Shown one piece after another: positions 1 through 64,000 of a stretch of 64,000 bases of DNA (positions within the stretch are counted from its first letter, which is position 1; each line of letters starts with the position of its first letter). This DNA is from Phytomonas francai. Its lineage: Eukaryota; Euglenozoa; Kinetoplastea; Trypanosomatida; Trypanosomatidae. The DNA lies in NCBI GenBank assembly GCA_001766655.1, contig MJCC01000016.1, forward strand, positions 243,478 to 307,477, read 5' to 3'. The position numbers and the translations under genes were made by a program. Under the pieces are notes generated by a model. The model was given only the letters and a program-made list of their open reading frames with translations. It had not been told where the DNA came from and made no database searches.

Positions 1-92
1 GCCGCCGCCGCGGGCCGCGCCTTCGCCATCACCGCGCGGCGCGAGCCCGGCGGGAGCTTCTCCAGCACCCGCACAAAGGTCCGAACAAACAT
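1..92 (-). CDS. 5' end of a gene cut by the left edge, possible mitochondrial precursor
   Basis: An ATG at 92-90 opens a frame that stays open for 30 codons to the window edge. The peptide begins MFVRTFVRVLEKLPPGSRRA and carries regularly spaced arginines and no acidic residue apart from one Glu, which resembles a mitochondrial presequence. No ATG lies in this frame further upstream in the spacer, and a pyrimidine-rich stretch in the gene sense (complement of 251-270) followed by AG near 244 gives a plausible spliced-leader acceptor. GC-rich codons here match the GC-rich parts of neighbouring genes. The product cannot be named from so short a piece. Confidence 0.45.
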   Translation of the reverse strand, partial: MFVRTFVRVLEKLPPGSRRAVMAKARPAAA

Positions 93-315
93 AACGCCCA
101 GCAACGTCAAAAAGAAGCTGAGGGGGACCGAAGAAATCAATCGATATCGAACGTTAATACAACTAACACTACGTGTTCCCTTTTTTTTCTTATCGCTTCG
201 CTATGGTTGGTAATAGTAATCGTACCGCCCTTTCCCTCTGGCCTTGATTAAAAAAAGAGGGAGGGGTGGGATCTCGATAATCGTACACTGTATACAATTC
301 TATGGAGGAAAAATA

Positions 316-347
<32 letters not shown>

Positions 348-756
348 GACCCTAGATCAGGCGGGATTAGTGTGTCGCCCCTTGAGTAAAGTTCTGACTA
401 GCCCTCTAATAACCAAATAAAAAAGACATAAAGAACCTACTATCATCTGGAGCATAGCATGACAGCGCTATAGTAAAGCAAAAAAAGATCAAGCCATTTC
501 CCACACCATTTTATCCTTCTGTAAAGGGACCACATGCCGTTTATATATAAATAAATAAATATATATATATATATTGTGTGTGTGTGTATATATGCGTCTA
601 GCAAACGATAAAGACATATTGCTCTCAATTTTTGAAAAGTAAAAAAAAGTAGAAAAGCACTGAATACCTTCGGAAGATATGCAGTAACACTCGATTTTGC
701 ACACACATGCATATCAATAAAATAATGAATTTGAAAGCATGATAAGAAAAATGGCA
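93..756. other. Intergenic spacer with TA and TG microsatellites
   Basis: AT-rich DNA between the gene cut by the left edge and the membrane protein at 757. It holds TA runs near 316-345 and 560-595, the second followed by a short TG run. Short open frames on both strands are low-complexity and show no coding character. Confidence 0.7.
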
Positions 757-1569
757 TTACAAACGGGGAACACTGTATCCTTCGTGAATTCCCATCGCTT
801 TCTTAGACGCCTCCGTGCCTGGTTTGAGCACCCTGCTCACATCCACCTCCCCCCTTATCAGCTGCGTATCTCGCTGGACCCGATTCAGGTGCTTTTCAAT
901 TTTGATGACTCGATGGACTGAGTAAGCAGCGACGCTTAGCATGCAAATGGCGACCAGCCAAGCCCCTGCCCCGAGTAAGGCTACCGCGCTCATAATAAAG
1001 ATAAAATCCAGACGAAACCACATCATCGAGATCCACTGCGTTTTCGACACCTCCACGAGCTCCAGAAACATGATCACCCGCGCCGCGTAAAGCACTGTCG
1101 CTCCGAGTCCTGGGGCTACGAAAAGGTACGAAAACCACGCCGGGAAGGGAAAAAACATCCACGCAAAGGCGGAAGGGAAAAGCAGCGCGATAAAGGTCAA
1201 TACTGGAGCTGCGATCCCGCAAAGAACGACAGTGGCGTGCAGGAGGCTGACAGAACCGCAGAGGCCCCGCACGGCGCTGTCCTCGCCAGGGAGAGCCTCC
1301 CACGAGCCGGAACCACGCGCAGCGGAAAAGGAGAAAACGCCGCTGTCGGTTAGACGATCGCGTTGCTGCTCGACAACCTCAACGGCGCTCGCGGCGAGGG
1401 TGTCAAGCACCTTCACCGGGTCCAAATCCGGCGAGCTCGCCGGCGCGCACTCCTCGAGCTCGGGGTGTTTGTTTTTATGCCCGCTCAACTCGTGAGCGTA
1501 GAGGAAATCAAAGATCAAAAACAACAGGACCTCGACCAACCCCAAAAAGGATGGAAAGCTAAGCGCCAT
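757..1569 (-). CDS. Hypothetical multi-pass membrane protein
   Basis: This 270-residue protein is not recognised. The start is the ATG at 1569-1567; the codon before it is GTG and unlikely to be used in a kinetoplastid. A pyrimidine-rich tract (complement of about 1597-1635) and an AG lie just upstream. Hydrophobic stretches are visible at about residues 5-28, 107-130, 133-160 and 188-215, with a soluble Ala/Glu/Ser-rich loop at about 30-100 and a basic tail after the last segment. This suggests an integral membrane protein with both N-terminal and central anchors. Codons from about 1040 to 1490 are distinctly GC-rich. Confidence 0.7.
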   Translation of the reverse strand: MALSFPSFLGLVEVLLFLIFDFLYAHELSGHKNKHPELEECAPASSPDLDPVKVLDTLAASAVEVVEQQRDRLTDSGVFSFSAARGSGSWEALPGEDSAVRGLCGSVSLLHATVVLCGIAAPVLTFIALLFPSAFAWMFFPFPAWFSYLFVAPGLGATVLYAARVIMFLELVEVSKTQWISMMWFRLDFIFIMSAVALLGAGAWLVAICMLSVAAYSVHRVIKIEKHLNRVQRDTQLIRGEVDVSRVLKPGTEASKKAMGIHEGYSVPRL

Positions 1570-1929
1570 CACACAAAACTCACTGCTTTGAATATGGAAG
1601 GAAAGAAGGGGGGAGGGAAGGACGATAGGAAAAAAACTAATTCACTATGGTATGCGAAATTGCTCTACAAGGCAGGGAAAAGATGAAATTTGAGAGAATT
1701 GTAAATGAATCTCTTTATATATGGATAGTAATTCTGCAATTAGCTTTTCTATCCAAAAATCCAATATTTGTGGTCGAAGCATATGAACAATCGTATCGAC
1801 AAAGAATGAATGAAAGGGTAAAATTTACACCAACACACCAGGTAAAGACCCCTTCCTTGAGGAAATACTGAATCCACTCGGCATCCTGTATAAATATTAT
1901 GTGCTAAAACAACACTCTAAAGGCTCCCT
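1570..1929. other. Spacer with pyrimidine tract for the downstream gene
   Basis: Besides the tract at about 1597-1635 (purine-rich on the plus strand), which probably serves the membrane-protein gene, this stretch is AT-rich and shows no gene. Confidence 0.6.
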
Positions 1930-2262
1930 TTACGAGTTCTTTGATGTATTTTCACCTGCCAGCATGTCATTAGGCTTTAGCATGGATAATTCTCCCTTTT
2001 TTTCGCCATCGATCATCATTTTCGTTGCCGCTTGTCGAAAAGCTCCTTGTGTTGCCAAATCCATGTTAACGTAGGCCTCCGCGATCTCCTCCACGACTTC
2101 TTCGCTATCGCGGATTGGCAGCACTGTCATTTGTTGTGGAATATAATGACTAGCAAGCCCTGGAGGTGAGAAAAAGTATCGAGAGCAGTTGGAAAAGGGC
2201 GATAGTAATGATACTGTGAGTCCATGCGAAAAAGAGCTTTGCAGCGTAAAGAAATTTCGCAT
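1930..2262 (-). CDS. Small hypothetical protein
   Basis: A 110-residue frame with an ATG at 2262. The second half, from residue 45 (MTVLPIRDSEEVVEEIAEAY), is helical, acidic and protein-like. The first 44 residues are rich in Ser, Phe and Leu and could be a targeting sequence or untranslated leader. Upstream, the complement of about 2378-2405 is a pyrimidine tract ending in TTTTAG, a good spliced-leader acceptor, giving a leader of about 115 nt to the first ATG. Because a second pyrimidine-rich patch lies inside the frame, translation might begin at Met45. No family is recognised. Confidence 0.5.
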   Translation of the reverse strand: MRNFFTLQSSFSHGLTVSLLSPFSNCSRYFFSPPGLASHYIPQQMTVLPIRDSEEVVEEIAEAYVNMDLATQGAFRQAATKMMIDGEKKGELSMLKPNDMLAGENTSKNS

Positions 2263-2768
2263 CGATGAAGTCTATCTGAAATGAATAATAGCGCAAAATA
2301 TTTCTTCTCTAGTGGTAAATGCCTGAGGAAGTGTGTTCAGAACTACGTATCAAAACATACGAATAACACTCTTCTAAAAGGAAACGGAAAGGGAAAAAAT
2401 GGAAAATTTTCACAAAGCATAATATAATCAATACGATTCAGAGGCTTAATGCGCAGGCTAATCCATGTTATTTTCCTGCAAGTCTGAGTAGGACTTTTCT
2501 CCTACCTCTCTCGCTCTCCATGTATATTTGGTATGCCTTCTATTTGCTTGATTCAGGTTTCTTGTTTCTATATTGATATCATTTAATATCGAATTTTAGC
2601 AATAAGGATTTTTATCCTTTTCTTCAGCAGATATATATGTATATGAGATTAACCGTTAACAGATAGTAAATTGCCAACATACAAAATGGTCTCTATAAGA
2701 AAAAAAACTCTTTGTATCCTGAAATGCCTAATAATGAATGTCAGCCTATCTTTTCCCCCTCAACCAAA
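2263..2768. other. Spacer with a likely trans-splicing signal
   Basis: AT-rich DNA between the small gene and the kinase. The only recognisable element is the pyrimidine tract in minus-strand sense around 2378-2405 followed by AG. The remainder would be the 3' untranslated region of the kinase mRNA. Confidence 0.55.
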
Positions 2769-5342
2769 TCACTCAGCTACAGCCTCAGACTCGAAATGCA
2801 AGACTACAGGGCTTCTCCCGTTATTATTATTATTAATATTGCCATTTACTGCTGATGAGGAGGGAGTCTCTCCGACTGATGCTGCGCCCGAAAAAGAGCC
2901 CCTCGCTTTTGCACTCCGCCTTCCCGTTCGAAATAGATATGGATGCTGACTAAGCTGAGAAACATCATACCGCTCACTCACATTAAACGCTAGACAATTC
3001 GTTATAAGTTCCCTCGCCTCATCACTGACCTTCGGGCTCTCCGGAAAGCGCAACGTGCGCGCGGATTCGATAATAAGCTTCTCCTGCCAGATCTTCCGCT
3101 GCGATTCACCCTCAGCGAAGGGGCGGCGACCGAAAAGCATTTGATAAAAAATCACCCCCACTGACCAGACGTCGACTTTGTTGCTAATGCGCGGTGTCGA
3201 CGAGGTATCAAAGCACTCCGGCGGAAGATACCAATAGGTGCCCGTCCCCTGCGAGGTGAGCTCAATACTCGGATTATCACTCGGCCCCTCCCGTGTTTCC
3301 GCGATAATTTTCGACAACCCAAAGTCGGTGATCTTCACCTCTAGCACGCCGGGATCCGCTGAATGTAATAAAATATTCGCCGGCTTTAAATCGTAGTGAA
3401 TCACTGGGCTTGGCAACCCCGCCAGGTACCGCAGCGCGGCAACCACCTGCAGTAAGATCAGCCGCGCGTCGGCTTCGCGCAGCTGTTGGTAGCGCTTCAG
3501 ATAGGTGTCCAAATCCATCCCCGCGCTATGCTCCATCACGGAGACAAACGCCGTATCATTTAAGGAGAACACATCGTAAAGCCGTGTAAGATGCGGGTGG
3601 TCCAAGACCTGCATGATCGCCAGCTCCCGCTCTGCCCGGCGGCGGTAATTCAGGCGCGTTGCCATCGGCCAATCGCGGTTGACGTGATGAATCTTGCACG
3701 CCACATAGCGCCCTTCCACCAGATCGAAAGCTCGCCAGACCTCGGAGAAGCCCCCTTTGCCGAGCAAATCCATCAGAATATAGCGATCCCTCTCGCCGAG
3801 CGCCGAGCGACCGACGTACTCGGAGGCGTCCTCGTCGTTAACCCGTCGGATCTCCTTCACAAAGGCTTTTTTCTCCTTCTCAAGTTCTGCCTGGCGCTGG
3901 CGAATTGTGCTGATCTTTGTGGTGAGCGCAGCGTGTTCGGCGCTGCGCAGCTGCAGTTCCTCCTGCGCTTCCATCAGCGTGTAGAAGCCGTCAGAGCCCG
4001 GCGTCGACTCCTCGCGGTCTCTTTCCTGTCGGAGGAGCTGCTTGACGGTGTGGTGGGCGGCTTTCTTGAGCCCCTCCACAGCCTCCCGTCGCCGCGTGAG
4101 CTCCTCAAGCTCGCGAATCAGCCCGCACATCACGGCGCCCTCTACCCACACCTGCCGGGAGCCGCCCTGCCAAGCCACGATATGGCCGAGTTCGAAGTGC
4201 CGTTGATGAAGCCGGCGGTGGGCTTCCTGCCGACCTCGCCCCGCAGCCCCCCGGAGTTCCTCCGCCAGCGCGCGCTGGAGGCGGCCCAGCTTGGCCTCGA
4301 GGGCCTCCTCACGGCGCTCCTCCACGGTGAGGTGGGTGCGCTGCTCCGCGATCTCTGCCGTCGCCCGGGCGAGCCTCTCCCGCAGCTCCTCAACCTCCCC
4401 CTCCCGCCGGGCGATCGCGGCCCGCAACCCCGCCGGGTCCCCAACGACGGCCACCGTCGGCTGCCTCGTCCGACGGACCTCGCCAGGCCCGGGGCCGCCG
4501 CCCACCCCAGCAGAATTCACAGGTGCTGTGGCCATTGTGCCAGGATTCACAGGGGCTGTGGCCATTGTGCCAGGATTCGCAGGTGCTGTGGCCATTGTGC
4601 CAGGATTCACAGGGGCTGTGACCATTGTGCCAGGATTCGCAGGGGCTGTGGCCATTGTGCCAGGATTCGCAGGGGCTGTGGCCATTGTGCCAGGATTCAC
4701 AGGGGCTGTGGCCATTGTGCCAGGATTCACAGGGGCTGTGGCCATTGTGCCAGGATTCGCAGGGGCTGTGGCCATTGTGCCAGGATTCACAGGGNCTGTG
4801 GCCATTGTGCCAGGATTCACAGGGGCTGTGGCCATTGTGCCAGGATTCGCAGGGGCTGTGGCCATTGTGCCAGGATTCACAGGGGCTGTGACCATTGTGC
4901 CAGGATTCACAGGGGCTGTGGCCATTGTGCCGCGATTTCTTTCCCCTCCTACGCTAGGAGGCTTCGGGCTCACGCCTTCGCCCCCCTCCTCCCTGTCGCT
5001 GGGATCCCCTTCGTGGGCACAAAAGCCGCCGCCGCCGCCAAATGGGAAGGAAAGGGAAGAGGGCGGGGGCAGCCGGGAACCGCTTTTGTGACCCGCTTCT
5101 TCGTCCCTTGCGGTGATCAGAACCTTACCTCGCGTAGCATCATCGACGTCAACAAAAGGCGGTATTGATTGTCCATCGTTAAGTGAAAAGGTGACAGAAT
5201 TGGAGCAGATTTCATTCTCAGTTTCATCGTTATTTCTCTCAAGTTCGTTGTCTTCCTGTTGTCTTTTTCGTTTTCTTTCTCTCGGAATTGGAAAGGAGGG
5301 CTCAGAAGGCTCTACTTTAGCGTGGTCACCTGCGTTCTCCAT
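2769..5342 (-). CDS. TLK: Tousled-like serine/threonine protein kinase with decapeptide repeats
   Basis: Tousled-like kinases phosphorylate the histone chaperone Asf1 and act in chromatin assembly in the nucleus. From the ATG at 5342 the protein has 857 residues. It has an acidic/basic N-terminus, a decapeptide array at about 136-275, coiled coil at about 300-500, and a kinase domain at about 520-800. The kinase has the glycine loop (LLGKGGFSEVW), the VACKIH lysine, a HYDLKPANILL catalytic loop and DFG. HYD in place of HRD is usual in this family. The frame extends upstream to an ATG at 5501, but a pyrimidine tract and AG (complement of about 5374-5405) lie inside that extension, so Met54 (MENAGDHAK) is the likelier start. 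The unknown base at 4795 makes one residue uncertain. A short tail after the kinase ends in ESEAVAE. Confidence 0.92.
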   Translation of the reverse strand: MENAGDHAKVEPSEPSFPIPRERKRKRQQEDNELERNNDETENEICSNSVTFSLNDGQSIPPFVDVDDATRGKVLITARDEEAGHKSGSRLPPPSSLSFPFGGGGGFCAHEGDPSDREEGGEGVSPKPPSVGGERNRGTMATAPVNPGTMVTAPVNPGTMATAPANPGTMATAPVNPGTMATXPVNPGTMATAPANPGTMATAPVNPGTMATAPVNPGTMATAPANPGTMATAPANPGTMVTAPVNPGTMATAPANPGTMATAPVNPGTMATAPVNSAGVGGGPGPGEVRRTRQPTVAVVGDPAGLRAAIARREGEVEELRERLARATAEIAEQRTHLTVEERREEALEAKLGRLQRALAEELRGAAGRGRQEAHRRLHQRHFELGHIVAWQGGSRQVWVEGAVMCGLIRELEELTRRREAVEGLKKAAHHTVKQLLRQERDREESTPGSDGFYTLMEAQEELQLRSAEHAALTTKISTIRQRQAELEKEKKAFVKEIRRVNDEDASEYVGRSALGERDRYILMDLLGKGGFSEVWRAFDLVEGRYVACKIHHVNRDWPMATRLNYRRRAERELAIMQVLDHPHLTRLYDVFSLNDTAFVSVMEHSAGMDLDTYLKRYQQLREADARLILLQVVAALRYLAGLPSPVIHYDLKPANILLHSADPGVLEVKITDFGLSKIIAETREGPSDNPSIELTSQGTGTYWYLPPECFDTSSTPRISNKVDVWSVGVIFYQMLFGRRPFAEGESQRKIWQEKLIIESARTLRFPESPKVSDEARELITNCLAFNVSERYDVSQLSQHPYLFRTGRRSAKARGSFSGAASVGETPSSSAVNGNINNNNNGRSPVVLHFESEAVAE
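4518..4937 (-). repeat. In-frame 30-bp minisatellite, 14 units, in the kinase gene
   Basis: Fourteen contiguous 30-nt units encode the decapeptide NPGTMATAPV or variants ending in A or with MVT. The first unit reads NRG. Units differ by only a few bases, which implies recent expansion or homogenisation. The ambiguous base at 4795 lies in the array, as expected where reads from different units or alleles disagree. The encoded segment is Pro/Thr/Ala-rich and probably disordered. Confidence 0.97.
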
Positions 5343-5644
5343 TAATCGATGTGCCCACACTTCTATAACTCTTTCAGGAAGAAGAGAATAAAAAAGAGCC
5401 AAAAGGGAAGCGAATCTAGCTCCCCTCTTATTAATATTTCCTTTGAAAGAAGATATATGAGTAGAAATGGAAAAAGATTGCATAAAATAGAGAAGAATCA
5501 TTGGAATAATAAATATTAATAACGATTATAGTCATAATTAGATGTACAACAAAAGAACGTTAAGATTTCGGAAGAAATTCACAAAGCGAGCAGCAAGACA
5601 TAAGAGCATTTTTCTTCATTTTTTCCATTTTATTACCTGAAAAA
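5343..5644. other. Spacer between the kinase and the HAPSTR1-like gene
   Basis: AT-rich DNA with the kinase's probable trans-splicing signal at its left end. Nothing else is recognisable. Confidence 0.5.
5374..5405 (-). promoter_or_regulatory. Predicted spliced-leader acceptor of the Tousled-like kinase
   Basis: In gene sense a pyrimidine-rich stretch (complement of about 5378-5405) is followed by the first AG near 5374. It lies upstream of the ATG at 5342 and downstream of the ATG at 5501, so it argues for the shorter protein. Confidence 0.5.
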
Positions 5645-6370
5645 CTATTTTCTGTGATAATCTACCGGGCTATGGTGGCGCGCCCGTGCGAGGGGAGGCT
5701 CCAGCTCCCGCAAATGCCTACTATAATTAACAGTAGCGTTTGCATGGAGTCCATGCAATCGCTCGTGATCAATCTCCGAGATATCGTAGGCGTGCGCCTC
5801 TCGAACCTTTAGAATGGCACATTCTCTCGGTGCATCGTCACCTCTGTTAACTTTCACCTCCAAAGCAGCATCTTCTGTCCTCACAGCGGCACATTTTCCG
5901 TTTTCTACGTGGGTGGAGGGGTCAGAAAGAGGTGGTGAAGGTTGAACAGGCGGTACGGTAAGAAGGCAAGGTGTTTCCTCTCCTGTCACACCACGCGCAC
6001 ACGCTACGCGCTCTTTGCGTAATTGTAACGTCTTTCGAATGAATTTCAACAGCTTCTGTGAGGCTACCGTCGAATCTGGAGAAAGAAGCCTCTCTCCACT
6101 ATTTAAAACGGTGTCTAAATCACCTTCGTTGGGATTTCCCGCCCCGACAGCATGCGCAGGGCTCATCGCGGACGAGGTGAGGCAAACATAGCGATAGACA
6201 TAAAGGAGGCCATCGCGGTAGCCATCCCCGTAGGCGTTGTTGGATTCCTGATAAAGCTTCGTCAGGGCAATCGCGGCAGCTGAAAAGCGATCGTGAAGGA
6301 CATTTTTCCTCCTCCTTGATTCACCTGCGCAACTATCACCGTCGCTATCATTTTCGCGTAAAGAGGACAT
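5645..6370 (-). CDS. Hypothetical protein with a HAPSTR1 (C16orf72)-like segment
   Basis: A 241-residue protein starting at the ATG at 6370 (MSSLRENDSDGDS); the frame extends further up but only from a TTG. Residues about 28-62 (RFSAAAIALTKLYQES, then YGDGYRDGLLYVYRY) resemble the conserved core of HAPSTR1/C16orf72, a small nuclear stress-response protein that binds the HUWE1 ubiquitin ligase in animals. In that family, a helix ending in LYKES is followed by a second helix with GYQ. The rest is low-complexity with a Pro-rich middle and a His/Arg-rich C-terminus. The match is from memory of the family and rests on one motif, so the name is tentative; the gene itself is fairly convincing. Confidence 0.55.
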   Translation of the reverse strand: MSSLRENDSDGDSCAGESRRRKNVLHDRFSAAAIALTKLYQESNNAYGDGYRDGLLYVYRYVCLTSSAMSPAHAVGAGNPNEGDLDTVLNSGERLLSPDSTVASQKLLKFIRKTLQLRKERVACARGVTGEETPCLLTVPPVQPSPPLSDPSTHVENGKCAAVRTEDAALEVKVNRGDDAPRECAILKVREAHAYDISEIDHERLHGLHANATVNYSRHLRELEPPLARARHHSPVDYHRK

Positions 6371-7221
6371 TATGCACTTATTCACTTTTCTGCTAATATG
6401 AGAGTTCAATACCAAGCTGTGAAAACAAACTTTTTCCTATATATTTCAGATACACAAAAAAAGGGGGGCAGGGTAGAAGAAGGACTTTCAGATGTACACA
6501 TAAAATATTCATTGGTAACCACGGCGAAGTGAAACTTATTTTGGTTCCTTTTGTTGCTCTCATATTTAAAAAGGTAAGTGAGATGCATTGACCTAAATGG
6601 TGAGCGTGTATTTAAAAAGGCATATCATGCCAAGAGGTTTTGCAACTAATATGAAAATAAATAAGCTAGAGTTTTGCTGATTTTTGTTTAAATAAGTATT
6701 CACAATACCAACAACAAAAAGAAAAAAGAAAATCATTGCTAAAGTAATAAAATAATATGCATGCGCCGTAGAAAGGCTGAGGAGTGACAGTGGATAACTT
6801 AAAAATATCTATTATCAATACCTTTAAAAAAATTATAATAGCTGAAATCCCATCCAACGAGGCAGCTTCGCGCTAGTTGTGATGTTATTAGATAGCTACG
6901 TGGACCTAACTCTTTACATGTTTTGTTATGAGCCGTACCTATGAAGTTGCATTGCTTTATATGCTAATTCTCATAATACAGTATTCAACATGCAGAGATG
7001 AGGTCCTTCCGTCAAATCCACGCACGACGTTTCGAAATATCACAGAATGGGGTGATTACTATATGTAAAGGCACTACGCAGCGCTTCTCATCATTTTCAT
7101 CCTCTTCTTTCTTCTTTTATCCTTTCCCTCTTACTCCACCCAAGCCCCGCAATGACATCTTAGAGTTCGAAATCGCCTCAGCTCGGACTCATAACCCGAC
7201 GTAAATTGCAGTAAGCTCAGC
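6371..7221. other. AT-rich spacer
   Basis: About 850 bp of AT-rich DNA with homopolymer runs. The short open frames on both strands are low-complexity. No RNA gene or repeat recognised. Confidence 0.55.
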
Positions 7222-7569
7222 TCATCCGAAGAAACGCAGACGGAGAGTACGACAGCCGCCTTTTGTGAGAGCCACATCATTGAGAGCAAGCAATAAATAC
7301 TTTCCCGAAAGGGCGGGGCAGGGCAATCTCCTTATTGACAAAGGGGCGTAAAAGAACAGTGCGGAAATCGTGTGTTGTGCAGTTTTGGAACAGGTGACGA
7401 AAGTCATCAGCAACAGTGCCTTAAGAGCGTGGTTGGAGTCTTCCGTAAGGATTCTGAAATTATGTTCCTCTTTATCAACAGTAAGATATCGAATATTGCC
7501 CTCCTCACGGAAGCATTTAAAGCCTTGGACGAGGACCTCAGTTTGAATAGGTTGAAATGGATGCCTCAT
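7222..7569 (-). CDS. Possible small hypothetical protein
   Basis: A 115-residue frame from an ATG at 7569. The first 60 residues (for example FREEGNIRYLTVDKEEHNFR) look protein-like, with alternating charged and hydrophobic residues. The open frame extends about 18 further codons upstream without an ATG and is then closed by TGA. It shares the strand of all other genes. An overlapping plus-strand frame at 7372-7665 (97 residues) cannot be excluded by eye, but it would be the only plus-strand gene. No obvious pyrimidine tract precedes the start. No family recognised. Confidence 0.3.
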   Translation of the reverse strand: MRHPFQPIQTEVLVQGFKCFREEGNIRYLTVDKEEHNFRILTEDSNHALKALLLMTFVTCSKTAQHTISALFFYAPLSIRRLPCPALSGKYLLLALNDVALTKGGCRTLRLRFFG

Positions 7570-8398
7570 AATGCAGCCGTTGTGGAATCCTCGGTTGTAC
7601 TCTATATTGACATCGAAATAGGCTCAACCCCCTTTCTCCCTACGATAGTGATCACCAGCGGATAAACTTAGCGTTACACGTTCACTCATCCCCACCAACT
7701 TCTGAAGGTGACTACACTCGCAGTACAATATACACCTTTGGTTTTATGGATAAAAAAGGTATCTATAGCCTTTATTGAAATAAAATTGATTAGCAAACAA
7801 GGATTTTTTTTAAAAAAGGTAAATAATATCATATTGAATCCCTATTCTGTTTATAGGCTTTGGATATCTTAGTCTTTTTTTTAAAAAAAAAATATACTGA
7901 AATACAACAATATTAGATAAATTATCCTGCTATGAAATTACTTTTTATGCTTAGTCATATTCATTTGGGTATATGTAGCACGTTATCAAACTATAAACAG
8001 ATACCATGCATATATATATTGTATATAGATATATATAGATATATATATTGTATACATAAATATATAGATATATACAATCTAGAAAGTCTTAGCTGCGCAA
8101 ACTTAGCTAAGAGCATCAAATGTAAGACTATAACCCTCAGTTTAATTTTCTCCCTCAATAGAATCTCATTTCTTTTCCACAAAACTCGCTCCACATGCCT
8201 TTCGAATAACCATCCTTATTTTTTTTATGTCGTGCCAGAACCAAAAGACCTTAAGGAAATTTAAAAGCGTAAAACTAAAGATAAACAAAAAATGTATAAA
8301 TGCATTCAAGTAAATCATTGCGAAACTTGAAATATCCTACTTTCTTTTAATAAAAAAAATAAACTTACGCGTGAATCACTTTAAATTTTTCTCTGGAT
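7570..8398. other. AT-rich spacer with TA-rich stretch
   Basis: AT-rich spacer upstream of 7569 and downstream of squalene synthase. It contains homopolymer runs (7866-7890) and a GATATATA-type microsatellite at about 8014-8078. No coding or RNA gene seen. Confidence 0.55.
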
Positions 8399-9664
8399 TC
8401 AACGCAAGGGATGGGAGTTCCTTCCCACGCGAGAGGTCGTCGGGCCCCCAAAAAAGCTTATGATCGTGTCAAGCGTGTGGAGCAAAAACTGGCCACCGAG
8501 ACCGGGATAACGGGTGATGATGCTACGCACGTGCGGCATCGGGAGGTACTGCTGCTTGTACTTTTCAAGCCTGTCGATCGCCTCTAGGAGAATCTCACGA
8601 ATCCGCGGCGTGCTGGCGTCGCCGGCCTCCAGCCTCGTCAAAAAGTCCTCGCAGTACGCGTTGAACATGCACGCGAAGTCGTAGACGCTGTTGCAGTCGA
8701 GCATAATACGGCAGGACTCGGGCCTGGATATCTTCACTTTTCGGACAAAGGTGTTGGCGTTGTGGTAGACTTTGGAGAGCGTGGCGATGGCCATCAGCTG
8801 TGGGATCGCGCAGAAACGGAGTATCGAGGGATCTCGGATGGACACCACGTACTCAATCACGTAGGGCATATGCTGTAGGGCGTCTGCGACCATCGCATCC
8901 AAGCATTCCAGGGCCAAAGCATCGGCTCGGCAGAGATCCTTTATCTCCTCCACGTACTGGCCCCAAGTGGACTTTGGCCAAAACATGCGTGGCGGCTCCT
9001 CACGGATATCCTCGTAGTAATCGCGAATAATATTCGTCTTTTGCAAAAAGAGACCCATGTGGTTCGCATTAGTAAGGTCCTTATCAGAGCATGGGCTCCC
9101 CATGCCATTGCACGCAAAAAGTTGAGTGAGGCCATGCCCTACCAGTCCGGCGACGTAATGGCAATAGAGATCGTAGTCTTCCTGCGTGTTTATCGGACGC
9201 TGCAGGAATTCACACATGCCCTCCGCCATCCGCTCGCACGTGTCCGAGATGACGGACTGATACTCCTTCGAAAGTTTGCGATATTCGCGCACCATGCGGG
9301 GGAATTCCATCAACAACTCACGCTCGCGGCCTTCCCCAACGTCCGACAGGCTCCACTTCGGATCCTCCAGATGGGTGCTGAAGCTTCTTAGCTGCACCAA
9401 CTTCACGTTTATGGGGATGCTCATATCATCCTCAATCGTGTCCAATGCACGCAAGGTAAGGTAGAAAATGCAGATACTATCGCGCAATGAGGGATCAGTG
9501 AGCTGCGCGATCACCATTGCAAAGGAGCGCGAAACCGACTTAAGTATGTCATAGCAAAATAACAAGTCCGTTGCCTCTTTATTGATTTTTAAACAATTGG
9601 TCATCATGTGCAACTTCATGCGCAGCATGGCGACTGTGTTCGAAATTATGCGTGATTTGAGCAT
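8399..9664 (-). CDS. SQS: Squalene synthase (farnesyl-diphosphate farnesyltransferase)
   Basis: Joins two farnesyl diphosphates through presqualene diphosphate to squalene, the first committed step to sterols, at the endoplasmic reticulum membrane. The 421-residue length is usual for the family. Both aspartate-rich Mg-diphosphate motifs are present: DTIEDD at 75-80 and the NIIRDYYED segment at 211-219. The RSFAMVIAQL segment (46-55) and the YCHYVAGLVG segment (167-176) that mark the family are also intact. A hydrophobic stretch near the C-terminus (about 385-410) could be the membrane anchor. A pyrimidine-rich patch and AG (complement of about 9796-9845) lie about 130 nt upstream of the ATG. 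Confidence 0.95.
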   Translation of the reverse strand: MLKSRIISNTVAMLRMKLHMMTNCLKINKEATDLLFCYDILKSVSRSFAMVIAQLTDPSLRDSICIFYLTLRALDTIEDDMSIPINVKLVQLRSFSTHLEDPKWSLSDVGEGRERELLMEFPRMVREYRKLSKEYQSVISDTCERMAEGMCEFLQRPINTQEDYDLYCHYVAGLVGHGLTQLFACNGMGSPCSDKDLTNANHMGLFLQKTNIIRDYYEDIREEPPRMFWPKSTWGQYVEEIKDLCRADALALECLDAMVADALQHMPYVIEYVVSIRDPSILRFCAIPQLMAIATLSKVYHNANTFVRKVKISRPESCRIMLDCNSVYDFACMFNAYCEDFLTRLEAGDASTPRIREILLEAIDRLEKYKQQYLPMPHVRSIITRYPGLGGQFLLHTLDTIISFFGGPTTSRVGRNSHPLR

Positions 9665-11414
9665 TTTTTATTCTGAAGAAGCTTGGCTTGTCTATTCTTT
9701 ACAATGTAAATTGTCAATGTATTTCTGTATAGATTTTTATGACAATTTGTATTGATATATGAATGGTAATTAAAAGAGTACTCAAAATATCTTTAGGCGG
9801 GATAGAGGAGATGTAAAGTGAATAGATGGAGAAAGGGAAAAAATATTATCCCCTTTTGGAGAACAGTGAGAGGGCAAACCTTGCCTTTTATCTAGCGCAT
9901 CACCATCATAAAGCGGAGAGATTCAAACAGACTTATTTAAATATTTTTGTATAGATCCAATAGTGGTACTGTCATAAACCCTTTGTGTGCATAGGTGAAA
10001 AAGTTACATAATCACAGTTTACCATAGCAGATCACATTATGAGCCTCTAATTAATTATTATATCAGACATATGGCATCAGGCTATCAATTCAGCTTCGAT
10101 TTCGAGCCACCTCATCCTTGTCGTTCAGGATGTCATTAGAAGATAGCATTAGCATTTGGTCTCCCGCTATCTGAAATGGAGCGAACAGTATGGGGAAATG
10201 AATCCTTTCAACACAAGCAAAGCGCGACCAGCGGCTGGGCCTCCTCTCCAGCCCACCTGGAGGAGCACACGCCGCTTTCCTGAAGCCTTGCCTCATTTGG
10301 GTGTTCAAACAGAAATCCCCTCACTGCTAACGAGTCTGTCCAGGCATAAACTTCTCCAACCCCTTTCGTTTAATGTACTTGTAGTTGGGGGTCGTCAAGA
10401 TGCCACTCAGTGGATGTGAGTGGAATGGGGAACGTCTTTTCCAGCATTTTTACGACGCTGAGAATGCTTTTCCTCCATAAGCGAGCGTTTTAGCGTCGGC
10501 GGTAATAATCTCTGATCGAATTTTTGATATAAAATATTAGAATGCAAGAAACGATAAAAAAGGAGAGAATCAAAAGCCGCTGCAGAGTTCAACTACAAAA
10601 TGTAGCTCACTCGATACAAACAATCTAAACTGTAGGGCAATGATTTATGAGCGGGTAATAGCAGAGGAAAGAAGGGAGAGATCTTCTTTTACTTCATTGA
10701 ATGACTGAAAAAATGGACACTAAGACTAAAGAAGAAACTCATATGATAACAGCGAAAGCTACGATAACGCTGCTAGTGATATACCTATATCTATATGTTT
10801 AGATATATATTCTTAAATTTTAAAGCCAATACTGGGAATAGTCTTTTACTTTAGAAGATTAAAAAATAATAATAATGCGTAAATATACTTCATTTCCAGA
10901 GATATTCATACGCTGAATACAAATAAAATTACATTTGAGAACTTATTTAAATAATTTATAGGCAAGCTAAATAGGTGCCGGTTTAAACAGTGAGGAATAA
11001 ATAGGTTTATTACATTCTAATACGATACCCACAATAGTTAGCATACGTCTACCCATATAATTATTAACATGTCATGCCTGAAACACGCATGAAATTAATC
11101 ATTTATTTATTTAGAATTTTTATTATTATACTATAACAACCGAGGTTCATTCGACATGCAAAATACACCCCTTTTCCTTATTTATATATAAATATATATA
11201 ATTTTTATTTCATAGCTAAAACACGCTACAAATAATTCACCCCCATAGAATGTCTTTAAATAACCTATATTTCCTTTTTAACTTTATAAAAATACTTAAT
11301 ATGCCGTACGATGCCTAGAAGTTCGGATAAGACAAGGGTAAAATCCGCCCAACACGTGTAGCAGAGGAGGGGGGAGGATTTCATGAATGGTAAATAATAG
11401 TGAGCCTCTCCCCT
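9665..11414. other. Long spacer between squalene synthase and acetyl-CoA carboxylase
   Basis: About 1.75 kb. It is mostly AT-rich, with a slightly GC-richer island at about 10080-10420 holding short overlapping frames on both strands (72-87 codons). None resembles a known protein, and the minus-strand one lacks a good ATG context. The part next to 11414 would be the 3' untranslated region of the carboxylase mRNA. Confidence 0.5.
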
Positions 11415-14400
11415 TTATGAACTTTTCGGCTCACAGGGGGTGGTGGAGGGATGCGAACGAAGTGCCGCCAGCGCCTGCTCCGCGCAGTCTGGATCCTCAA
11501 AAAGCTCGGCCAGGATCCTTGCCATGGACCCGTCCTCGACCTTGGACTGGGCGAGAAGGGCCTTTATCTGCCCCAGCCGCTCCTGGTGCGCGCGCTCGGC
11601 CGCCTTGTCGTCCGCGCCCGCGGCCCAGCCCCCCCTCTTTCGCGCCTCCCGCAGCCACGCGAGCTGGGCGGCGTCGTCGACGCCCCATGGGGCCGCGCCG
11701 CCCGTCGGCGGGGGGGGGTTCTCCGCCGCGTAGCGCCGCTCGATGAGCCGGACGGCGTCGGCGAGGCTCGCCGCGAGCCCGGCCTCCGCGAGGTCGTTCG
11801 CGACCTCGAGCTCCTCGAGCTTGCGCAGGAGCTTGGCGTGGAAGAGGCGCCGGCTGTCCTTCCACGGGACGACGTCGCGCACGACGCCCGTGGCCTTCAG
11901 CCGGACGTGCGTGTCGTGGAGCTCCGCGAAGCGGACCGCGACGTCGCGGTAGGCCGGGAGCAGCCGCAGGACCTCGTCCCGGGCCTGCTTCGGGCTCATC
12001 TCGGCGAGCCCGGGGTGGTTGCGGTGGATGAGCTCCTGGATGTCCTTGTCCCGGAACTTGATCTCGGCGATGCCGGCGGGCTCCAGGATGTTCCCGCGCG
12101 ACGACCAATCGCAGTACATCTCGACCGCGCCGTTGTGGTTGATCACCGGGTCCACGACGACCCAGGCCCCGCCGCGGAGCTCGCCGAGGGGCGGGATGTA
12201 GATGAACACCGGCGCGGTGTACACGCGCAGGTTGTCCACGATCGCCGCGCCGAACTTGAGGATCTGGTCGAACATGTCCCGCATCCCGCCGGAGAAGCCG
12301 CGCCAGTTCGCGAGGATGAAGCAGGGCAGCCGCTCGTGGTGGAAGTCGTCGAGCGCGTCGGCCGTCTTGCGCGCGGAGTCCGGGAACCAGACCTGCCCCG
12401 CCTGCGCGACGAAGGAGGACGACGACGTCGGGTCGGCCGGGTCGGCGGGGTTGAAGCGCCGCGTCGTGCGCGTCTCGACCAGGATGACGCCGCAGGGCAG
12501 GCCGCCGAGGGTCGCGCGGCCGACGACGACCGACTTCGCCCACCCCTCCAGCGCCTCCGTCCAGGAGCCGCGGTCAAAGAGCCCCGGGCGGCCCGGCAGG
12601 CCGGTCACGAGCAGCCGCGGGTCGTACGGCGCGTCGGCCGCGGGCAGGAAGTCGACGTCGCGGTCGACGGGGTCCTCGACGGCGGCGGTGAGCCGCCGCG
12701 GCGTGCACCGCCGCGCGTGCGCGACGGCCGGCACGTAATCGAGCCACCGCAGGAGCACCTTCGCCGACGCGTAGTCGTTCTTCGGATTCCAGTGCGCGAC
12801 GCCGTTGGGCCCCATCACCTGCCGCCCGCCGAGCTGCACGCTGTCCGCGTAGACCTCCTTCCCGAGCATCCGATTCAGCGCGCCGGCCCCGGTCAGGAGC
12901 AGCGGCGCCTCGCCCGTCTGGATCACGCGGCGGCCCAGCCGGTTCAGGTACGCCCCGATGCCGACGCTGCGGCCGGTCACGACGCTGATCGTCGGGATCT
13001 CGGCGTAGCTCCGCGACATCTCGCCCGCGAGGACAGCCGAGCCGCGCAGGTTCTCGACCCCGATGTACTCCGTCGGGGCCCCCACGACGCCCTTCAGCAC
13101 GTAGCGCGTCTCGCCCTCCACCACCCGCTCCTCGACCGCGACCGCGACCTTCTTGCCCGCGAGCGAGGCGTAGTCGGCCGGGGTGAGGTACATGTAGTCG
13201 ACCCCCTTCTCGCACATCGCGACCCGAAAGCGCCGCTTCACCTCGTCGCTCAGGCCCAGCCGCGCGCCGCTGTTCGCGCTGATATACACAAAAGGGATCG
13301 ACTCCCGCCGCGCGAGATGGCAGGCGGCCTTGAAGACGGCGTCCTCGTTCAGTGCGAAGGAGCCGGACTGAAAGGTAATGTCATTGGCCACCATCACCAC
13401 GCGCCGCGTCGGGCTCTCCGCCGCGGTTCGCTCGCAGGGGGGGCGGTAATACGCCGGCGGCGCGTACTCGATCATCCAGGCGAGCATCCCAGACCGGGGA
13501 GTCGGCGATCGGGACGTGCTCAGGGTCTCGCCATCCTCGCCGATAAAGAGCTGCGTGGCGCGCAGGGGTTGGCTGGGGATGGCACCCCGTTCGAGACCTC
13601 GCAGACGGCACAGCTCGACCCACTTCTTGTGCAATATGAAACCAAGCAAACTCGGCCAGTCCTCGCAGTACGTGGTGCCCGCAGCCCGCGCCTGCAGCCG
13701 CTTGATCTGCTCGTTCGTGAGTGGTGGATAAGGGGTCATGGGAACCTTTAAATCCTCATATGCGTCATTATGGTCCAAGGATGGCTCCTTAGTTGCCGCA
13801 TTCCTGGATGGCAATAGCGCTTGAAGCGCTTCCAGCTTGGAGAGGGCCTTGTGGTTCAATGCGGCAACTCTACCTGAAACGGGAGATAAAGAGGAGGATT
13901 CAAAGAGGTTATCGCTTGACATCGACACCGCAGAGAGCGCGATGTCCTCAGCGGTGTCCGCACGATGCAGAAACACCGCACCCCTCTCAATCGATTCGTA
14001 GTATGTTTTGACCACGATACCGTATCCACTGGGACTCTCCACCACGACGCGCATTGAGATCACCCCGCGCGCCACCCTCAACGGAAAAGAGAGCTCCACC
14101 TCCGAGATCCCAAGCGCCAGTAGACGCTGCTGGTACGAGACCCCCACCGAGGCAATCAGGCGACGAAGCGATCCCAGGTCAAAGGTCATCTTGATCATCT
14201 TGACAAAGATGTGGTTGCTTGGCGGGTACTGAATCGTGGCGTCGTTCCGCGCGACCTCGAGCGCGGCCAAGGACTTGGAGATCATGTGGCCGGCGTCGAC
14301 CTCCGTGGCGACCGTCCACGGCTCCACGCCCAGGTCGTGCGGCGTGACCACGATGCGGGCGAAAAGACGGCTCTCGAACTTGGAGGCGGGCTTCGTTCTC

Positions 14401-17400
14401 GGCGTGGCTTTGAAGACGTGGACCTCCCTGTACGGCGATGGGCAGCGGCAGACGTCGAAGTTGGACAGGCGCTCCAGCTCAAGGCGGCGCGCCGACTGAG
14501 GCAAGACGTTCCGCATAAGCTCGTCCTCACGAAAGTCGAGGCTGCGGCGGAAGGTGAAGATGTGCGGGCCCTCGTGAAGCCCGTGCACGACGTAGTAGAT
14601 CGTCTCGAGGAGCTTGTACTTGGCAATCACCGCCTGGTTCTCTTGCAGGGCTCGTCGACAATACTCCGCGACGGACATCTGGGAGCAGTTGTGCGTGGCG
14701 GAGAGGAAGATGGCGCACACGGTGGCGTCGTCCGTGCACCGCGCGAGAACCTCCTGGAAGGAAACCTCGAGGGTCGGGTGCAGGTCCTGGTAGTGCGGAA
14801 TGACTATGCACAGACCCGTTTTGATGCATGGATCGTTCTGTTCTTGCGCGTTCCCGTCAATCTCCAGATGTTCGAGCTCTTCCAGTGCCTCAAAGCTGTA
14901 CGTCGCGTACCAGTTCGACCCCAACTTGAAAATGTCCAAGTCCTTGATCATGTTGTCCCCAAAGTACTCGCGCAGGATGAAAACCTCGAGGCAGACCTGT
15001 GTGAGATGAGATATCTGGCTATCGAACATGATGGAGCAAAACAAATCATAGCCGTAGCTGCTAGCGATGAGGTCGTCCATGGAACCCTCCTCCAACTCCT
15101 TTGCGAGGAGTACCTTGCGCTCGGCAAGGGAGGGCAACAGGCACTGACGCAACAGGTAGCGTGCCTGCAGCAGCAATGGGCCTAGGTCATGGGACTGCAA
15201 CTCGACAATCTTGGAGAGGGTTGGCTGCAACGATTTAAGAAGAAGGTGGTTGGACTCCAGGTAGACTAGAGTGCTCTTAACGACTTCATGGTGGCAGCTC
15301 TGATTGTGCGCAAAATCCATCGCGAAGATCTCCGTATGATTCTTTTCCGAGCTCCGTAAATTTTCAAGCGCCTCCTGTCTCGTTAGCTGGTCAAAAGAGG
15401 ACTCCACCGAGACGTATTGGCCGATGATGGTTGATAAAATGACACCCATTTTTTCGTTTGGGGTCCGTACCTTGGGCTGGATCAGTTCGACCTCTGGTAA
15501 GAACGACAAGTGAAGTTTCTCGAGTGTTACCGAGGACAGGAATACTGAGGCCAAGTCCTGAAAAATGGTCTGCAGATCTTTCTCGATAGGCACGTCTTTG
15601 AAGTGGTACCCTTGCAACTTATTCCAGAGCCGTTCCGCCGCGCGGGAAGCCCTTGTGAGACCGTCTGGGTGCTCGTACCTGTGATCGTGCAGTAGTTCAT
15701 CTGGCCAGGGACCCTTGTCGTCCTTCGGCCGGTTGACCTTGCTCGGGTCGTCGGGGGTGATGCTCACGAGCAGAGTGCCCACGGCGATGGTGCTGCTTGG
15801 CAGGGCGTGATGGTGAAGCAGGCCGGAGGTGGTCACCCGCAGGGGTAGAATCATCTTCATAACTTCCATCTCGGCGAACATTTCGCCCCTCGTGACGTGG
15901 GCACCGTCCTCAACAAGGTAGCGCACTAGCCTCCCGGGCACGGAAGCCGTAATTTTTGTGGGGTCGACATCACCAGTGAAGGTGATGACCTTGTTGCCGA
16001 TCGTGACGCGTATGCTGTCGGGATCCTTTGCTATATAGGCCACATAAGTCCTGTTTCCAATGGTGAGCTGTGTGGCGCCGGACTTGAGGATGCGATAGGG
16101 CACATTGATGATGCTGCCGTTGAGCGACAGCGCGTACTCACTCGGGGCGACTCTGCCGGCCGAAACCGTGTATTTTACGCTGTGGCATACATACGACTCG
16201 GTGATGTAGTTAGAGAGGTATTCTCTAGAGGGCGTATGACCGGCAGAGAGGAATGATATATATTTATCCATGTTCCACTGCATACAGCGTGAGCTACGAA
16301 AGATGCTGGCGGCAATTAGGGCAAGGTATACACCATGACGGCTTGGCGCCGCCGCTTTAGATTTAGCGATAAGACGATCCAGCCATGCAGTGTCCACATC
16401 GCACTGCCGGAACTCCGGCGTTTCCAGGAGTTCCATGATATACGCCGAGGAGGTGTGGATCTCACCGCGAATGACAAGGTTGCGCAGGGCCAGAACTGCA
16501 CCGCGTCGGGCGTCCTCACGGGTGTTACCGGAGGAGAAAACGTGACCAAACTGCGAGTCCGCAAACTGATGTATCTCGCCACCGGAGTTGACCGAGAAGT
16601 AGCCCCAGCACTCTTTGCTGTTCTTAAATGAAATTTCCTCTATTCGACCGGAGGTTGGACGGAAGCCCTCATCTGTATTCTCAGAGGTGATGCGTACGGC
16701 AATAGTGTGGCACCTCGGCGGCAGACTCTCGCGGTTGACAAAGTCGATAGGTGAAGTACCATAGGGATCCTCGCCATAAAACTGGCGCACCTCCGGGATA
16801 CGGTAGAGTGGCACTCCCATCCCCACGCAAAAAAGGGCGGCGGGTAGGTTGACACCAGAGATAAGTTCCGAAACCGGGTGCTCAACCTGAATGCGCGGGT
16901 TCAATTCCAGAAAGTAGAACTGGTGGGTAGCTTTGTCGTACATGTACTCAACCGTGCCCAGTCCTCCGTAGTTGACAGCTTTGGCAAGGCGAATGGCAGC
17001 CTGTTCCATCGCCGTAATCACATCCCGCGGGACGTTAAAGACAGGGCCCTCTTCAACGACCTTCTGGTGGCGTCTTTGAACGCTGCAATCACGCGTGCGT
17101 ACAGTGATGCAATTGCCGTAGTCATCCGCGAGCAATTGTACCTCTAAATGGCGTACATTACTGAGCATGCGCATAACGAAGATATGGCAGCCTTTTACCT
17201 CCTCCGCGACAGCCAAGAACAAATCTTTTACCTGTCCGATGGACGTACAACACCGGATTCCTTTTCCTCCACCACCCTCTGAGGCCTTGATCATTACTGG
17301 AAATCCGATGGCGCGGCAAGCCCTCTCACAGCTCTCTGGCGTCGTGACGTAGGCCCTGCCATAGATCTCAGGATCCAAGTCATATTCGCCAGGCGGTAGC

Positions 17401-17945
17401 TGAATTTCGCTACCGCTCCACGGTACTGTCGGCACGCCATTCGATTGGGCAATGATAGTCGATGCAATCTTGTCGCCCAAAATAAACATGGCTTCCTTGC
17501 TTGGGCCGAGAAATGTTACGCGCTTCGATTTTTCGCATTTTCGAGGAAGTTCTGGGTTCTCGGAGGCGTGGCCCCAGCCGGGGTAGATGGCATCGCACGT
17601 GTTCTGCAGGGCGGTATGCATGATAAGGTCCACGTTAGCGTAGTTGTTGCGATTTGTCCCACCTGGAACCGACACGTGCTGATCAGCCATGGATATGAAC
17701 TCGGCATTTGATTTAAGATCCTCTGGTGTGGCCATGACCACGAATTGAACAACCTCCGAGTCGCCGAGGTGGTCATAGAGCCATGAGCGAATAGAATCAA
17801 TACCCTTCACAGCAGCTAAGCCGTTGTTCGAAATGAGGAGGCGACGTATGGGGCGCGTTGCTCCTAATGCTTCGAATAAATGATCAAGGGAGCTGAAATG
17901 CGCTCCGTGAAACCCAAAACTCCCTTTCTCAACATAATGGTCCAT
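11415..17945 (-). CDS. ACC: Acetyl-CoA carboxylase, multidomain eukaryotic type
   Basis: Carboxylates acetyl-CoA to malonyl-CoA for fatty acid synthesis and elongation. With the ATG at 17945 (MDHYVEKGSFGFHG) it is 2176 residues; the codon before is TTG. It has the full set: a biotin carboxylase domain (about 30-540) with ATP-grasp loop GGGGKG near 224-229; a biotinyl domain with EVMKM, the biotinylated lysine being about residue 697; a long central region; and a carboxyltransferase domain from about 1430, with SANSGARLG near 1555 and the GFSGGMRDMFDQ signature near 1880. It has no organelle presequence, consistent with a cytosolic enzyme. Codons change sharply in composition at about 13.7 kb: the carboxyltransferase half is far richer in GC than the rest. 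No frame interruption is seen. Confidence 0.97.
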   Translation of the reverse strand: MDHYVEKGSFGFHGAHFSSLDHLFEALGATRPIRRLLISNNGLAAVKGIDSIRSWLYDHLGDSEVVQFVVMATPEDLKSNAEFISMADQHVSVPGGTNRNNYANVDLIMHTALQNTCDAIYPGWGHASENPELPRKCEKSKRVTFLGPSKEAMFILGDKIASTIIAQSNGVPTVPWSGSEIQLPPGEYDLDPEIYGRAYVTTPESCERACRAIGFPVMIKASEGGGGKGIRCCTSIGQVKDLFLAVAEEVKGCHIFVMRMLSNVRHLEVQLLADDYGNCITVRTRDCSVQRRHQKVVEEGPVFNVPRDVITAMEQAAIRLAKAVNYGGLGTVEYMYDKATHQFYFLELNPRIQVEHPVSELISGVNLPAALFCVGMGVPLYRIPEVRQFYGEDPYGTSPIDFVNRESLPPRCHTIAVRITSENTDEGFRPTSGRIEEISFKNSKECWGYFSVNSGGEIHQFADSQFGHVFSSGNTREDARRGAVLALRNLVIRGEIHTSSAYIMELLETPEFRQCDVDTAWLDRLIAKSKAAAPSRHGVYLALIAASIFRSSRCMQWNMDKYISFLSAGHTPSREYLSNYITESYVCHSVKYTVSAGRVAPSEYALSLNGSIINVPYRILKSGATQLTIGNRTYVAYIAKDPDSIRVTIGNKVITFTGDVDPTKITASVPGRLVRYLVEDGAHVTRGEMFAEMEVMKMILPLRVTTSGLLHHHALPSSTIAVGTLLVSITPDDPSKVNRPKDDKGPWPDELLHDHRYEHPDGLTRASRAAERLWNKLQGYHFKDVPIEKDLQTIFQDLASVFLSSVTLEKLHLSFLPEVELIQPKVRTPNEKMGVILSTIIGQYVSVESSFDQLTRQEALENLRSSEKNHTEIFAMDFAHNQSCHHEVVKSTLVYLESNHLLLKSLQPTLSKIVELQSHDLGPLLLQARYLLRQCLLPSLAERKVLLAKELEEGSMDDLIASSYGYDLFCSIMFDSQISHLTQVCLEVFILREYFGDNMIKDLDIFKLGSNWYATYSFEALEELEHLEIDGNAQEQNDPCIKTGLCIVIPHYQDLHPTLEVSFQEVLARCTDDATVCAIFLSATHNCSQMSVAEYCRRALQENQAVIAKYKLLETIYYVVHGLHEGPHIFTFRRSLDFREDELMRNVLPQSARRLELERLSNFDVCRCPSPYREVHVFKATPRTKPASKFESRLFARIVVTPHDLGVEPWTVATEVDAGHMISKSLAALEVARNDATIQYPPSNHIFVKMIKMTFDLGSLRRLIASVGVSYQQRLLALGISEVELSFPLRVARGVISMRVVVESPSGYGIVVKTYYESIERGAVFLHRADTAEDIALSAVSMSSDNLFESSSLSPVSGRVAALNHKALSKLEALQALLPSRNAATKEPSLDHNDAYEDLKVPMTPYPPLTNEQIKRLQARAAGTTYCEDWPSLLGFILHKKWVELCRLRGLERGAIPSQPLRATQLFIGEDGETLSTSRSPTPRSGMLAWMIEYAPPAYYRPPCERTAAESPTRRVVMVANDITFQSGSFALNEDAVFKAACHLARRESIPFVYISANSGARLGLSDEVKRRFRVAMCEKGVDYMYLTPADYASLAGKKVAVAVEERVVEGETRYVLKGVVGAPTEYIGVENLRGSAVLAGEMSRSYAEIPTISVVTGRSVGIGAYLNRLGRRVIQTGEAPLLLTGAGALNRMLGKEVYADSVQLGGRQVMGPNGVAHWNPKNDYASAKVLLRWLDYVPAVAHARRCTPRRLTAAVEDPVDRDVDFLPAADAPYDPRLLVTGLPGRPGLFDRGSWTEALEGWAKSVVVGRATLGGLPCGVILVETRTTRRFNPADPADPTSSSSFVAQAGQVWFPDSARKTADALDDFHHERLPCFILANWRGFSGGMRDMFDQILKFGAAIVDNLRVYTAPVFIYIPPLGELRGGAWVVVDPVINHNGAVEMYCDWSSRGNILEPAGIAEIKFRDKDIQELIHRNHPGLAEMSPKQARDEVLRLLPAYRDVAVRFAELHDTHVRLKATGVVRDVVPWKDSRRLFHAKLLRKLEELEVANDLAEAGLAASLADAVRLIERRYAAENPPPPTGGAAPWGVDDAAQLAWLREARKRGGWAAGADDKAAERAHQERLGQIKALLAQSKVEDGSMARILAELFEDPDCAEQALAALRSHPSTTPCEPKSS

Positions 17946-18114
17946 CAAGGCAATGTGGTTAATAAAGAAGTCAATGTACGCAGAAGAAAAAGAATGAACC
18001 CTTTTATAGGGAAATATATTCTAACAAAATACTGGTAAAAAATTAAAGCTTTATGTAGAAATTCACTGCCCTTGGGAAATATTCTGGCAGATGTTACACC
18101 AAGGCAGAGTCGCT

Positions 18115-18528
18115 TACTTGAAGAGAGTAAATGTAAATTTCAGAAGGTGAGAGACAAATCAAGCAAGCAAAGGAAAACGCCAAGAGGAATATTTCTCCAT
18201 CTAAACCGAAAATATCAAGCATTGCTGACAATAACCATCTAGCTCGAGAAGATACTCGAAGAAGAAATCCTACCGTCAAGAGCTGTTTCTCTTCAGGGAG
18301 GGGAGAAGGAGGAGGGCTGGAAAGCAATTACTATGCCCCTTTTAGGTTACACTGAACTCGCTTCGGGCCATTCGAGCACCGAGTAGCAACACGTCAACAC
18401 CCACCATGGAACCCACTTCCTCACACAGCGCGTCGGCCCAGCATCCGTCCGTCTCCCAGGCAGCGTGAAAAAGCGGCTAGTATGCGATGGAGGAACCAGA
18501 GGACTCCTCGCTGCGGTGCCGTTTGGAC
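18115..18528 (-). repeat. Second copy of the PPP4R3 gene end and 3' flank
   Basis: Positions 18320-18528 match 29332-29540 at a constant offset of 11012, with two mismatches seen by eye (18330 and 18522). In gene sense the copy includes the last 15 codons of PPP4R3 (KRHRSEESSGSSIAY and stop, stop at 18477) and the following 3' flank. From 18319 down to about 18115 the similarity to 29150-29331 continues but is clearly diverged, with small gaps. The match ends abruptly at 18528, inside what would be the PPP4R3 coding region. Confidence 0.92.
18291..18316 (-). promoter_or_regulatory. Predicted trans-splicing tract for acetyl-CoA carboxylase
   Basis: An uninterrupted 22-nt pyrimidine run in gene sense (complement of 18295-18316) is followed within a few bases by AG at 18292-18291. 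This is the strongest such signal upstream of the carboxylase ATG and would give a leader of about 345 nt. The tract is missing at the equivalent place beside PPP4R3. A weaker tract at about 17976-17996 is closer to the ATG but has no AG after it. Confidence 0.5.
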
Positions 18529-19270
18529 GGGGTACTCGCTTCTGCACTAAAAAGCATACCGCAGTAACGGCTCAGCCACGAAAGATGAAAGCAAACGAAG
18601 ATCGCTGAGGGAGCCCACGGCGGTAAACAGGAGCGGAACGGAAAGCTGTCAGGAACGGCGACCTGCTGAGCGGCACAAAGCTTCCCGAGCAAGGAGAATC
18701 TAGCAAATTCCGCATGTTGAGCCCGCTTCGATTCGAGGCGCCTCATCATTAGGGTGCGGCGAAATCGCCCAAACGCCGCTGCTGGTGCGCCAACACGACA
18801 CCGCTAACTCTCACAACCTTTGTGAACATGTTCCGAACGGGTGCATAGATCCATAAGCACGCATACCCTTCTTTCGCTATGGTTCGCGCTTTACACATTT
18901 TCAGAGCAAATGAATTAGAAAAAATTCCCATGTAAAGTACCCTTTCGCCGAGCCAAAGGAGAAAAAGAATCAATCAGGAACTTTCCCGGCATGCTAACTG
19001 CTCCTAACATGTGGAACCGAATAAACGTTTCTTAAATCGACCCTATGTTATTATTCGGAGTAAGCAGTTTGAGTGATACCGATAATAAGAGCCTGTGGCT
19101 CTGTCAGCTATCTAGTCGCCTCTCAATCTCCTTTTCGCCGCGGTATCAAGCGCCATTTATACTACCCTCACCATTGCTGCTCGCCGCTTACACTGTCCTC
19201 CAATGTTATCTTTTGAAATTTTAAGTATCTTATGCTTTATATATTATGCGGGGTGAATGTAGTACTCAGG

Positions 19271-19525
19271 CTATGCCACGTTAAAATCAGGGAAAACCTC
19301 TTCAAAGGTCTTCCCCATCTTTGTGTGCTTCTCAAAATGCTGTTCCAACTCCGGACGCCGTGCGGTGCGAGGGAAACCTTGGAGACAAATCTTACACTGC
19401 ACTGCATTTTTGCTCTGTTCGTGTTTTTCAAGATCCTTGCTGGTGTGTTTTGTTCCAGCACTTTGCTGCTTTTTCATTGCGCGTTCACGACGCTGGTTCG
19501 CTCGGCAACCGTTCCCTGATGGCAT
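19271..19525 (-). CDS. Small zinc-finger protein, ZNF706/At2g23090 (SERF-like) family
   Basis: An 84-residue protein from the ATG at 19525 (MPSGNGCRANQRRERAMKK) to TAG at 19271. It has the layout of the small eukaryotic family that includes human ZNF706 and plant At2g23090. The N-terminus is basic and Gln/Arg/Lys-rich like SERF/4F5 proteins. A C2H2 finger follows: CKIC, a 13-residue spacer region, then HFEKH, and a short tail with FPDF. The finger cysteines (CKIC) and histidines (HFEKH) are all present. Family members are small basic proteins with roles in protein aggregation or RNA/DNA contact that are poorly settled. The gene sits alone between dihydroxyacetone kinase and the carboxylase. 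Confidence 0.8.
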   Translation of the reverse strand: MPSGNGCRANQRRERAMKKQQSAGTKHTSKDLEKHEQSKNAVQCKICLQGFPRTARRPELEQHFEKHTKMGKTFEEVFPDFNVA

Positions 19526-20842
19526 ATCGTAATGCTTACTTCGTGGTAATTCTCGTGGCGTGCTAGGAAAATGGAAGTGCTGTTTAATAAGTTTTTAACG
19601 TGCGTGTATGACATCCTATTTTATCGTTGCAGATATCATAAAGGAGACCAGAGAAAGGGAAAAGGGATTATTTTAAGAAAAACACGTAAATAGACTGTGT
19701 GAGATATATACTTATCTTTGCTTTGGTGCTGAACGCGTCCTTCTTCTCCAGTCCACCTCACCCGCCAATTGACTGCAGGTGTGTGACGGTACTTCTCCTA
19801 TCCCAAATCTACAAACACAGGGACCAGAACATGTCGTCCCTCCCCCCGCCCTGAATGTAGCTCTCCAAGCTTTCAGGGTGGAGGCCATCGTTCGGTTCAA
19901 ACACCTGCCGAATTGTCTAATCCCAGTGTGGGAGTAGTGGCAATCATACGCTAAATAGACCCAACTGTGCCTGCTCAGAGATCCCGGACGCTAGTTAGGA
20001 TTCTCCTGGCGGTCCCTCCCCCTCCCTCCCTTTTCCGCTCAGGGTGCTAACAAGAAGGGAGAGAGGGAGCAGGGCATTTGACAGCCAGTCACGTCTTCTG
20101 CGTGGGCTCTACCCCGGATTTCACATCAACGCACCCTGAAGGAAATAGGGTGCTGCATTTCGAATCATTACCGAAGTAAGCGCATATAAAATGAAGCCTC
20201 TCTACATATATATGTGCAAAAAGGGAAAATAGTGACAGAGAGATGTGGGAAGGAAATACTAAAGAGCACTGTCATAATGATAGCGAGTGGCAGAACGTCC
20301 CATAGGGTGCATCAATAAAATTTTGAATGCATATGGCACAGACCGTACCAGTCCCTTTTACAATAGCATTATGCATTTTTTCCTGCTCGTTTTTTTTTTT
20401 TAAATGAAAGAAGTGTTTCTAAACCATTTTTTGATCTTGACATTTTTTTTGCGTGTTCAAAGAAAATAAACCTTCAGGTCTCCATTGTTTTTCCTGGGAA
20501 AAATATTTAAGCTGCGTTTGTCACAACTGCCTTATAAAATACATGCTACGTAAATAACACAACATTACGTTCAAACATTCCTCTTCGAATCCGAGAAAAT
20601 TTCGATAATTAGCACAAAAAGAGCCTCAACGCATTTGCAGTGAAAGAAGAGAAGATAACAACGAGGTAAGTAGTAGACAGGGAGGAAAAGGGGAACGTAT
20701 ACACCCTTTGCACAATAATAACGAAAATACTAGAGCTAAACGTTTCCATCTCAGGGAACTAACCTTCCTACTTTGCTTTATAAACATGCAGCGGATTGTC
20801 CTCACCACGGTCATTCAATACCGTTTGGTATCTGCTCTTTTG
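19526..20842. other. Spacer, no gene recognised
   Basis: About 1.3 kb between dihydroxyacetone kinase and the zinc-finger gene. A moderately GC-rich part (about 19700-20150) has short frames with no recognisable content. A T-run follows at 20392-20402. Confidence 0.5.
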
Positions 20843-22717
20843 TTAGATTCCGTCGTCAGGGTGTTTATATTTTCCCGCAATGGCCTCAATCCATAAAACA
20901 ACAAGCTCAGCTCCCGGGTCCTTCTTTCCAATCTCCTTTCCGCCAAGATATCGGCTCCGACCAAATTTAGCCGGAAGCTGCGCGGTGGCTGCCGCCGCTT
21001 GGGTTGCCACCCTCAAACACACCTCCAGGAGGTCCTTCAAGGTTCCAGCCTGCCTCACCTCCGGGCTCTCCCGAAGCGCTTCGAGCACATCGACCATGGT
21101 TCGATCGCCCTTCCGGGCGCCCCCCAGCTTCTGCACCTCCTCGCTGCCCCTCGCGATGGCCGCGCGGATGGCCGCGACGACGGCCTCGTCTCCGCCGTCG
21201 CCGGGGCGCCCTCGGGCGGCCCGCAGGGCCTCCTGCGCCCCCACCCCGGCGCCGATCAGCAGGGCGCCGTAGAGCGGGCCGGAGGTGCCCGCGCAGGCAT
21301 CCGCGACGGCCTTCGCGAGCAGCGTGAAGCTGCGCTCGACCCCCCGCTCGCAGGGGAGGTAGGGCAGCAGCCCCAGCGCCGCCGCCGCCGCGCGGTGCAC
21401 GCCACTGCCGAGGTCCCCGTCCCCCACCGCGGCGTCGAGCTCGTTGAGGTAGGACTGCACGGTGAGGAGGTGCTCGAAGACGTGCTTCAGCACGGCTCGT
21501 AGGGCCGACGCATCCCCGCAGGCAGCGGCCCTCCCCTCCCCCTCCTCCTCGTTCTCCCCTATTGCGAGCTGAAGAGCCGTGACCGGACCACCGGGCGCCG
21601 CCTTCGGCTCCAACGTGGGCTCGTGAAAGCCCATCAGCGGGTCCTGGAGCGCATCGCTGCACCGCACGAACGAGAGGTCCGCCGCATCCTCGATAGCGAG
21701 CACCGTGAGGGAGAAGCCGTGCATGTCGAGCGCGGTCATGTGCCGCCCGACGCTCACACCGGAAACGACAAACCCCTCCGAGGAAAGCTCGCGGAGGGCG
21801 TGGGCGGCGAGAAGATTCATCTCCATGTCGGTTGTCCCGCCCAAATTGTTCACCAGAAGGACGACCTTCGCACCCCGGAGCAGTGGGGTGATCCTCGCCG
21901 TCGTGAGTGGCGTAGACACGGCCGCCACACCGTCGGAAGCGTCATCCTTGCCTCTCCCCAACAAAATACTCATCATCTTCGCCACAAGGGCATGTGCGCC
22001 GTGAAAGGGGATCTGAACAAGACCCTTCTCACCATGGATCCCGAGCCCAATTTCAACACAATGAGGCGGTATTGTCGAAGATGGCGGTCCGCCAGGCAAC
22101 GCACAAGAGGAGAGGCTTGCGCCTATGGTGCGTAGGTTGCGCGAGATACGACACGCTAGGGTCTTTAGCTCCTCGAGGGTGGCACCCTTAGCGGCAGCGG
22201 CACCCAGGATCTTGTACAACAGACACGTTCCGGCCAACCCACGACGCTTGGATGTCTCGTCGGTCCCGAAGACAACATCGTCTGCGGCAAGCACAGAGTC
22301 CACGCGAATACCCTGAACCCTCGCCTGCTGTATCGCGAACTCGAAATTCAGTACGTCACCGGCGTAGTTTTTTATAATCACCAAAATCCCCGGTGGATCG
22401 TCGTTGCCGTTGCTTTCCTTTTGCCTCTTCGCGAGGTAGTTGATGGCAGCACTCACATGGGCGGTTGGTGGGGAGGCGAACACGCTTCCGCAGACCGCCG
22501 CGCTCAACCACCCACGAGCGACAAATCCGACGTGCGCGGGCTCGTGCCCGGAGCCGCCGCCGCAGATCAGCGCCACACGTTTCGGATTAACCTCCTTCGC
22601 GACGACAACATTTGAGTCGCTCAGACGCTGGCAGCGGGGATTCGTCATGCAAAACCCATCAATGGCCATTTGCACAACGTCATCGACATTATCAATAAAC
22701 TTGGAGATAACAGACAT
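20843..22717 (-). CDS. DAK: ATP-dependent dihydroxyacetone kinase, fused DhaK-DhaL
   Basis: Phosphorylates dihydroxyacetone (and possibly glyceraldehyde) to the triose phosphate using ATP, feeding glycolysis. The 624-residue length and domain order are those of the single-chain ATP-type enzyme. The DhaK domain spans about 1-340, with GGGSGHEP at 53-60, the KNYAGDVLNF segment at 116-125 and GLGIHGE containing the substrate-binding His228. The DhaL nucleotide domain spans about 405-600, with the Mg/ATP motif LDAAVGDGDLGSG (Asp428, Asp433, Asp435). The C-terminus HPDDGI is not a glycosomal PTS1. A pyrimidine-rich stretch followed by AG (complement of about 22771-22790) precedes the ATG. The DhaL part, about 20.95-21.6 kb, is markedly GC-rich. 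Confidence 0.95.
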   Translation of the reverse strand: MSVISKFIDNVDDVVQMAIDGFCMTNPRCQRLSDSNVVVAKEVNPKRVALICGGGSGHEPAHVGFVARGWLSAAVCGSVFASPPTAHVSAAINYLAKRQKESNGNDDPPGILVIIKNYAGDVLNFEFAIQQARVQGIRVDSVLAADDVVFGTDETSKRRGLAGTCLLYKILGAAAAKGATLEELKTLACRISRNLRTIGASLSSCALPGGPPSSTIPPHCVEIGLGIHGEKGLVQIPFHGAHALVAKMMSILLGRGKDDASDGVAAVSTPLTTARITPLLRGAKVVLLVNNLGGTTDMEMNLLAAHALRELSSEGFVVSGVSVGRHMTALDMHGFSLTVLAIEDAADLSFVRCSDALQDPLMGFHEPTLEPKAAPGGPVTALQLAIGENEEEGEGRAAACGDASALRAVLKHVFEHLLTVQSYLNELDAAVGDGDLGSGVHRAAAAALGLLPYLPCERGVERSFTLLAKAVADACAGTSGPLYGALLIGAGVGAQEALRAARGRPGDGGDEAVVAAIRAAIARGSEEVQKLGGARKGDRTMVDVLEALRESPEVRQAGTLKDLLEVCLRVATQAAAATAQLPAKFGRSRYLGGKEIGKKDPGAELVVLWIEAIAGKYKHPDDGI

Positions 22718-25171
22718 ATTTTCCCTTTTTCAACTTGGTTTTTACTATACTGAGAGTATGTGAGATCCTTTGGCAGGAGAGGGGAATGCGCACATAAATG
22801 GTTTTGCTTCATTTGGTGGACCGCATGGAATCAGAAGCCACATAACCAATCCCGTTCGGCCATGGGGGCTACACGTAAAACCACATTATAACCATACACT
22901 AAGATATGTATGCAAAGGAGGAAAGTGACTAATCTGAATACAATCAAAGCGTTGCTTCACCATTCTCTATGCACCTGTCTCACTTCCGCTTATTTTCCTC
23001 GTTCTTTCACCTCTCCTTCGGGTGGTTGAAAAGGTCGAGAAAATAAGCTTTGACATTATTCCGGCATAATGAAGAGTATTTCTAATTTCAAATTCTATTA
23101 TCGGGGGAAAAAAATCACCATCAAATATCGTCAAAACTAGACACTCTTCACTTTGATGGTAGATTGATTTAGCAGCAACGGAAATTTACACCACCCAAAT
23201 GACTAAAAACATGGCACACAAAATATAGAAGGGTCACAATCAGACAGGAAGAAAGAGAATCACAGAAGGCATTCTGAGATCCACACGAAAGGAGCTCCGT
23301 AATGCAGACTACACACGCAGGTCAGCTTTACACACTACATAAGCTTCTAGCAGGAAGATAAAAAATAAAAAGAACGGGCCAGGAAACGCTGCATATAACT
23401 CTCAAAGGGGAGGAGGATTAAGTCACAGGGTAGGCCTCACCTTGTTTGCAAGGATGAAAAAGGCCCTTGCATCTTCGCTTCCTTACCCAGTTCAACCCTC
23501 ACCCACATATCAAAGGTGGAAACGGAAAGGAGAGAACCCCAGTGGCAAAACAAGTAGACAACTGATAAAGATAAAAGCATAAGAAAAGAGGTCTTTATAT
23601 CAATTAGTCGACACAGCCCAAAGATGTAGCCCACGATCGGGCGACTGCTCTTAATACACTCCCAGCCGAGCGTCTTCCTAATGCCGCATTGAGCCCCTTA
23701 ACGAATGCTAGAGGCGCTTTCAAGGGCAGCTGCCTTTCGATGTCTGGAGGTTCCTCGACACAGGCAACATAAGCTCGTGGAACCCGACCTCTGTGGACCC
23801 ATTTCAGCACGCACTTCCTACTCCTGTCGTAGCTAACAGTTGCCCCGTCGCGGCCGTACAAAGGTCCTAGTTATATTACGCTTGCATGCCCCACAACACG
23901 GATAGGGTCCATGCAAGCTAGCACAGCCGTCAGCCTATGTGACTAATAAGAGGAGAAAGGGAAGAAGATTGATCGCGTAGTGTGAGAAAGCTTCATTACC
24001 ATTACACACGTTCTCTCACCGGGAAATGCAACCTGAAACAGCTGCCCGTCTCACACATCGTAAAGAGATATAGTCATTATGATAAAGCAAAACAAGAATT
24101 TTAGAGTAATTAAAATCATTTTCCTTCAAAACATAGTATTTACTTATATCCGCATAATCAAATGGGAATTATCATTTTAATAAATATTTTCTACTGAGAA
24201 AAGATACCGAACAAACTCGAGTCGCCATTAGAACTCAATTTATCAATATTATAAATATTCTATTTACTATCTTTTCCTTTTTGATGATTGCATATTTGCA
24301 TGTATGGACATGATATATATATATATAGATATAGATCAGCCTTTGTAATTTGAGAATTAAAATTAAATTAATTAACCCAAAGAAAAGAAGATTCAAAAGA
24401 GACAATTTCTGAATTCGGTATAAAAATTCGTAAATCATGAAGATAAAAATAATGGAAAAATATTAAGCCATTAACTATTAATTTAAATACACTAATGTAT
24501 TTAAATTTTTGTTTAAAGCTTTAAAATAATAAGAAACTATTGTAAAACAAAAACACGGGATGGTGGTTAGAGAAATACTAACCAAAAAAAAGACATCGAA
24601 AAATGACAACATCAACGAAGGAGTGTATGTGGAAATATTAAAAATGTTCTTTCTCACTTTTATATCCGTTCAAACAGAAATAGTTGGGATTAAATTAACA
24701 CAGCGTACAAAATATATCCATTTAGTAGATTAAAGTTAGCAAACCAGTTGTTGGTAAGCAATTTTTTTCAAGAGATTTGGATTATTGATATAAATGATGC
24801 ATTATAATAAAAAAACAAGAAAAAGTTTTCATAGAGATATTCCCGTCATACTACCTCCCAGCACACCCAAAGACGAGGCTTCATTATTTTCCTAGATTTA
24901 TTTCTTAAAATATTAAAATGAAAAGGAGAAACACGTGGCACAAGTTGCCAGACACACACACATACACACACAGATACAAGTACGCATACAAATAAAAAAA
25001 ATAAAATATATTATCTACCATAAATATATACATGTAGATACTAGCGAACAAATAAAAAAGAAAAACTAAGCACGTAGGCGGCGTGTCTCCATCCCAGGAC
25101 TCACCTTCCCCCACCCGTGTTACAGCCTGTTGCACCGTTCAAGTCAAGGCGCGGTCGTGCACCCCACGCTG
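22718..25171. other. 2.45-kb gene-poor spacer
   Basis: The longest gap in the window. A GC-neutral part (about 22.8-24.0 kb) includes a minus-strand open frame at 23604-23861 with no ATG, and a 9-bp inverted repeat at 23880-23918. The rest (24.05-25.05 kb) is very AT-rich, with TA and CA microsatellites. No gene is recognised. Confidence 0.5.
23880..23918. repeat. Perfect 9-bp inverted repeat
   Basis: GCTTGCATG at 23880-23888 is the reverse complement of CATGCAAGC at 23910-23918, with a 21-nt loop between. It could fold as a stem-loop but has no other mark of a known RNA. Confidence 0.5.
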
Positions 25172-27127
25172 CTACTTTGCATTGCCGGAAGCCCTCAGCG
25201 GGCCTTTGCCTTCGCCCTCAGAGAACGGTTCCGTACGCATCACACACTCCGACTCCACCTCATCCTTGATGACACGTCCATTGATGTCAAGTTTATCGCA
25301 AATGCGAGCGGAAGGAATCAGAAGGAAGATAAAAGGTATACTGATTGACGGCATGATGCCATGTGAAACGAGAATTAACATTGGCATATTGCTGTAATCG
25401 CAGGGGACTTTTGTCTTCACAGGCCAAAAGAACTCCATAAAGATTGCACCGAGTGTGGTGCTGCCGCTTCTTCCAAGGCTGGAGAAGCCGGACATCAATG
25501 CATACACCAAGCTTTCCGAGCCACGAGGACACAGCCGAGACAGCAGCACGAACATTGGCATTCCCTGCAGTTTTATTAAAATTTGAACGACGACACTGTG
25601 GCCGAAAATGTATATAAAATGGTCAGGTATGCCGATTTTAGTGTTCCAGCGCTTCACAATCGTGATGTCAATCAAAGCGGCACACATTATACCAATTGTG
25701 GGCAATATAAATGCAAAGCGGTAATTAAGCCTTGGGAAGAAGTAAGAGAAGCACACAACTCCAATGAGGGCACCAACATTGGAGAAAACCGAGAAAAAGC
25801 CGTTATAGAAGGTGTAGGAGAAATGAGGCCCGTCGGGGAGGCACTTTTCATCAGCCATGTAAAACGTGTTTAGTGCACCCGGTAATAGGACAAAAGTCAG
25901 CGATTGCAGGTACCCGAACACGTTAACCTTAGCAATCATCAGCGGCAGTGCCCAGAAGGATGCTCCGCAACACACTACCGACACACCGACACAAGCGATA
26001 AGCAAGGCCAACTTTTCAGCAAAGATGTTGCAGACGATCATAACTACTACAGCACCTGTCAAGATCACACCGTACACAAACGCCCTCCAGTTGTCCAGGA
26101 AAACGTCCTTGTTAAAATCAAAAAGGCCGCAGCAACAGGTGATAGTCTCAGGCGGCAGCAGCTCATTCATTTCCTCCACGATGTTGTTCACGAGGTGCTG
26201 TTGTGGCGCCACCTCATCGCCGTTCTCGATTGTCTTCAACTCCTTGTCATTTGGGGTAACCAGAGCGTCCAGCTCCCTCTCCTTGAGTCCTTCCAGATAT
26301 CTGTGCCTCGTATCTTCGGCGTGCTCTTCCTGGTTCGTCCTCTCACCGTACCAATTGAAAATGAAAACGACAATCGTCAGGAACTGTAGAGCCATTGAAA
26401 TGAAAATTCCAACTTGGGGAATTTTTGCATCCGCGAGAGGCCCGACAAGGAAGGAGGACATAATGTTGCCAAGTAAGACAAACCACCAAACCCAGCTAAC
26501 CAGCGCAGGACCCTGCACAGGGTATTTGATTATTAGACGACTGTAGAAGCCCTCAGAGAGAATGTCCACGTTGGCTTTGAAGTAGGAGGTAAGAAAGATG
26601 AAGACACCAGCAATGTCGGCGGAAGACTGTTTCGCGGGTAGCATAGCGAAAGCAAAAGCACACGCAGCACCCGCAACACAAGAAATGGCCATGTACCACC
26701 GCTTTGTATAGCCAAGTAAGGCAAAGCTGTCACACACCATGGCGGTGAGGGGCTTAGCGGACCACCCCAGTGTATATAAAGAGGACAGGCGTTGGTAATG
26801 CTTTCCCCCGATACCATAATAGTTTACCAACATAGCGTAGGTAAGCCCTTGTATCAATTCATCGGCAATACCTCTGCAGAACAGGTGAACCACGGCAAGA
26901 CCGGTGATGCACTTTGGGCCGTATCCCTCACAAGCGGGTCCAAAGATGGGGATACGGCGCGTCCACGGATACCGTTCAAAAAGACGTTTGGCGCTTAGAT
27001 GCACGGGGCGTTCCTCAACCTCTTCTGAAGCGGTGAAGACGCGGGTACGAGACTCACTGCAGTCATTCAAGACGGCAGCGTCGCCAGCTGGAGGCACCGT
27101 GTTGGTGAACTCAGTAGGGTGAGACAT
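25172..27127 (-). CDS. BT1: Folate/biopterin transporter, BT1/FBT family
   Basis: Membrane transporter of the kinetoplastid and plant BT1 family, taking up pterins or folates that these parasites cannot make. The start is the ATG at 27127 (MSHPTEFTNTV), giving 651 residues; the frame extends three codons to a TTG. About twelve hydrophobic segments are seen, split by a central hydrophilic loop (about 280-340). The family segment GIADELIQGLTYAMLVNYYG follows the first membrane segment, with LYTLGWSAKPLTAMVCDSF next. Which substrate it carries cannot be told from sequence. The upstream trans-splicing signal is one of the best in the window. Confidence 0.92.
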   Translation of the reverse strand: MSHPTEFTNTVPPAGDAAVLNDCSESRTRVFTASEEVEERPVHLSAKRLFERYPWTRRIPIFGPACEGYGPKCITGLAVVHLFCRGIADELIQGLTYAMLVNYYGIGGKHYQRLSSLYTLGWSAKPLTAMVCDSFALLGYTKRWYMAISCVAGAACAFAFAMLPAKQSSADIAGVFIFLTSYFKANVDILSEGFYSRLIIKYPVQGPALVSWVWWFVLLGNIMSSFLVGPLADAKIPQVGIFISMALQFLTIVVFIFNWYGERTNQEEHAEDTRHRYLEGLKERELDALVTPNDKELKTIENGDEVAPQQHLVNNIVEEMNELLPPETITCCCGLFDFNKDVFLDNWRAFVYGVILTGAVVVMIVCNIFAEKLALLIACVGVSVVCCGASFWALPLMIAKVNVFGYLQSLTFVLLPGALNTFYMADEKCLPDGPHFSYTFYNGFFSVFSNVGALIGVVCFSYFFPRLNYRFAFILPTIGIMCAALIDITIVKRWNTKIGIPDHFIYIFGHSVVVQILIKLQGMPMFVLLSRLCPRGSESLVYALMSGFSSLGRSGSTTLGAIFMEFFWPVKTKVPCDYSNMPMLILVSHGIMPSISIPFIFLLIPSARICDKLDINGRVIKDEVESECVMRTEPFSEGEGKGPLRASGNAK

Positions 27128-29488
27128 GTTATGCAAACCTTATGTTGTCGGTACGGATATTCCTAATTTGTTGCGGAAATCCTATTTCTTAAAGGCTTAG
27201 GTGAGTTAACTGCAATCAAGCAGAGAAGCAAACAAAAGGAGAGAAGTCAAAACAACAATAGTTGCCCTATACGAAGGAGGGATGCGTTGCCTGTGGGGTC
27301 CAAAAGCGAAGGCAGCATACGTTTCCAGCATAGTTGGGTTCAGTTAAAATGAAAAAGGTTATCAGTGTCATATACCTCGAACAGCAGGTGGTCGTGCGGC
27401 GGGGCCTCCCTCTCCCTCGCCAGCTGCAAACACAGCTTCGCAAGGGGGGGAGGGGGACGCGCACCTCGGCTTGCCGTCCTCAGAGATCCGCAGAGCTAGG
27501 CCACGGCCCCCGCCTACCGCAGGCACACACACACGCAGGTACGTGCGCCGCTACGCTCGCACCCCTGCCTTCCGACAACAGCGGCTCCACGGCGAGCCCA
27601 GACACCCCATTTTGCGCGCAGGCACCGCTGCGCTGCTCTTCCATTCCAACGGAGCCTCCTCGGTGGGAGGGTAGCGCAGACGCGGCCACACACAGCTGCG
27701 TGCTCGTCGCTTGGTTGCTGCTCCCACATGGTGCGGATCTGGCTTTTCTGGGAGCTTTATTCCATCACCTGTTTGATACTTGCACGAAATATGACTGATT
27801 TCTAGGTCCACTCATTCTTGCCAATGCTGCGTTAAAAGGTTCGCATTATGTGACGCCTTTGCCCATGCAATGCGAACCCATGGTAATAACATATCCTGAC
27901 CGCAAGTTGGCGATTTTGCCAAGGCAGACCAGCAATCTCATGTGAGGGAATAACCCAGATTCTTGATAGTCTGGTTACGCAAATTCTCCATCGACGACAT
28001 CGAGTATGATCCAATTAGACTATCTCAAACCCCTCTCACATAACATTGGAGGAAATGTGGTGGGCAAATCAAAAAGCTACGTCGTTGGGGCTAGCTGACG
28101 TCACTGATATAAACATTGGCGTGGGGCACAGCACCAGTGGCGGCTAAGATCACGAGCCCAAGAACTTCTTCACCAGCTGGGCCCATAGCGATACCCGTCG
28201 AAGGCTGCTCAGCAACTCGTTGGCATACTTGATTCCTATCCAGATTGGTGCTGCTGAAGTTCCAATTGATGCGTAAATAGGGGAAAGGGCGACGTCAATT
28301 CATTTTGCACAGCAGGGCAAGGAACATTGGCGAACCACACCACACGCTAATGATGGTCACAGGACTTTATCAGCATTCTCCCCATCCACAGGTATACATA
28401 GAAGCAATACTCGACCCTTTTCATGTGCGTGGTCGCGACACCGTGCTAAGACTCTGGTTGAAATGTAGCAAAGAGCTGTTTGGCATAGACCGGCTTCCTT
28501 TTGAAGGCAACCCGGGCCTAAGGGGTGTGATTCTCCTTTATCTGGTTTGAATAATCCCCCTGAGGGGGTGTAGAAATTGGGTACCACTCCCGTGATCGAC
28601 CTGGGTAAGTTGTTGTTAAAATTGCAGCACTCTGTCGGCCCAGCAATAAAAACGTCCCAGCGGTAACTCCCTACACCTATCCTAGCCGTTCCATTCCCCT
28701 CCCCCATAACAGCACCGCCTGTATACTCCGCATGTGAGCGCTATCAGATCACTCTGTGGTGCTCCGTACTGCATCAGGATGGTATGTGAGTAATAATGTA
28801 GCGCATTTACCCGCACACCCGCAGCAGAAACTACAAAAGCCTTTTGTTGTCGGATTAGACATGCGTATGCTAACGATCTGAAGGCGCCCGAACTGCACCA
28901 AGCACCGGGCGCCACGATCATCGTTGTCGCCATTGCCATGCAGCGGAAGAGGACTCAAGCATCAGAGAGGTCACTCTAGACAAAGGCTCAAAGAGGTGGA
29001 ATACGGGCTCCTTCATTGCCGCAATGGTAACCGCTGAGACGTTAGATATAGGTTCTCTCTGATGGCTTTCCTATAATGCTTCAATCGCGTCCGTAGCAGA
29101 ATGTTATGAGGCGGAAACCGGGCTAGAAATTATGGGGGAAAAAATGATACTTGAAGAGGGAAATATAAGTTAGCGAAAGCGAAAGACAAATCAGAAAAGC
29201 GAAAGGAAATATTAAGGCAGTTATATTACTTTCCAAAAGAGGAATCATTATCTATTGTTAAAACCAACAACCCAGCCGACGAGGATACTTGAAGAAGTGA
29301 CCCCACTGTTAACCTTTTTAATAGAGATGTAGAAAGCAATTCCTATGCCCCTTTTAGGTTACACTGAACTCGCTTCGGGCCATTCGAGCACCGAGTAGCA
29401 ACACGTCAACACCCACCATGGAACCCACTTCCTCACACAGCGCGTCGGCCCAGCATCCGTCCGTCTCCCAGGCAGCGTGAAAAAGCGG
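27128..29488. other. 2.36-kb spacer with degenerate, partly coding-like sequence
   Basis: Between PPP4R3 and the transporter. Composition is close to that of coding DNA from about 27.3 to 29.1 kb, yet frames are short and broken. On the minus strand about 28094-28300 reads like protein in two different frames, each closed by stops, so it may be the remains of a gene or retroposon. No family is recognised. 29150-29488 is the PPP4R3 3' flank, duplicated at 18 kb. Confidence 0.45.
27210..27246 (-). promoter_or_regulatory. Predicted spliced-leader acceptor of the pteridine transporter
   Basis: A long pyrimidine-rich stretch in gene sense (complement of about 27214-27246) ends in TTGCAG, with AG at 27211-27210. 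This gives a leader of about 82 nt to the ATG at 27127. Confidence 0.65.
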
Positions 29489-29540
29489 CTAGTATGCGAT
29501 GGAGGAACCAGAGGACTCCTCGCTGCGGTGCCGCTTGGAC
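29150..29540 (-). repeat. PPP4R3 gene end and 3' flank, source copy of the duplication
   Basis: 29332-29540 is almost identical to 18320-18528, and 29150-29331 is related but diverged. Here the segment is continuous with a full PPP4R3 gene, so this is taken as the parent copy. Confidence 0.9.
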
Positions 29541-32317
29541 TGGAAGCTTTCCTCCTCGTTTTCCATCCATTCATCACCCTCCACTTCGTCATTTTCATTG
29601 TTTCTAGGATGCTTCTTCAAAACCTTGCCTAGCATCTTTTCAGGTTCCTCTGTCCTTTCCTTCTCTTCTGAAGATCCTGAAGCAGCGTACTCTTCTGGCT
29701 CTTCATTTTCCTGCGAGTGGCTTCGCCTGTCGCTACCGTTTTTCCCAGTTTCGTTGTTGGTATAGTCATCATCCATGCTAAACTCTGACAGACTGTCTTC
29801 CCCATGAAGGCCAAATAGCAATTGGTGAGGTGGGTCACCACTACTACAGTTCTTGGGCGAGTGTGAACGAGACCGTGGGGTTGGTATCTCGAGTGCAAAA
29901 TCCACGGCGAGGGCATCGTACTCCGAAAGGCCCGTGGCTGGCAGGCGCTCAATGGTGCTGGCAATACTAGAAGTTTCCGTATCGGCCTGCTGAGCCTCCT
30001 CTGGGGTCTCTTTCAGCACATGCTTCAGCTTTTCAGCAATGAAAGGCGACTTCACCGAGAGTTGATCTCCATATGTCTTCAGCAAGGCGAAGGCTGTTTC
30101 TTGGTACAATTGAGTGTTTTCAGGCTCAGTGGACTGTCTAAAAAAAGCCGCATCGGAGGCAGAAGAGCCTATTCCCGAATGAACACCGCTCTCCAACAAT
30201 GAAACCGAAAAAGATGATTTTGGAGCCATCAATTCGTTACTCTGCCGCTTTCCCATGTGTACAAGGGTGCACAAGTCAAAAAAAAGACGCCCCAGGGAAG
30301 ACGAAAGCACGTTATTCCTTTGTGCACATTCGAGAAAGAGTTTCATGCACACATCGACAAGGCCATCCTTTCCGGTAAGCAGGTGAAAGAGGCGAACACA
30401 GCCAGTATTGAGAAGGGCTGCTAGGAAGGACACAGCAGATGACTGCAGGTTCATGCACCATCGAGAAGAACGCCCGAGAAGTGCCGCGATCCCAGGGATA
30501 AGCTGAGAGAGCACCAATAACTCCGTAAAACTAGCACCATGTCGTGCCTCCATCTCCTCAGCCACAACCTGGAGCACGCGCAGGTGGTAGAGCGCGCGCG
30601 TTTCCTCTTGCTTTGGCGGGATAGACCGCGAGGTGGCGTTGGCCCACTTCGGCAGCAGCTGCGCGAGGCTCGTGGCGACCAAGAAGAGGGGCGGCTTTTC
30701 CACGCCGCTCCCTTCGACCCAAAAGCGGACAACGTCGCCCCGCTGCGCCCTCGCCGCCGGGGTGATGGGGATCAACAGGCTCCGCAGCCCCACCGCCGCC
30801 CCCAGGATGGCGTCGTAAACGGCCTGCAGGGTGGCAACCCCACGCACGACGGTGATGGACTTCATTAAGAGGCTCAACGTGCTCCACTTGGGGTTGGTGG
30901 CGGACTCCGTCAGGAGGTTCTCGCGAGAGCTGCCTAGGATCTGGACGCAGTGGTTTATGGTCTCGCATGTGGCTCGAATAGCCGACTCGGCCGCCGCGGC
31001 TTCACCGCTGTCGTCCCGAGCAGGAGCCGTCGCCGCGGCGCTCCCGGGATCTCGCACCTCGTAGGACTTCAATGCGTAATTGAGAAGCACATTGGCGAAA
31101 GTGAAAAACCCACCCTGAACGAAGAGAGCGTACAACTCCTCCTTTGCGTCTAGTGTAATCATCGAGTTCTTGATAGTCTTCGACGTGTCAAACACAAAGT
31201 CCGCTAATGGGTATAAGAATTCGCTCGTTCCAGCAGAAACAGCCTCACGAAATGCCCTAGGAAGCAGGTCTGGGCTGCGACAGACGTCCTCCATCAACGT
31301 GTATTTGAAGCGGAGTAGGAAGGAGTTGAGAAGCGACGTTGACATCGCGTCGCCCTCATCTAGGCTAAGTGGAACTAAATCCTTGAGGTAGCTTGTCGCG
31401 AAGATGATGTGCACACGAGACAGGATGCTTTCAGGGAGTTGACAGGGGTTTTTAAAAGTCGCACGTCGCTCCTCGAAGCTGATGAATCCACTTGCCTTGT
31501 CTTTTCGACCAATGGCGTACTGCACAATATCAATGCAGTCCTCGATAACATCATTATCAACAAATTGGCCTATGATTTTGCCCTCTGAGTTATAGGGCGT
31601 CTTAAGTAATGCCAATACAATCTGTCCAATGTACTCCATTGATTTGGTGTCCTGGGACTTTTGGGATTGTTTGAAAAGCTCCACAAGTTCTTTAATATAT
31701 GTATCGTGGCCCCGTACGTAGATTCCAAAACGTTGGGTATTCTTGCAAGCTGCATCAAAGATAGTTTCGAGGCAGGATGGTTGCACATCCCACTTATAAG
31801 ACACGATGTGCTCATCTTGCAGTGCGTTCGCTAGGCGTTGGCGCTCGGCATGCTGGTATGCTTTGATTTCATCCATGATCTTATTGCATCCGGCTCTAGA
31901 ATTGAAGCTGCAGGCCACTTCCCGCGCCAAGTGCGGGTCCGACCACACCAAAATCGAGGGCTCCTGCACAATGTAAACATCCTCTATTGTGATAGGTGTT
32001 GTGATCAGTACCTTCGAGGGGTCATCAATGCCCACCATGGTGAGTCGTGCAATGCTGCGGCTGCCTTTCTGCGGAGCTGTTGTCGTATCTGCCTTGCCAA
32101 CTTTTCCACCGTGTGCCCTGTTCCCACTAGCAGAGTAGCTTATAAGATTTGTGACATCTGCGGGCACGAATTGGATACTGACTGAAACCACACCAATACC
32201 TACCTCACTCCACCCACTATCTTCCTCTAATGCAATGAAGAGTTTGGCTTTAGTGAGAGGTTCTTCTTCTATGGCACCATTGGTGTCTTCTATGACGGGA
32301 TCTGAATAATGTTCCAT
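29489..32317 (-). CDS. PPP4R3: Protein phosphatase 4 regulatory subunit 3 (PPP4R3/SMEK/Falafel)
   Basis: A regulatory subunit that brings substrates to the PP4 catalytic subunit, mostly in the nucleus. The 942-residue protein has the family order. It begins with a PH/EVH1-like fold (about 20-155), ending with the SMEK segment ILVWSDPHLAREVACSF and an AGC motif. The SMK-1 domain follows (about 180-400, with SILSRVHIIFATSYLKDLVP), then a long helical repeat region. The tail (about 800-942) is acidic and Ser/Glu-rich. The last 15 codons and the 3' flank recur near 18.5 kb. The segment at about 30.55-31.05 kb is GC-rich compared with the rest. Confidence 0.88.
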   Translation of the reverse strand: MEHYSDPVIEDTNGAIEEEPLTKAKLFIALEEDSGWSEVGIGVVSVSIQFVPADVTNLISYSASGNRAHGGKVGKADTTTAPQKGSRSIARLTMVGIDDPSKVLITTPITIEDVYIVQEPSILVWSDPHLAREVACSFNSRAGCNKIMDEIKAYQHAERQRLANALQDEHIVSYKWDVQPSCLETIFDAACKNTQRFGIYVRGHDTYIKELVELFKQSQKSQDTKSMEYIGQIVLALLKTPYNSEGKIIGQFVDNDVIEDCIDIVQYAIGRKDKASGFISFEERRATFKNPCQLPESILSRVHIIFATSYLKDLVPLSLDEGDAMSTSLLNSFLLRFKYTLMEDVCRSPDLLPRAFREAVSAGTSEFLYPLADFVFDTSKTIKNSMITLDAKEELYALFVQGGFFTFANVLLNYALKSYEVRDPGSAAATAPARDDSGEAAAAESAIRATCETINHCVQILGSSRENLLTESATNPKWSTLSLLMKSITVVRGVATLQAVYDAILGAAVGLRSLLIPITPAARAQRGDVVRFWVEGSGVEKPPLFLVATSLAQLLPKWANATSRSIPPKQEETRALYHLRVLQVVAEEMEARHGASFTELLVLSQLIPGIAALLGRSSRWCMNLQSSAVSFLAALLNTGCVRLFHLLTGKDGLVDVCMKLFLECAQRNNVLSSSLGRLFFDLCTLVHMGKRQSNELMAPKSSFSVSLLESGVHSGIGSSASDAAFFRQSTEPENTQLYQETAFALLKTYGDQLSVKSPFIAEKLKHVLKETPEEAQQADTETSSIASTIERLPATGLSEYDALAVDFALEIPTPRSRSHSPKNCSSGDPPHQLLFGLHGEDSLSEFSMDDDYTNNETGKNGSDRRSHSQENEEPEEYAASGSSEEKERTEEPEKMLGKVLKKHPRNNENDEVEGDEWMENEEESFQSKRHRSEESSGSSIAY

Positions 32318-32947
32318 TTGAGAGCCTTATGTTATTAAATTGTATATATACGTATTGTTATTATATGGCACTAGTCTTAGAACTTGTGTCAAATCTCTCC
32401 CCTAGTTCTTAATAAAATTTTATGTAACCCTCCTCTAAGCTATTGTGGTATACATTGACGTTAGAAACATGTGTTTATTGCACAAGCAAACAAGAAAGGA
32501 CAGTAGGCGTATGAAATAGTATCGGTAAATTATCCTTCATGCGCATTTTTCTTTAGATGCCTTGGTGTAACCATGCGGGATTAACAAGTTGGAATCAAAT
32601 ATAAAACTAGTTGTAGTGATAGTGTACAAAATAAAATATATTCGCATAGATGCAGGCGTCGCTGCGTGTTATATAAAAAAGAAAAAAAAGGTCAACGATT
32701 CATAGAAAACAAGACTCGATGTAATAGAGGTGGTTTATTCCCACGCGAGTGAACTATAATTGAAGAAAAAAAAAGAAAAATATAGCTGCAAAGCTTACTC
32801 TACAAGTAAATGCACTACAGATTAGATACACAAGTGTATCTTTTAGGTATAAAACGTCGAATTTCAAGTCAGGATATCAAATATAAATGATAAAAAAAAA
32901 AGAATCCTCCTAATTCGAATGATCCTTATTGTTTAATGTTGAACTCC
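32318..32947. other. AT-rich spacer
   Basis: No gene or strong pyrimidine tract seen. A-runs occur near 32680, 32768 and 32892. Confidence 0.55.
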
Positions 32948-35900
32948 TCAGCTTCCGTCTTTGCGTCGTTGGGGAGCGAGGTGTTCCGTCTCTGCCAAGT
33001 GCAAAACGCGATACCCTTGCGCTGCAAGATTCTCCAACTCCGCGGAAAGCAAATCGACACGATCTAAACGCTCCGCGTTTCGCAAAGCCTGCTTGCTCAG
33101 CATATCCGAGTACCGTAAAATACTCAGAGAAAGCTCCAAGGAGCTGATAGAAATATCTCTCTCGTGTAAAGGCGAATAAATAAAGGAGTTATTGTTATAG
33201 GAGTTTTCTATGGTCCCTTGTGTGGGTAAAACTTCTGCACCCTCTGAGCTGGGTCGATTTGACGTAGCTGAATTTTCCTCCACTTGGCTGCTGGTGCCGT
33301 GCGGAGGTGACCGGCTTCGTGAAGAGTCCTCTTCACAATCGGCAGGGGGGGGCTCCACGGTCCTGCCCAACGAAGCGCTCTGTGATGACGTGAGGACTGC
33401 CTCCTTCGATCCCAGACCGCTGCTAGGCAGTTCAATACTACATCGCCCTTCCTGGCTCTGCACACATGCCTCACCCGAGTGCGTGGGCGCATACTCGGCA
33501 GGGCAGCCTCGCAAGAAAGATTGTGTTTGGGCTTCCAAGGAGGCCAACCTCTCGTGAAGCTGCATGTTTTTGGTCTCTACAGCTTCCATATCCAGCAAGG
33601 ACGCTTTCCTAGTCTGCTCCAGAATGAAGCTACATTCTTCCCAAAGCCCCTGCATAAGGAAAATAGCACTATCTGTGAATAGTTGGCACTTTTCCTTCAA
33701 ATTATCGTCGTATAGCACAAAAGACGCCGCCCAGTGGTTTTGAGTCGCGCATGGCAATAATATAAGCTGGGTGTCTGAATCCGTAGAACACAACACCCCC
33801 AAATGACTGCATTGATTTTGGGATCTATCTCCACACACCTTCAGGATAGACTCGATCAGGCAATCCACCTTCCTAGAGCAGGCCTCAGCGTACATATGTG
33901 ATAAAAGAAAGCAATGCGAACGAACTTGCAAGTCGTATGTCATGAGTTTACCGGAAAGGGAAACTTCTTCCTTAAAATCCTCTTGGTGTGACTGGTAGCA
34001 CATTGCTAACGCCTCTATAGAGTCTTGATGTTGTACAGCCAGCTTAGCCATGTCGCGTCGCACTTCTCTTAGAAGGTCGGTGGACCCCATCTGAATCTGA
34101 ATCTCCCGGCTCTCCAAATAGTCTTTTTCGAGTTCTAGCTGTTTGATTCGCCCATTTAGGGACATCAGCTGGATTTGAAAGCGCATTTCTAGTGACTCCT
34201 CAAGTGTAGTCAATGCTCTTTTGGTTTCTTCGGCACCAGCCTGTCGTATCCGTTGAGCCTCAGCGTGCATCAATTCCGTCTGATCCCTTAACTTACCTAT
34301 AATTCCATAAAAAACACGCTGCACCTGCTTTCCCGCTTCGAGAATTTGAGTCATTACCTTCTCAAGCTGGCGATTCAGATCTTCCTTTCCGATTTTGCTA
34401 ACCCCTTTGTCTCCGTTTATTTCTTTTTGAAGAGCAGTAATCTTAGTTTTTAAGTGGCGCTCCATCAAAGCATCCGTACCATCATGCGCAGGCACAAGCA
34501 GCTTTTCCGTTCCTTCCTGTGTTGAATCCTGATTCACATTCTGTCTAGAAACACCAGCTGCAAGATCCTTCAGCCCATCTCGTTGAGCCTCAGCTTGCTC
34601 TACACACAATGTCCTGTTTGTCGTAAACTTGACTGCATCTGAAAGCTTAGACTTGGTAGGACCAATAACCTCCTTGTCTTGGTGGATGTAGTTCATGGGT
34701 TCGACTTTTTCACTCTCGACCCTTTTTGCACTGAGAGCACTGTCCTTGATATCCCGTTTATCCTTCCGAGAGACATCTTCCCCTGGAAAAGGATCCTGGG
34801 CATCCGTATACGTACTGCGCTGAAGATTGTCAGGGGCTGGCCAAGTTGTGGAAGGATCGGGTGGCTGTGAAACTGGTAAAGAGGAGTTGGCGTCGCACAG
34901 ACCCTCAAGTCTGGAAAGGAGCGAAACTAAAATGTGCACCGAGTCCTGCAATGCAGCAATTGATCCTTGAAAATCAGCCTCACAGATCCTGGATAATTCA
35001 CGATGCGTTTGGACGCCGGCCTCGCACATTTGCTCAACGTCCTGAGATCGCTTGCAGGATTTCCTTGCCCCAAGGCATTTTTCTTGAATCGGTGATGTCG
35101 CATGGGATGCGAAATCATTCTTGCCATAACCCATAAACGTATTTTCTGACAATATCGCTGCCTCTCCCTCCATGGCATTCTCTAGATTTTGACATGGCCT
35201 CACATTGATTTCTTCAGACCTTGAATGGATGTCTGGTATTTCCTGCACTCTCGCAATGTAAGGAGATTCCACGACCTTCGCGGAGCCACACGCGCACCCC
35301 TGTACACCATCAGATCTACCAGAGGACTTTTTGGGTTTTGCGGCGTCTTCCACGTCTGCGAGCAAAGGCGCAGCACCACTCCAATCGCTATTCGCTGCGT
35401 TTACTCGAACCCCTTGTGGGTTGGGCCCTGAATTCGCAAGGGGGGGATCGATTGGGTCTACCGCCATGGCCCCTATTTCCCCCGCAAGCCCCTGGGTGTC
35501 TACGAAGCCCAGGGATAGCTCTGGATCCGATGGGCCTATCGCCCTCTCTCCAGCCTCGGTGAGGGTATTTTTCGGCCCTGTACAGGACGTCGCCTGGACC
35601 CTTGAAAGAAGAGCATCCCAACATATACCACTGCCTGTCAAAAAAGTGGTGACTATCTCTTCCATGTGGATTTCGATAAGGCGGTGTCCATGATCAAAGA
35701 AGCTAATCAGGCTCGACTGCTCAGACACACAGCGCTCATAGTTTTTGTTTGTTTCTAGCAGTTCCTTTCTTAGCTTGTCAGAGCGCTCCTCCTCGGAGCA
35801 TAACTTCATTTCCAGCTGTTGTCTTTGGGGTTCAAGTTCCTGGAGCCTCGCTTTCATTTCTTCATTGCACGCATTCAGACTATCGATGCGCATGAAAAAC

Positions 35901-38443
35901 TCGCGATACAGGTTTTGACCGTCCGAGCTGAAAGACATAACCAAATTCGCAACAGAATCAAAAAAGAGATCTTCGTGTTTTTCGTAGAAGAACAACACTT
36001 TGTGAAGGAGCGAATCTTGCCAATGCGACATGGTTAGAAAAAGCTTCTGATATTGCTTTCGGAAACGTTGATTACGCAATTCACATGCCCAGGCCTTCCA
36101 TCGTGCGAACGTATTCGAAGCGCAATACTCCACTAACAACCCGCTTGCCCCCTCCAATTGTTTTTTATATTCATTTTGTTCCCCTCTAAGTACGGCATAC
36201 GCCTGTTTGATTTTTAAATGTTCGGTGTTCACAAGAGCGAGCTCCTCGTTATGGGCCTTCTCCATCAACACCATTCTTTCCTGGATAGTTTCGGCACGCT
36301 CCAGAGACTGTAGATGTTGCGTGTGCAGGTGCATCATTTCAGCCCTGCTTTCATCCTGAAGTTGTTCTATTTGAGATATTGTCCACCGGGTTAAAGCCTC
36401 GAAATCATCCTGCTGGGCTATGCGATAAACCATTTCGCACTGCTGCAAGTTGCGGCGGAAAATGTAGCTCCTCCAGACCCCAAACGCACGAGAAGCAAGT
36501 CGTTGAGCGCAGCCATTTTGAATTAGCCGAGAAAGCATGAGATGACGTACCTTGTCCTCTTCCCCGCGCGCAGCAATCTCTGCCGCATGGCGTTGTCGCA
36601 ACTCCTCGTAGGCGATAGTGATCTGTACGTTTTGCCTACTCTGAAATATTATTTGACTTTTCCAAATACACGCATCCTGCTGGCAGAGCTCACTTCGAGA
36701 CATGTATTCTAGTTTTTCAATTAAAAAACGCCCTTTAGCCTCCTCTACGAGCATACAATCTTCACGAGCAATGCTAAGCTCGCACAGTAATCTTTGGACC
36801 TCCCGTTGATCACGAAGTATCTGCGCAGTTAAAGCTTCTAACTCTATTTCAGCTTTATCGCACTCAGAGTCGCGCTCCGCATTGTTTTTACGCAGCGATT
36901 CAAGCTCCTCCAGGAGCTGATGTTCTTTTAATTTGCTCGCTATCAAGTCATCCTGAAGCCGTTCAACTTTCCTATGATACTGCGAGGTAGCATTCTGATT
37001 TTGAAGATTAAACTCCTCCTGTTGCTCTATGAGAGCCGCTGTAAGTCGCGCATGGTCCTCCTGCAGAAAATTTCGTCGGTTACGAGCCGCTATATAGGTC
37101 CATCGCTGGAAGAAAACACTTCTGAGATCTCGATCACACAGGTACTTCATGCGAGCTGTGGATAGAGCGGAAATACACCGTAGTCCCCGCACTTCATACC
37201 GCAGCTGTTTGCTTTCTTCCTTGGAGGTATTGAGAAGCTTGAGAGATTTCGAGAGCTCATTTTTAAGGCAAACGACTTCTTCGCCGAGTGGCGACAAAAG
37301 CGTGACGTCTTCTAGAAGACTAGAGACCTCCTCCCGTGAGTTAGCGTATCGGGAGAGAAGATCACCATAAATTCCCGAAAAAGCATCCACATAGAGATTC
37401 TCTTTTTGAGATATGTAATCAAAAAATGCGGTCAACGCGAAGACGATATACTTTTCCACTATCGCTTCTCTATTCTGCATGGCCTGAAATAACTGTTCCG
37501 CACGACGCGCTGAAGATTCTGCATCTAATCTTGCAGCTTCCAGAGCGTGTGTCAGACTTTCTTCCCGAAGCCGAAAGAATTGCTCAGTTTCCTCCTGCTG
37601 GCGAACATAGGTGCACGTTCGCTCGTTAAATTCGTCTGCCATGTCCTCCATAACCTTTTCCAGCCTGCTGATCTCATCCACCAGGACTTCACGCGTATGG
37701 GACGGAACGTGTGTGAAATACTGCATTTTTTCATACTCTTCGCATTGCACGCTATGAGTTAGATCTTCGCCCTTCTGCACCAGTGCGTTTATCTCACTGA
37801 GCAAGTTATTGTGTCTCCGCCGCCACGCACGCTGCGATAGCCAATGCAGTACTTTTCGCTTTAAATTAGCGTTCCGCGTCGTACAAAAGAAGCGTTGCGC
37901 AAGATCGCTGCGAGTGCCTTGGATCGCCTCCAGATTCGCTTGTTGAGCTCGGAGTTGTGTACGCCGCATCCACCTTTTCATCCAATTTACGAGAACACGG
38001 CGCCGCATCCGCTCGTCCGAACGCGCCGCATACAGACTAGCGGCAGCATCCATCAGTTTGGTCTGTTTTATTTCATGAATTTGCAAAAACGACTGAAACT
38101 CTTCTTCCTCCGCCACCCTTCGCTTGTCCTGACTGTTAAAGTACCGCCCCATAGTCTTTTTGATGGTATTTAGCTCTTTATCTTTGGCAAAAACGTTACC
38201 CAGTGTCAATGCCTTCGAATCAAGCTCCTTGATTTTTTTCGCAAAGAGATCGAACCCAGTTAAAAGAAGTTGGGAAGCTTCTTCGTGCCTTTTTTGGACA
38301 GTGATCTGTAAATTCACAACACCAGGTTTCAGAGAGGCTGCTTCTTCCTTGTCGCCTAGCTGGGCACGTAGAGCAGTCAGATCTCTGTCTGCATTGAGCA
38401 CCGAGCTCTGTGTTTGGTAAAGTATACGTAAGAGGTCTTCCAT
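32948..38443 (-). CDS. Large coiled-coil protein with Sfi1-like tryptophan motifs
   Basis: An 1831-residue protein from the ATG at 38443 (MEDLLRILYQTQSS). Most of it is long helical, Glu/Lys/Gln/Leu-rich coiled coil. Within it, short aromatic-basic motifs recur: VLVNWMKRWMRR (about 150), KVLHWLSQRAWRRR (about 198), VFFQRWTYIAARNRR (about 450), FGVWRSYIFRRN (about 658) and FARWKAWACELRNQR (about 783). These resemble the Sfi1/centrin-binding pattern, a hydrophobic helix with a central Trp followed by basic residues. This suggests, but does not prove, a basal-body or flagellar cytoskeletal role. A low-complexity region at about 1000-1250 separates the two coiled-coil halves. No enzyme domain is seen. 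Confidence 0.85.
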   Translation of the reverse strand: MEDLLRILYQTQSSVLNADRDLTALRAQLGDKEEAASLKPGVVNLQITVQKRHEEASQLLLTGFDLFAKKIKELDSKALTLGNVFAKDKELNTIKKTMGRYFNSQDKRRVAEEEEFQSFLQIHEIKQTKLMDAAASLYAARSDERMRRRVLVNWMKRWMRRTQLRAQQANLEAIQGTRSDLAQRFFCTTRNANLKRKVLHWLSQRAWRRRHNNLLSEINALVQKGEDLTHSVQCEEYEKMQYFTHVPSHTREVLVDEISRLEKVMEDMADEFNERTCTYVRQQEETEQFFRLREESLTHALEAARLDAESSARRAEQLFQAMQNREAIVEKYIVFALTAFFDYISQKENLYVDAFSGIYGDLLSRYANSREEVSSLLEDVTLLSPLGEEVVCLKNELSKSLKLLNTSKEESKQLRYEVRGLRCISALSTARMKYLCDRDLRSVFFQRWTYIAARNRRNFLQEDHARLTAALIEQQEEFNLQNQNATSQYHRKVERLQDDLIASKLKEHQLLEELESLRKNNAERDSECDKAEIELEALTAQILRDQREVQRLLCELSIAREDCMLVEEAKGRFLIEKLEYMSRSELCQQDACIWKSQIIFQSRQNVQITIAYEELRQRHAAEIAARGEEDKVRHLMLSRLIQNGCAQRLASRAFGVWRSYIFRRNLQQCEMVYRIAQQDDFEALTRWTISQIEQLQDESRAEMMHLHTQHLQSLERAETIQERMVLMEKAHNEELALVNTEHLKIKQAYAVLRGEQNEYKKQLEGASGLLVEYCASNTFARWKAWACELRNQRFRKQYQKLFLTMSHWQDSLLHKVLFFYEKHEDLFFDSVANLVMSFSSDGQNLYREFFMRIDSLNACNEEMKARLQELEPQRQQLEMKLCSEEERSDKLRKELLETNKNYERCVSEQSSLISFFDHGHRLIEIHMEEIVTTFLTGSGICWDALLSRVQATSCTGPKNTLTEAGERAIGPSDPELSLGFVDTQGLAGEIGAMAVDPIDPPLANSGPNPQGVRVNAANSDWSGAAPLLADVEDAAKPKKSSGRSDGVQGCACGSAKVVESPYIARVQEIPDIHSRSEEINVRPCQNLENAMEGEAAILSENTFMGYGKNDFASHATSPIQEKCLGARKSCKRSQDVEQMCEAGVQTHRELSRICEADFQGSIAALQDSVHILVSLLSRLEGLCDANSSLPVSQPPDPSTTWPAPDNLQRSTYTDAQDPFPGEDVSRKDKRDIKDSALSAKRVESEKVEPMNYIHQDKEVIGPTKSKLSDAVKFTTNRTLCVEQAEAQRDGLKDLAAGVSRQNVNQDSTQEGTEKLLVPAHDGTDALMERHLKTKITALQKEINGDKGVSKIGKEDLNRQLEKVMTQILEAGKQVQRVFYGIIGKLRDQTELMHAEAQRIRQAGAEETKRALTTLEESLEMRFQIQLMSLNGRIKQLELEKDYLESREIQIQMGSTDLLREVRRDMAKLAVQHQDSIEALAMCYQSHQEDFKEEVSLSGKLMTYDLQVRSHCFLLSHMYAEACSRKVDCLIESILKVCGDRSQNQCSHLGVLCSTDSDTQLILLPCATQNHWAASFVLYDDNLKEKCQLFTDSAIFLMQGLWEECSFILEQTRKASLLDMEAVETKNMQLHERLASLEAQTQSFLRGCPAEYAPTHSGEACVQSQEGRCSIELPSSGLGSKEAVLTSSQSASLGRTVEPPPADCEEDSSRSRSPPHGTSSQVEENSATSNRPSSEGAEVLPTQGTIENSYNNNSFIYSPLHERDISISSLELSLSILRYSDMLSKQALRNAERLDRVDLLSAELENLAAQGYRVLHLAETEHLAPQRRKDGS

Positions 38444-39465
38444 CGTACAACTTTAAGCTTACGCAACAAAAAGCTAGCCCGTAGGAAGAAGAAACTAAGA
38501 GAAAAAAAACATACCGAGAACATCATTGCTTCACTTCTACACGGCACTTGCAACATATGTTCATGTTCCATTGTAGCGGATATCCCTTTTTCCTGTCTTG
38601 CACCTCACAGACGACGTTGTATAGAAATGCAAAAGCAAACAAAGCCACTAGCTCCGAGTCTCTAATGCGCTCCAGATATCAAATGACGTTTATCTCGTGC
38701 TCTGCTAAACATGCACGAACATTAGTATTAAAATAAACTGGAAGGTTTGAAAAAAAAAAAAAACCAAGTGTACCCCCGAAAAGAAGAAATGCGATGCCAG
38801 CTTTATCATTGTGTGCATCCGACTTGGAATAAAATTCATAATGGTACAAAAGGGGGCATTCCGTCACGACACAAAAGATGTAATATCTAATGCACCCTAG
38901 CTTCCAGTTGATAGTGCCATTTATCCTTCATTTTAGTTGAGCATTTATGTTTGATAGGCTACCCGCTAATAGTATAAACAATACAATATTGGTTTGTCAA
39001 GCCGTTCACTCAGTAGATCCTTTGATGAAAAGAAACTTGCTTTGCCACAATTTCGATCTCTGGTATTTCTAAAGTCTCTCGTCGTCTCTACCTTTTAGTG
39101 AACGGTGACATGCGGGGTTGCTCCTCGAAGCTCTATCTGATTCACTCTAGTCAGATACTAGCAGGTTGTGTGAGAAATAGTGGCAAGAAACGTCACCGCT
39201 CGGAGGGCAAATCGGTCATGATGGAAACATTTCTCGTAAAAAAAATTCTACAACACCTCCATTCAGATGGTCAACAACCCTCGCTACACAGTAGAAAGAG
39301 AACACGTCGGTGGTAGAGAACAGGCGTGTCGACTATCCTTCATGTGCGCGTGCGAGTCTCCCCCAAATCTCGTTTTGCCCAATCATAACACTTTCAGCTG
39401 ATGCAGGGAATTTTTGAAAGAGATTGATCTGAAAATTGAAATGCAAATGCCGTCAAATGTACAAC
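38444..39465. other. Spacer, no gene recognised
   Basis: Apart from the acceptor at 38495 and an A-run near 38750-38762, the sequence holds only short low-complexity frames. Confidence 0.5.
38495..38512 (-). promoter_or_regulatory. Predicted spliced-leader acceptor of the large coiled-coil gene
   Basis: In gene sense an eight-T run plus CTCTTAG (complement of 38495-38509) is a near-ideal acceptor with AG at 38496-38495. This gives a leader of about 51 nt to the ATG at 38443. A second CT-rich stretch with AG follows closely and is an alternative. Confidence 0.65.
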
Positions 39466-40980
39466 CTAGCTGCTATTTAATGACTCAAATGGAATTCTAG
39501 TGTTGTTCAATAATGCAGTCAGGCGAGTGAGCATCTGCTGCTCCTGTGCACGCGACGACGCTTCTGCAAAGCCAAGGATTGAAGCGGCTCGCTCTATCTC
39601 CGTCAACATTGCGCTCTCCTCAGTCGCGAGGTCTTCGGTGAGCTCCTTTAGCGACCCAAAAATCACCCCAAAGGCGTTTTCAAGCTCTACTTTATACTGC
39701 TCCAGGTGCTGCACATCATCGCGAAGCGCCGCAATCTCCTCGCCTAACTTTTCTTTACAGCACTGCAGCTCGTTAATGGAAGGGCGATCAGAACCCTCTC
39801 CCATGGTGAGCATGTTTTGCGCATCCCATGGATGGCTTTTCGAAGTGCCATGAATCCGCCCCGCACTAGGCAAAGAATCGGCAATCCATGTGGGTTGTTT
39901 TGGTGAACCGGTATACGTTTCCGAACTATTGGGCACTGATAATCCTAACCTGTTTGCTGCTGTATCCATCCCAGTCTGTCTGTCTGGAGCCAAGCAGTTA
40001 TTCTTCACGGATAGGGTTTGTGGCTGCAATTCGAACGTCGAGCACGAAGGCACCATGAGTGAGGAGCCATACTTTTCCATCACGTTGAAAGGCATCCGAC
40101 AACCATAGCAGCATTGCAAATAAAAATCCTGAATAGTGCTCTGGGCAGATGTCGTGGCCAAAACTGCAAAGACATGAATGTCCTTTGGGGGAATTATTTC
40201 CGTCGAGGAGTGGGCTAGACGAAAATGCGTGGGTGCTGCCGAGGGTGGGCTCTGCATCTCGCACCAGGCACTCCGTAATGCCAAAAGATCCTTTTTTAGT
40301 AGGCTCTTGACACGCCGAAGTGGGGGAATCAGGTAAAGACAAAATGTGGGAACTCCCTCAACGCAATCCTCGGATATGCTAATCACGCAGATGAAAACAC
40401 AATGGCCCTCCGGTACGATGAGTGCATCGCGAAGGAGCCCCCGCACACGAGGCAGCTCCTGTTCAAGGTGCTGAAAGGCAATTTGGTGTCGTTGAACACA
40501 GCCGATGCTGTCATCAACGGTTCTTGAATATCTCAGGGGCGTGTACCCACGCTGCTCAACAATTCTTCTCCCTATCACATCGGTGGTATCCCAGGAGTAT
40601 ACACGAAGCAGCCTCATGTCCGCACCAAGTTGAGGGTGGTTATGAGCTAATTCACACAGGATGCACTCTATAGCGTGTATAAATATGGTCGCTGTGCACG
40701 CAAGAAAAGGTCCGTGGAATAAAAATAATGGTCTGGGTGCTGAACCGGTAGTTGAGGTACCAATACGATCGTAGTCCTTCAGGACGTTAACTACGGGACT
40801 TTTTCCCTCTAAGTCTTTGGCGGAATAGTGATGAAGAGAATCAAACTTAAAGACCGCCCCCTCCTCCTCCTCTAAAAGTGGGCTCTCAAATATTACATTT
40901 TGCTCGGATATACGGAACCCTACAGAAGGATTGTTCATGACACTGCATTCCACAAAGGCCCCAATTACGGGCCGACTCAT
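39466..40980 (-). CDS. Hypothetical protein, possible degenerate kinesin-like head plus coiled coil
   Basis: 504 residues from the ATG at 40980 (MSRPVIGAFVECSVMNN). The first 300 residues loosely follow the order of a kinesin motor domain. VFKFDSLHHYS would match the FxFDxVF strand. LFLFHGPFLACTATIF would sit at the P-loop but lacks the GKT nucleotide-binding residues. GHCVFICVISIS would match the switch I region, and IHVFAVLATTSAQSTIQDF the conserved strand after switch II. A coiled coil follows at about 410-475. If real, the head could not bind nucleotide in the usual way. The similarity is by eye and weak; a wholly unrelated fold is possible. A pyrimidine tract with CTAG at 41001-41000 precedes the gene. 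Confidence 0.75.
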   Translation of the reverse strand: MSRPVIGAFVECSVMNNPSVGFRISEQNVIFESPLLEEEEGAVFKFDSLHHYSAKDLEGKSPVVNVLKDYDRIGTSTTGSAPRPLFLFHGPFLACTATIFIHAIECILCELAHNHPQLGADMRLLRVYSWDTTDVIGRRIVEQRGYTPLRYSRTVDDSIGCVQRHQIAFQHLEQELPRVRGLLRDALIVPEGHCVFICVISISEDCVEGVPTFCLYLIPPLRRVKSLLKKDLLALRSAWCEMQSPPSAAPTHFRLAHSSTEIIPPKDIHVFAVLATTSAQSTIQDFYLQCCYGCRMPFNVMEKYGSSLMVPSCSTFELQPQTLSVKNNCLAPDRQTGMDTAANRLGLSVPNSSETYTGSPKQPTWIADSLPSAGRIHGTSKSHPWDAQNMLTMGEGSDRPSINELQCCKEKLGEEIAALRDDVQHLEQYKVELENAFGVIFGSLKELTEDLATEESAMLTEIERAASILGFAEASSRAQEQQMLTRLTALLNNTRIPFESLNSS

Positions 40981-41306
40981 ATGCGGAGCTGGTTAAAACC
41001 TAGCAACAAGGTTCATGAGAGAAGGAAACCGTTAGGGAAAAGAAGGCTGGTAAATTTAGAAACAGAACGTTCGCATGAAAAAAATAAGTGAGATCCCCTC
41101 GAAAAGGGAAAACGGTATAGCGCGCTTACCATGGGAACGGCGACATCCTTGAAAGGACAAAGTTTGTTTGCACATTATGGTAGGACCGAAGGAGGCCAGT
41201 GAGAAGAGAAGCAAAAACATATAAACTATTTTGTTTCAAGGGAAAAAAAATTAGTGCTCTAAAAGATATAATGCAACACGCCTCGTCGTCGGCACCGTGC
41301 ACACAA
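40981..41306. other. Short spacer with acceptor
   Basis: Contains the pyrimidine-rich tract (complement of about 41019-41050) and AG at 41001-41000 for the gene at 40980. Nothing else seen. Confidence 0.5.
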
Positions 41307-42413
41307 CTACTGTACACGGTAGATGCGCACAGGATTTGGAACTACAGCTGGAGTACTGGCGTAAAGGGGATCCGAAGCGGTTATGAATTTTCGGTGAGGT
41401 AAGTCCGACTTCCTGCCGTAGTCTAAAAGCCTTGATGGAACCGTTGTCGCCGCGATCCCTTCAAAGAGCGGCAACGACCGTGTGGAAGGAAGGATAGAAC
41501 CCAGTTCGAAGCGATGAATTTCATCCGATAGTGATTTTCTATCAAAGGATGGCTGCTCTGCGCCCACACGTCCACCTGAATTGCTGCAGATAGACTCATG
41601 TTTAGCGTTACGGCCGCCACCCTCACATAAACTTTGACTATTAAGAAGCGTTGAGCCCTCAGCAGCAACCTGTTCAGCTAAACCATGTACACCCGATGCC
41701 CAGTTCAAAATGGAGGGCAATAAGTCTTGGCGAACCTGGCGGAATTTAGTACCACGTGAGGCCAAACGGTCAAACCACCTGCTGTAGTATTTGTGATACA
41801 ACTCTAAGCAGATCTTACGATTGAGATTATGATACCGGGCAAGAACCTCTTCGGTTATGGAGGTAGTAACCCCCTTTGTCATTCTAGCCCAGTCAGAGTT
41901 AACAGCAAGCTGGTCGCAGGTTGATTCGGGCCCATGGAGACAGGTCTCTGGTTGTGAAAGTGTCGTGGAAAGCACAAGCTCCGGGAATGAATTCAAGCAC
42001 ACGCTTGCAGACAATCTTTCCGCATTTTTCTCATCGTATGCTTTGACTCTGCTGGCATCAAGTACAGGAGATTCTACGCTTAGCCTCCTGGGTGTGCTCA
42101 CAGAAAAAGAACCGTGTGGTCGAAGAGCTTGTTCATCTCGTGTTGAAATGGTTGAGGAAGAGGCAGTTCCTTTCACATTACTATCTGTCCTTTTGAGGGA
42201 AAGCAAACGCCCAACACAGTGACTTCCTTTAGTGTTGTCCATTTTGACTTGCCTAATTCCAGAGTCATTCACAAAACGAGCGATATTAGGTATAACAATG
42301 AGTGGCACTTTATCGGTATTGGGTGAGCGGCCCAGACCAAAGTCCCTAAGCGATTCATTATCTAGTAAAGTAGTATCATTTCGGGTGTTAGCCCGCATAT
42401 ATTGGTTCTTCAT
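41307..42413 (-). CDS. Hypothetical protein
   Basis: 368 residues from the ATG at 42413 (MKNQYMRANTRND); the longer frame begins at a TTG. A helical, aromatic-rich block at about 190-245 (YHNLNRKICLELYHKYYSRW) is the only part likely to fold. The flanks are Ser/Arg-rich and probably disordered. No family recognised. It lies head to tail between two other unrecognised proteins. Confidence 0.7.
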   Translation of the reverse strand: MKNQYMRANTRNDTTLLDNESLRDFGLGRSPNTDKVPLIVIPNIARFVNDSGIRQVKMDNTKGSHCVGRLLSLKRTDSNVKGTASSSTISTRDEQALRPHGSFSVSTPRRLSVESPVLDASRVKAYDEKNAERLSASVCLNSFPELVLSTTLSQPETCLHGPESTCDQLAVNSDWARMTKGVTTSITEEVLARYHNLNRKICLELYHKYYSRWFDRLASRGTKFRQVRQDLLPSILNWASGVHGLAEQVAAEGSTLLNSQSLCEGGGRNAKHESICSNSGGRVGAEQPSFDRKSLSDEIHRFELGSILPSTRSLPLFEGIAATTVPSRLLDYGRKSDLPHRKFITASDPLYASTPAVVPNPVRIYRVQ

Positions 42414-43131
42414 CTGATAATGTGCAGTAATATGCAATTCTGAATAGGCAATTAAGAGAATCAACTAAACAAGAAATATAAGAGCTCATGCTCATTCGAA
42501 AAAGAGATGTACACATTCATAAAAGCCAAGCCACCCTACAGCAGCTTTCTTTTTATCCCCTCGATTCACGAAATAATACAGTATGCCAGAAGAAACTATA
42601 TCAAAATACGTGATGGAGTTGTATCCTAATACGTGGCAAACTTTTTAAAAGTAACTTTGGACCTCGATCTACAGAACGGGTCCACAGCAAAATGAAGATG
42701 AATAAATTCTCAAGAGCGTATTGCTGCTCAGAAGAGGTACACTCCCCACCCAAGGCTATTCCGTCATGGGACCCATGGTGCACCCATATTTAATAGCTAC
42801 TCGCATAATAAAGTCTGGAAGTATGCTAAACATGGTTAAAATAGTGTCATCAATATTAGATTCATCCAGTCTACCGGAGCAGTATTCGCCCTTCTAGACA
42901 CTTGCCCAATCTTTTCTAACGTGCCAAAGGGCCCTGCCCTGTGCTAAACTTCGGTTCTCACCTTCAGTTTTCAAAAAAGGACTGCCATAAGTTGCTGTGT
43001 GCTTCATCACAGGCACTATTGAATTCCTCTAAAGCTCCCCTTTGTAAAGAATCCTACTGCGACGACGCGGGGAGTCGTATATTATTTTATGAGGAAAACG
43101 CACTCCCCTGTAAAAGGTGCAGCTGCAAGTC
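42414..43131. other. Spacer, no gene recognised
   Basis: About 720 bp with only short frames and no visible repeat. Confidence 0.5.
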
Positions 43132-46008
43132 TTACGACAGAGACAATGGCGCGGGTGATAGACACCGAGGAGTTGGGGCGTAAGGCGACGGCCTGCTTAA
43201 ATCGTGTGCGCTATTCATGTCTAAAGACACATCGTCTGGGAACAGAGCCAATGTGTCAGGTAACTCTTTCTCGGAGCAAGAGCTCAATTTCTCTGAATTT
43301 TGAGCTTCTAAAGACTCGCCAACAGGGAAGGCTGGTGATAGTTGGCCCTTTGCCTGCCGCAGCGAATTTTTTCCACGCACCGCGTCAGAGTCTAAAGCTG
43401 AACTCGTGCTGTCTATGCTTGCTATGTCCTTCGGTACGGACACCTGAAAAAGGGCATCCCCGGTATCGAATCTACTACTACAGGGGACATGCGTTTCGTT
43501 CGTCTGAGACGCAGCCTGTAAGGGCTTTTTCGAACATAGAGAAACTTCTTCATTTACATTAGACTGAGTCAGCGCCACTTCCTGAAAAGTGACAGGATGA
43601 GAGGGACTAAGCACGATTTCAACCGATATTCGAGCTATCTCGTCCTCGAGATCCGGTACTAACTTGGACACAGAGGTCCCGGCCGTTGAGATTTGTGAAT
43701 GAGATACGTTAAACCTGATCTGTGGAGATTCCCTTTCCGAAGAAGGCACTCGGCTCCCTGTTGCACCTCGGGGCAGTGACTCACTTTGGTTTGCTGAAAG
43801 AGCACAACATGGGCGCGACGTCTCAGTCGCAATTTCCGAGGAAGTCTGTCGGACCCCCTTGTTGGGGAAAGAACTTGGAGATGATATTTTTGTCGGAGTC
43901 CACTTCATGTTAACAGCACAGATGCCGGAGTTCTCCGCCTCAAGCCCTGATACGTGTTGCATCCATAGCATGTAGAACCTACGCCGCAACCTTTGGGTGG
44001 ACGCAAAGTACAGTTTCTGAAACCTGGAAAGGGCCCCGGGGCGCATCGAATGATGTGCCTCGAAAGACAACCGGGTAATTAGCGTCATGAAGGAGGAGCG
44101 GTGAGTGTGGGCACCACTTGAGCTCCTCCACGATTGTGAGGCCGCCTGCAAGGTGGGTTTACATGCCATCGTATCGTTTCTAGAGTGAAGAAACTGATAA
44201 TGGCTTTGGGGCGTTGCTAGACAACCCAACCCCACCACCTCCCTTGGATGTTCAAGGGCCTTTGGCTGGGGCTTGGTGTATGCTACAGATGGCGAATTCT
44301 CCTCTGCAGCAGAGTGGTACATGTTTTTCGAGTGTGTTTCCTCCCTGAGACTCAAAACTGGTGAGTCTAAAACAAGACCGGCACTCTTCAAGGTGAAACC
44401 AGCGCCGGATTTCGCGTGTGTTCCAGAACTCGGAGTATCCTCATGCATGCGCGTCTCCATCAAACTATTGGAGGAATCAGGAAGTTGTGAAGTATGCTCG
44501 TATGCAGTTGTGGCACCAGTAAGAGCTTCCTTTAAACTCACATTACTAGTCAGCATAGTAATGCAGCTATCATTGCATTGTTTAGTAGTCAGCAGTGGTG
44601 CTTCAGTTCTCGGAAAGTCAATGCAGACAGCCGTCGTTGGTTCCTCACTGATGACGAATCCACCCAGTGAAGAAGTTGGGACATCATCCTTTAGACGCAC
44701 CACCTGCTGTAGTTCAGTGCTAGTGGCAGATAGGCATCGTGAGATGGTCGAAAGTTCTTGTGGGGATGTAAATGGACGGGAGGCCCTGGAAAAGCGTTCT
44801 TGTTCCACCGCAAGGTATACTTCTGGACTTCTAGAAGGTCCTTTCAGTTGTCGATGATGATAGTCCCCATGCTTTACGGGAAAATCATCATTAAACTCGA
44901 CCGAAGAACGTGGCTGGACTTCTTCAACCAGTTTTTGCACACTGATTTGTGACCGCTCCAGGCTTGATTCCCCTTGAACATGCTGACCTTTGCGTTGACA
45001 ACTGGAGCTATTTGTACCATCATTTTGCTGGAGTTGATGCTGTAAGATTAAAGGCCTCCGAGAGGGCCTCAGAATAGCGTCACGGGCCGCCTGCTCCTTG
45101 TCTCTCTCTTTTTGTATCTCTTCCTGTCTCTCGGCAATACGCTGATGCAGCAATCGGGTTGCTCGATTAAATGGAATTTCTAAGGTGTGTTTCTCAGCAG
45201 TGCTATGTTGAGGGTTAGAGCAACTTAAAGAGTGTGAAATATGCACTGGTTTTCCGAAGACCCCTTCCTCTTCCTGGGCCTTGCGGATACTTTCTAGTTC
45301 CATCTCCCGGATGCGCCGGAGAGTATGCTCTTTAAAGAGTTTGGCTGACCGTGTTAGACGCTCTACCGGTGCCTGCGATGGACTCACATTCTGCGCGTTG
45401 GCACACTGCACAATAGCTTGAGTAAGGCGGCCCTTCAGGTTGTAGCTGCTCTTATCTGCCATTTCCTTTTGCTTAAGGCGCCTAGCAATAAATTCGGTAC
45501 GTAACCGGGTTGCCTTGGTGGGTTGTAGCATTTTCGGATTCAAATCTAAAACAATTGGTGTCGGTGCATCCTCTGGAATTTCATCTTGTAGTTGGTGTTC
45601 TTCCATCCGCTCTTGCTCACGCCTTAGCATTGCCTCACGGCGCAGCACAAAGGATCTGGTTTCTGAATATTCATTAAATCGAACTTTTTTTGAAGTTTCC
45701 GGTGAAAATGTAGTTTCAGAAGTGCACATTTTTTTCTTCGCAGCTGTGGCCGAAAAGCGGTGAGACCCGTTCTGCGTGTTGATAAAATCACCGTGAAAAA
45801 CATTTTCGCCTGAGTACCGAGAAGAGCGGTGCTTCTCAATATTTATTTCAGTAGGATCAACGGATTCACCACCTATAGAGCTCTCCGCCTTATCTACTTG
45901 CAAATCGAAAAACAGAGGCTCCTTCAAATAATCAATGGGCATATGCAAAGACGGAAGTGGCTCCAGAGGGTACACCAGACTCGAATCCACCACATCAGAA
46001 CGATACAT
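43132..46008 (-). CDS. Large hypothetical protein, partly coiled coil
   Basis: 958 residues from the ATG at 46008 (MYRSDVVDSSLVYPLE). The frame continues up to an ATG at 46152, but that extension contains a 16-base C run and a CT-rich acceptor ending in TTAG at 46062-46061, so it is probably leader. Basic coiled-coil stretches lie at about 120-270 (RLKQKEMADKSSYNLKGRL) and 290-330 (HQRIAERQEEIQKERDKEQ). A Sfi1-like patch (LYFASTQRLRRRFYMLWMQH) sits near 690. The remainder is Ser/Thr-rich and disordered. No known domain. A cytoskeletal role would fit, by inference only. Confidence 0.8.
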   Translation of the reverse strand: MYRSDVVDSSLVYPLEPLPSLHMPIDYLKEPLFFDLQVDKAESSIGGESVDPTEINIEKHRSSRYSGENVFHGDFINTQNGSHRFSATAAKKKMCTSETTFSPETSKKVRFNEYSETRSFVLRREAMLRREQERMEEHQLQDEIPEDAPTPIVLDLNPKMLQPTKATRLRTEFIARRLKQKEMADKSSYNLKGRLTQAIVQCANAQNVSPSQAPVERLTRSAKLFKEHTLRRIREMELESIRKAQEEEGVFGKPVHISHSLSCSNPQHSTAEKHTLEIPFNRATRLLHQRIAERQEEIQKERDKEQAARDAILRPSRRPLILQHQLQQNDGTNSSSCQRKGQHVQGESSLERSQISVQKLVEEVQPRSSVEFNDDFPVKHGDYHHRQLKGPSRSPEVYLAVEQERFSRASRPFTSPQELSTISRCLSATSTELQQVVRLKDDVPTSSLGGFVISEEPTTAVCIDFPRTEAPLLTTKQCNDSCITMLTSNVSLKEALTGATTAYEHTSQLPDSSNSLMETRMHEDTPSSGTHAKSGAGFTLKSAGLVLDSPVLSLREETHSKNMYHSAAEENSPSVAYTKPQPKALEHPREVVGLGCLATPQSHYQFLHSRNDTMACKPTLQAASQSWRSSSGAHTHRSSFMTLITRLSFEAHHSMRPGALSRFQKLYFASTQRLRRRFYMLWMQHVSGLEAENSGICAVNMKWTPTKISSPSSFPNKGVRQTSSEIATETSRPCCALSANQSESLPRGATGSRVPSSERESPQIRFNVSHSQISTAGTSVSKLVPDLEDEIARISVEIVLSPSHPVTFQEVALTQSNVNEEVSLCSKKPLQAASQTNETHVPCSSRFDTGDALFQVSVPKDIASIDSTSSALDSDAVRGKNSLRQAKGQLSPAFPVGESLEAQNSEKLSSCSEKELPDTLALFPDDVSLDMNSAHDLSRPSPYAPTPRCLSPAPLSLS

Positions 46009-46930
46009 GGCTAGTTGTAACACTCTATAACCTAATATAATGTACCTGAAGTGCCCCGAGCTAAGATTACAAATACGAAGAAAAAATAACGATATAGATG
46101 AGAAGTAGGGGGGGGGGGGGGGGCAATTTGTTTGAGTTGCTTCGCTCTCCATGGAATTTCATCAGTTGCAACAACCCCTAGAAGGATACACATTACACAT
46201 TCCATGAAATAGCTGGTTTAATAACCCTAAAAATGGGCTCAAATAAACTTATATACGATATTGCGTACCTGTAATTACTTCTAATGGGGTGCCTCTCTTC
46301 TCACCCACACGCACAAAAAAAAAATGAGCCTTACATTTTTTTTCTGGTTCATCGCCGGTGCACGGCAGTCAATCTTAAAGATCACATTATCATCCTAGCT
46401 CGAATATACAGCAGGGTTCTGCACTTTTACTCAAGATACAAAATATTTCCACTCCCCGTCTACTAAGTCTCAAACAATTAAACACCATCCATTGATAGAG
46501 CTGCAGAACAGGAGGAAAATTGCTCCCAGTTGTGTTTTGAATAATAATAAAACGGTAAATCAGTTTAGAAGCTATGGGCAACCCACTGGCCTAGCCTTGC
46601 TTTGTGAGCAGTTTGTACTAAAAAAGAAACGCCTTGCGCAGACGACTTTACACAATTGTAATATACAACTATCAAAAGCTCATTGATGGACACTAATAAG
46701 GAAGACAATGGAAGAAGAGGACTGTAATAACTAGGTTCGTCTTTGTAGATGAAAATAAGACGTGCTACAGAGAAATGAATGCCAAATGCAGGGAAGTTAA
46801 ATTCGCCATTGATCCCAAGAGAAGCCCAAATAAAAAGTACGCTTCAAGAGGCGCACCAGACTTGCGTACATCTAGTATGCCTTTGGTTTTTCACAAGAGT
46901 CGCTGCTCCCCACCTTCTCGTTCGTTGAGT
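46009..46930. other. Spacer, no gene beyond the acceptor
   Basis: AT-rich sequence. Short frames on both strands lack coding character. Confidence 0.5.
46061..46123 (-). promoter_or_regulatory. Predicted acceptor with a 16-base poly-C tract
   Basis: In gene sense, 16 consecutive C (complement of 46108-46123) are followed by CT-rich sequence and TTAG, with AG at 46062-46061. This leaves a leader of about 53 nt to the ATG at 46008. It also explains why the upstream in-frame ATG is unlikely to be the start. Confidence 0.55.
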
Positions 46931-47530
46931 TCAAAAATCGGTGGGAATCGACTCCTTGCCCTTGATAGAGTTACCTCCAAATCTAGAATGTGGCGGAGCT
47001 ATGCAAGAGCGTAACGCAGTGGTCATGTGATCAATGGTCTCCGTCAAGTCACTGTTTTTATCAATAATGTCTTCCATCCTTTCGTTTGTCCTTCTCAGAT
47101 CGCGTTCCCACTTCGTTGTTAAGTTCCTCACGAGCTCTAAAGTTGTTTCGGTTTCTTGTTGCACTGTTGCCTCAATGCTGGCACACTTTCGCCGAATGGA
47201 GCGACGAGTCCAGGCTATCCAATACCACATAGTCGAAAGAACAACGATGCATGCAAGAGGGACACTATACCTGTCGTTCCAACTTTCCTGAACCAGCTTT
47301 GTCGCGTGCAGCTGCATCTTAGCAAAGTCACCCCCTTTAAAAGCTCGCAACATGTCTTGCGTTGAGACAGGGTTCTCAGCTTTAGGCAACTCCTCATACT
47401 TGAGCGATTCAGATGTCTCTGAGTTAGTTTCGCTTTTCTTGTCAGCATCCTCATCTTTGCCCTTAAAGCGCCTTGCCAAGAGCACTGCTGCAGCTCTCTT
47501 CGAGGACTCGGGAAAAAGTCTTCGAAGCAT
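46931..47530 (-). CDS. Small membrane-anchored coiled-coil protein, possibly mitochondrial
   Basis: 199 residues from the ATG at 47530. The N-terminus (MLRRLFPESSKRAAAVLLAR) is basic, amphipathic and free of acidic residues except one Glu, as in mitochondrial presequences. One transmembrane segment follows at about 95-112 (VPLACIVVLSTMWYWIAW), then a heptad-rich coiled coil at about 118-180. The layout recalls mitochondrial CCDC90/MCUR1-type proteins but with the membrane segment first, so I do not assign it. It has no close upstream pyrimidine tract. Confidence 0.7.
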   Translation of the reverse strand: MLRRLFPESSKRAAAVLLARRFKGKDEDADKKSETNSETSESLKYEELPKAENPVSTQDMLRAFKGGDFAKMQLHATKLVQESWNDRYSVPLACIVVLSTMWYWIAWTRRSIRRKCASIEATVQQETETTLELVRNLTTKWERDLRRTNERMEDIIDKNSDLTETIDHMTTALRSCIAPPHSRFGGNSIKGKESIPTDF

Positions 47531-47707
47531 CCAATCAAGAACTTTCTTTGGTTAGTAATCTACTTTAAACAACTTTTCCGCTATTATAAAGGATAACAAT
47601 AAAACCAAATGAAAAGCAAATGTACCAATCCACGAAGACTCTGGCAGGTCAAAATAGCCCTGAAAGTCAATAAGAGCCAACCTTGTATCTCCCTCCCCCT
47701 CCCGAAA

Positions 47708-48238
47708 TTATCCGTGGTGAACAATAGCCACTGCACGCACAGGGGAACCATCACCCTCCCTGATTCTTAGCGGTAGACCCACAAAAGTAAATACTTTGCC
47801 CGCAAGTTTGTTAAGATTAATCAAATCCGTATACGTAATGATGCCTGATCCCAAAAGAGCTCGCTCCACGCTTTCCTCGAGATCACCGCCAACAAAGGGA
47901 GGCTGGGCGAGCAAAATCTTGTCCACCTGCCCCATCCCAACAGTATCAATGAACAACAGCCCAGTGTGGTGCGGGTAATCATCTCCTGCCCTTATTGCCA
48001 CCGCAGGACCATAAAATCGACTCAGCGGGATATCATCCAGCGTTGACCCCCTTGCGTGCATGTGCACAGGAGCATCTACGTGTGTGCCGGTATGTGAGCC
48101 CATCGTTATTTCTCTCAATTCCCAGCCATCATTTTCGCGCTCACGGACCCTTGAAATGCTCACCGCTGGGTCCCCTTCGTACACAGGCATCCCATCATAT
48201 AGCGGCAGACTTAGATCTATAATCTCACAAAATTGCAT
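47708..48238 (-). CDS. Cyclase-family metal hydrolase (KynB-like formamidase fold)
   Basis: 176 residues. The protein belongs to the family of metal-dependent hydrolases that includes bacterial N-formylkynurenine formamidase KynB and isatin hydrolase. The diagnostic SHTGTHVDAP motif is at 48-57, with metal ligands His49, His53 and Asp55. IDLSLPLYDGMPVYEGDP at 7-24 is the typical opening, and GLPLRIREGDGSPVRAVAI the typical ending. It is somewhat shorter than the usual 200-plus residues, but both ends are present. The substrate is unknown. The family is chiefly bacterial, so an old transfer is plausible. The ATG is preceded by a CT-rich stretch and AG near 48272. Confidence 0.88.
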   Translation of the reverse strand: MQFCEIIDLSLPLYDGMPVYEGDPAVSISRVRERENDGWELREITMGSHTGTHVDAPVHMHARGSTLDDIPLSRFYGPAVAIRAGDDYPHHTGLLFIDTVGMGQVDKILLAQPPFVGGDLEESVERALLGSGIITYTDLINLNKLAGKVFTFVGLPLRIREGDGSPVRAVAIVHHG

Positions 48239-48840
48239 TTCGGCGCATACTTATCGCCTCAATCCCTTTGTGGAGGAAAATAGGTCAGTGGGAGGCAGAG
48301 CTTCGTTTAATGCTAGTTTTGTGAACACTTTGTTTTGCGTAGAATAGTCTCTCCTTGGAGTCGCCTCCCTAAAAAATCAGAAGTATTTTTTTTTACCCAT
48401 ACATAGCACATCAATTTATATTTATCGGATGACAAAAATTTCGACTTACATTATATACTTCTTGGAATATATTGCACATTCATAAAGGTTTATACCATAA
48501 AATTGGAATGCACATGGGGTCCTCCCGTAGAAACTTCTCTCCCCTTTCCCCTCCCTGTGCTGGGCAATAAGGCGGGTAGAATGTAAAGAATTGGAGAAGA
48601 ATACCTACTGTAGCAGTATAAAAGTCTGACTCTAAATTCCAAAATAAGCGAGGGAAAACATAAACAAGAGTCATTGCATGCTTTCGGCCACAGTGGAGAA
48701 TGACTTCCTAAATTGTAATCAAGTATAATTTTAAGAAGGATAAAAACGAAAGAAACACTATTAAAGATGGTCTTTTGTATCCAGGGTCATGGCCAGTACC
48801 ACAAAACAACAACATGACTATCAGATCGCCCAGACTTATT

Positions 48841-49101
48841 TTATTCTGATACATGCCGATACGTGGTGGATGAGTTCATTAAGAAGTCAATTAAAGATGA
48901 AAAAACTCTGACCTGGAGAGATAATTGAATATAACTGGCACCCTTACGCTTTGCCCCTTCCCTCAGGTGCAATACCTCAAGAAGTATTGCCCTAAGCTGT
49001 AAAAAGCATTCCAAGCCTTCTACTGTCGATCTTCCTCCGATTAGGGTTACGCAAATGTCACGAACGTACCCCCTTAACAAATTGGAGTTCCTTGTTTTCA
49101 T
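48841..49101 (-). CDS. Possible small hypothetical protein
   Basis: 86 residues from the ATG at 49101 (MKTRNSNLLRGYVRDICVT). The sequence is leucine-rich and helical with well-distributed charges, unlike the low-complexity frames in other spacers. No pyrimidine tract precedes it closely and no family is recognised, so it may be chance. Confidence 0.25.
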   Translation of the reverse strand: MKTRNSNLLRGYVRDICVTLIGGRSTVEGLECFLQLRAILLEVLHLREGAKRKGASYIQLSLQVRVFSSLIDFLMNSSTTYRHVSE

Positions 49102-49757
49102 TTTACACACGTGTATATTCTAACACGAAGTAGTAAGTAGCAATTGATATCGTGTGATTAACGCGACAAAGAGTCGAAGCGCCCTAGAATATCCTCTAGA
49201 GGATGATTAAATGGTGGAGCAGGCGGCAACGTCACGTCGTATCCGCAACTCAGGCCATTCAAATGCTCATTTATTGAGAAAACAGAGCTATGATGCTCTT
49301 TAAGTCTCCAGTACCGACATGTAGTCAAAAAAGGCCCATTCTTTGACTGGGAAAAATTCCTCCCTATGGATCTCGCGCTTAAATACGGGAAAGGCACAAA
49401 TATAGGTAATAGGGCTTAGCACCCGTTGAAAAGGTTAGGCGAAAAGGGTTCTTTAAATTGGCTAAAGAGGAAGGATAGCAATGACCGTAGTACTCTCAGT
49501 AATTGAATAGAGTGCACGGAATCAAGCTACTCACATAATATATGTCATGTTTTTTTTTTGTACATGATACATCACCACACGGGCAAATGGTAGAGCTAAA
49601 CATAGTAGACATTGGTCGTTTGCTCAAGGCAACAATATCAATCAAACAGAGATAATGATGAAGGAAAGTATTTTAAAATCTATGGGGTGAAAGAAACATT
49701 CTTTTGAATAGAAGCACATTGAAGATTAATATTATGGTGCCCATGTAAACAACGAGT

Positions 49758-49760
<3 letters not shown>

Positions 49761-49798
<38 letters not shown>
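49761..49798. repeat. TA dinucleotide microsatellite
   Basis: About 19 uninterrupted TA units in the 3' flank of the ZIP transporter. A similar run lies at about 61232-61264. Confidence 0.9.
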
Positions 49799-49802
<4 letters not shown>

Positions 49803-49847
49803 ATGCAATCTGTACTGATTTATAAGAAAGCTGTACGATTCGGCCAA

Positions 49848-51044
49848 CTATAGCCATTTCCCGAGAAATGCCATTAATCCCATTCCAAGCCAAAGCGCAA
49901 AGAACATACCAAGTTTGCGCTTGAGCCGTCCAGGAGTTTCGTCAGCACAGAACTTGCGAAGGTCTTCGGGAAAGTCAAACAAAAGTAGGTTAAAGGCGAG
50001 GTACAAGAGGATACCACCGCAAAAGGAGTCTAGTATAGCCATAGTCTCCACAAAAGTTGATCCGGACATAGCATCACGAGAAACACTGACCACAGTAATT
50101 GACAAAGACATACCCAATGGCGCACTGAGCGTGAAGATGGCGGCCAGTACTATTTCAAGCGCCCCTCTAAATTTTGCATCCATGAGTCGTGATCCCAAGG
50201 ACATGCCCTCGAAGAGTTGGTGAAAGAAAAGCGCGATGAGTAATGGGCCGAGCTCGTCGTCCGTCTTTAGACCGACCGCAACGCCCACGAAAACGCTGTG
50301 AAGCGCTACACCAAATTCCATGCAAATTGCTGAAATCACCTTCCGTACCATACCCATGTCCTGAGGCATTACGAAGAAATGCTGGTGACCGTGGCAGTCA
50401 TCGCTTCGTGCATGCTCACAGGTATTGGGGGATAGCAAGGGAGCCTCAATTGGTAAAGATCCATCGATATTTTGATCTTTGCATTTCGAATTCGAATTAG
50501 TCGAAAGATGGGGCTGCACTAATTGGTCTCGAGGATTCAGCAAAGCGGCATCATATAGCCTATTCGTCCTGCTGCGTCGCGTCCAACGTTCTGCGATAGC
50601 AGCAAGCTCAATGTCCAATGCCTGCATAAGAAGGGCGGCGATCAGAGCAAATAGAAAGGCATAAGCCTTGTAAGTGGAAACCCAATCTCTCACACACGGT
50701 TCGAGAAACATGCCAGCTCCTTCATTTATAAGATGAATCGTTGAAACTGAAAGAAGCACACCTGTGCCCATCGTCTTTGAGAATGCAAAGATGTACGGAT
50801 TATTCTTCAAATACGTAATGTGTTCAATCATGAGCGGCAGAAATACCCCAACCAATGAGGAAAAAAGGATGATAAGCAATCCAAGAATGTGCCAACTAAA
50901 CGAATATACACCAGTTAACCCATTACAAAGAGAACTATGGGACGTTGATGTTGGGGTGTGTGCATCCTCTAAAACATGGTAATTTAGGCCCCTCAAAAGC
51001 TCCGCATAAAGTGTGGCATTGACCTCTGCTGTATGGGGCTTCAT
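49848..51044 (-). CDS. ZIP: ZIP-family zinc/iron transporter
   Basis: Moves zinc or ferrous iron into the cytosol across the plasma or an organelle membrane. The protein has 398 residues and eight hydrophobic segments. The third and fourth are separated by a cytosolic loop holding the metal-binding run CEHARSDDCHGHQHF (about 211-225). The transport-site motifs are intact: HSVFVGVAVG near 247 (segment IV) and FFHQLFEGMSLG near 273 (segment V). The N-terminal hydrophilic 45 residues have no clear signal peptide. Which metal is carried is not decided by sequence. It sits between the cyclase-family hydrolase and the BTB/SPRY gene. Confidence 0.93.
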   Translation of the reverse strand: MKPHTAEVNATLYAELLRGLNYHVLEDAHTPTSTSHSSLCNGLTGVYSFSWHILGLLIILFSSLVGVFLPLMIEHITYLKNNPYIFAFSKTMGTGVLLSVSTIHLINEGAGMFLEPCVRDWVSTYKAYAFLFALIAALLMQALDIELAAIAERWTRRSRTNRLYDAALLNPRDQLVQPHLSTNSNSKCKDQNIDGSLPIEAPLLSPNTCEHARSDDCHGHQHFFVMPQDMGMVRKVISAICMEFGVALHSVFVGVAVGLKTDDELGPLLIALFFHQLFEGMSLGSRLMDAKFRGALEIVLAAIFTLSAPLGMSLSITVVSVSRDAMSGSTFVETMAILDSFCGGILLYLAFNLLLFDFPEDLRKFCADETPGRLKRKLGMFFALWLGMGLMAFLGKWL

Positions 51045-51769
51045 TTTTTTACCGCCCCTCCTTCAACAAACTTAGATATCCTCAATCTCAAAGTTCTTTT
51101 TCTATCAAGATAATAAATGCAAAGGGTGGAAATAAGGAAAATACAATGATTTCAATGGGAAAAAGGAAACCAGATGCTTTCAACATCCTCAATAATATTA
51201 TCATTGTCATAGAATACTGAAACAGAAAGTCAAGCACCGCCTATTTTGTATTTTACTACACAATTGTCATGTAAATATACAACTCTGCAGAGGGTCAAAA
51301 TAAGGGTATCGAGAGATCAGGAAAGAAGAGGTGGAGTGGGAGAAACCTCACTCCATAGCAGGGTTTTCGAGTCACATGGACTAATCCTTGTCAGAAGATT
51401 TTACAAGGGATAAAACGAGCAAACACATTTCAAACTACGCTGTAGAGTTTTAATATCAAATAATAATAATAATTCTAACAGCAAGTGGCCCTTGTAAAAT
51501 AGCAACAAGTTGTTCAAGAAATACTTGTTCATTTTTTTTTTTTGCAGCACTAGACGATTATGGACATTTCTTCCCTTCTCGCTCCACACTTCACATAGTA
51601 AAAAAGGTCTAAGAGATGGCGAAAACAGCACAACCATAGGATTCGCAAAATGAGAAAATACGAGGACACACGATAGCAATAGACTATTGAAGAGGGTGGG
51701 CTGTGATTGATACGCAAGTGAACAGTAGAAGGGCACAGCTGCAGTCAACTAAAAAGGATGGGAAACTGA
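51045..51769. other. Spacer, no gene recognised
   Basis: AT-rich. A minus-strand 115-codon frame at 51401-51748 is Leu/Phe-rich low complexity, expected in a CT-rich 3' untranslated region. Confidence 0.5.
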
Positions 51770-52816
51770 TTATAAATAGTTAGCACTTTTGTGAGTCAAA
51801 ATATCGACTTGAGATATGCGTGCGGCAACTGCACAAAAAGCAAACGACTTCCCCTTTGGAAGGCGCTGCATACTAACACAATCATCACCATTAACAACCC
51901 AGCGGACAGTGTTCTCGTCTGAGTCGAGATATATTTGTATTTCAGTGGAGCTGCCAAAAGGACAACTAGTCTCTGAGACCTTGGATTCTACTAGGTTAGA
52001 TGTGATTTTTCCATCATTCCAATAGAAAACCTTTCCATGGCCCTCCTGAACGATGTCGTGTGGTAGGCTGAGACCCAGCTCCATCGATACGCCGACACCC
52101 ACCCTGTCACAGTGAGTGATGGCGAAGGTAATAGCGTGCATACCGGAGGAAAAGTACGGGCTTGCGATCCCGCATACTAAATCAGAGAACAACTGAGATC
52201 CAGTCATCAAGAAAGTGAACTTGTATGGTAACAAAGAGGAGTAGCGGGAACTCCAGGATTTCGACAACCCATAGTACTCTATATCTGCCTCACACGCTTC
52301 CTTCCAGACTGGGGAAGGAATGGCGTTGGCGTACCCTCTCAAGAAATTCAAAATTATGCTAAAAATTACTGGGTCCCTTCCTGGTATCACAATGTTGTTG
52401 CTGGCACCATGACACTGAGAACTGCTTTTCTCATCGCTAGTGACTCTTCTTCTTTTCTTGCATCGCCTGTACGCGCCCCTACAGACCCCCCTATCACCCG
52501 TGTTACTCTGAGAGTAATGCTGGCTAGCCAGGGTAAATAAAAGTGAGTGACAGTCCTTTTCGAGAATACTCCGATGGACAGTAAATTCTACTCCACCAAC
52601 TTCAAAGGTAACCAACTCGGGAACACCAGAGTGTAGTTTTCGAAGGTGATGGAGATGTCCAGTGAGCTTTAGCGTGTACTGGCCAAGCTCATAAGAGGGT
52701 GATAATTGGTGATCGGGAACATGGTACCTGGAAGAGGGTAATTGTAGGGAGGGTAGACGACATATCGATATCCCCCCAGGTTCTGCTGCCTCTTCGTCTG
52801 AGTTGTTCGAAATCAT
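51770..52816 (-). CDS. BTB/T1 and SPRY (B30.2) domain protein
   Basis: 348 residues from the ATG at 52816 (MISNNSDEEAAEPGG). A BTB/T1-like segment begins near 64 (LVTFEVGGVEFTVHRSILEK), the opening seen in KCTD-type tetramerisation domains. Cys/Arg-rich low complexity follows, then a SPRY domain at about 200-345 (VGVGVSMELGLSL, VFYWNDGKITS, IYLDSDENTVRWVVNGDD). In other eukaryotes such pairs act as substrate adaptors for cullin-3 ubiquitin ligases; that role is inferred here. The open frame extends 55 codons further without an ATG, across a CT tract and AG at 52906-52905, so it is leader. Confidence 0.8.
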   Translation of the reverse strand: MISNNSDEEAAEPGGISICRLPSLQLPSSRYHVPDHQLSPSYELGQYTLKLTGHLHHLRKLHSGVPELVTFEVGGVEFTVHRSILEKDCHSLLFTLASQHYSQSNTGDRGVCRGAYRRCKKRRRVTSDEKSSSQCHGASNNIVIPGRDPVIFSIILNFLRGYANAIPSPVWKEACEADIEYYGLSKSWSSRYSSLLPYKFTFLMTGSQLFSDLVCGIASPYFSSGMHAITFAITHCDRVGVGVSMELGLSLPHDIVQEGHGKVFYWNDGKITSNLVESKVSETSCPFGSSTEIQIYLDSDENTVRWVVNGDDCVSMQRLPKGKSFAFCAVAARISQVDILTHKSANYL

Positions 52817-52904
52817 AATTAATATAACCCTAACACTATGTTGGATGAATTCACTGCGGTGTAAAAATCTTCGGAACACAGCCCCACCCGGGACGGTCGT
52901 CGCA

Positions 52905-52930
52905 CTCAGAGGAGGGAGGAGAGAAGAAAA
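52905..52930 (-). promoter_or_regulatory. Predicted spliced-leader acceptor of the BTB/SPRY gene
   Basis: In gene sense a 23-nt pyrimidine run (complement of about 52908-52930) is followed at once by GAG, with AG at 52906-52905. This gives a leader of about 88 nt and fixes the start at Met 52816. Confidence 0.65.
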
Positions 52931-53107
52931 CCAATTAAAGGGTGACAGAGGACGAAAACAAAGTTGACGAGACCAAAACAATTGCCCTCATTCATGAGTG
53001 AAAAATAAATGAAGATATAGGACTTCAGAATCAATTAATTGTCAAAAAATCACACTATTCCTATAGCTAACTCTTTATTTCCTAATTTTTATACCTATTA
53101 TTCCTAT

Positions 53108-56100
53108 TTAAAATGTATGGCTCCGTAAAACTGGCCGTCCTTGTCGGTAAGACGCAATAGTATCAATACATTCGACCTCAATATGCGCTGTACCATCCTC
53201 AAAAGTGGGAAGCTTCAAGTCGCCCTCGGTCAGCTCAATCGGAACTTCATCGGTGCTACCCACACGCCTCGGTGGGAGCTTCAATGTGAGCTTCTGACCA
53301 GCCGCACCTTTTGCAGCAAAAGGGCTCCCAGATACACAGCGTGCACTGTCGATGATAATGACAAGCCCACGAGTGTTGGTTCGGCTATTCAGGATGTAAA
53401 AACGGAAAAAATCTTTTAACTCATCTAATGTAATTGATTTAATCGCAGCAAGCTGCTCCGTTCTGCTGGCCAGACCGCTACTGCTCTTGTAATCATTTTC
53501 CAAAGACTCGGCATCACGGTACACAGAATCTGGAAGCTTTTCTAGTGATTGAATTAGGCCCGCTTTAATATCCTTAAAATCATCTCCGCTACAGATATTG
53601 TCGAGATTAAGTCTGAGAGCTTCCAGGAAGGCAATGATACGCGACAGCAAGTATAGAGAATCAACACCATCAAGAGCACTTTGCACAGAAAAAACAACAT
53701 GTGCGCTCCCATATGAGATTTTTTCTGAACAAAGGACCACGTATCCGAGAGTTTCCTTAGTTCGTAGGGCGTCAAAGAAGCGAGGGTGAATCAATTTTGC
53801 TGCCATTTCGGTGAGAACTTTGTTACGTGGAGTGGAAACTCCTGTGCAGATATTGAGTGTGACAACAACATTGGGATTTGAGGAAGAGAATGGGGGGTAC
53901 GCAACAACATCCAGGGTAGCTGCGATGCCAAAGGGTGGACCCGCCGCATCTGAAGTCAGGTCAAGAGAGTCACGAAAACGGGGAATCGATTCTGCAGCCA
54001 GCACAGATGACGGTAGGCGGGAAAGGGTCTCCTCAACCTCATTTGCAACCATGCGTTGAATTTCTTCAGCGCTTGGAACGTTTCCAGCTATGAAGCATTC
54101 AAACAGAAATCCAGTGCCAAGATACTGCGTTACAAAGTCCTTGTAACCATTATACGAGGCAGACGATGCAACCTCAAGGATATCCTCAAAAGTAAATAAC
54201 AAATAGGACGATATTTTAGAAAGTTTTTCTAAGCACAGCTCAAACGGCTGCGAGGACCTTCGGCTCTCAAGTTTTCGCAAATACTGTTCCACGTAATTAT
54301 CGTATTTCTCTTTCTCCCCTACCAGCGTCTCGGTATCGAATAGTTTTGCTAAAATATCATGGAAAAAGCGAATAATATGCTGATACGGGCCACAGATAGT
54401 TACATCAATGCCTCCTGAGCTTGCAGACAGATCATTGGACAGGGACGCCAACTTTCCATGGTAGCTCAGCTCGGCCAAAACATCCTCAAGAATAGAACAT
54501 GCTACCTGCACGTATATACGATTGAGCGGAGACGCATACGAAACCGGGGATAGTGTAACCAATCGTATGGCACACGTAAAGGTGTTGTGATGGCCATTAT
54601 CCTTTCGTACGACAATCGACCCATTCTGGAACGGATATGATATCGCCTTCGACGACTCGACACCCTCCGGTGGGAAAACCGTGAAATCAGTTGTTAAGTA
54701 AGGATTGAGTGTGGGTAGTCCAAGCGCTTCTGGGTACGGTGGCTGCAGCGCGCGCGTCCAGGAATCGATAACTTCATTCGGTATAGACACTTGAGAATAT
54801 GCGGCATTATGAAATTGTGTAACCTTGTCAACATTATGCTGCACAAAATTCGGGAGACATTGAAAGAGATCAGCCGAAAGAGTGTCACCTTCCCCCTCGG
54901 TTTGTGAGGAAGCTTCCGCCTCTTCCTCTTTCTCCATTTCTTCACCCTCGGCAGACGCGACGGCAGTGGAGTCAATTTTCTCAGCTGCAGTATGATCAGA
55001 GGCAGGAAATCCAGACCACTTGAGCATAATGATGCCATTTTGTGGCGTCAGCTGCTTGGCATAGTTCAAGCATGCCTCATAGTTGTCCTCCAGTACCATC
55101 TGAGAGCCAATCCATGCATGTTTCACACCGCACATCCGCCCCGACATTCCTAGACTGATGCAATGCGATATCGGGCTGTTTACCTCATAGGACTCGAACT
55201 GCAAGGCCTCCTCTTTCTTCATTTGTTCAAACACATTCTTTTGAACCCCTGCTTGAATAGCCTGTCCGATAGATTGATAAATCAATGCGATAACCTCGTT
55301 TACATGCCTAAACCCTTTTAAGGTGAGGGTAACCTCAACAACGAAGTATTCAAAGTCGTCATCCACCCTCTGCGTCCCTGCGACCATACTGGTGACAAGG
55401 CCCTTCAATTTTAAGACGCCGAAAACTGAGTTGTTGCACTCATGGCCCAATATGTAAGATATGTAGGACGAGGGCACAGACTTCCACAGCGAGATGGAGG
55501 AGCGAACCGACCAGTAAATCGCTAGCAGACGGGACTTCTTTAGGGTTCGAATATTCACCCACAAGGGAGTCAATGACTTTTCAAAAAGGGTATCGTCATC
55601 CTCAAGAAAGCGAAAAGAAGGCGCGATGCCAAGCTTCATACGCATAAGGGGGCCCTCAATGAGTTTCAGTATCTCCTCAGGAGTGCATGCGCTATGCACA
55701 ACAATGCAGGATGCCCCAGAGTGATAGTATTTGGCGTAAAATTTTTGGAGCTCCTCCCGAATATTAATATTATTTTGCTTCGGCTCCTCCACCAGAGTTG
55801 TGATGTTGCCATTACTATATCGATATCTTGGGTGTTTGGGGTTATGCAATCCACGGAGTAACTCGTCGACGCGCCATCCATCTACGCTGTGGTTCTTTTC
55901 ATCTTCGCTGTGCACCGCCTGGACTTCTCTCTCCACAGCGCTGGCGTTGAAGCTAGGTGCTACAAAAAACTCGAGAAACCGGTTGAGTGCACCCTCAAAG
56001 CCTTCATTACCAACTTGAAAATAGTACACTGTGTCACAATATGCCGTAAAGGCATTGTAGGAGCCGTTGTGCTTTGAAATATACAACTCGTACTCGTCTT

Positions 56101-56332
56101 CTCTCGCGAACTTTTCTGTGCCCATGAACAGCATGTGCTCACAAAAGTGCGCAAGCCCCGGCAGGTACTCTGGGTCGTTAAGCTGCCCAGCGTGGATGCA
56201 CATTGCCGCTACTGGCATTTTCGCGCTAGAGTCTTGAATAATAATGCACTTTACACCATTTGGTAAGATGTATCCAAAGTGCTTTGCACGAGATGATTTT
56301 GGCGCGATAATATCAATGAAGGAATGCGACAT
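53108..56332 (-). CDS. Insulysin-like M16 zinc metallopeptidase
   Basis: A 1074-residue protease of the insulin-degrading enzyme/pitrilysin type, which cuts short peptides inside a closed chamber. The length and the four-domain layout fit insulysin. The inverted zinc motif HFCEHMLF is at 62-69 (His62, Glu65, His66), and the third ligand Glu143 lies in the HSEDEKN segment 77 residues on, as in the human enzyme. An acidic insertion at about 450-475 (EGEEMEKEEEAEASS) is unusual for the family. There is no N-terminal targeting signal and the C-terminus (RSHTF) is not a PTS1, so the enzyme is probably cytosolic. Confidence 0.93.
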   Translation of the reverse strand: MSHSFIDIIAPKSSRAKHFGYILPNGVKCIIIQDSSAKMPVAAMCIHAGQLNDPEYLPGLAHFCEHMLFMGTEKFAREDEYELYISKHNGSYNAFTAYCDTVYYFQVGNEGFEGALNRFLEFFVAPSFNASAVEREVQAVHSEDEKNHSVDGWRVDELLRGLHNPKHPRYRYSNGNITTLVEEPKQNNINIREELQKFYAKYYHSGASCIVVHSACTPEEILKLIEGPLMRMKLGIAPSFRFLEDDDTLFEKSLTPLWVNIRTLKKSRLLAIYWSVRSSISLWKSVPSSYISYILGHECNNSVFGVLKLKGLVTSMVAGTQRVDDDFEYFVVEVTLTLKGFRHVNEVIALIYQSIGQAIQAGVQKNVFEQMKKEEALQFESYEVNSPISHCISLGMSGRMCGVKHAWIGSQMVLEDNYEACLNYAKQLTPQNGIIMLKWSGFPASDHTAAEKIDSTAVASAEGEEMEKEEEAEASSQTEGEGDTLSADLFQCLPNFVQHNVDKVTQFHNAAYSQVSIPNEVIDSWTRALQPPYPEALGLPTLNPYLTTDFTVFPPEGVESSKAISYPFQNGSIVVRKDNGHHNTFTCAIRLVTLSPVSYASPLNRIYVQVACSILEDVLAELSYHGKLASLSNDLSASSGGIDVTICGPYQHIIRFFHDILAKLFDTETLVGEKEKYDNYVEQYLRKLESRRSSQPFELCLEKLSKISSYLLFTFEDILEVASSASYNGYKDFVTQYLGTGFLFECFIAGNVPSAEEIQRMVANEVEETLSRLPSSVLAAESIPRFRDSLDLTSDAAGPPFGIAATLDVVAYPPFSSSNPNVVVTLNICTGVSTPRNKVLTEMAAKLIHPRFFDALRTKETLGYVVLCSEKISYGSAHVVFSVQSALDGVDSLYLLSRIIAFLEALRLNLDNICSGDDFKDIKAGLIQSLEKLPDSVYRDAESLENDYKSSSGLASRTEQLAAIKSITLDELKDFFRFYILNSRTNTRGLVIIIDSARCVSGSPFAAKGAAGQKLTLKLPPRRVGSTDEVPIELTEGDLKLPTFEDGTAHIEVECIDTIASYRQGRPVLRSHTF

Positions 56333-56384
56333 GTGAAAAGACCTACTTGGTTAAATTAGTTATCCAAATAAAATTCCAGTAGCA

Positions 56385-56438
56385 CTGAGTTCGATAAAGA
56401 AAAAGATCTCGCTGTGTGTGTGTGTGTGTGTGTGTGTG
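56385..56438 (-). promoter_or_regulatory. Predicted acceptor of the M16 peptidase with adjacent TG microsatellite
   Basis: A CT-rich stretch in gene sense (complement of about 56389-56410) ends in CAG, with AG at 56386-56385, 53 nt before the ATG. It is directly preceded by a TG/CA repeat at about 56412-56438, so repeat length could alter splicing efficiency. Confidence 0.5.
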
Positions 56439-56629
56439 GATGTAACGCGAAGTTAAAAGTAAGTAAGAAAAAAGAAGAGCGACAAACGTATGGCAGAATG
56501 TAACCATGCAAAAGGTTCTGACTTTTGATTCCTCGCTTGCTTGAATTTAGTTATTTCCTAAGTCTGAACGCACAATTTAAACAACAAAAAATTATGCTTC
56601 CCCCACCCATTCTCTATCTCTTTCATCTT

Positions 56630-57244
56630 TTACCTATTACGTGCAAAAGAATCAACAGAGCTATCAGGTTGAGGGTCTGCTTCCCTGTGCATACCTACAG
56701 CCCATTTAAACTCGCTCTCGTCGTCATGGGTAGAGTCACCATCTACAGGGACATGTGATCCCAAGGTGCCATCCGCATGGAAGTTATTCAATGTTTGATC
56801 GCCATTGTCCTTCGTACGATTAGGCAAACCCCAAAGTAGGGAAACGCGAACCACTACAAAAAGAAAACACCACACTATGCAGAGTCTGAGGATTGTTTGT
56901 GTGTGCCCTGAGACATAGTTCTCGGTAGTAGAGCCGGGCTTTTCATAGACATATGTCCGCATCTTTGGATCCCACCCGTACGCCTCTCCCTGGGTCGTTT
57001 TTCGCGTCTGCTCCGCCGTCGGCTTCCATTTGCCACTTTTCACTGCCTCGTACGCCTCGTGAACGGCATAAAAGCGCTCGGCATTCCCCTCTGGACCACC
57101 ATCTGGGTGATATCGGAGTGCTAATCGATGATACGCTCGTTTGATTTCATCTTTCGAGGCCGAAGAATGAACACCCAGTATTTTGTATGGATCGAACGGC
57201 CCGCTGCCACCAGAAGCAAGACGCTTTATCGATATTCTGTACAT
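56630..57244 (-). CDS. J-domain protein with one membrane segment, probably mitochondrial
   Basis: 204 residues from the ATG at 57244. The N-terminus MYRISIKRLASGGSG is short and basic, as in mitochondrial proteins. The J-domain spans about 17-72 (DPYKILGVHSS, then the catalytic HPD at 46-48 in RYHPDGG), so it can stimulate an Hsp70. One hydrophobic segment follows at about 119-140 (LRLCIVWCFLFVVVRVSLLW), and the C-terminal part is acidic and disordered. No Gly/Phe region or zinc fingers are present, so it is a type III J-protein. Confidence 0.88.
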   Translation of the reverse strand: MYRISIKRLASGGSGPFDPYKILGVHSSASKDEIKRAYHRLALRYHPDGGPEGNAERFYAVHEAYEAVKSGKWKPTAEQTRKTTQGEAYGWDPKMRTYVYEKPGSTTENYVSGHTQTILRLCIVWCFLFVVVRVSLLWGLPNRTKDNGDQTLNNFHADGTLGSHVPVDGDSTHDDESEFKWAVGMHREADPQPDSSVDSFARNR

Positions 57245-57419
57245 TTCTAAACAGTTAATGCAGATTGAGAAACAGAAATGTATGTACAGTAGGTAATTTA
57301 ATAGAATAAGTTCAGAGTCTCGGGATGGATTGTTGAACAGATATTTTGATATCTGACGCAGATTGAGAATAGCTGTACCACTAAAGGTCAGCAGAACAAA
57401 CTTGAACGAGTAAGTAAGC

Positions 57420-57974
57420 TCAAAATGTTACGTCATCTGGGATGAACATTCGGTTTAGTGAAACAAAAGGTGCTATAACTTGCAAAAAGACGCATAAAAC
57501 ATCTCCTTGAAGACCATCTAACCTACCACATGCTATTAGGCCAGAGGTATCACAAGGATGAATAGCATAAACCATGGCCTCAAGATCATCCACGTAGGTA
57601 TAACTAACCAGTGGTCGCTGGGATCCAGAACTATACGATAAACGCTGTGTTGCGACGTTTGTAAACAGTAACCTCGGGAAAAGCTCATGAACCTGCGGAA
57701 AGTTCTCCCAAGCGGCTGGTGAGAAACAAAGCTGCGGAAACGAGTGGCTCTCATTGTAAACAACGTACAGATGCACTAAAATCTCTGATCCATTTGGGTG
57801 CACAAGACGATGGCTTCCCTCTAGCCACGTAGCAAGGCCCTTCAGAGCGTTTACCCTATCCTTCACCACCCATGCATATTTACCAGATCGGAATCGCTTT
57901 ACCAACTCATTAAACTCGGAGCGAGAAAGTGTGCTCGAGAAATTTTGATTGCTTGTGCCTATATTTTTGCTCAT
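57420..57974 (-). CDS. ATG10: ATG10-like E2-type autophagy conjugating enzyme
   Basis: ATG10 passes ATG12 to ATG5 during autophagosome formation. From the ATG at 57974 (MSKNIGTSNQNF) the protein is 184 residues, the size of ATG10. The diagnostic catalytic motif HPCDT is present, with Cys141 as the thioester cysteine, followed by a loop and a C-terminal helix/strand as in the ATG3/ATG10 fold. Other fits are LVHLYVVYNESHSFPQLCF (the central strands) and YVDDLEAMVYAIHPCDT. The frame runs 40 codons further up from a TTG, but TTTCTAG with AG at 58002-58001 probably marks the acceptor, excluding that part. ATG10 is hard to separate from ATG3, but the ATG3 long insertion is absent. Confidence 0.78.
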   Translation of the reverse strand: MSKNIGTSNQNFSSTLSRSEFNELVKRFRSGKYAWVVKDRVNALKGLATWLEGSHRLVHPNGSEILVHLYVVYNESHSFPQLCFSPAAWENFPQVHELFPRLLFTNVATQRLSYSSGSQRPLVSYTYVDDLEAMVYAIHPCDTSGLIACGRLDGLQGDVLCVFLQVIAPFVSLNRMFIPDDVTF

Positions 57975-58602
57975 AAAATCTAGGAAATCGCGTACCCTAT
58001 CTAGAAACAGTAAAATTACACCTGTTACCTTTATGTATACATAGACACATAATAAGAAAAAGGCACGTCGGTAAACGCGAATCACAACGCCCAAAGATCT
58101 GAGCGGTTTTACCTCCCTCCCCTCTGCCTCTTGCGACTAATGAATTAGATGATATATTATGTCCGTTTCTCGCTCTAACCGTAATGACTTGTCGCTGACC
58201 AATTTTCCCTTCCTAAAGGAAGCCTTGGGTTGTAAGCAAAAAATTCTCAGTATCCACTGAACCGTGTTCCGTTTCTAATATAGATAGTTCAACTACTTGA
58301 AGTAGAAAAAAAATATATATTCTTTTTTGTATAGAAATCGGGTTACAAATCTATCCCATAACAGATGTAATATTTTAACAACTTATAAACTGCTATAAAA
58401 ACAAGAGACATAATACGAGCATTCTTCACCATTTACATATTTTTGAATAATATAGTTTAAAGTTTCCGTCCTCCATCTGAGAAAAAGTAAGAAAGAGAAA
58501 TAGCTCTTGAGCTACAACAGGTGCACAAAGACGCAGAATAGAGAGTGTTTGATGAGGACCCCCCGCTCCCCTCTCTCAAAAAAAAGCTCAGTGTTCCCAA
58601 TC
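57975..58602. other. Spacer, acceptor only
   Basis: Beyond the acceptor at 58001 it is AT-rich with no gene. The right part would be the 3' untranslated region of the coiled-coil gene. Confidence 0.5.
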
Positions 58603-61107
58603 TTAATGGCAACCACATTTAGCCTTTCCCTGCTTCTTTTTCTGATCAGTCAATTTCGAACTGTGTGGCTTTTCTTCAATTTTAGAAAACGCAGGGAACT
58701 TTTTCCCCGCTTGCTCAGCATCTGAGGCTTGAGTAAAAGGCACACCAGATTGCTCTGTCTTCACTCTCTCGACATTACCTTTGATAACCTCTTTAGCTGC
58801 TTTCTCTTCGGCTGTTATTGGCTCTGAATTAATGATGTCACTCTCCACATTTGTGCTATTTTTATTGAATAGCTCCGCTCTAGTAATTCTTTCCACAGCA
58901 TTTTCTGTTGCTAATATATTAGGTTCAGTAGATAACACAGATTCCACAGAATGCATCTCCTCCGCTTGAACAGCCCTTTCCACATACAGACCGCGTTTGC
59001 ACCCAGGTTTTTCGCTTCCTTCCTCTTCTGAATCCTTGAACTTAAGAATGCTGGTCTGTTGAACCAGGAGATCGTGTTTGCGCCGAAGCTCCGCATTTTC
59101 CTTCTCGAGACTCTCCAATTTGTGAATGAGCTGCATCTGGGTTACCCGATCATCGGGCTCTGGCGATGGGGTGGTGGTCCTAAATGACGTTTCCGAACTC
59201 CCTAGTTTGTTTTTTCCTCGCTCTTGAACCCCACTGCGTCGTTCATCGATTGGGGTTTTACGCATCGGAAGCTTTTCTCCCGTATGTTTCTCTGTCGTAG
59301 ACTTCATACGAAGATCTGGTACCTGCACTTTTCCCCTACTCCGTGGGTTCCGCTGCTGATCGGCGAAGCTGCTTCGCAAGGCAAGGTCCATACCATGCAT
59401 TTGTTTATCTTGGCGCTCTCGCAATCGTGCACACCAGTTTTTAAGCTCCTGAATCTCATTCTGAGCGTTTCTCCGAGTTTCATCTGCCTCCGCACGAGCT
59501 TGGCGAAGTTTTAGAACGCTGTCTTGAAGCTGGTTTCGCAACCTAACCACCTCTGCTTCGGGGGCCGGATCATTCTTATCAATCGACTGAGCTGCAAGTT
59601 CCTCAAACTTAGCCCGGGCCGCTGTCTCGTACTTTAGCTCTTCTTGAGCTGCTTGTAGCTCGTTTTTGAGGCACTGAATTGTGGCCACATCCCTGCTCCT
59701 ATCATTGAGCAGATTGTCATTTGTTTTCCTAAGAACAGCAATAGCTTTCTGGTCCGCTTTTTCTACCACCCCCTTTCCCGTCATTAAGTACGCGCGCTCG
59801 TTTCTATCATTCAATGCCCGCTGAAGTTTATCTTTCTCTTGACTAACCTGTCGCAGTTCGGCTTGCAACTTTTCTATGGATTTTTGCAAATAAATTATTT
59901 CCTGCTCGTCCTTTTTTTGTCTTTCACGATCATTTTCGGTGGGCTTATTTGCCTTCTGAGAAGGGTATTTGGCATCCGAATTTGATCCTTTTGGCGCTAC
60001 CGACAACTGCTTCCTGTACTGATCGATTTGCTTGTCCTTGGCAGCGAGCTCTTTTTGCAGTGCCAGAAATCTCCTCTTGAAATCCTCAGCTTCTCTCTGC
60101 TTCTGCTTGAGCTCGTTCGCTTCTCTTTCTGTGTGGACAGTCACACTTTCTCTAACGGACTGATTAACGGATGAAACCGCCTTTCGCTCTTCGGCATTCA
60201 GATTATTTGGCTGGCCATCCACCTCGCTTCGGGGAGGATTCTTCTCCTCCAGAAGGTCTGACAATCTTTTCCGATCCACTTCCGTGAGAGCTAATTTGCC
60301 ATGCAAATCGGCCAGTTGGTTCGTCAGCAGATCAACCTGTTTTTGCAGCTGGGCTTGGTGATCGTTATCACCCCCATTCGATTTTGTGAGCTCGCTAACA
60401 AGCTCCTTTTCTGCTCTTTCACGGTCTCGTAGAGCGGAAGCGGCTGTCTTATCCGCTTCATTCAACTTGTCCTTCAGACGGTTGCACTCCAAAACGAGAT
60501 CTGCCTCTCGGCGCTGCAGGTCCAGGCAGGCCTGCCGTACTTCCTTGATCTCGTCTAATGGCACTTGCTTTTGTGAAGAATCTTGCTGAAGCCTCTGGTG
60601 AGATTCTCTCGCTATCGTTTTACCTTTCTCCCTAGACACCATTGCCTCATCTTCCTTTTTGCTAAGCTCATAGAAACCTTGTCGTCGTAAGATTGCTTCT
60701 TCAGCAGCCCGCTTCGCTGCGATTTCGGCTGCAGCCTTTTCCTTCAAAGCCTCCCGCTGTTCACGCTGAAGTAACTCCTGAATTTCTTGCTCATTCATGT
60801 ACTTGAGTCGTTCGAAGCGCTCAGTGGTACGAAACTCAATCCACGCATTGTGTTCATCACGCAAAATACGAGTGCGTGCCGCGCGCTCTCGCTCCTCCTG
60901 CATATAGCGAACGACGCGCTGCTTACGAAGGAATTCATCCAGAGTTTGCCCTTCGTCGAGAGCGCTCAAACGATAGCTTAACCGGCTACTAAGGCGTGAG
61001 TTGGACAAACTCCGGTATCTGCTATGATTGTATAATGGATCTAGTCGATATTGTTCCGGAGATTCAGATCGAAATCGGTTGTCCTCTTTAACTCCAGGCT
61101 CATCCAT
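58603..61107 (-). CDS. Long coiled-coil protein with C-terminal CGCH
   Basis: 834 residues from the ATG at 61107 (MDEPGVKEDNRFRSE). An Arg/Ser-rich N-terminus (1-70) leads into a long charged helix with RAAEEAILRR-type repeats (about 70-150). Near-continuous coiled coil follows to about 600, then a disordered tail with a second short coil (about 640-680). The protein ends GKAKCGCH, so two cysteines lie within four residues of the end. This could be a lipid-attachment site, though the aa positions of a CaaX box would not be aliphatic. No enzyme domain is visible. A structural role, such as basal body or flagellum, is only a guess. Confidence 0.82.
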   Translation of the reverse strand: MDEPGVKEDNRFRSESPEQYRLDPLYNHSRYRSLSNSRLSSRLSYRLSALDEGQTLDEFLRKQRVVRYMQEERERAARTRILRDEHNAWIEFRTTERFERLKYMNEQEIQELLQREQREALKEKAAAEIAAKRAAEEAILRRQGFYELSKKEDEAMVSREKGKTIARESHQRLQQDSSQKQVPLDEIKEVRQACLDLQRREADLVLECNRLKDKLNEADKTAASALRDRERAEKELVSELTKSNGGDNDHQAQLQKQVDLLTNQLADLHGKLALTEVDRKRLSDLLEEKNPPRSEVDGQPNNLNAEERKAVSSVNQSVRESVTVHTEREANELKQKQREAEDFKRRFLALQKELAAKDKQIDQYRKQLSVAPKGSNSDAKYPSQKANKPTENDRERQKKDEQEIIYLQKSIEKLQAELRQVSQEKDKLQRALNDRNERAYLMTGKGVVEKADQKAIAVLRKTNDNLLNDRSRDVATIQCLKNELQAAQEELKYETAARAKFEELAAQSIDKNDPAPEAEVVRLRNQLQDSVLKLRQARAEADETRRNAQNEIQELKNWCARLRERQDKQMHGMDLALRSSFADQQRNPRSRGKVQVPDLRMKSTTEKHTGEKLPMRKTPIDERRSGVQERGKNKLGSSETSFRTTTPSPEPDDRVTQMQLIHKLESLEKENAELRRKHDLLVQQTSILKFKDSEEEGSEKPGCKRGLYVERAVQAEEMHSVESVLSTEPNILATENAVERITRAELFNKNSTNVESDIINSEPITAEEKAAKEVIKGNVERVKTEQSGVPFTQASDAEQAGKKFPAFSKIEEKPHSSKLTDQKKKQGKAKCGCH

Positions 61108-61161
61108 GGCGGGATACGTTGAAGATAAAATTCAAACGGTTCTAGATGCCTATAGGACAAA

Positions 61162-61185
61162 CTGTGAGAAGAGGAAATAGTTGAT
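61162..61185 (-). promoter_or_regulatory. Predicted spliced-leader acceptor of the CGCH coiled-coil gene
   Basis: In gene sense TATTTCCTCTTCTCACAG, with AG at 61163-61162, gives a 54-nt leader to the ATG at 61107. Confidence 0.65.
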
Positions 61186-61226
61186 AGCACTAATTAGACG
61201 GTAAAACATCATACCAAAAGGTAAAC

Positions 61227-61231
<5 letters not shown>

Positions 61232-61264
<33 letters not shown>
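61232..61264. repeat. TA dinucleotide microsatellite
   Basis: About 16 TA units in the spacer between the methyltransferase and the coiled-coil gene. Confidence 0.9.
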
Positions 61265-61266
<2 letters not shown>

Positions 61267-61356
61267 CTATAGATTTTAGTTTCCACGTTTCACTTTAAAT
61301 ATGCTAAGATTAAGTGGGTGACATTAGCTCTTTGCTACGTCGCCAATAATATCTTT

Positions 61357-63090
61357 TTAGGTAATAAGTTTATTTTTGATAGTCAGAACACATTTTTGGC
61401 ATTCTAACTTTGTCGTATTAACCTTTCGCAATAGCTCTGTATGAAGCCCGCCACGCTCACGCAGTTGAGCTTCGTAGTGTTTCCTCGTGTGAGGAAGCTC
61501 TACAAAATGATCGAAAGCGATGACACAGATATGTGAAAAAATAGCCAAGAGAAAAACCACCCAACTTCCCGAAATAAAAGCAACACCGTAATACGCTGAC
61601 ATTCCTAATATCGTGTCGGGGTTGTTTAGGTACCGATAGATACCACTGTAGTTGAGCTTGGGTGGAACCTCCTGGATGAAAAAGTCACCGTAGAAATAGC
61701 CAAAAGTTCGAATCGCCTCAAAAACATTGAGACTGACATAAACATTTATGCCAATCAAAAGAGCACCAACCACCGTGATGAATACACGGGAGTCACCACT
61801 GCCAAACAAAGGCATCTCCCATTGAAATAGTTTATACGCACAGAGGCAATAGGCTAGGTTTGTGATAGTCACGCTAGCATTGTAGATGCGCTTCCAGTTT
61901 CGGAAGGCATTTTTGGGTGTATCATACTGACTGGAGAACCATCTTTTTTCTGACTCCATTCGTAAAAGATAGCCCAAAAACCCATTGTGAAACACCCTCC
62001 ACAGAAGGCTGTGAACAACAAACAGCCACGGTGAAATTGGCAAGAAAATGGATAACCCCAGGTAAAATATCACTAAAACAAGGAGCAAATCACTGGCGCG
62101 AGAGATGTTAAAGTTGAGAATCGTTATCATTTCCTTTGGTTTCAGATAACCTTCGCCATATAAAATGGCATCCCTTTGCTTGTCTTCCACAGAAGTTTCC
62201 ACAATTTGATTATAAGTGCGATCAATATGTGGGTTTTCTACCAGAGCCAAAAAAGCCAATTGGGATAAGTGTCCAAAAATGCTCATATAAAAGAGGGTGT
62301 AAGACTTTGCCATGAGTGGAACACCATACATGAAAGCATAGCCTACTGTATACATGGGGTGCGGAAACATTTGAAAGATTCCCTCAAATACTAGCTTTTT
62401 ATCTAGTAGGAAGAAAAAGTCACCCCAGTACCAGGCAAAATCCCCCACCACGCGGTGCGCCTCAACTTTGCATCGCAGAGAAAAAACAATTGATCCAAAG
62501 CCAATGAAAAAGCAGAGCATGTCCAGTGGACACCAAAATGATATCTTTTCCCAACACACCATGCAAAGGACAATGTAAGAAATAAGATCGCCGGAAAGTA
62601 CAACATTTTCCAATTGACGAAATAGCATCCATGCGTTGAAGACATCAGGGAACTCAGTTGTTTTATATCTACCCTTAGTTAAAACAACAGAAGTCTCCAG
62701 CAGCGACCGCAGGAAAGGGTAACGCTTCATGGCGGTGTGATACAATTGCACAAAAAAGAAGCTTTTGGACTGCTTATATAATATACAGCCGATACCAACG
62801 TTATAAAGGATACGCCAAAAAGCAAATTGAACGCAAAAAAACCATAATGGCAAAATTCCCCCCAAATACAGTAACCATGTAGATCCTATGGCTGCCGATG
62901 AAGAAAACCAAACCAAATTTCCCATAGAACTCCATGTTTTAAAGGAAGTTAGCGATTCAAGAACAGACATTGTTTCTGGAAAAGCAAAACGAGTGCCATC
63001 CTTGAGGATGCCATACGAGGTATTTGAATCGGAAGTCTTATGCGTTTCACTGGCCATGGAAACATCCAAAGTGTTCACTTTTTGATCCAT
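61357..63090 (-). CDS. Phosphatidylethanolamine N-methyltransferase, CHO2 type
   Basis: Uses S-adenosylmethionine to methylate phosphatidylethanolamine towards phosphatidylcholine in the endoplasmic reticulum membrane. It has 577 residues with about ten hydrophobic segments and, as in yeast Cho2, two tandem methyltransferase units. Unit one, at about 213-300, runs from WYWGDFFFLLDKKLVF to VENPHIDRTY. Unit two, at about 470-550, runs from YFYGDFFIQEVPPKL to VELPHTRKHY. It is shorter than Cho2 (about 870) because the C-terminal extension is lacking. The N-terminal 60 residues are hydrophilic. A CT-rich patch and AG near 63189 lie upstream. It may be the first or only methylating enzyme of the route. 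Confidence 0.88.
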   Translation of the reverse strand: MDQKVNTLDVSMASETHKTSDSNTSYGILKDGTRFAFPETMSVLESLTSFKTWSSMGNLVWFSSSAAIGSTWLLYLGGILPLWFFCVQFAFWRILYNVGIGCILYKQSKSFFFVQLYHTAMKRYPFLRSLLETSVVLTKGRYKTTEFPDVFNAWMLFRQLENVVLSGDLISYIVLCMVCWEKISFWCPLDMLCFFIGFGSIVFSLRCKVEAHRVVGDFAWYWGDFFFLLDKKLVFEGIFQMFPHPMYTVGYAFMYGVPLMAKSYTLFYMSIFGHLSQLAFLALVENPHIDRTYNQIVETSVEDKQRDAILYGEGYLKPKEMITILNFNISRASDLLLVLVIFYLGLSIFLPISPWLFVVHSLLWRVFHNGFLGYLLRMESEKRWFSSQYDTPKNAFRNWKRIYNASVTITNLAYCLCAYKLFQWEMPLFGSGDSRVFITVVGALLIGINVYVSLNVFEAIRTFGYFYGDFFIQEVPPKLNYSGIYRYLNNPDTILGMSAYYGVAFISGSWVVFLLAIFSHICVIAFDHFVELPHTRKHYEAQLRERGGLHTELLRKVNTTKLECQKCVLTIKNKLIT

Positions 63091-63474
63091 GCTCAGAGAT
63101 TCTTCGTCTCAGTCTATCTGGTGTCAGTATTAATTGAAATAAATCTACGGTATGTTAAATGCATAAGACTATTCGATGCTGCTTTCGTTAAGGAAAGGGA
63201 GAACAATGAAAATCCATTGCCCTTATCCGAATAATCAGGCAAAAATATCCCCATACAAACGAAGGCGTGTAAAGAGTGAGAAAAGCGCAAAGAAAATCCT
63301 CATGGTTGGTTTTACACCACTGAAAGGAAAAGAAGTAGGAAATTTATCAACAAAGCTTGTACGCTTGTCTACCATCATTCATGAACTTTTACACTGGAAT
63401 AGTTTCATAGGTTTAATATGCCTAATCTCAAGTAAGGAATCAAAGTCCATAAATGTTTCCTGTAATGAGTCTGG
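63091..63474. other. Spacer, no gene recognised
   Basis: Contains a CT-rich patch in minus sense around 63190-63215 that may serve the methyltransferase gene. Confidence 0.5.
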
Positions 63475-64000
63475 CTAGTTTACCCCGACGAGACCAACGG
63501 GTCCCACTGGCTCATCATCTAACGCAGGATGCAATGCCAAAAAGTGCTCTGCATCTACCAAGTCCCTCTTCAACAGGTTCGCCCGTTTACTGATAGAGTC
63601 CTGCTCTATGCTCCGCATGAGGAAAGAAGTATCCCCGCGATGGTACTTTTTCCCATAGAACAACCGGCAAACCGCGGAGGCTTCTTCGATCGCACAACGC
63701 GCATTATCACCGCGCCACTCAAAAGGGTCCACTGGGAGGAGCCCGTCCCCCAATACACAAATTTTTGCATGCACTTTATCGTCTCGAATAGCAGGCGTCG
63801 TCCCTGGGAGTCTACATATGTGTTGTACTCGATTCTCGCTTGCAAATATTAGATTTCTTACTTCGGTCCCCAATTTTTCGAGGACATCCGCCCCCCTCTC
63901 AGTTCTTTTCGTTGCTGTACGTACAAGTCGCCATGAACAGCGGGTCGTGTCCATCATCCAAATATGCATCGCAAGGCCTTGACCAACTATGATGCCCACA
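63475..64000 (-). CDS. C-terminal part of a probable FAD-dependent monooxygenase-like protein
   Basis: The frame is open to the right edge, so only the last 175 or so codons are seen; the first codon in view is not a start. The segment CVLGDGLLPVDPFEWRGDNA followed by an IEEA helix follows the pattern GD-x(3)-P-x(2)-P-x(4)-G-x-N-x-A-x(2)-E-[DE]-A. That pattern marks the second FAD-binding motif of aromatic hydroxylases and related flavoproteins. The rest of the domain, including the N-terminal dinucleotide fold, would lie outside the window. Its substrate cannot be judged. A helical tail (SKRANLLKRDLVDAEHFLAL) follows. Confidence 0.6.
   Translation of the reverse strand, partial: VGIIVGQGLAMHIWMMDTTRCSWRLVRTATKRTERGADVLEKLGTEVRNLIFASENRVQHICRLPGTTPAIRDDKVHAKICVLGDGLLPVDPFEWRGDNARCAIEEASAVCRLFYGKKYHRGDTSFLMRSIEQDSISKRANLLKRDLVDAEHFLALHPALDDEPVGPVGLVGVN

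What the first reader, a model, noticed from the sequence alone, without database searches (positions are those of the whole stretch)
18320..18528. Near-perfect copy of the PPP4R3 gene end lies 11 kb away, upstream of acetyl-CoA carboxylase
209 bp at 18320-18528 and 29332-29540 differ at only two positions by eye. They carry the last 15 PPP4R3 codons, the stop and the 3' flank. Directly adjacent on one side the match continues for about 200 bp but is clearly diverged, with gaps. A sharp step from near-identity to divergence inside one duplication suggests that only this block has been homogenised recently (gene conversion) or is under selection. In kinetoplastids 3' flanks carry expression-control elements, so the copy could give the zinc-finger gene transcript (19271-19525) the same control as PPP4R3.
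Basis: partly seen in the sequence, partly recalled or inferred. Interest (0 to 1): 0.75.

Follow-up and report, generated by a model that had tools for sequence, protein, structure and literature searches.

The report
Duplicated gene end flanks inserted genes

Summary
18320-18528 and 29332-29540 match at 207 of 209 bases. Next to them on one side lies a real but diverged match (111 identical, 72 mismatched, 23 gapped columns); the other side has none. A genome-wide DNA search found no third copy.
The setting is, by protein similarity, a Phytomonas. Here three genes (BT1-type transporter, dihydroxyacetone kinase, small zinc protein) lie between them. The zinc gene is on chromosome 10 by its tag in Leishmania major and was found once in this genome. 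The repeat sits at both edges of this block.
Best reading: the block was inserted into the PPP4R3-ACC intergenic region, leaving a ~0.4-kb flanking duplication; the 209-bp half next to the PPP4R3 coding end was later homogenised, probably with PPP4R3 as donor. One insertion event with template switching is the main rival. Shared regulation of the zinc gene is possible but unsupported. A neat rearrangement footprint made of known kinds of event.

The parts
18320..18528 (-). ACC-side copy of the near-identical block (PPP4R3 last 16 codons, stop and 157 bp of 3' flank; not part of a PPP4R3 gene here)
   Evidence: 207/209 identical to 29332-29540; two places found in the genome
29332..29540 (-). 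PPP4R3-side copy of the block, at the true end of the PPP4R3 gene; the ancestral place and likely donor
   Evidence: The last 15 residues match Phytomonas EM1 PPP4R3 at 14; the KR of this tail is invariant in the 11 proteins aligned
18115..18319 (-). Diverged half of the flanking duplication, ACC side; pyrimidine-rich, ends at CTTCAAG, a candidate splice-acceptor region; carries an extra pyrimidine tract absent from the other copy
   Evidence: 121/181 columns identical; 111 match, 72 mismatch, 23 gap columns; motif GATTTGTCTYTCRCYTTC found at these two places only in the genome
29148..29331 (-). Diverged half of the flanking duplication, PPP4R3/BT1 side
18529..29147 (-). Three-gene block lying between PPP4R3 and ACC (inferred insertion; boundaries approximate)
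   Evidence: PPP4R3 and ACC have consecutive tags in Porcisia (JKF63_04005/04004); zinc gene is LMJF_10_0450 in L. major
29489..32317 (-). PPP4R3 (protein phosphatase 4 regulatory subunit 3), 942 aa
   Evidence: Pfam PF04802; 79% identical to an EM1 protein over 74% of the query
25172..27127 (-). BT1-family (folate/biopterin transporter type) gene, 651 aa
   Evidence: Pfam PF03092, E 3e-139; best-scoring paralogue in this genome 51% identical, on contig C3
20843..22717 (-). Dihydroxyacetone kinase (Dak1 + Dak2 domains), 624 aa; one match in the genome
19271..19525 (-). Small SERF-like / zf-met2 zinc-binding protein, 84 aa; one match in the genome
11415..17945 (-). Acetyl-CoA carboxylase, 2176 aa
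   Evidence: Pfam domains; homologues
18477..18749 (-). Chimeric ORF, 90 aa from an ATG: the block edge read in frame into the copied PPP4R3 tail; probably accidental
   Evidence: Stop-to-stop frame 18477-18803, 108 codons

Best explanation
A block carrying a BT1 transporter, a dihydroxyacetone kinase and a small zinc protein was inserted into the PPP4R3-ACC intergenic region of an ancestor of this Phytomonas. The insertion duplicated about 0.4 kb of target: the PPP4R3 coding end, its 3' flank and a pyrimidine-rich region ending in a candidate trans-splice acceptor. One copy stayed behind PPP4R3 and the other in front of ACC, so genes on both sides of the block kept an intergenic processing region. 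The two copies then drifted apart (about 60-67% identity remains in one half, depending on the alignment), and later the 209-bp half that ends at the edge of homology was homogenised, most likely by gene conversion with PPP4R3 as donor. Shown: the two-level repeat, its position at both edges of the block, no third copy found, the gene adjacency by locus tags in Porcisia, and the PPP4R3 tail shared with EM1. Inferred: the insertion event and its direction, the size of the duplication, gene conversion as the cause of near-identity, and the processing role.
For: Two-level identity, 207/209 against 111 match/72 mismatch/23 gap columns. The diverged half is real homology: 0 of 21,525 control pairs reach its score, and its motif is found at these two places only in the genome. 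Of five named species for which both proteins are listed with a contig, four share the contig length (P. hertigi, L. pyrrhocoris 412,459, T. theileri 245,094, T. melophagium 575,356); T. cruzi, listed as clusters of 15 and 20 sequences, does not (one search lists 120 of 4184 hits). L. major LmjF.31.2980, 105.8 kDa, stands by number next to ACC LmjF.31.2970 (PMC11894013 and PMC5380837, passages), near the 106.3 kDa of Porcisia PPP4R3. The zinc gene is LMJF_10_0450 in L. major and JKF63_07976 on another contig in Porcisia; L. major folate/biopterin transporters include LmjF.10.0380 and 0390. In this genome contig C3 holds BT1 genes near isocitrate dehydrogenase, Sec23/24 and a kinase, and the zinc gene is not there. 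Donor: tail shared with EM1 at 14 of 15 residues.
Against: No DNA of a second Phytomonas, nor of any relative's PPP4R3-ACC region, could be examined, so neither the age of the insertion nor the conversion step is dated. A single-event rival explains more simply why the identical block ends at the edge of homology. Same-contig evidence is inferred from equal contig lengths; strict adjacency rests on one species' locus tags, with L. major numbering in support. Genome DNA searches with either diverged flank did not recover the other. No donor scar was found, and the place of the kinase gene in relatives is unknown. Reads were not available.
Confidence: 0.6

Rival explanations
1. One recent event made everything: a break inside the PPP4R3 coding end, copying of 209 bp from the sister, a template switch at a pre-existing similar stretch into a molecule carrying the three genes, then end joining to the ACC-side end. 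No separate gene conversion.
For: The identical block ends within 3 bp of the end of all homology at 18529-18531, and by eye that junction has almost no microhomology, as a joined break end would. EM1 has PPP4R3 and the zinc gene on contigs of different length (91,457 and 53,951), which fits a lineage-specific insertion.
Against: It needs the flank of the incoming block to resemble the ACC upstream region beforehand. No third relative of that flank was found: one self match in a genome DNA search at E up to 10 (insensitive, since it missed the known partner too), the two copies only in 174 kb by sequence model, and the exact motif at two places only.
Confidence: 0.2
2. A short stray copy of the PPP4R3 end landed upstream of ACC by ectopic repair, unrelated to the neighbouring gene-order change.
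For: Small ectopic copies need no insertion; only the 209 bp are recent.
Against: The copies sit at the two edges of the block between genes adjacent in a relative, and the older diverged match lies beside them in the same order.
Confidence: 0.09
3. Assembly or haplotype artefact: the second copy or the join is not real.
For: Flanking direct repeats are a usual form of mis-join (general knowledge); reads could not be inspected.
Against: Two base differences plus a partner flank with 33-39% of columns differing are not what a duplicated identical contig end gives; the kinase and zinc genes were found at no other place in the assembly.
Confidence: 0.07
4. Strong selection keeps the block identical in both places (shared RNA element or control element).
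For: 3' flanks carry control elements in kinetoplastids (established knowledge; review PMC6597758 seen only in search listings with the start of its abstract).
Against: Third codon positions and 157 bp of flank would all have to be constrained; no Rfam match in the block; folding z = 0.01.
Confidence: 0.04

Closest known systems
Gene conversion (concerted evolution) in trypanosomatid tandem arrays, e.g. Leishmania beta-tubulin and T. brucei arrays (PMC1533823, PMC1855330: search listing and start of abstract; PMC4413820: passages)
   Same: Near-identity of one stretch next to diverged sequence within a duplication, in polycistronic gene clusters
   Different: Here the repeat is an intergenic piece with a coding tail, the copies are 11 kb apart, and the genes on the two sides are unrelated
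Relocated genes at synteny breaks in trypanosomatids (five to ten breaks between Phytomonas EM1 and HART1; PMC3916237, passages)
   Same: Genes found out of their expected place
   Different: That paper says breaks tend to fall at boundaries of transcription units; here the seven genes with a Pfam match between 2769 and 32317 lie on one strand, so the block seems to sit inside a unit
Target-site duplication of mobile elements
   Same: Direct repeat at both edges of an insertion
   Different: About 0.4 kb long, and none of the three genes of the block is a mobile-element gene

Membership tests
Insertion with flanking (target-site) duplication | Direct repeats at both edges of the inserted DNA | tested here: met
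   18115-18528 and 29148-29540
Insertion with flanking (target-site) duplication | Flanking genes adjacent in a relative | tested here: met
   Porcisia consecutive tags JKF63_04004/04005; gene order only, no relative's DNA was read
Insertion with flanking (target-site) duplication | Empty site seen in DNA of a close relative (another Phytomonas) | not testable with these tools
   EM1 and Hart1 appear only as proteins
Insertion with flanking (target-site) duplication | Both copies diverged evenly along their length if nothing happened later | tested here: not met
   Two-level identity; needs later homogenisation or a template switch
Ectopic gene conversion tract | Near-identical tract inside a longer diverged duplication | tested here: met
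   207/209 next to 111 match/72 mismatch; one tract edge coincides with the end of homology, so diverged sequence borders it on one side only
Ectopic gene conversion tract | Phylogeny of the tract conflicts with that of its flanks | not testable with these tools
   No relative's DNA for this region was available; two copies found
Mobile element | Transposase, integrase or reverse transcriptase in the insert | tested here: not met
   Pfam finds BT1, Dak1/Dak2 and SERF/zf-met2 in the three genes; other ORFs in the block (173 aa or less) were not scanned
Structured non-coding RNA | Known family or unusually stable fold | tested here: not met

The most novel reading that the evidence does not exclude
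Gene blocks enter a kinetoplastid transcription unit by duplicating a whole intergenic processing cassette (3' end region plus splice-acceptor region), so that the genes upstream and downstream of the block both keep working RNA-processing signals; ongoing conversion between the two cassettes then keeps the 3' end of the upstream gene and its copy alike, giving the inserted zinc gene the 3' end region of PPP4R3.
Probability: 0.13. Interest if true: 0.6.

Novelty: new member of a known kind. Interest (0 to 1): 0.4.

Why it matters
Gene order in trypanosomatids is unusually stable, and how a gene block enters a polycistronic unit without breaking the RNA processing of its neighbours is rarely visible. 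Here both edges are still readable, and a near-identical stretch next to a diverged one gives a case where insertion and conversion can be separated once a close relative is read. It also warns that a shared 3' flank need not mean shared regulation.

Tried and rejected
Considered and rejected: a repeat family (two places; neighbouring stretches matched only themselves); structured RNA (one search gave two weak SCARNA7 matches at 24.7-25.0 kb, E above 4, far below the gathering score); a nearby tRNA (none in the window; run with the bacterial code); chance pyrimidine-tract similarity of the diverged half. Against the homology: a genome DNA search with the ACC-side flank did not recover the PPP4R3-side flank at E up to 10, nor the reverse. 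A gp63 family search (PF01457), used as a synteny marker, gave three places on contig C32 and did not help to find a donor site. T. brucei gene order was sought in PMC2212663 (passages) and by locus tags without success. A search for a trypanosomatid insertion of this form (at least four of six terms) gave two unrelated papers; a thin basis, and I make no claim that it is absent from print. The place of the dihydroxyacetone kinase gene in relatives was not established (search listing only). EM1 and HART1 ACC were not among the 120 listed of 4184 hits, and HART1 PPP4R3 was not found, so adjacency in other Phytomonas is open.

Full report
WHAT IS THERE. A self-comparison of the window finds 18320-18531 and 29332-29543 at 98.6% over 212 bp without gaps. 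Base by base the first 209 bp differ at two positions, 18330 (A/C) and 18522 (T/C); a third difference at 18529 is the edge. On the minus strand, the coding strand here, the block holds the last 16 complete codons of PPP4R3, its stop (29489-29491) and 157 bp of 3' flank. The difference at 18522 falls at a third codon position (AAG in PPP4R3, AAA in the copy). A DNA search of the whole assembly holding the window (17.4 Mb, 37 contigs; window = C7:243478-307477) gives two places only; the tool calls such counts lower bounds.

THE STEP IS REAL. On the ACC-proximal side a second, diverged match runs from 18319 to about 18115 and from 29331 to about 29148. MAFFT gives 111 identical, 72 mismatched and 23 gapped columns there, against 207 identical and 2 mismatched in the block (Fisher p = 1.6e-25 on substitutions). 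A local alignment gives 121 of 181 identical columns and a score of 317. As a control I compared all pairs of 220-nt tiles from the 700-nt upstream flanks of 42 ORFs (ACC's included) in the window and in 110 kb of contigs C3 and C32: 0 of 21,525 pairs reached 317; the best, 275, is a TA repeat. Against the two flanks themselves, the best other tile scored 184. The motif GATTTGTCTYTCRCYTTC, shared by the two flanks, was found at these two places only in the genome. A sequence-only model of the two flanks finds only these two in 174 kb. Against this, plain DNA searches of the genome with either flank returned only itself at E up to 10, so the homology is too weak for that search and rests on collinearity and the controls. 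Beyond 18531/29543 no homology was seen.

WHAT LIES BETWEEN THE COPIES. The species is a Phytomonas or very near it: PPP4R3 is 79% identical to a Phytomonas EM1 protein over 74% of its length, and the zinc protein 87% and 85% to EM1 and Hart1. Between the copies lie a BT1-family transporter, a dihydroxyacetone kinase and an 84-aa SERF/zf-met2 protein. In Porcisia hertigi, ACC and PPP4R3 bear consecutive locus tags, JKF63_04004 and JKF63_04005, on contigs of the same length. Of five named species for which both proteins are listed with a contig, four share the contig length; T. cruzi does not, but its entries are clusters of 15 and 20 sequences. Of six unnamed 'lgn' PPP4R3 proteins, one (contig 32,306) shares a contig length with a listed ACC; the other five contigs are 3-9 kb, which leaves little or no room for both genes (one search listed 120 of 4184 hits). 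In L. major, LmjF.31.2980 is a 105.8-kDa protein called 'probable Importin', next by number to ACC LmjF.31.2970 (PMC11894013 and PMC5380837, passages); Porcisia and Leptomonas PPP4R3 are 106.3 and 106.6 kDa. That this is PPP4R3 is my inference. The zinc protein is LMJF_10_0450 in L. major and JKF63_07976 on another contig in Porcisia. Folate/biopterin transporters of L. major include LmjF.10.0380 and 0390. In the present genome the other BT1 matches lie on C3:512-528 kb, the best 51% identical, in a stretch that also carries isocitrate dehydrogenase, a Sec23/24 protein and a protein kinase; I recall, without a call, that L. major isocitrate dehydrogenase is on chromosome 10. The zinc and kinase genes were found only in the window. 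So at least the zinc gene, and probably the block, is out of its ancestral place, and the repeat lies at its two edges.

WHICH COPY IS ORIGINAL. The tail KRHRSEESSGSSIAY of PPP4R3 matches EM1 at 14 of 15 residues, and its KR is invariant in the 11 trypanosomatid-type proteins aligned. The PPP4R3 side is therefore the ancestral place and, if conversion occurred, the likely donor.

HOW IT PROBABLY AROSE. Model A (preferred, 0.6): insertion of the block into the PPP4R3-ACC intergenic region with a duplication of about 0.4 kb, drift of both copies, and later homogenisation of the 209-bp half up to the end of homology. Model B (0.2): one recent repair event that copied 209 bp and switched template at the diverged flank. 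B explains why identity ends within 3 bp of the edge of homology; A explains why the diverged half exists at all. A relative's DNA would decide, and none was available: the tool states that this genome has no relatives held, and Phytomonas EM1 and Hart1 appeared only as proteins. EM1 has PPP4R3 and the zinc gene on contigs of different length (91,457 and 53,951), which hints that EM1 lacks the insertion but could be a contig break.

FUNCTION. The diverged halves are pyrimidine-rich and end at CTTCAAG, as a trans-splice acceptor region would; the ACC copy has an extra pyrimidine tract next to the block. This fits, but does not show, that each copy serves as a processing region: downstream of PPP4R3 in one place, upstream of ACC in the other. 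The block has no match to a known RNA family and its 157-nt flank no unusual fold. Whether the zinc mRNA ends in the copied block is open.

VERDICT. Observation confirmed; conversion reading plausible; the larger finding is a readable insertion footprint that seems to lie inside a transcription unit. Known kinds of event in an instructive arrangement.

Noticed in passing
window 4511-4937: Tandem repeat with 60-bp period inside the protein-kinase ORF (2769-5501, minus); the window's only N lies in it, at 4795.
   Followed up: no
window 18477-18749 (-): A 90-aa ORF reads from the edge of the inserted block in frame into the copied PPP4R3 tail; a possible accidental chimeric peptide.
   Followed up: partly
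P0001 (Phytomonas EM1): The deposited EM1 PPP4R3 starts at a residue internal to the window's protein (694 against 942 aa); the EM1 gene model may be cut short.
   Followed up: no
window 21000-21499 and 24250-24749: The dihydroxyacetone kinase gene reaches 74% GC while the spacer between it and BT1 falls to 25% GC.
   Followed up: no
window 27130-29147: Two kilobases between BT1 and the repeat with no ATG-started ORF over 149 aa, longer than the 1.1-1.3 kb average spacer reported for EM1 and HART1 (PMC3916237, passage); possibly remains of something lost.
   Followed up: partly
window 314-347, 539-575, 49757-49808 and 61232-61271: Short self-complementary simple repeats that match one another.
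   Followed up: no
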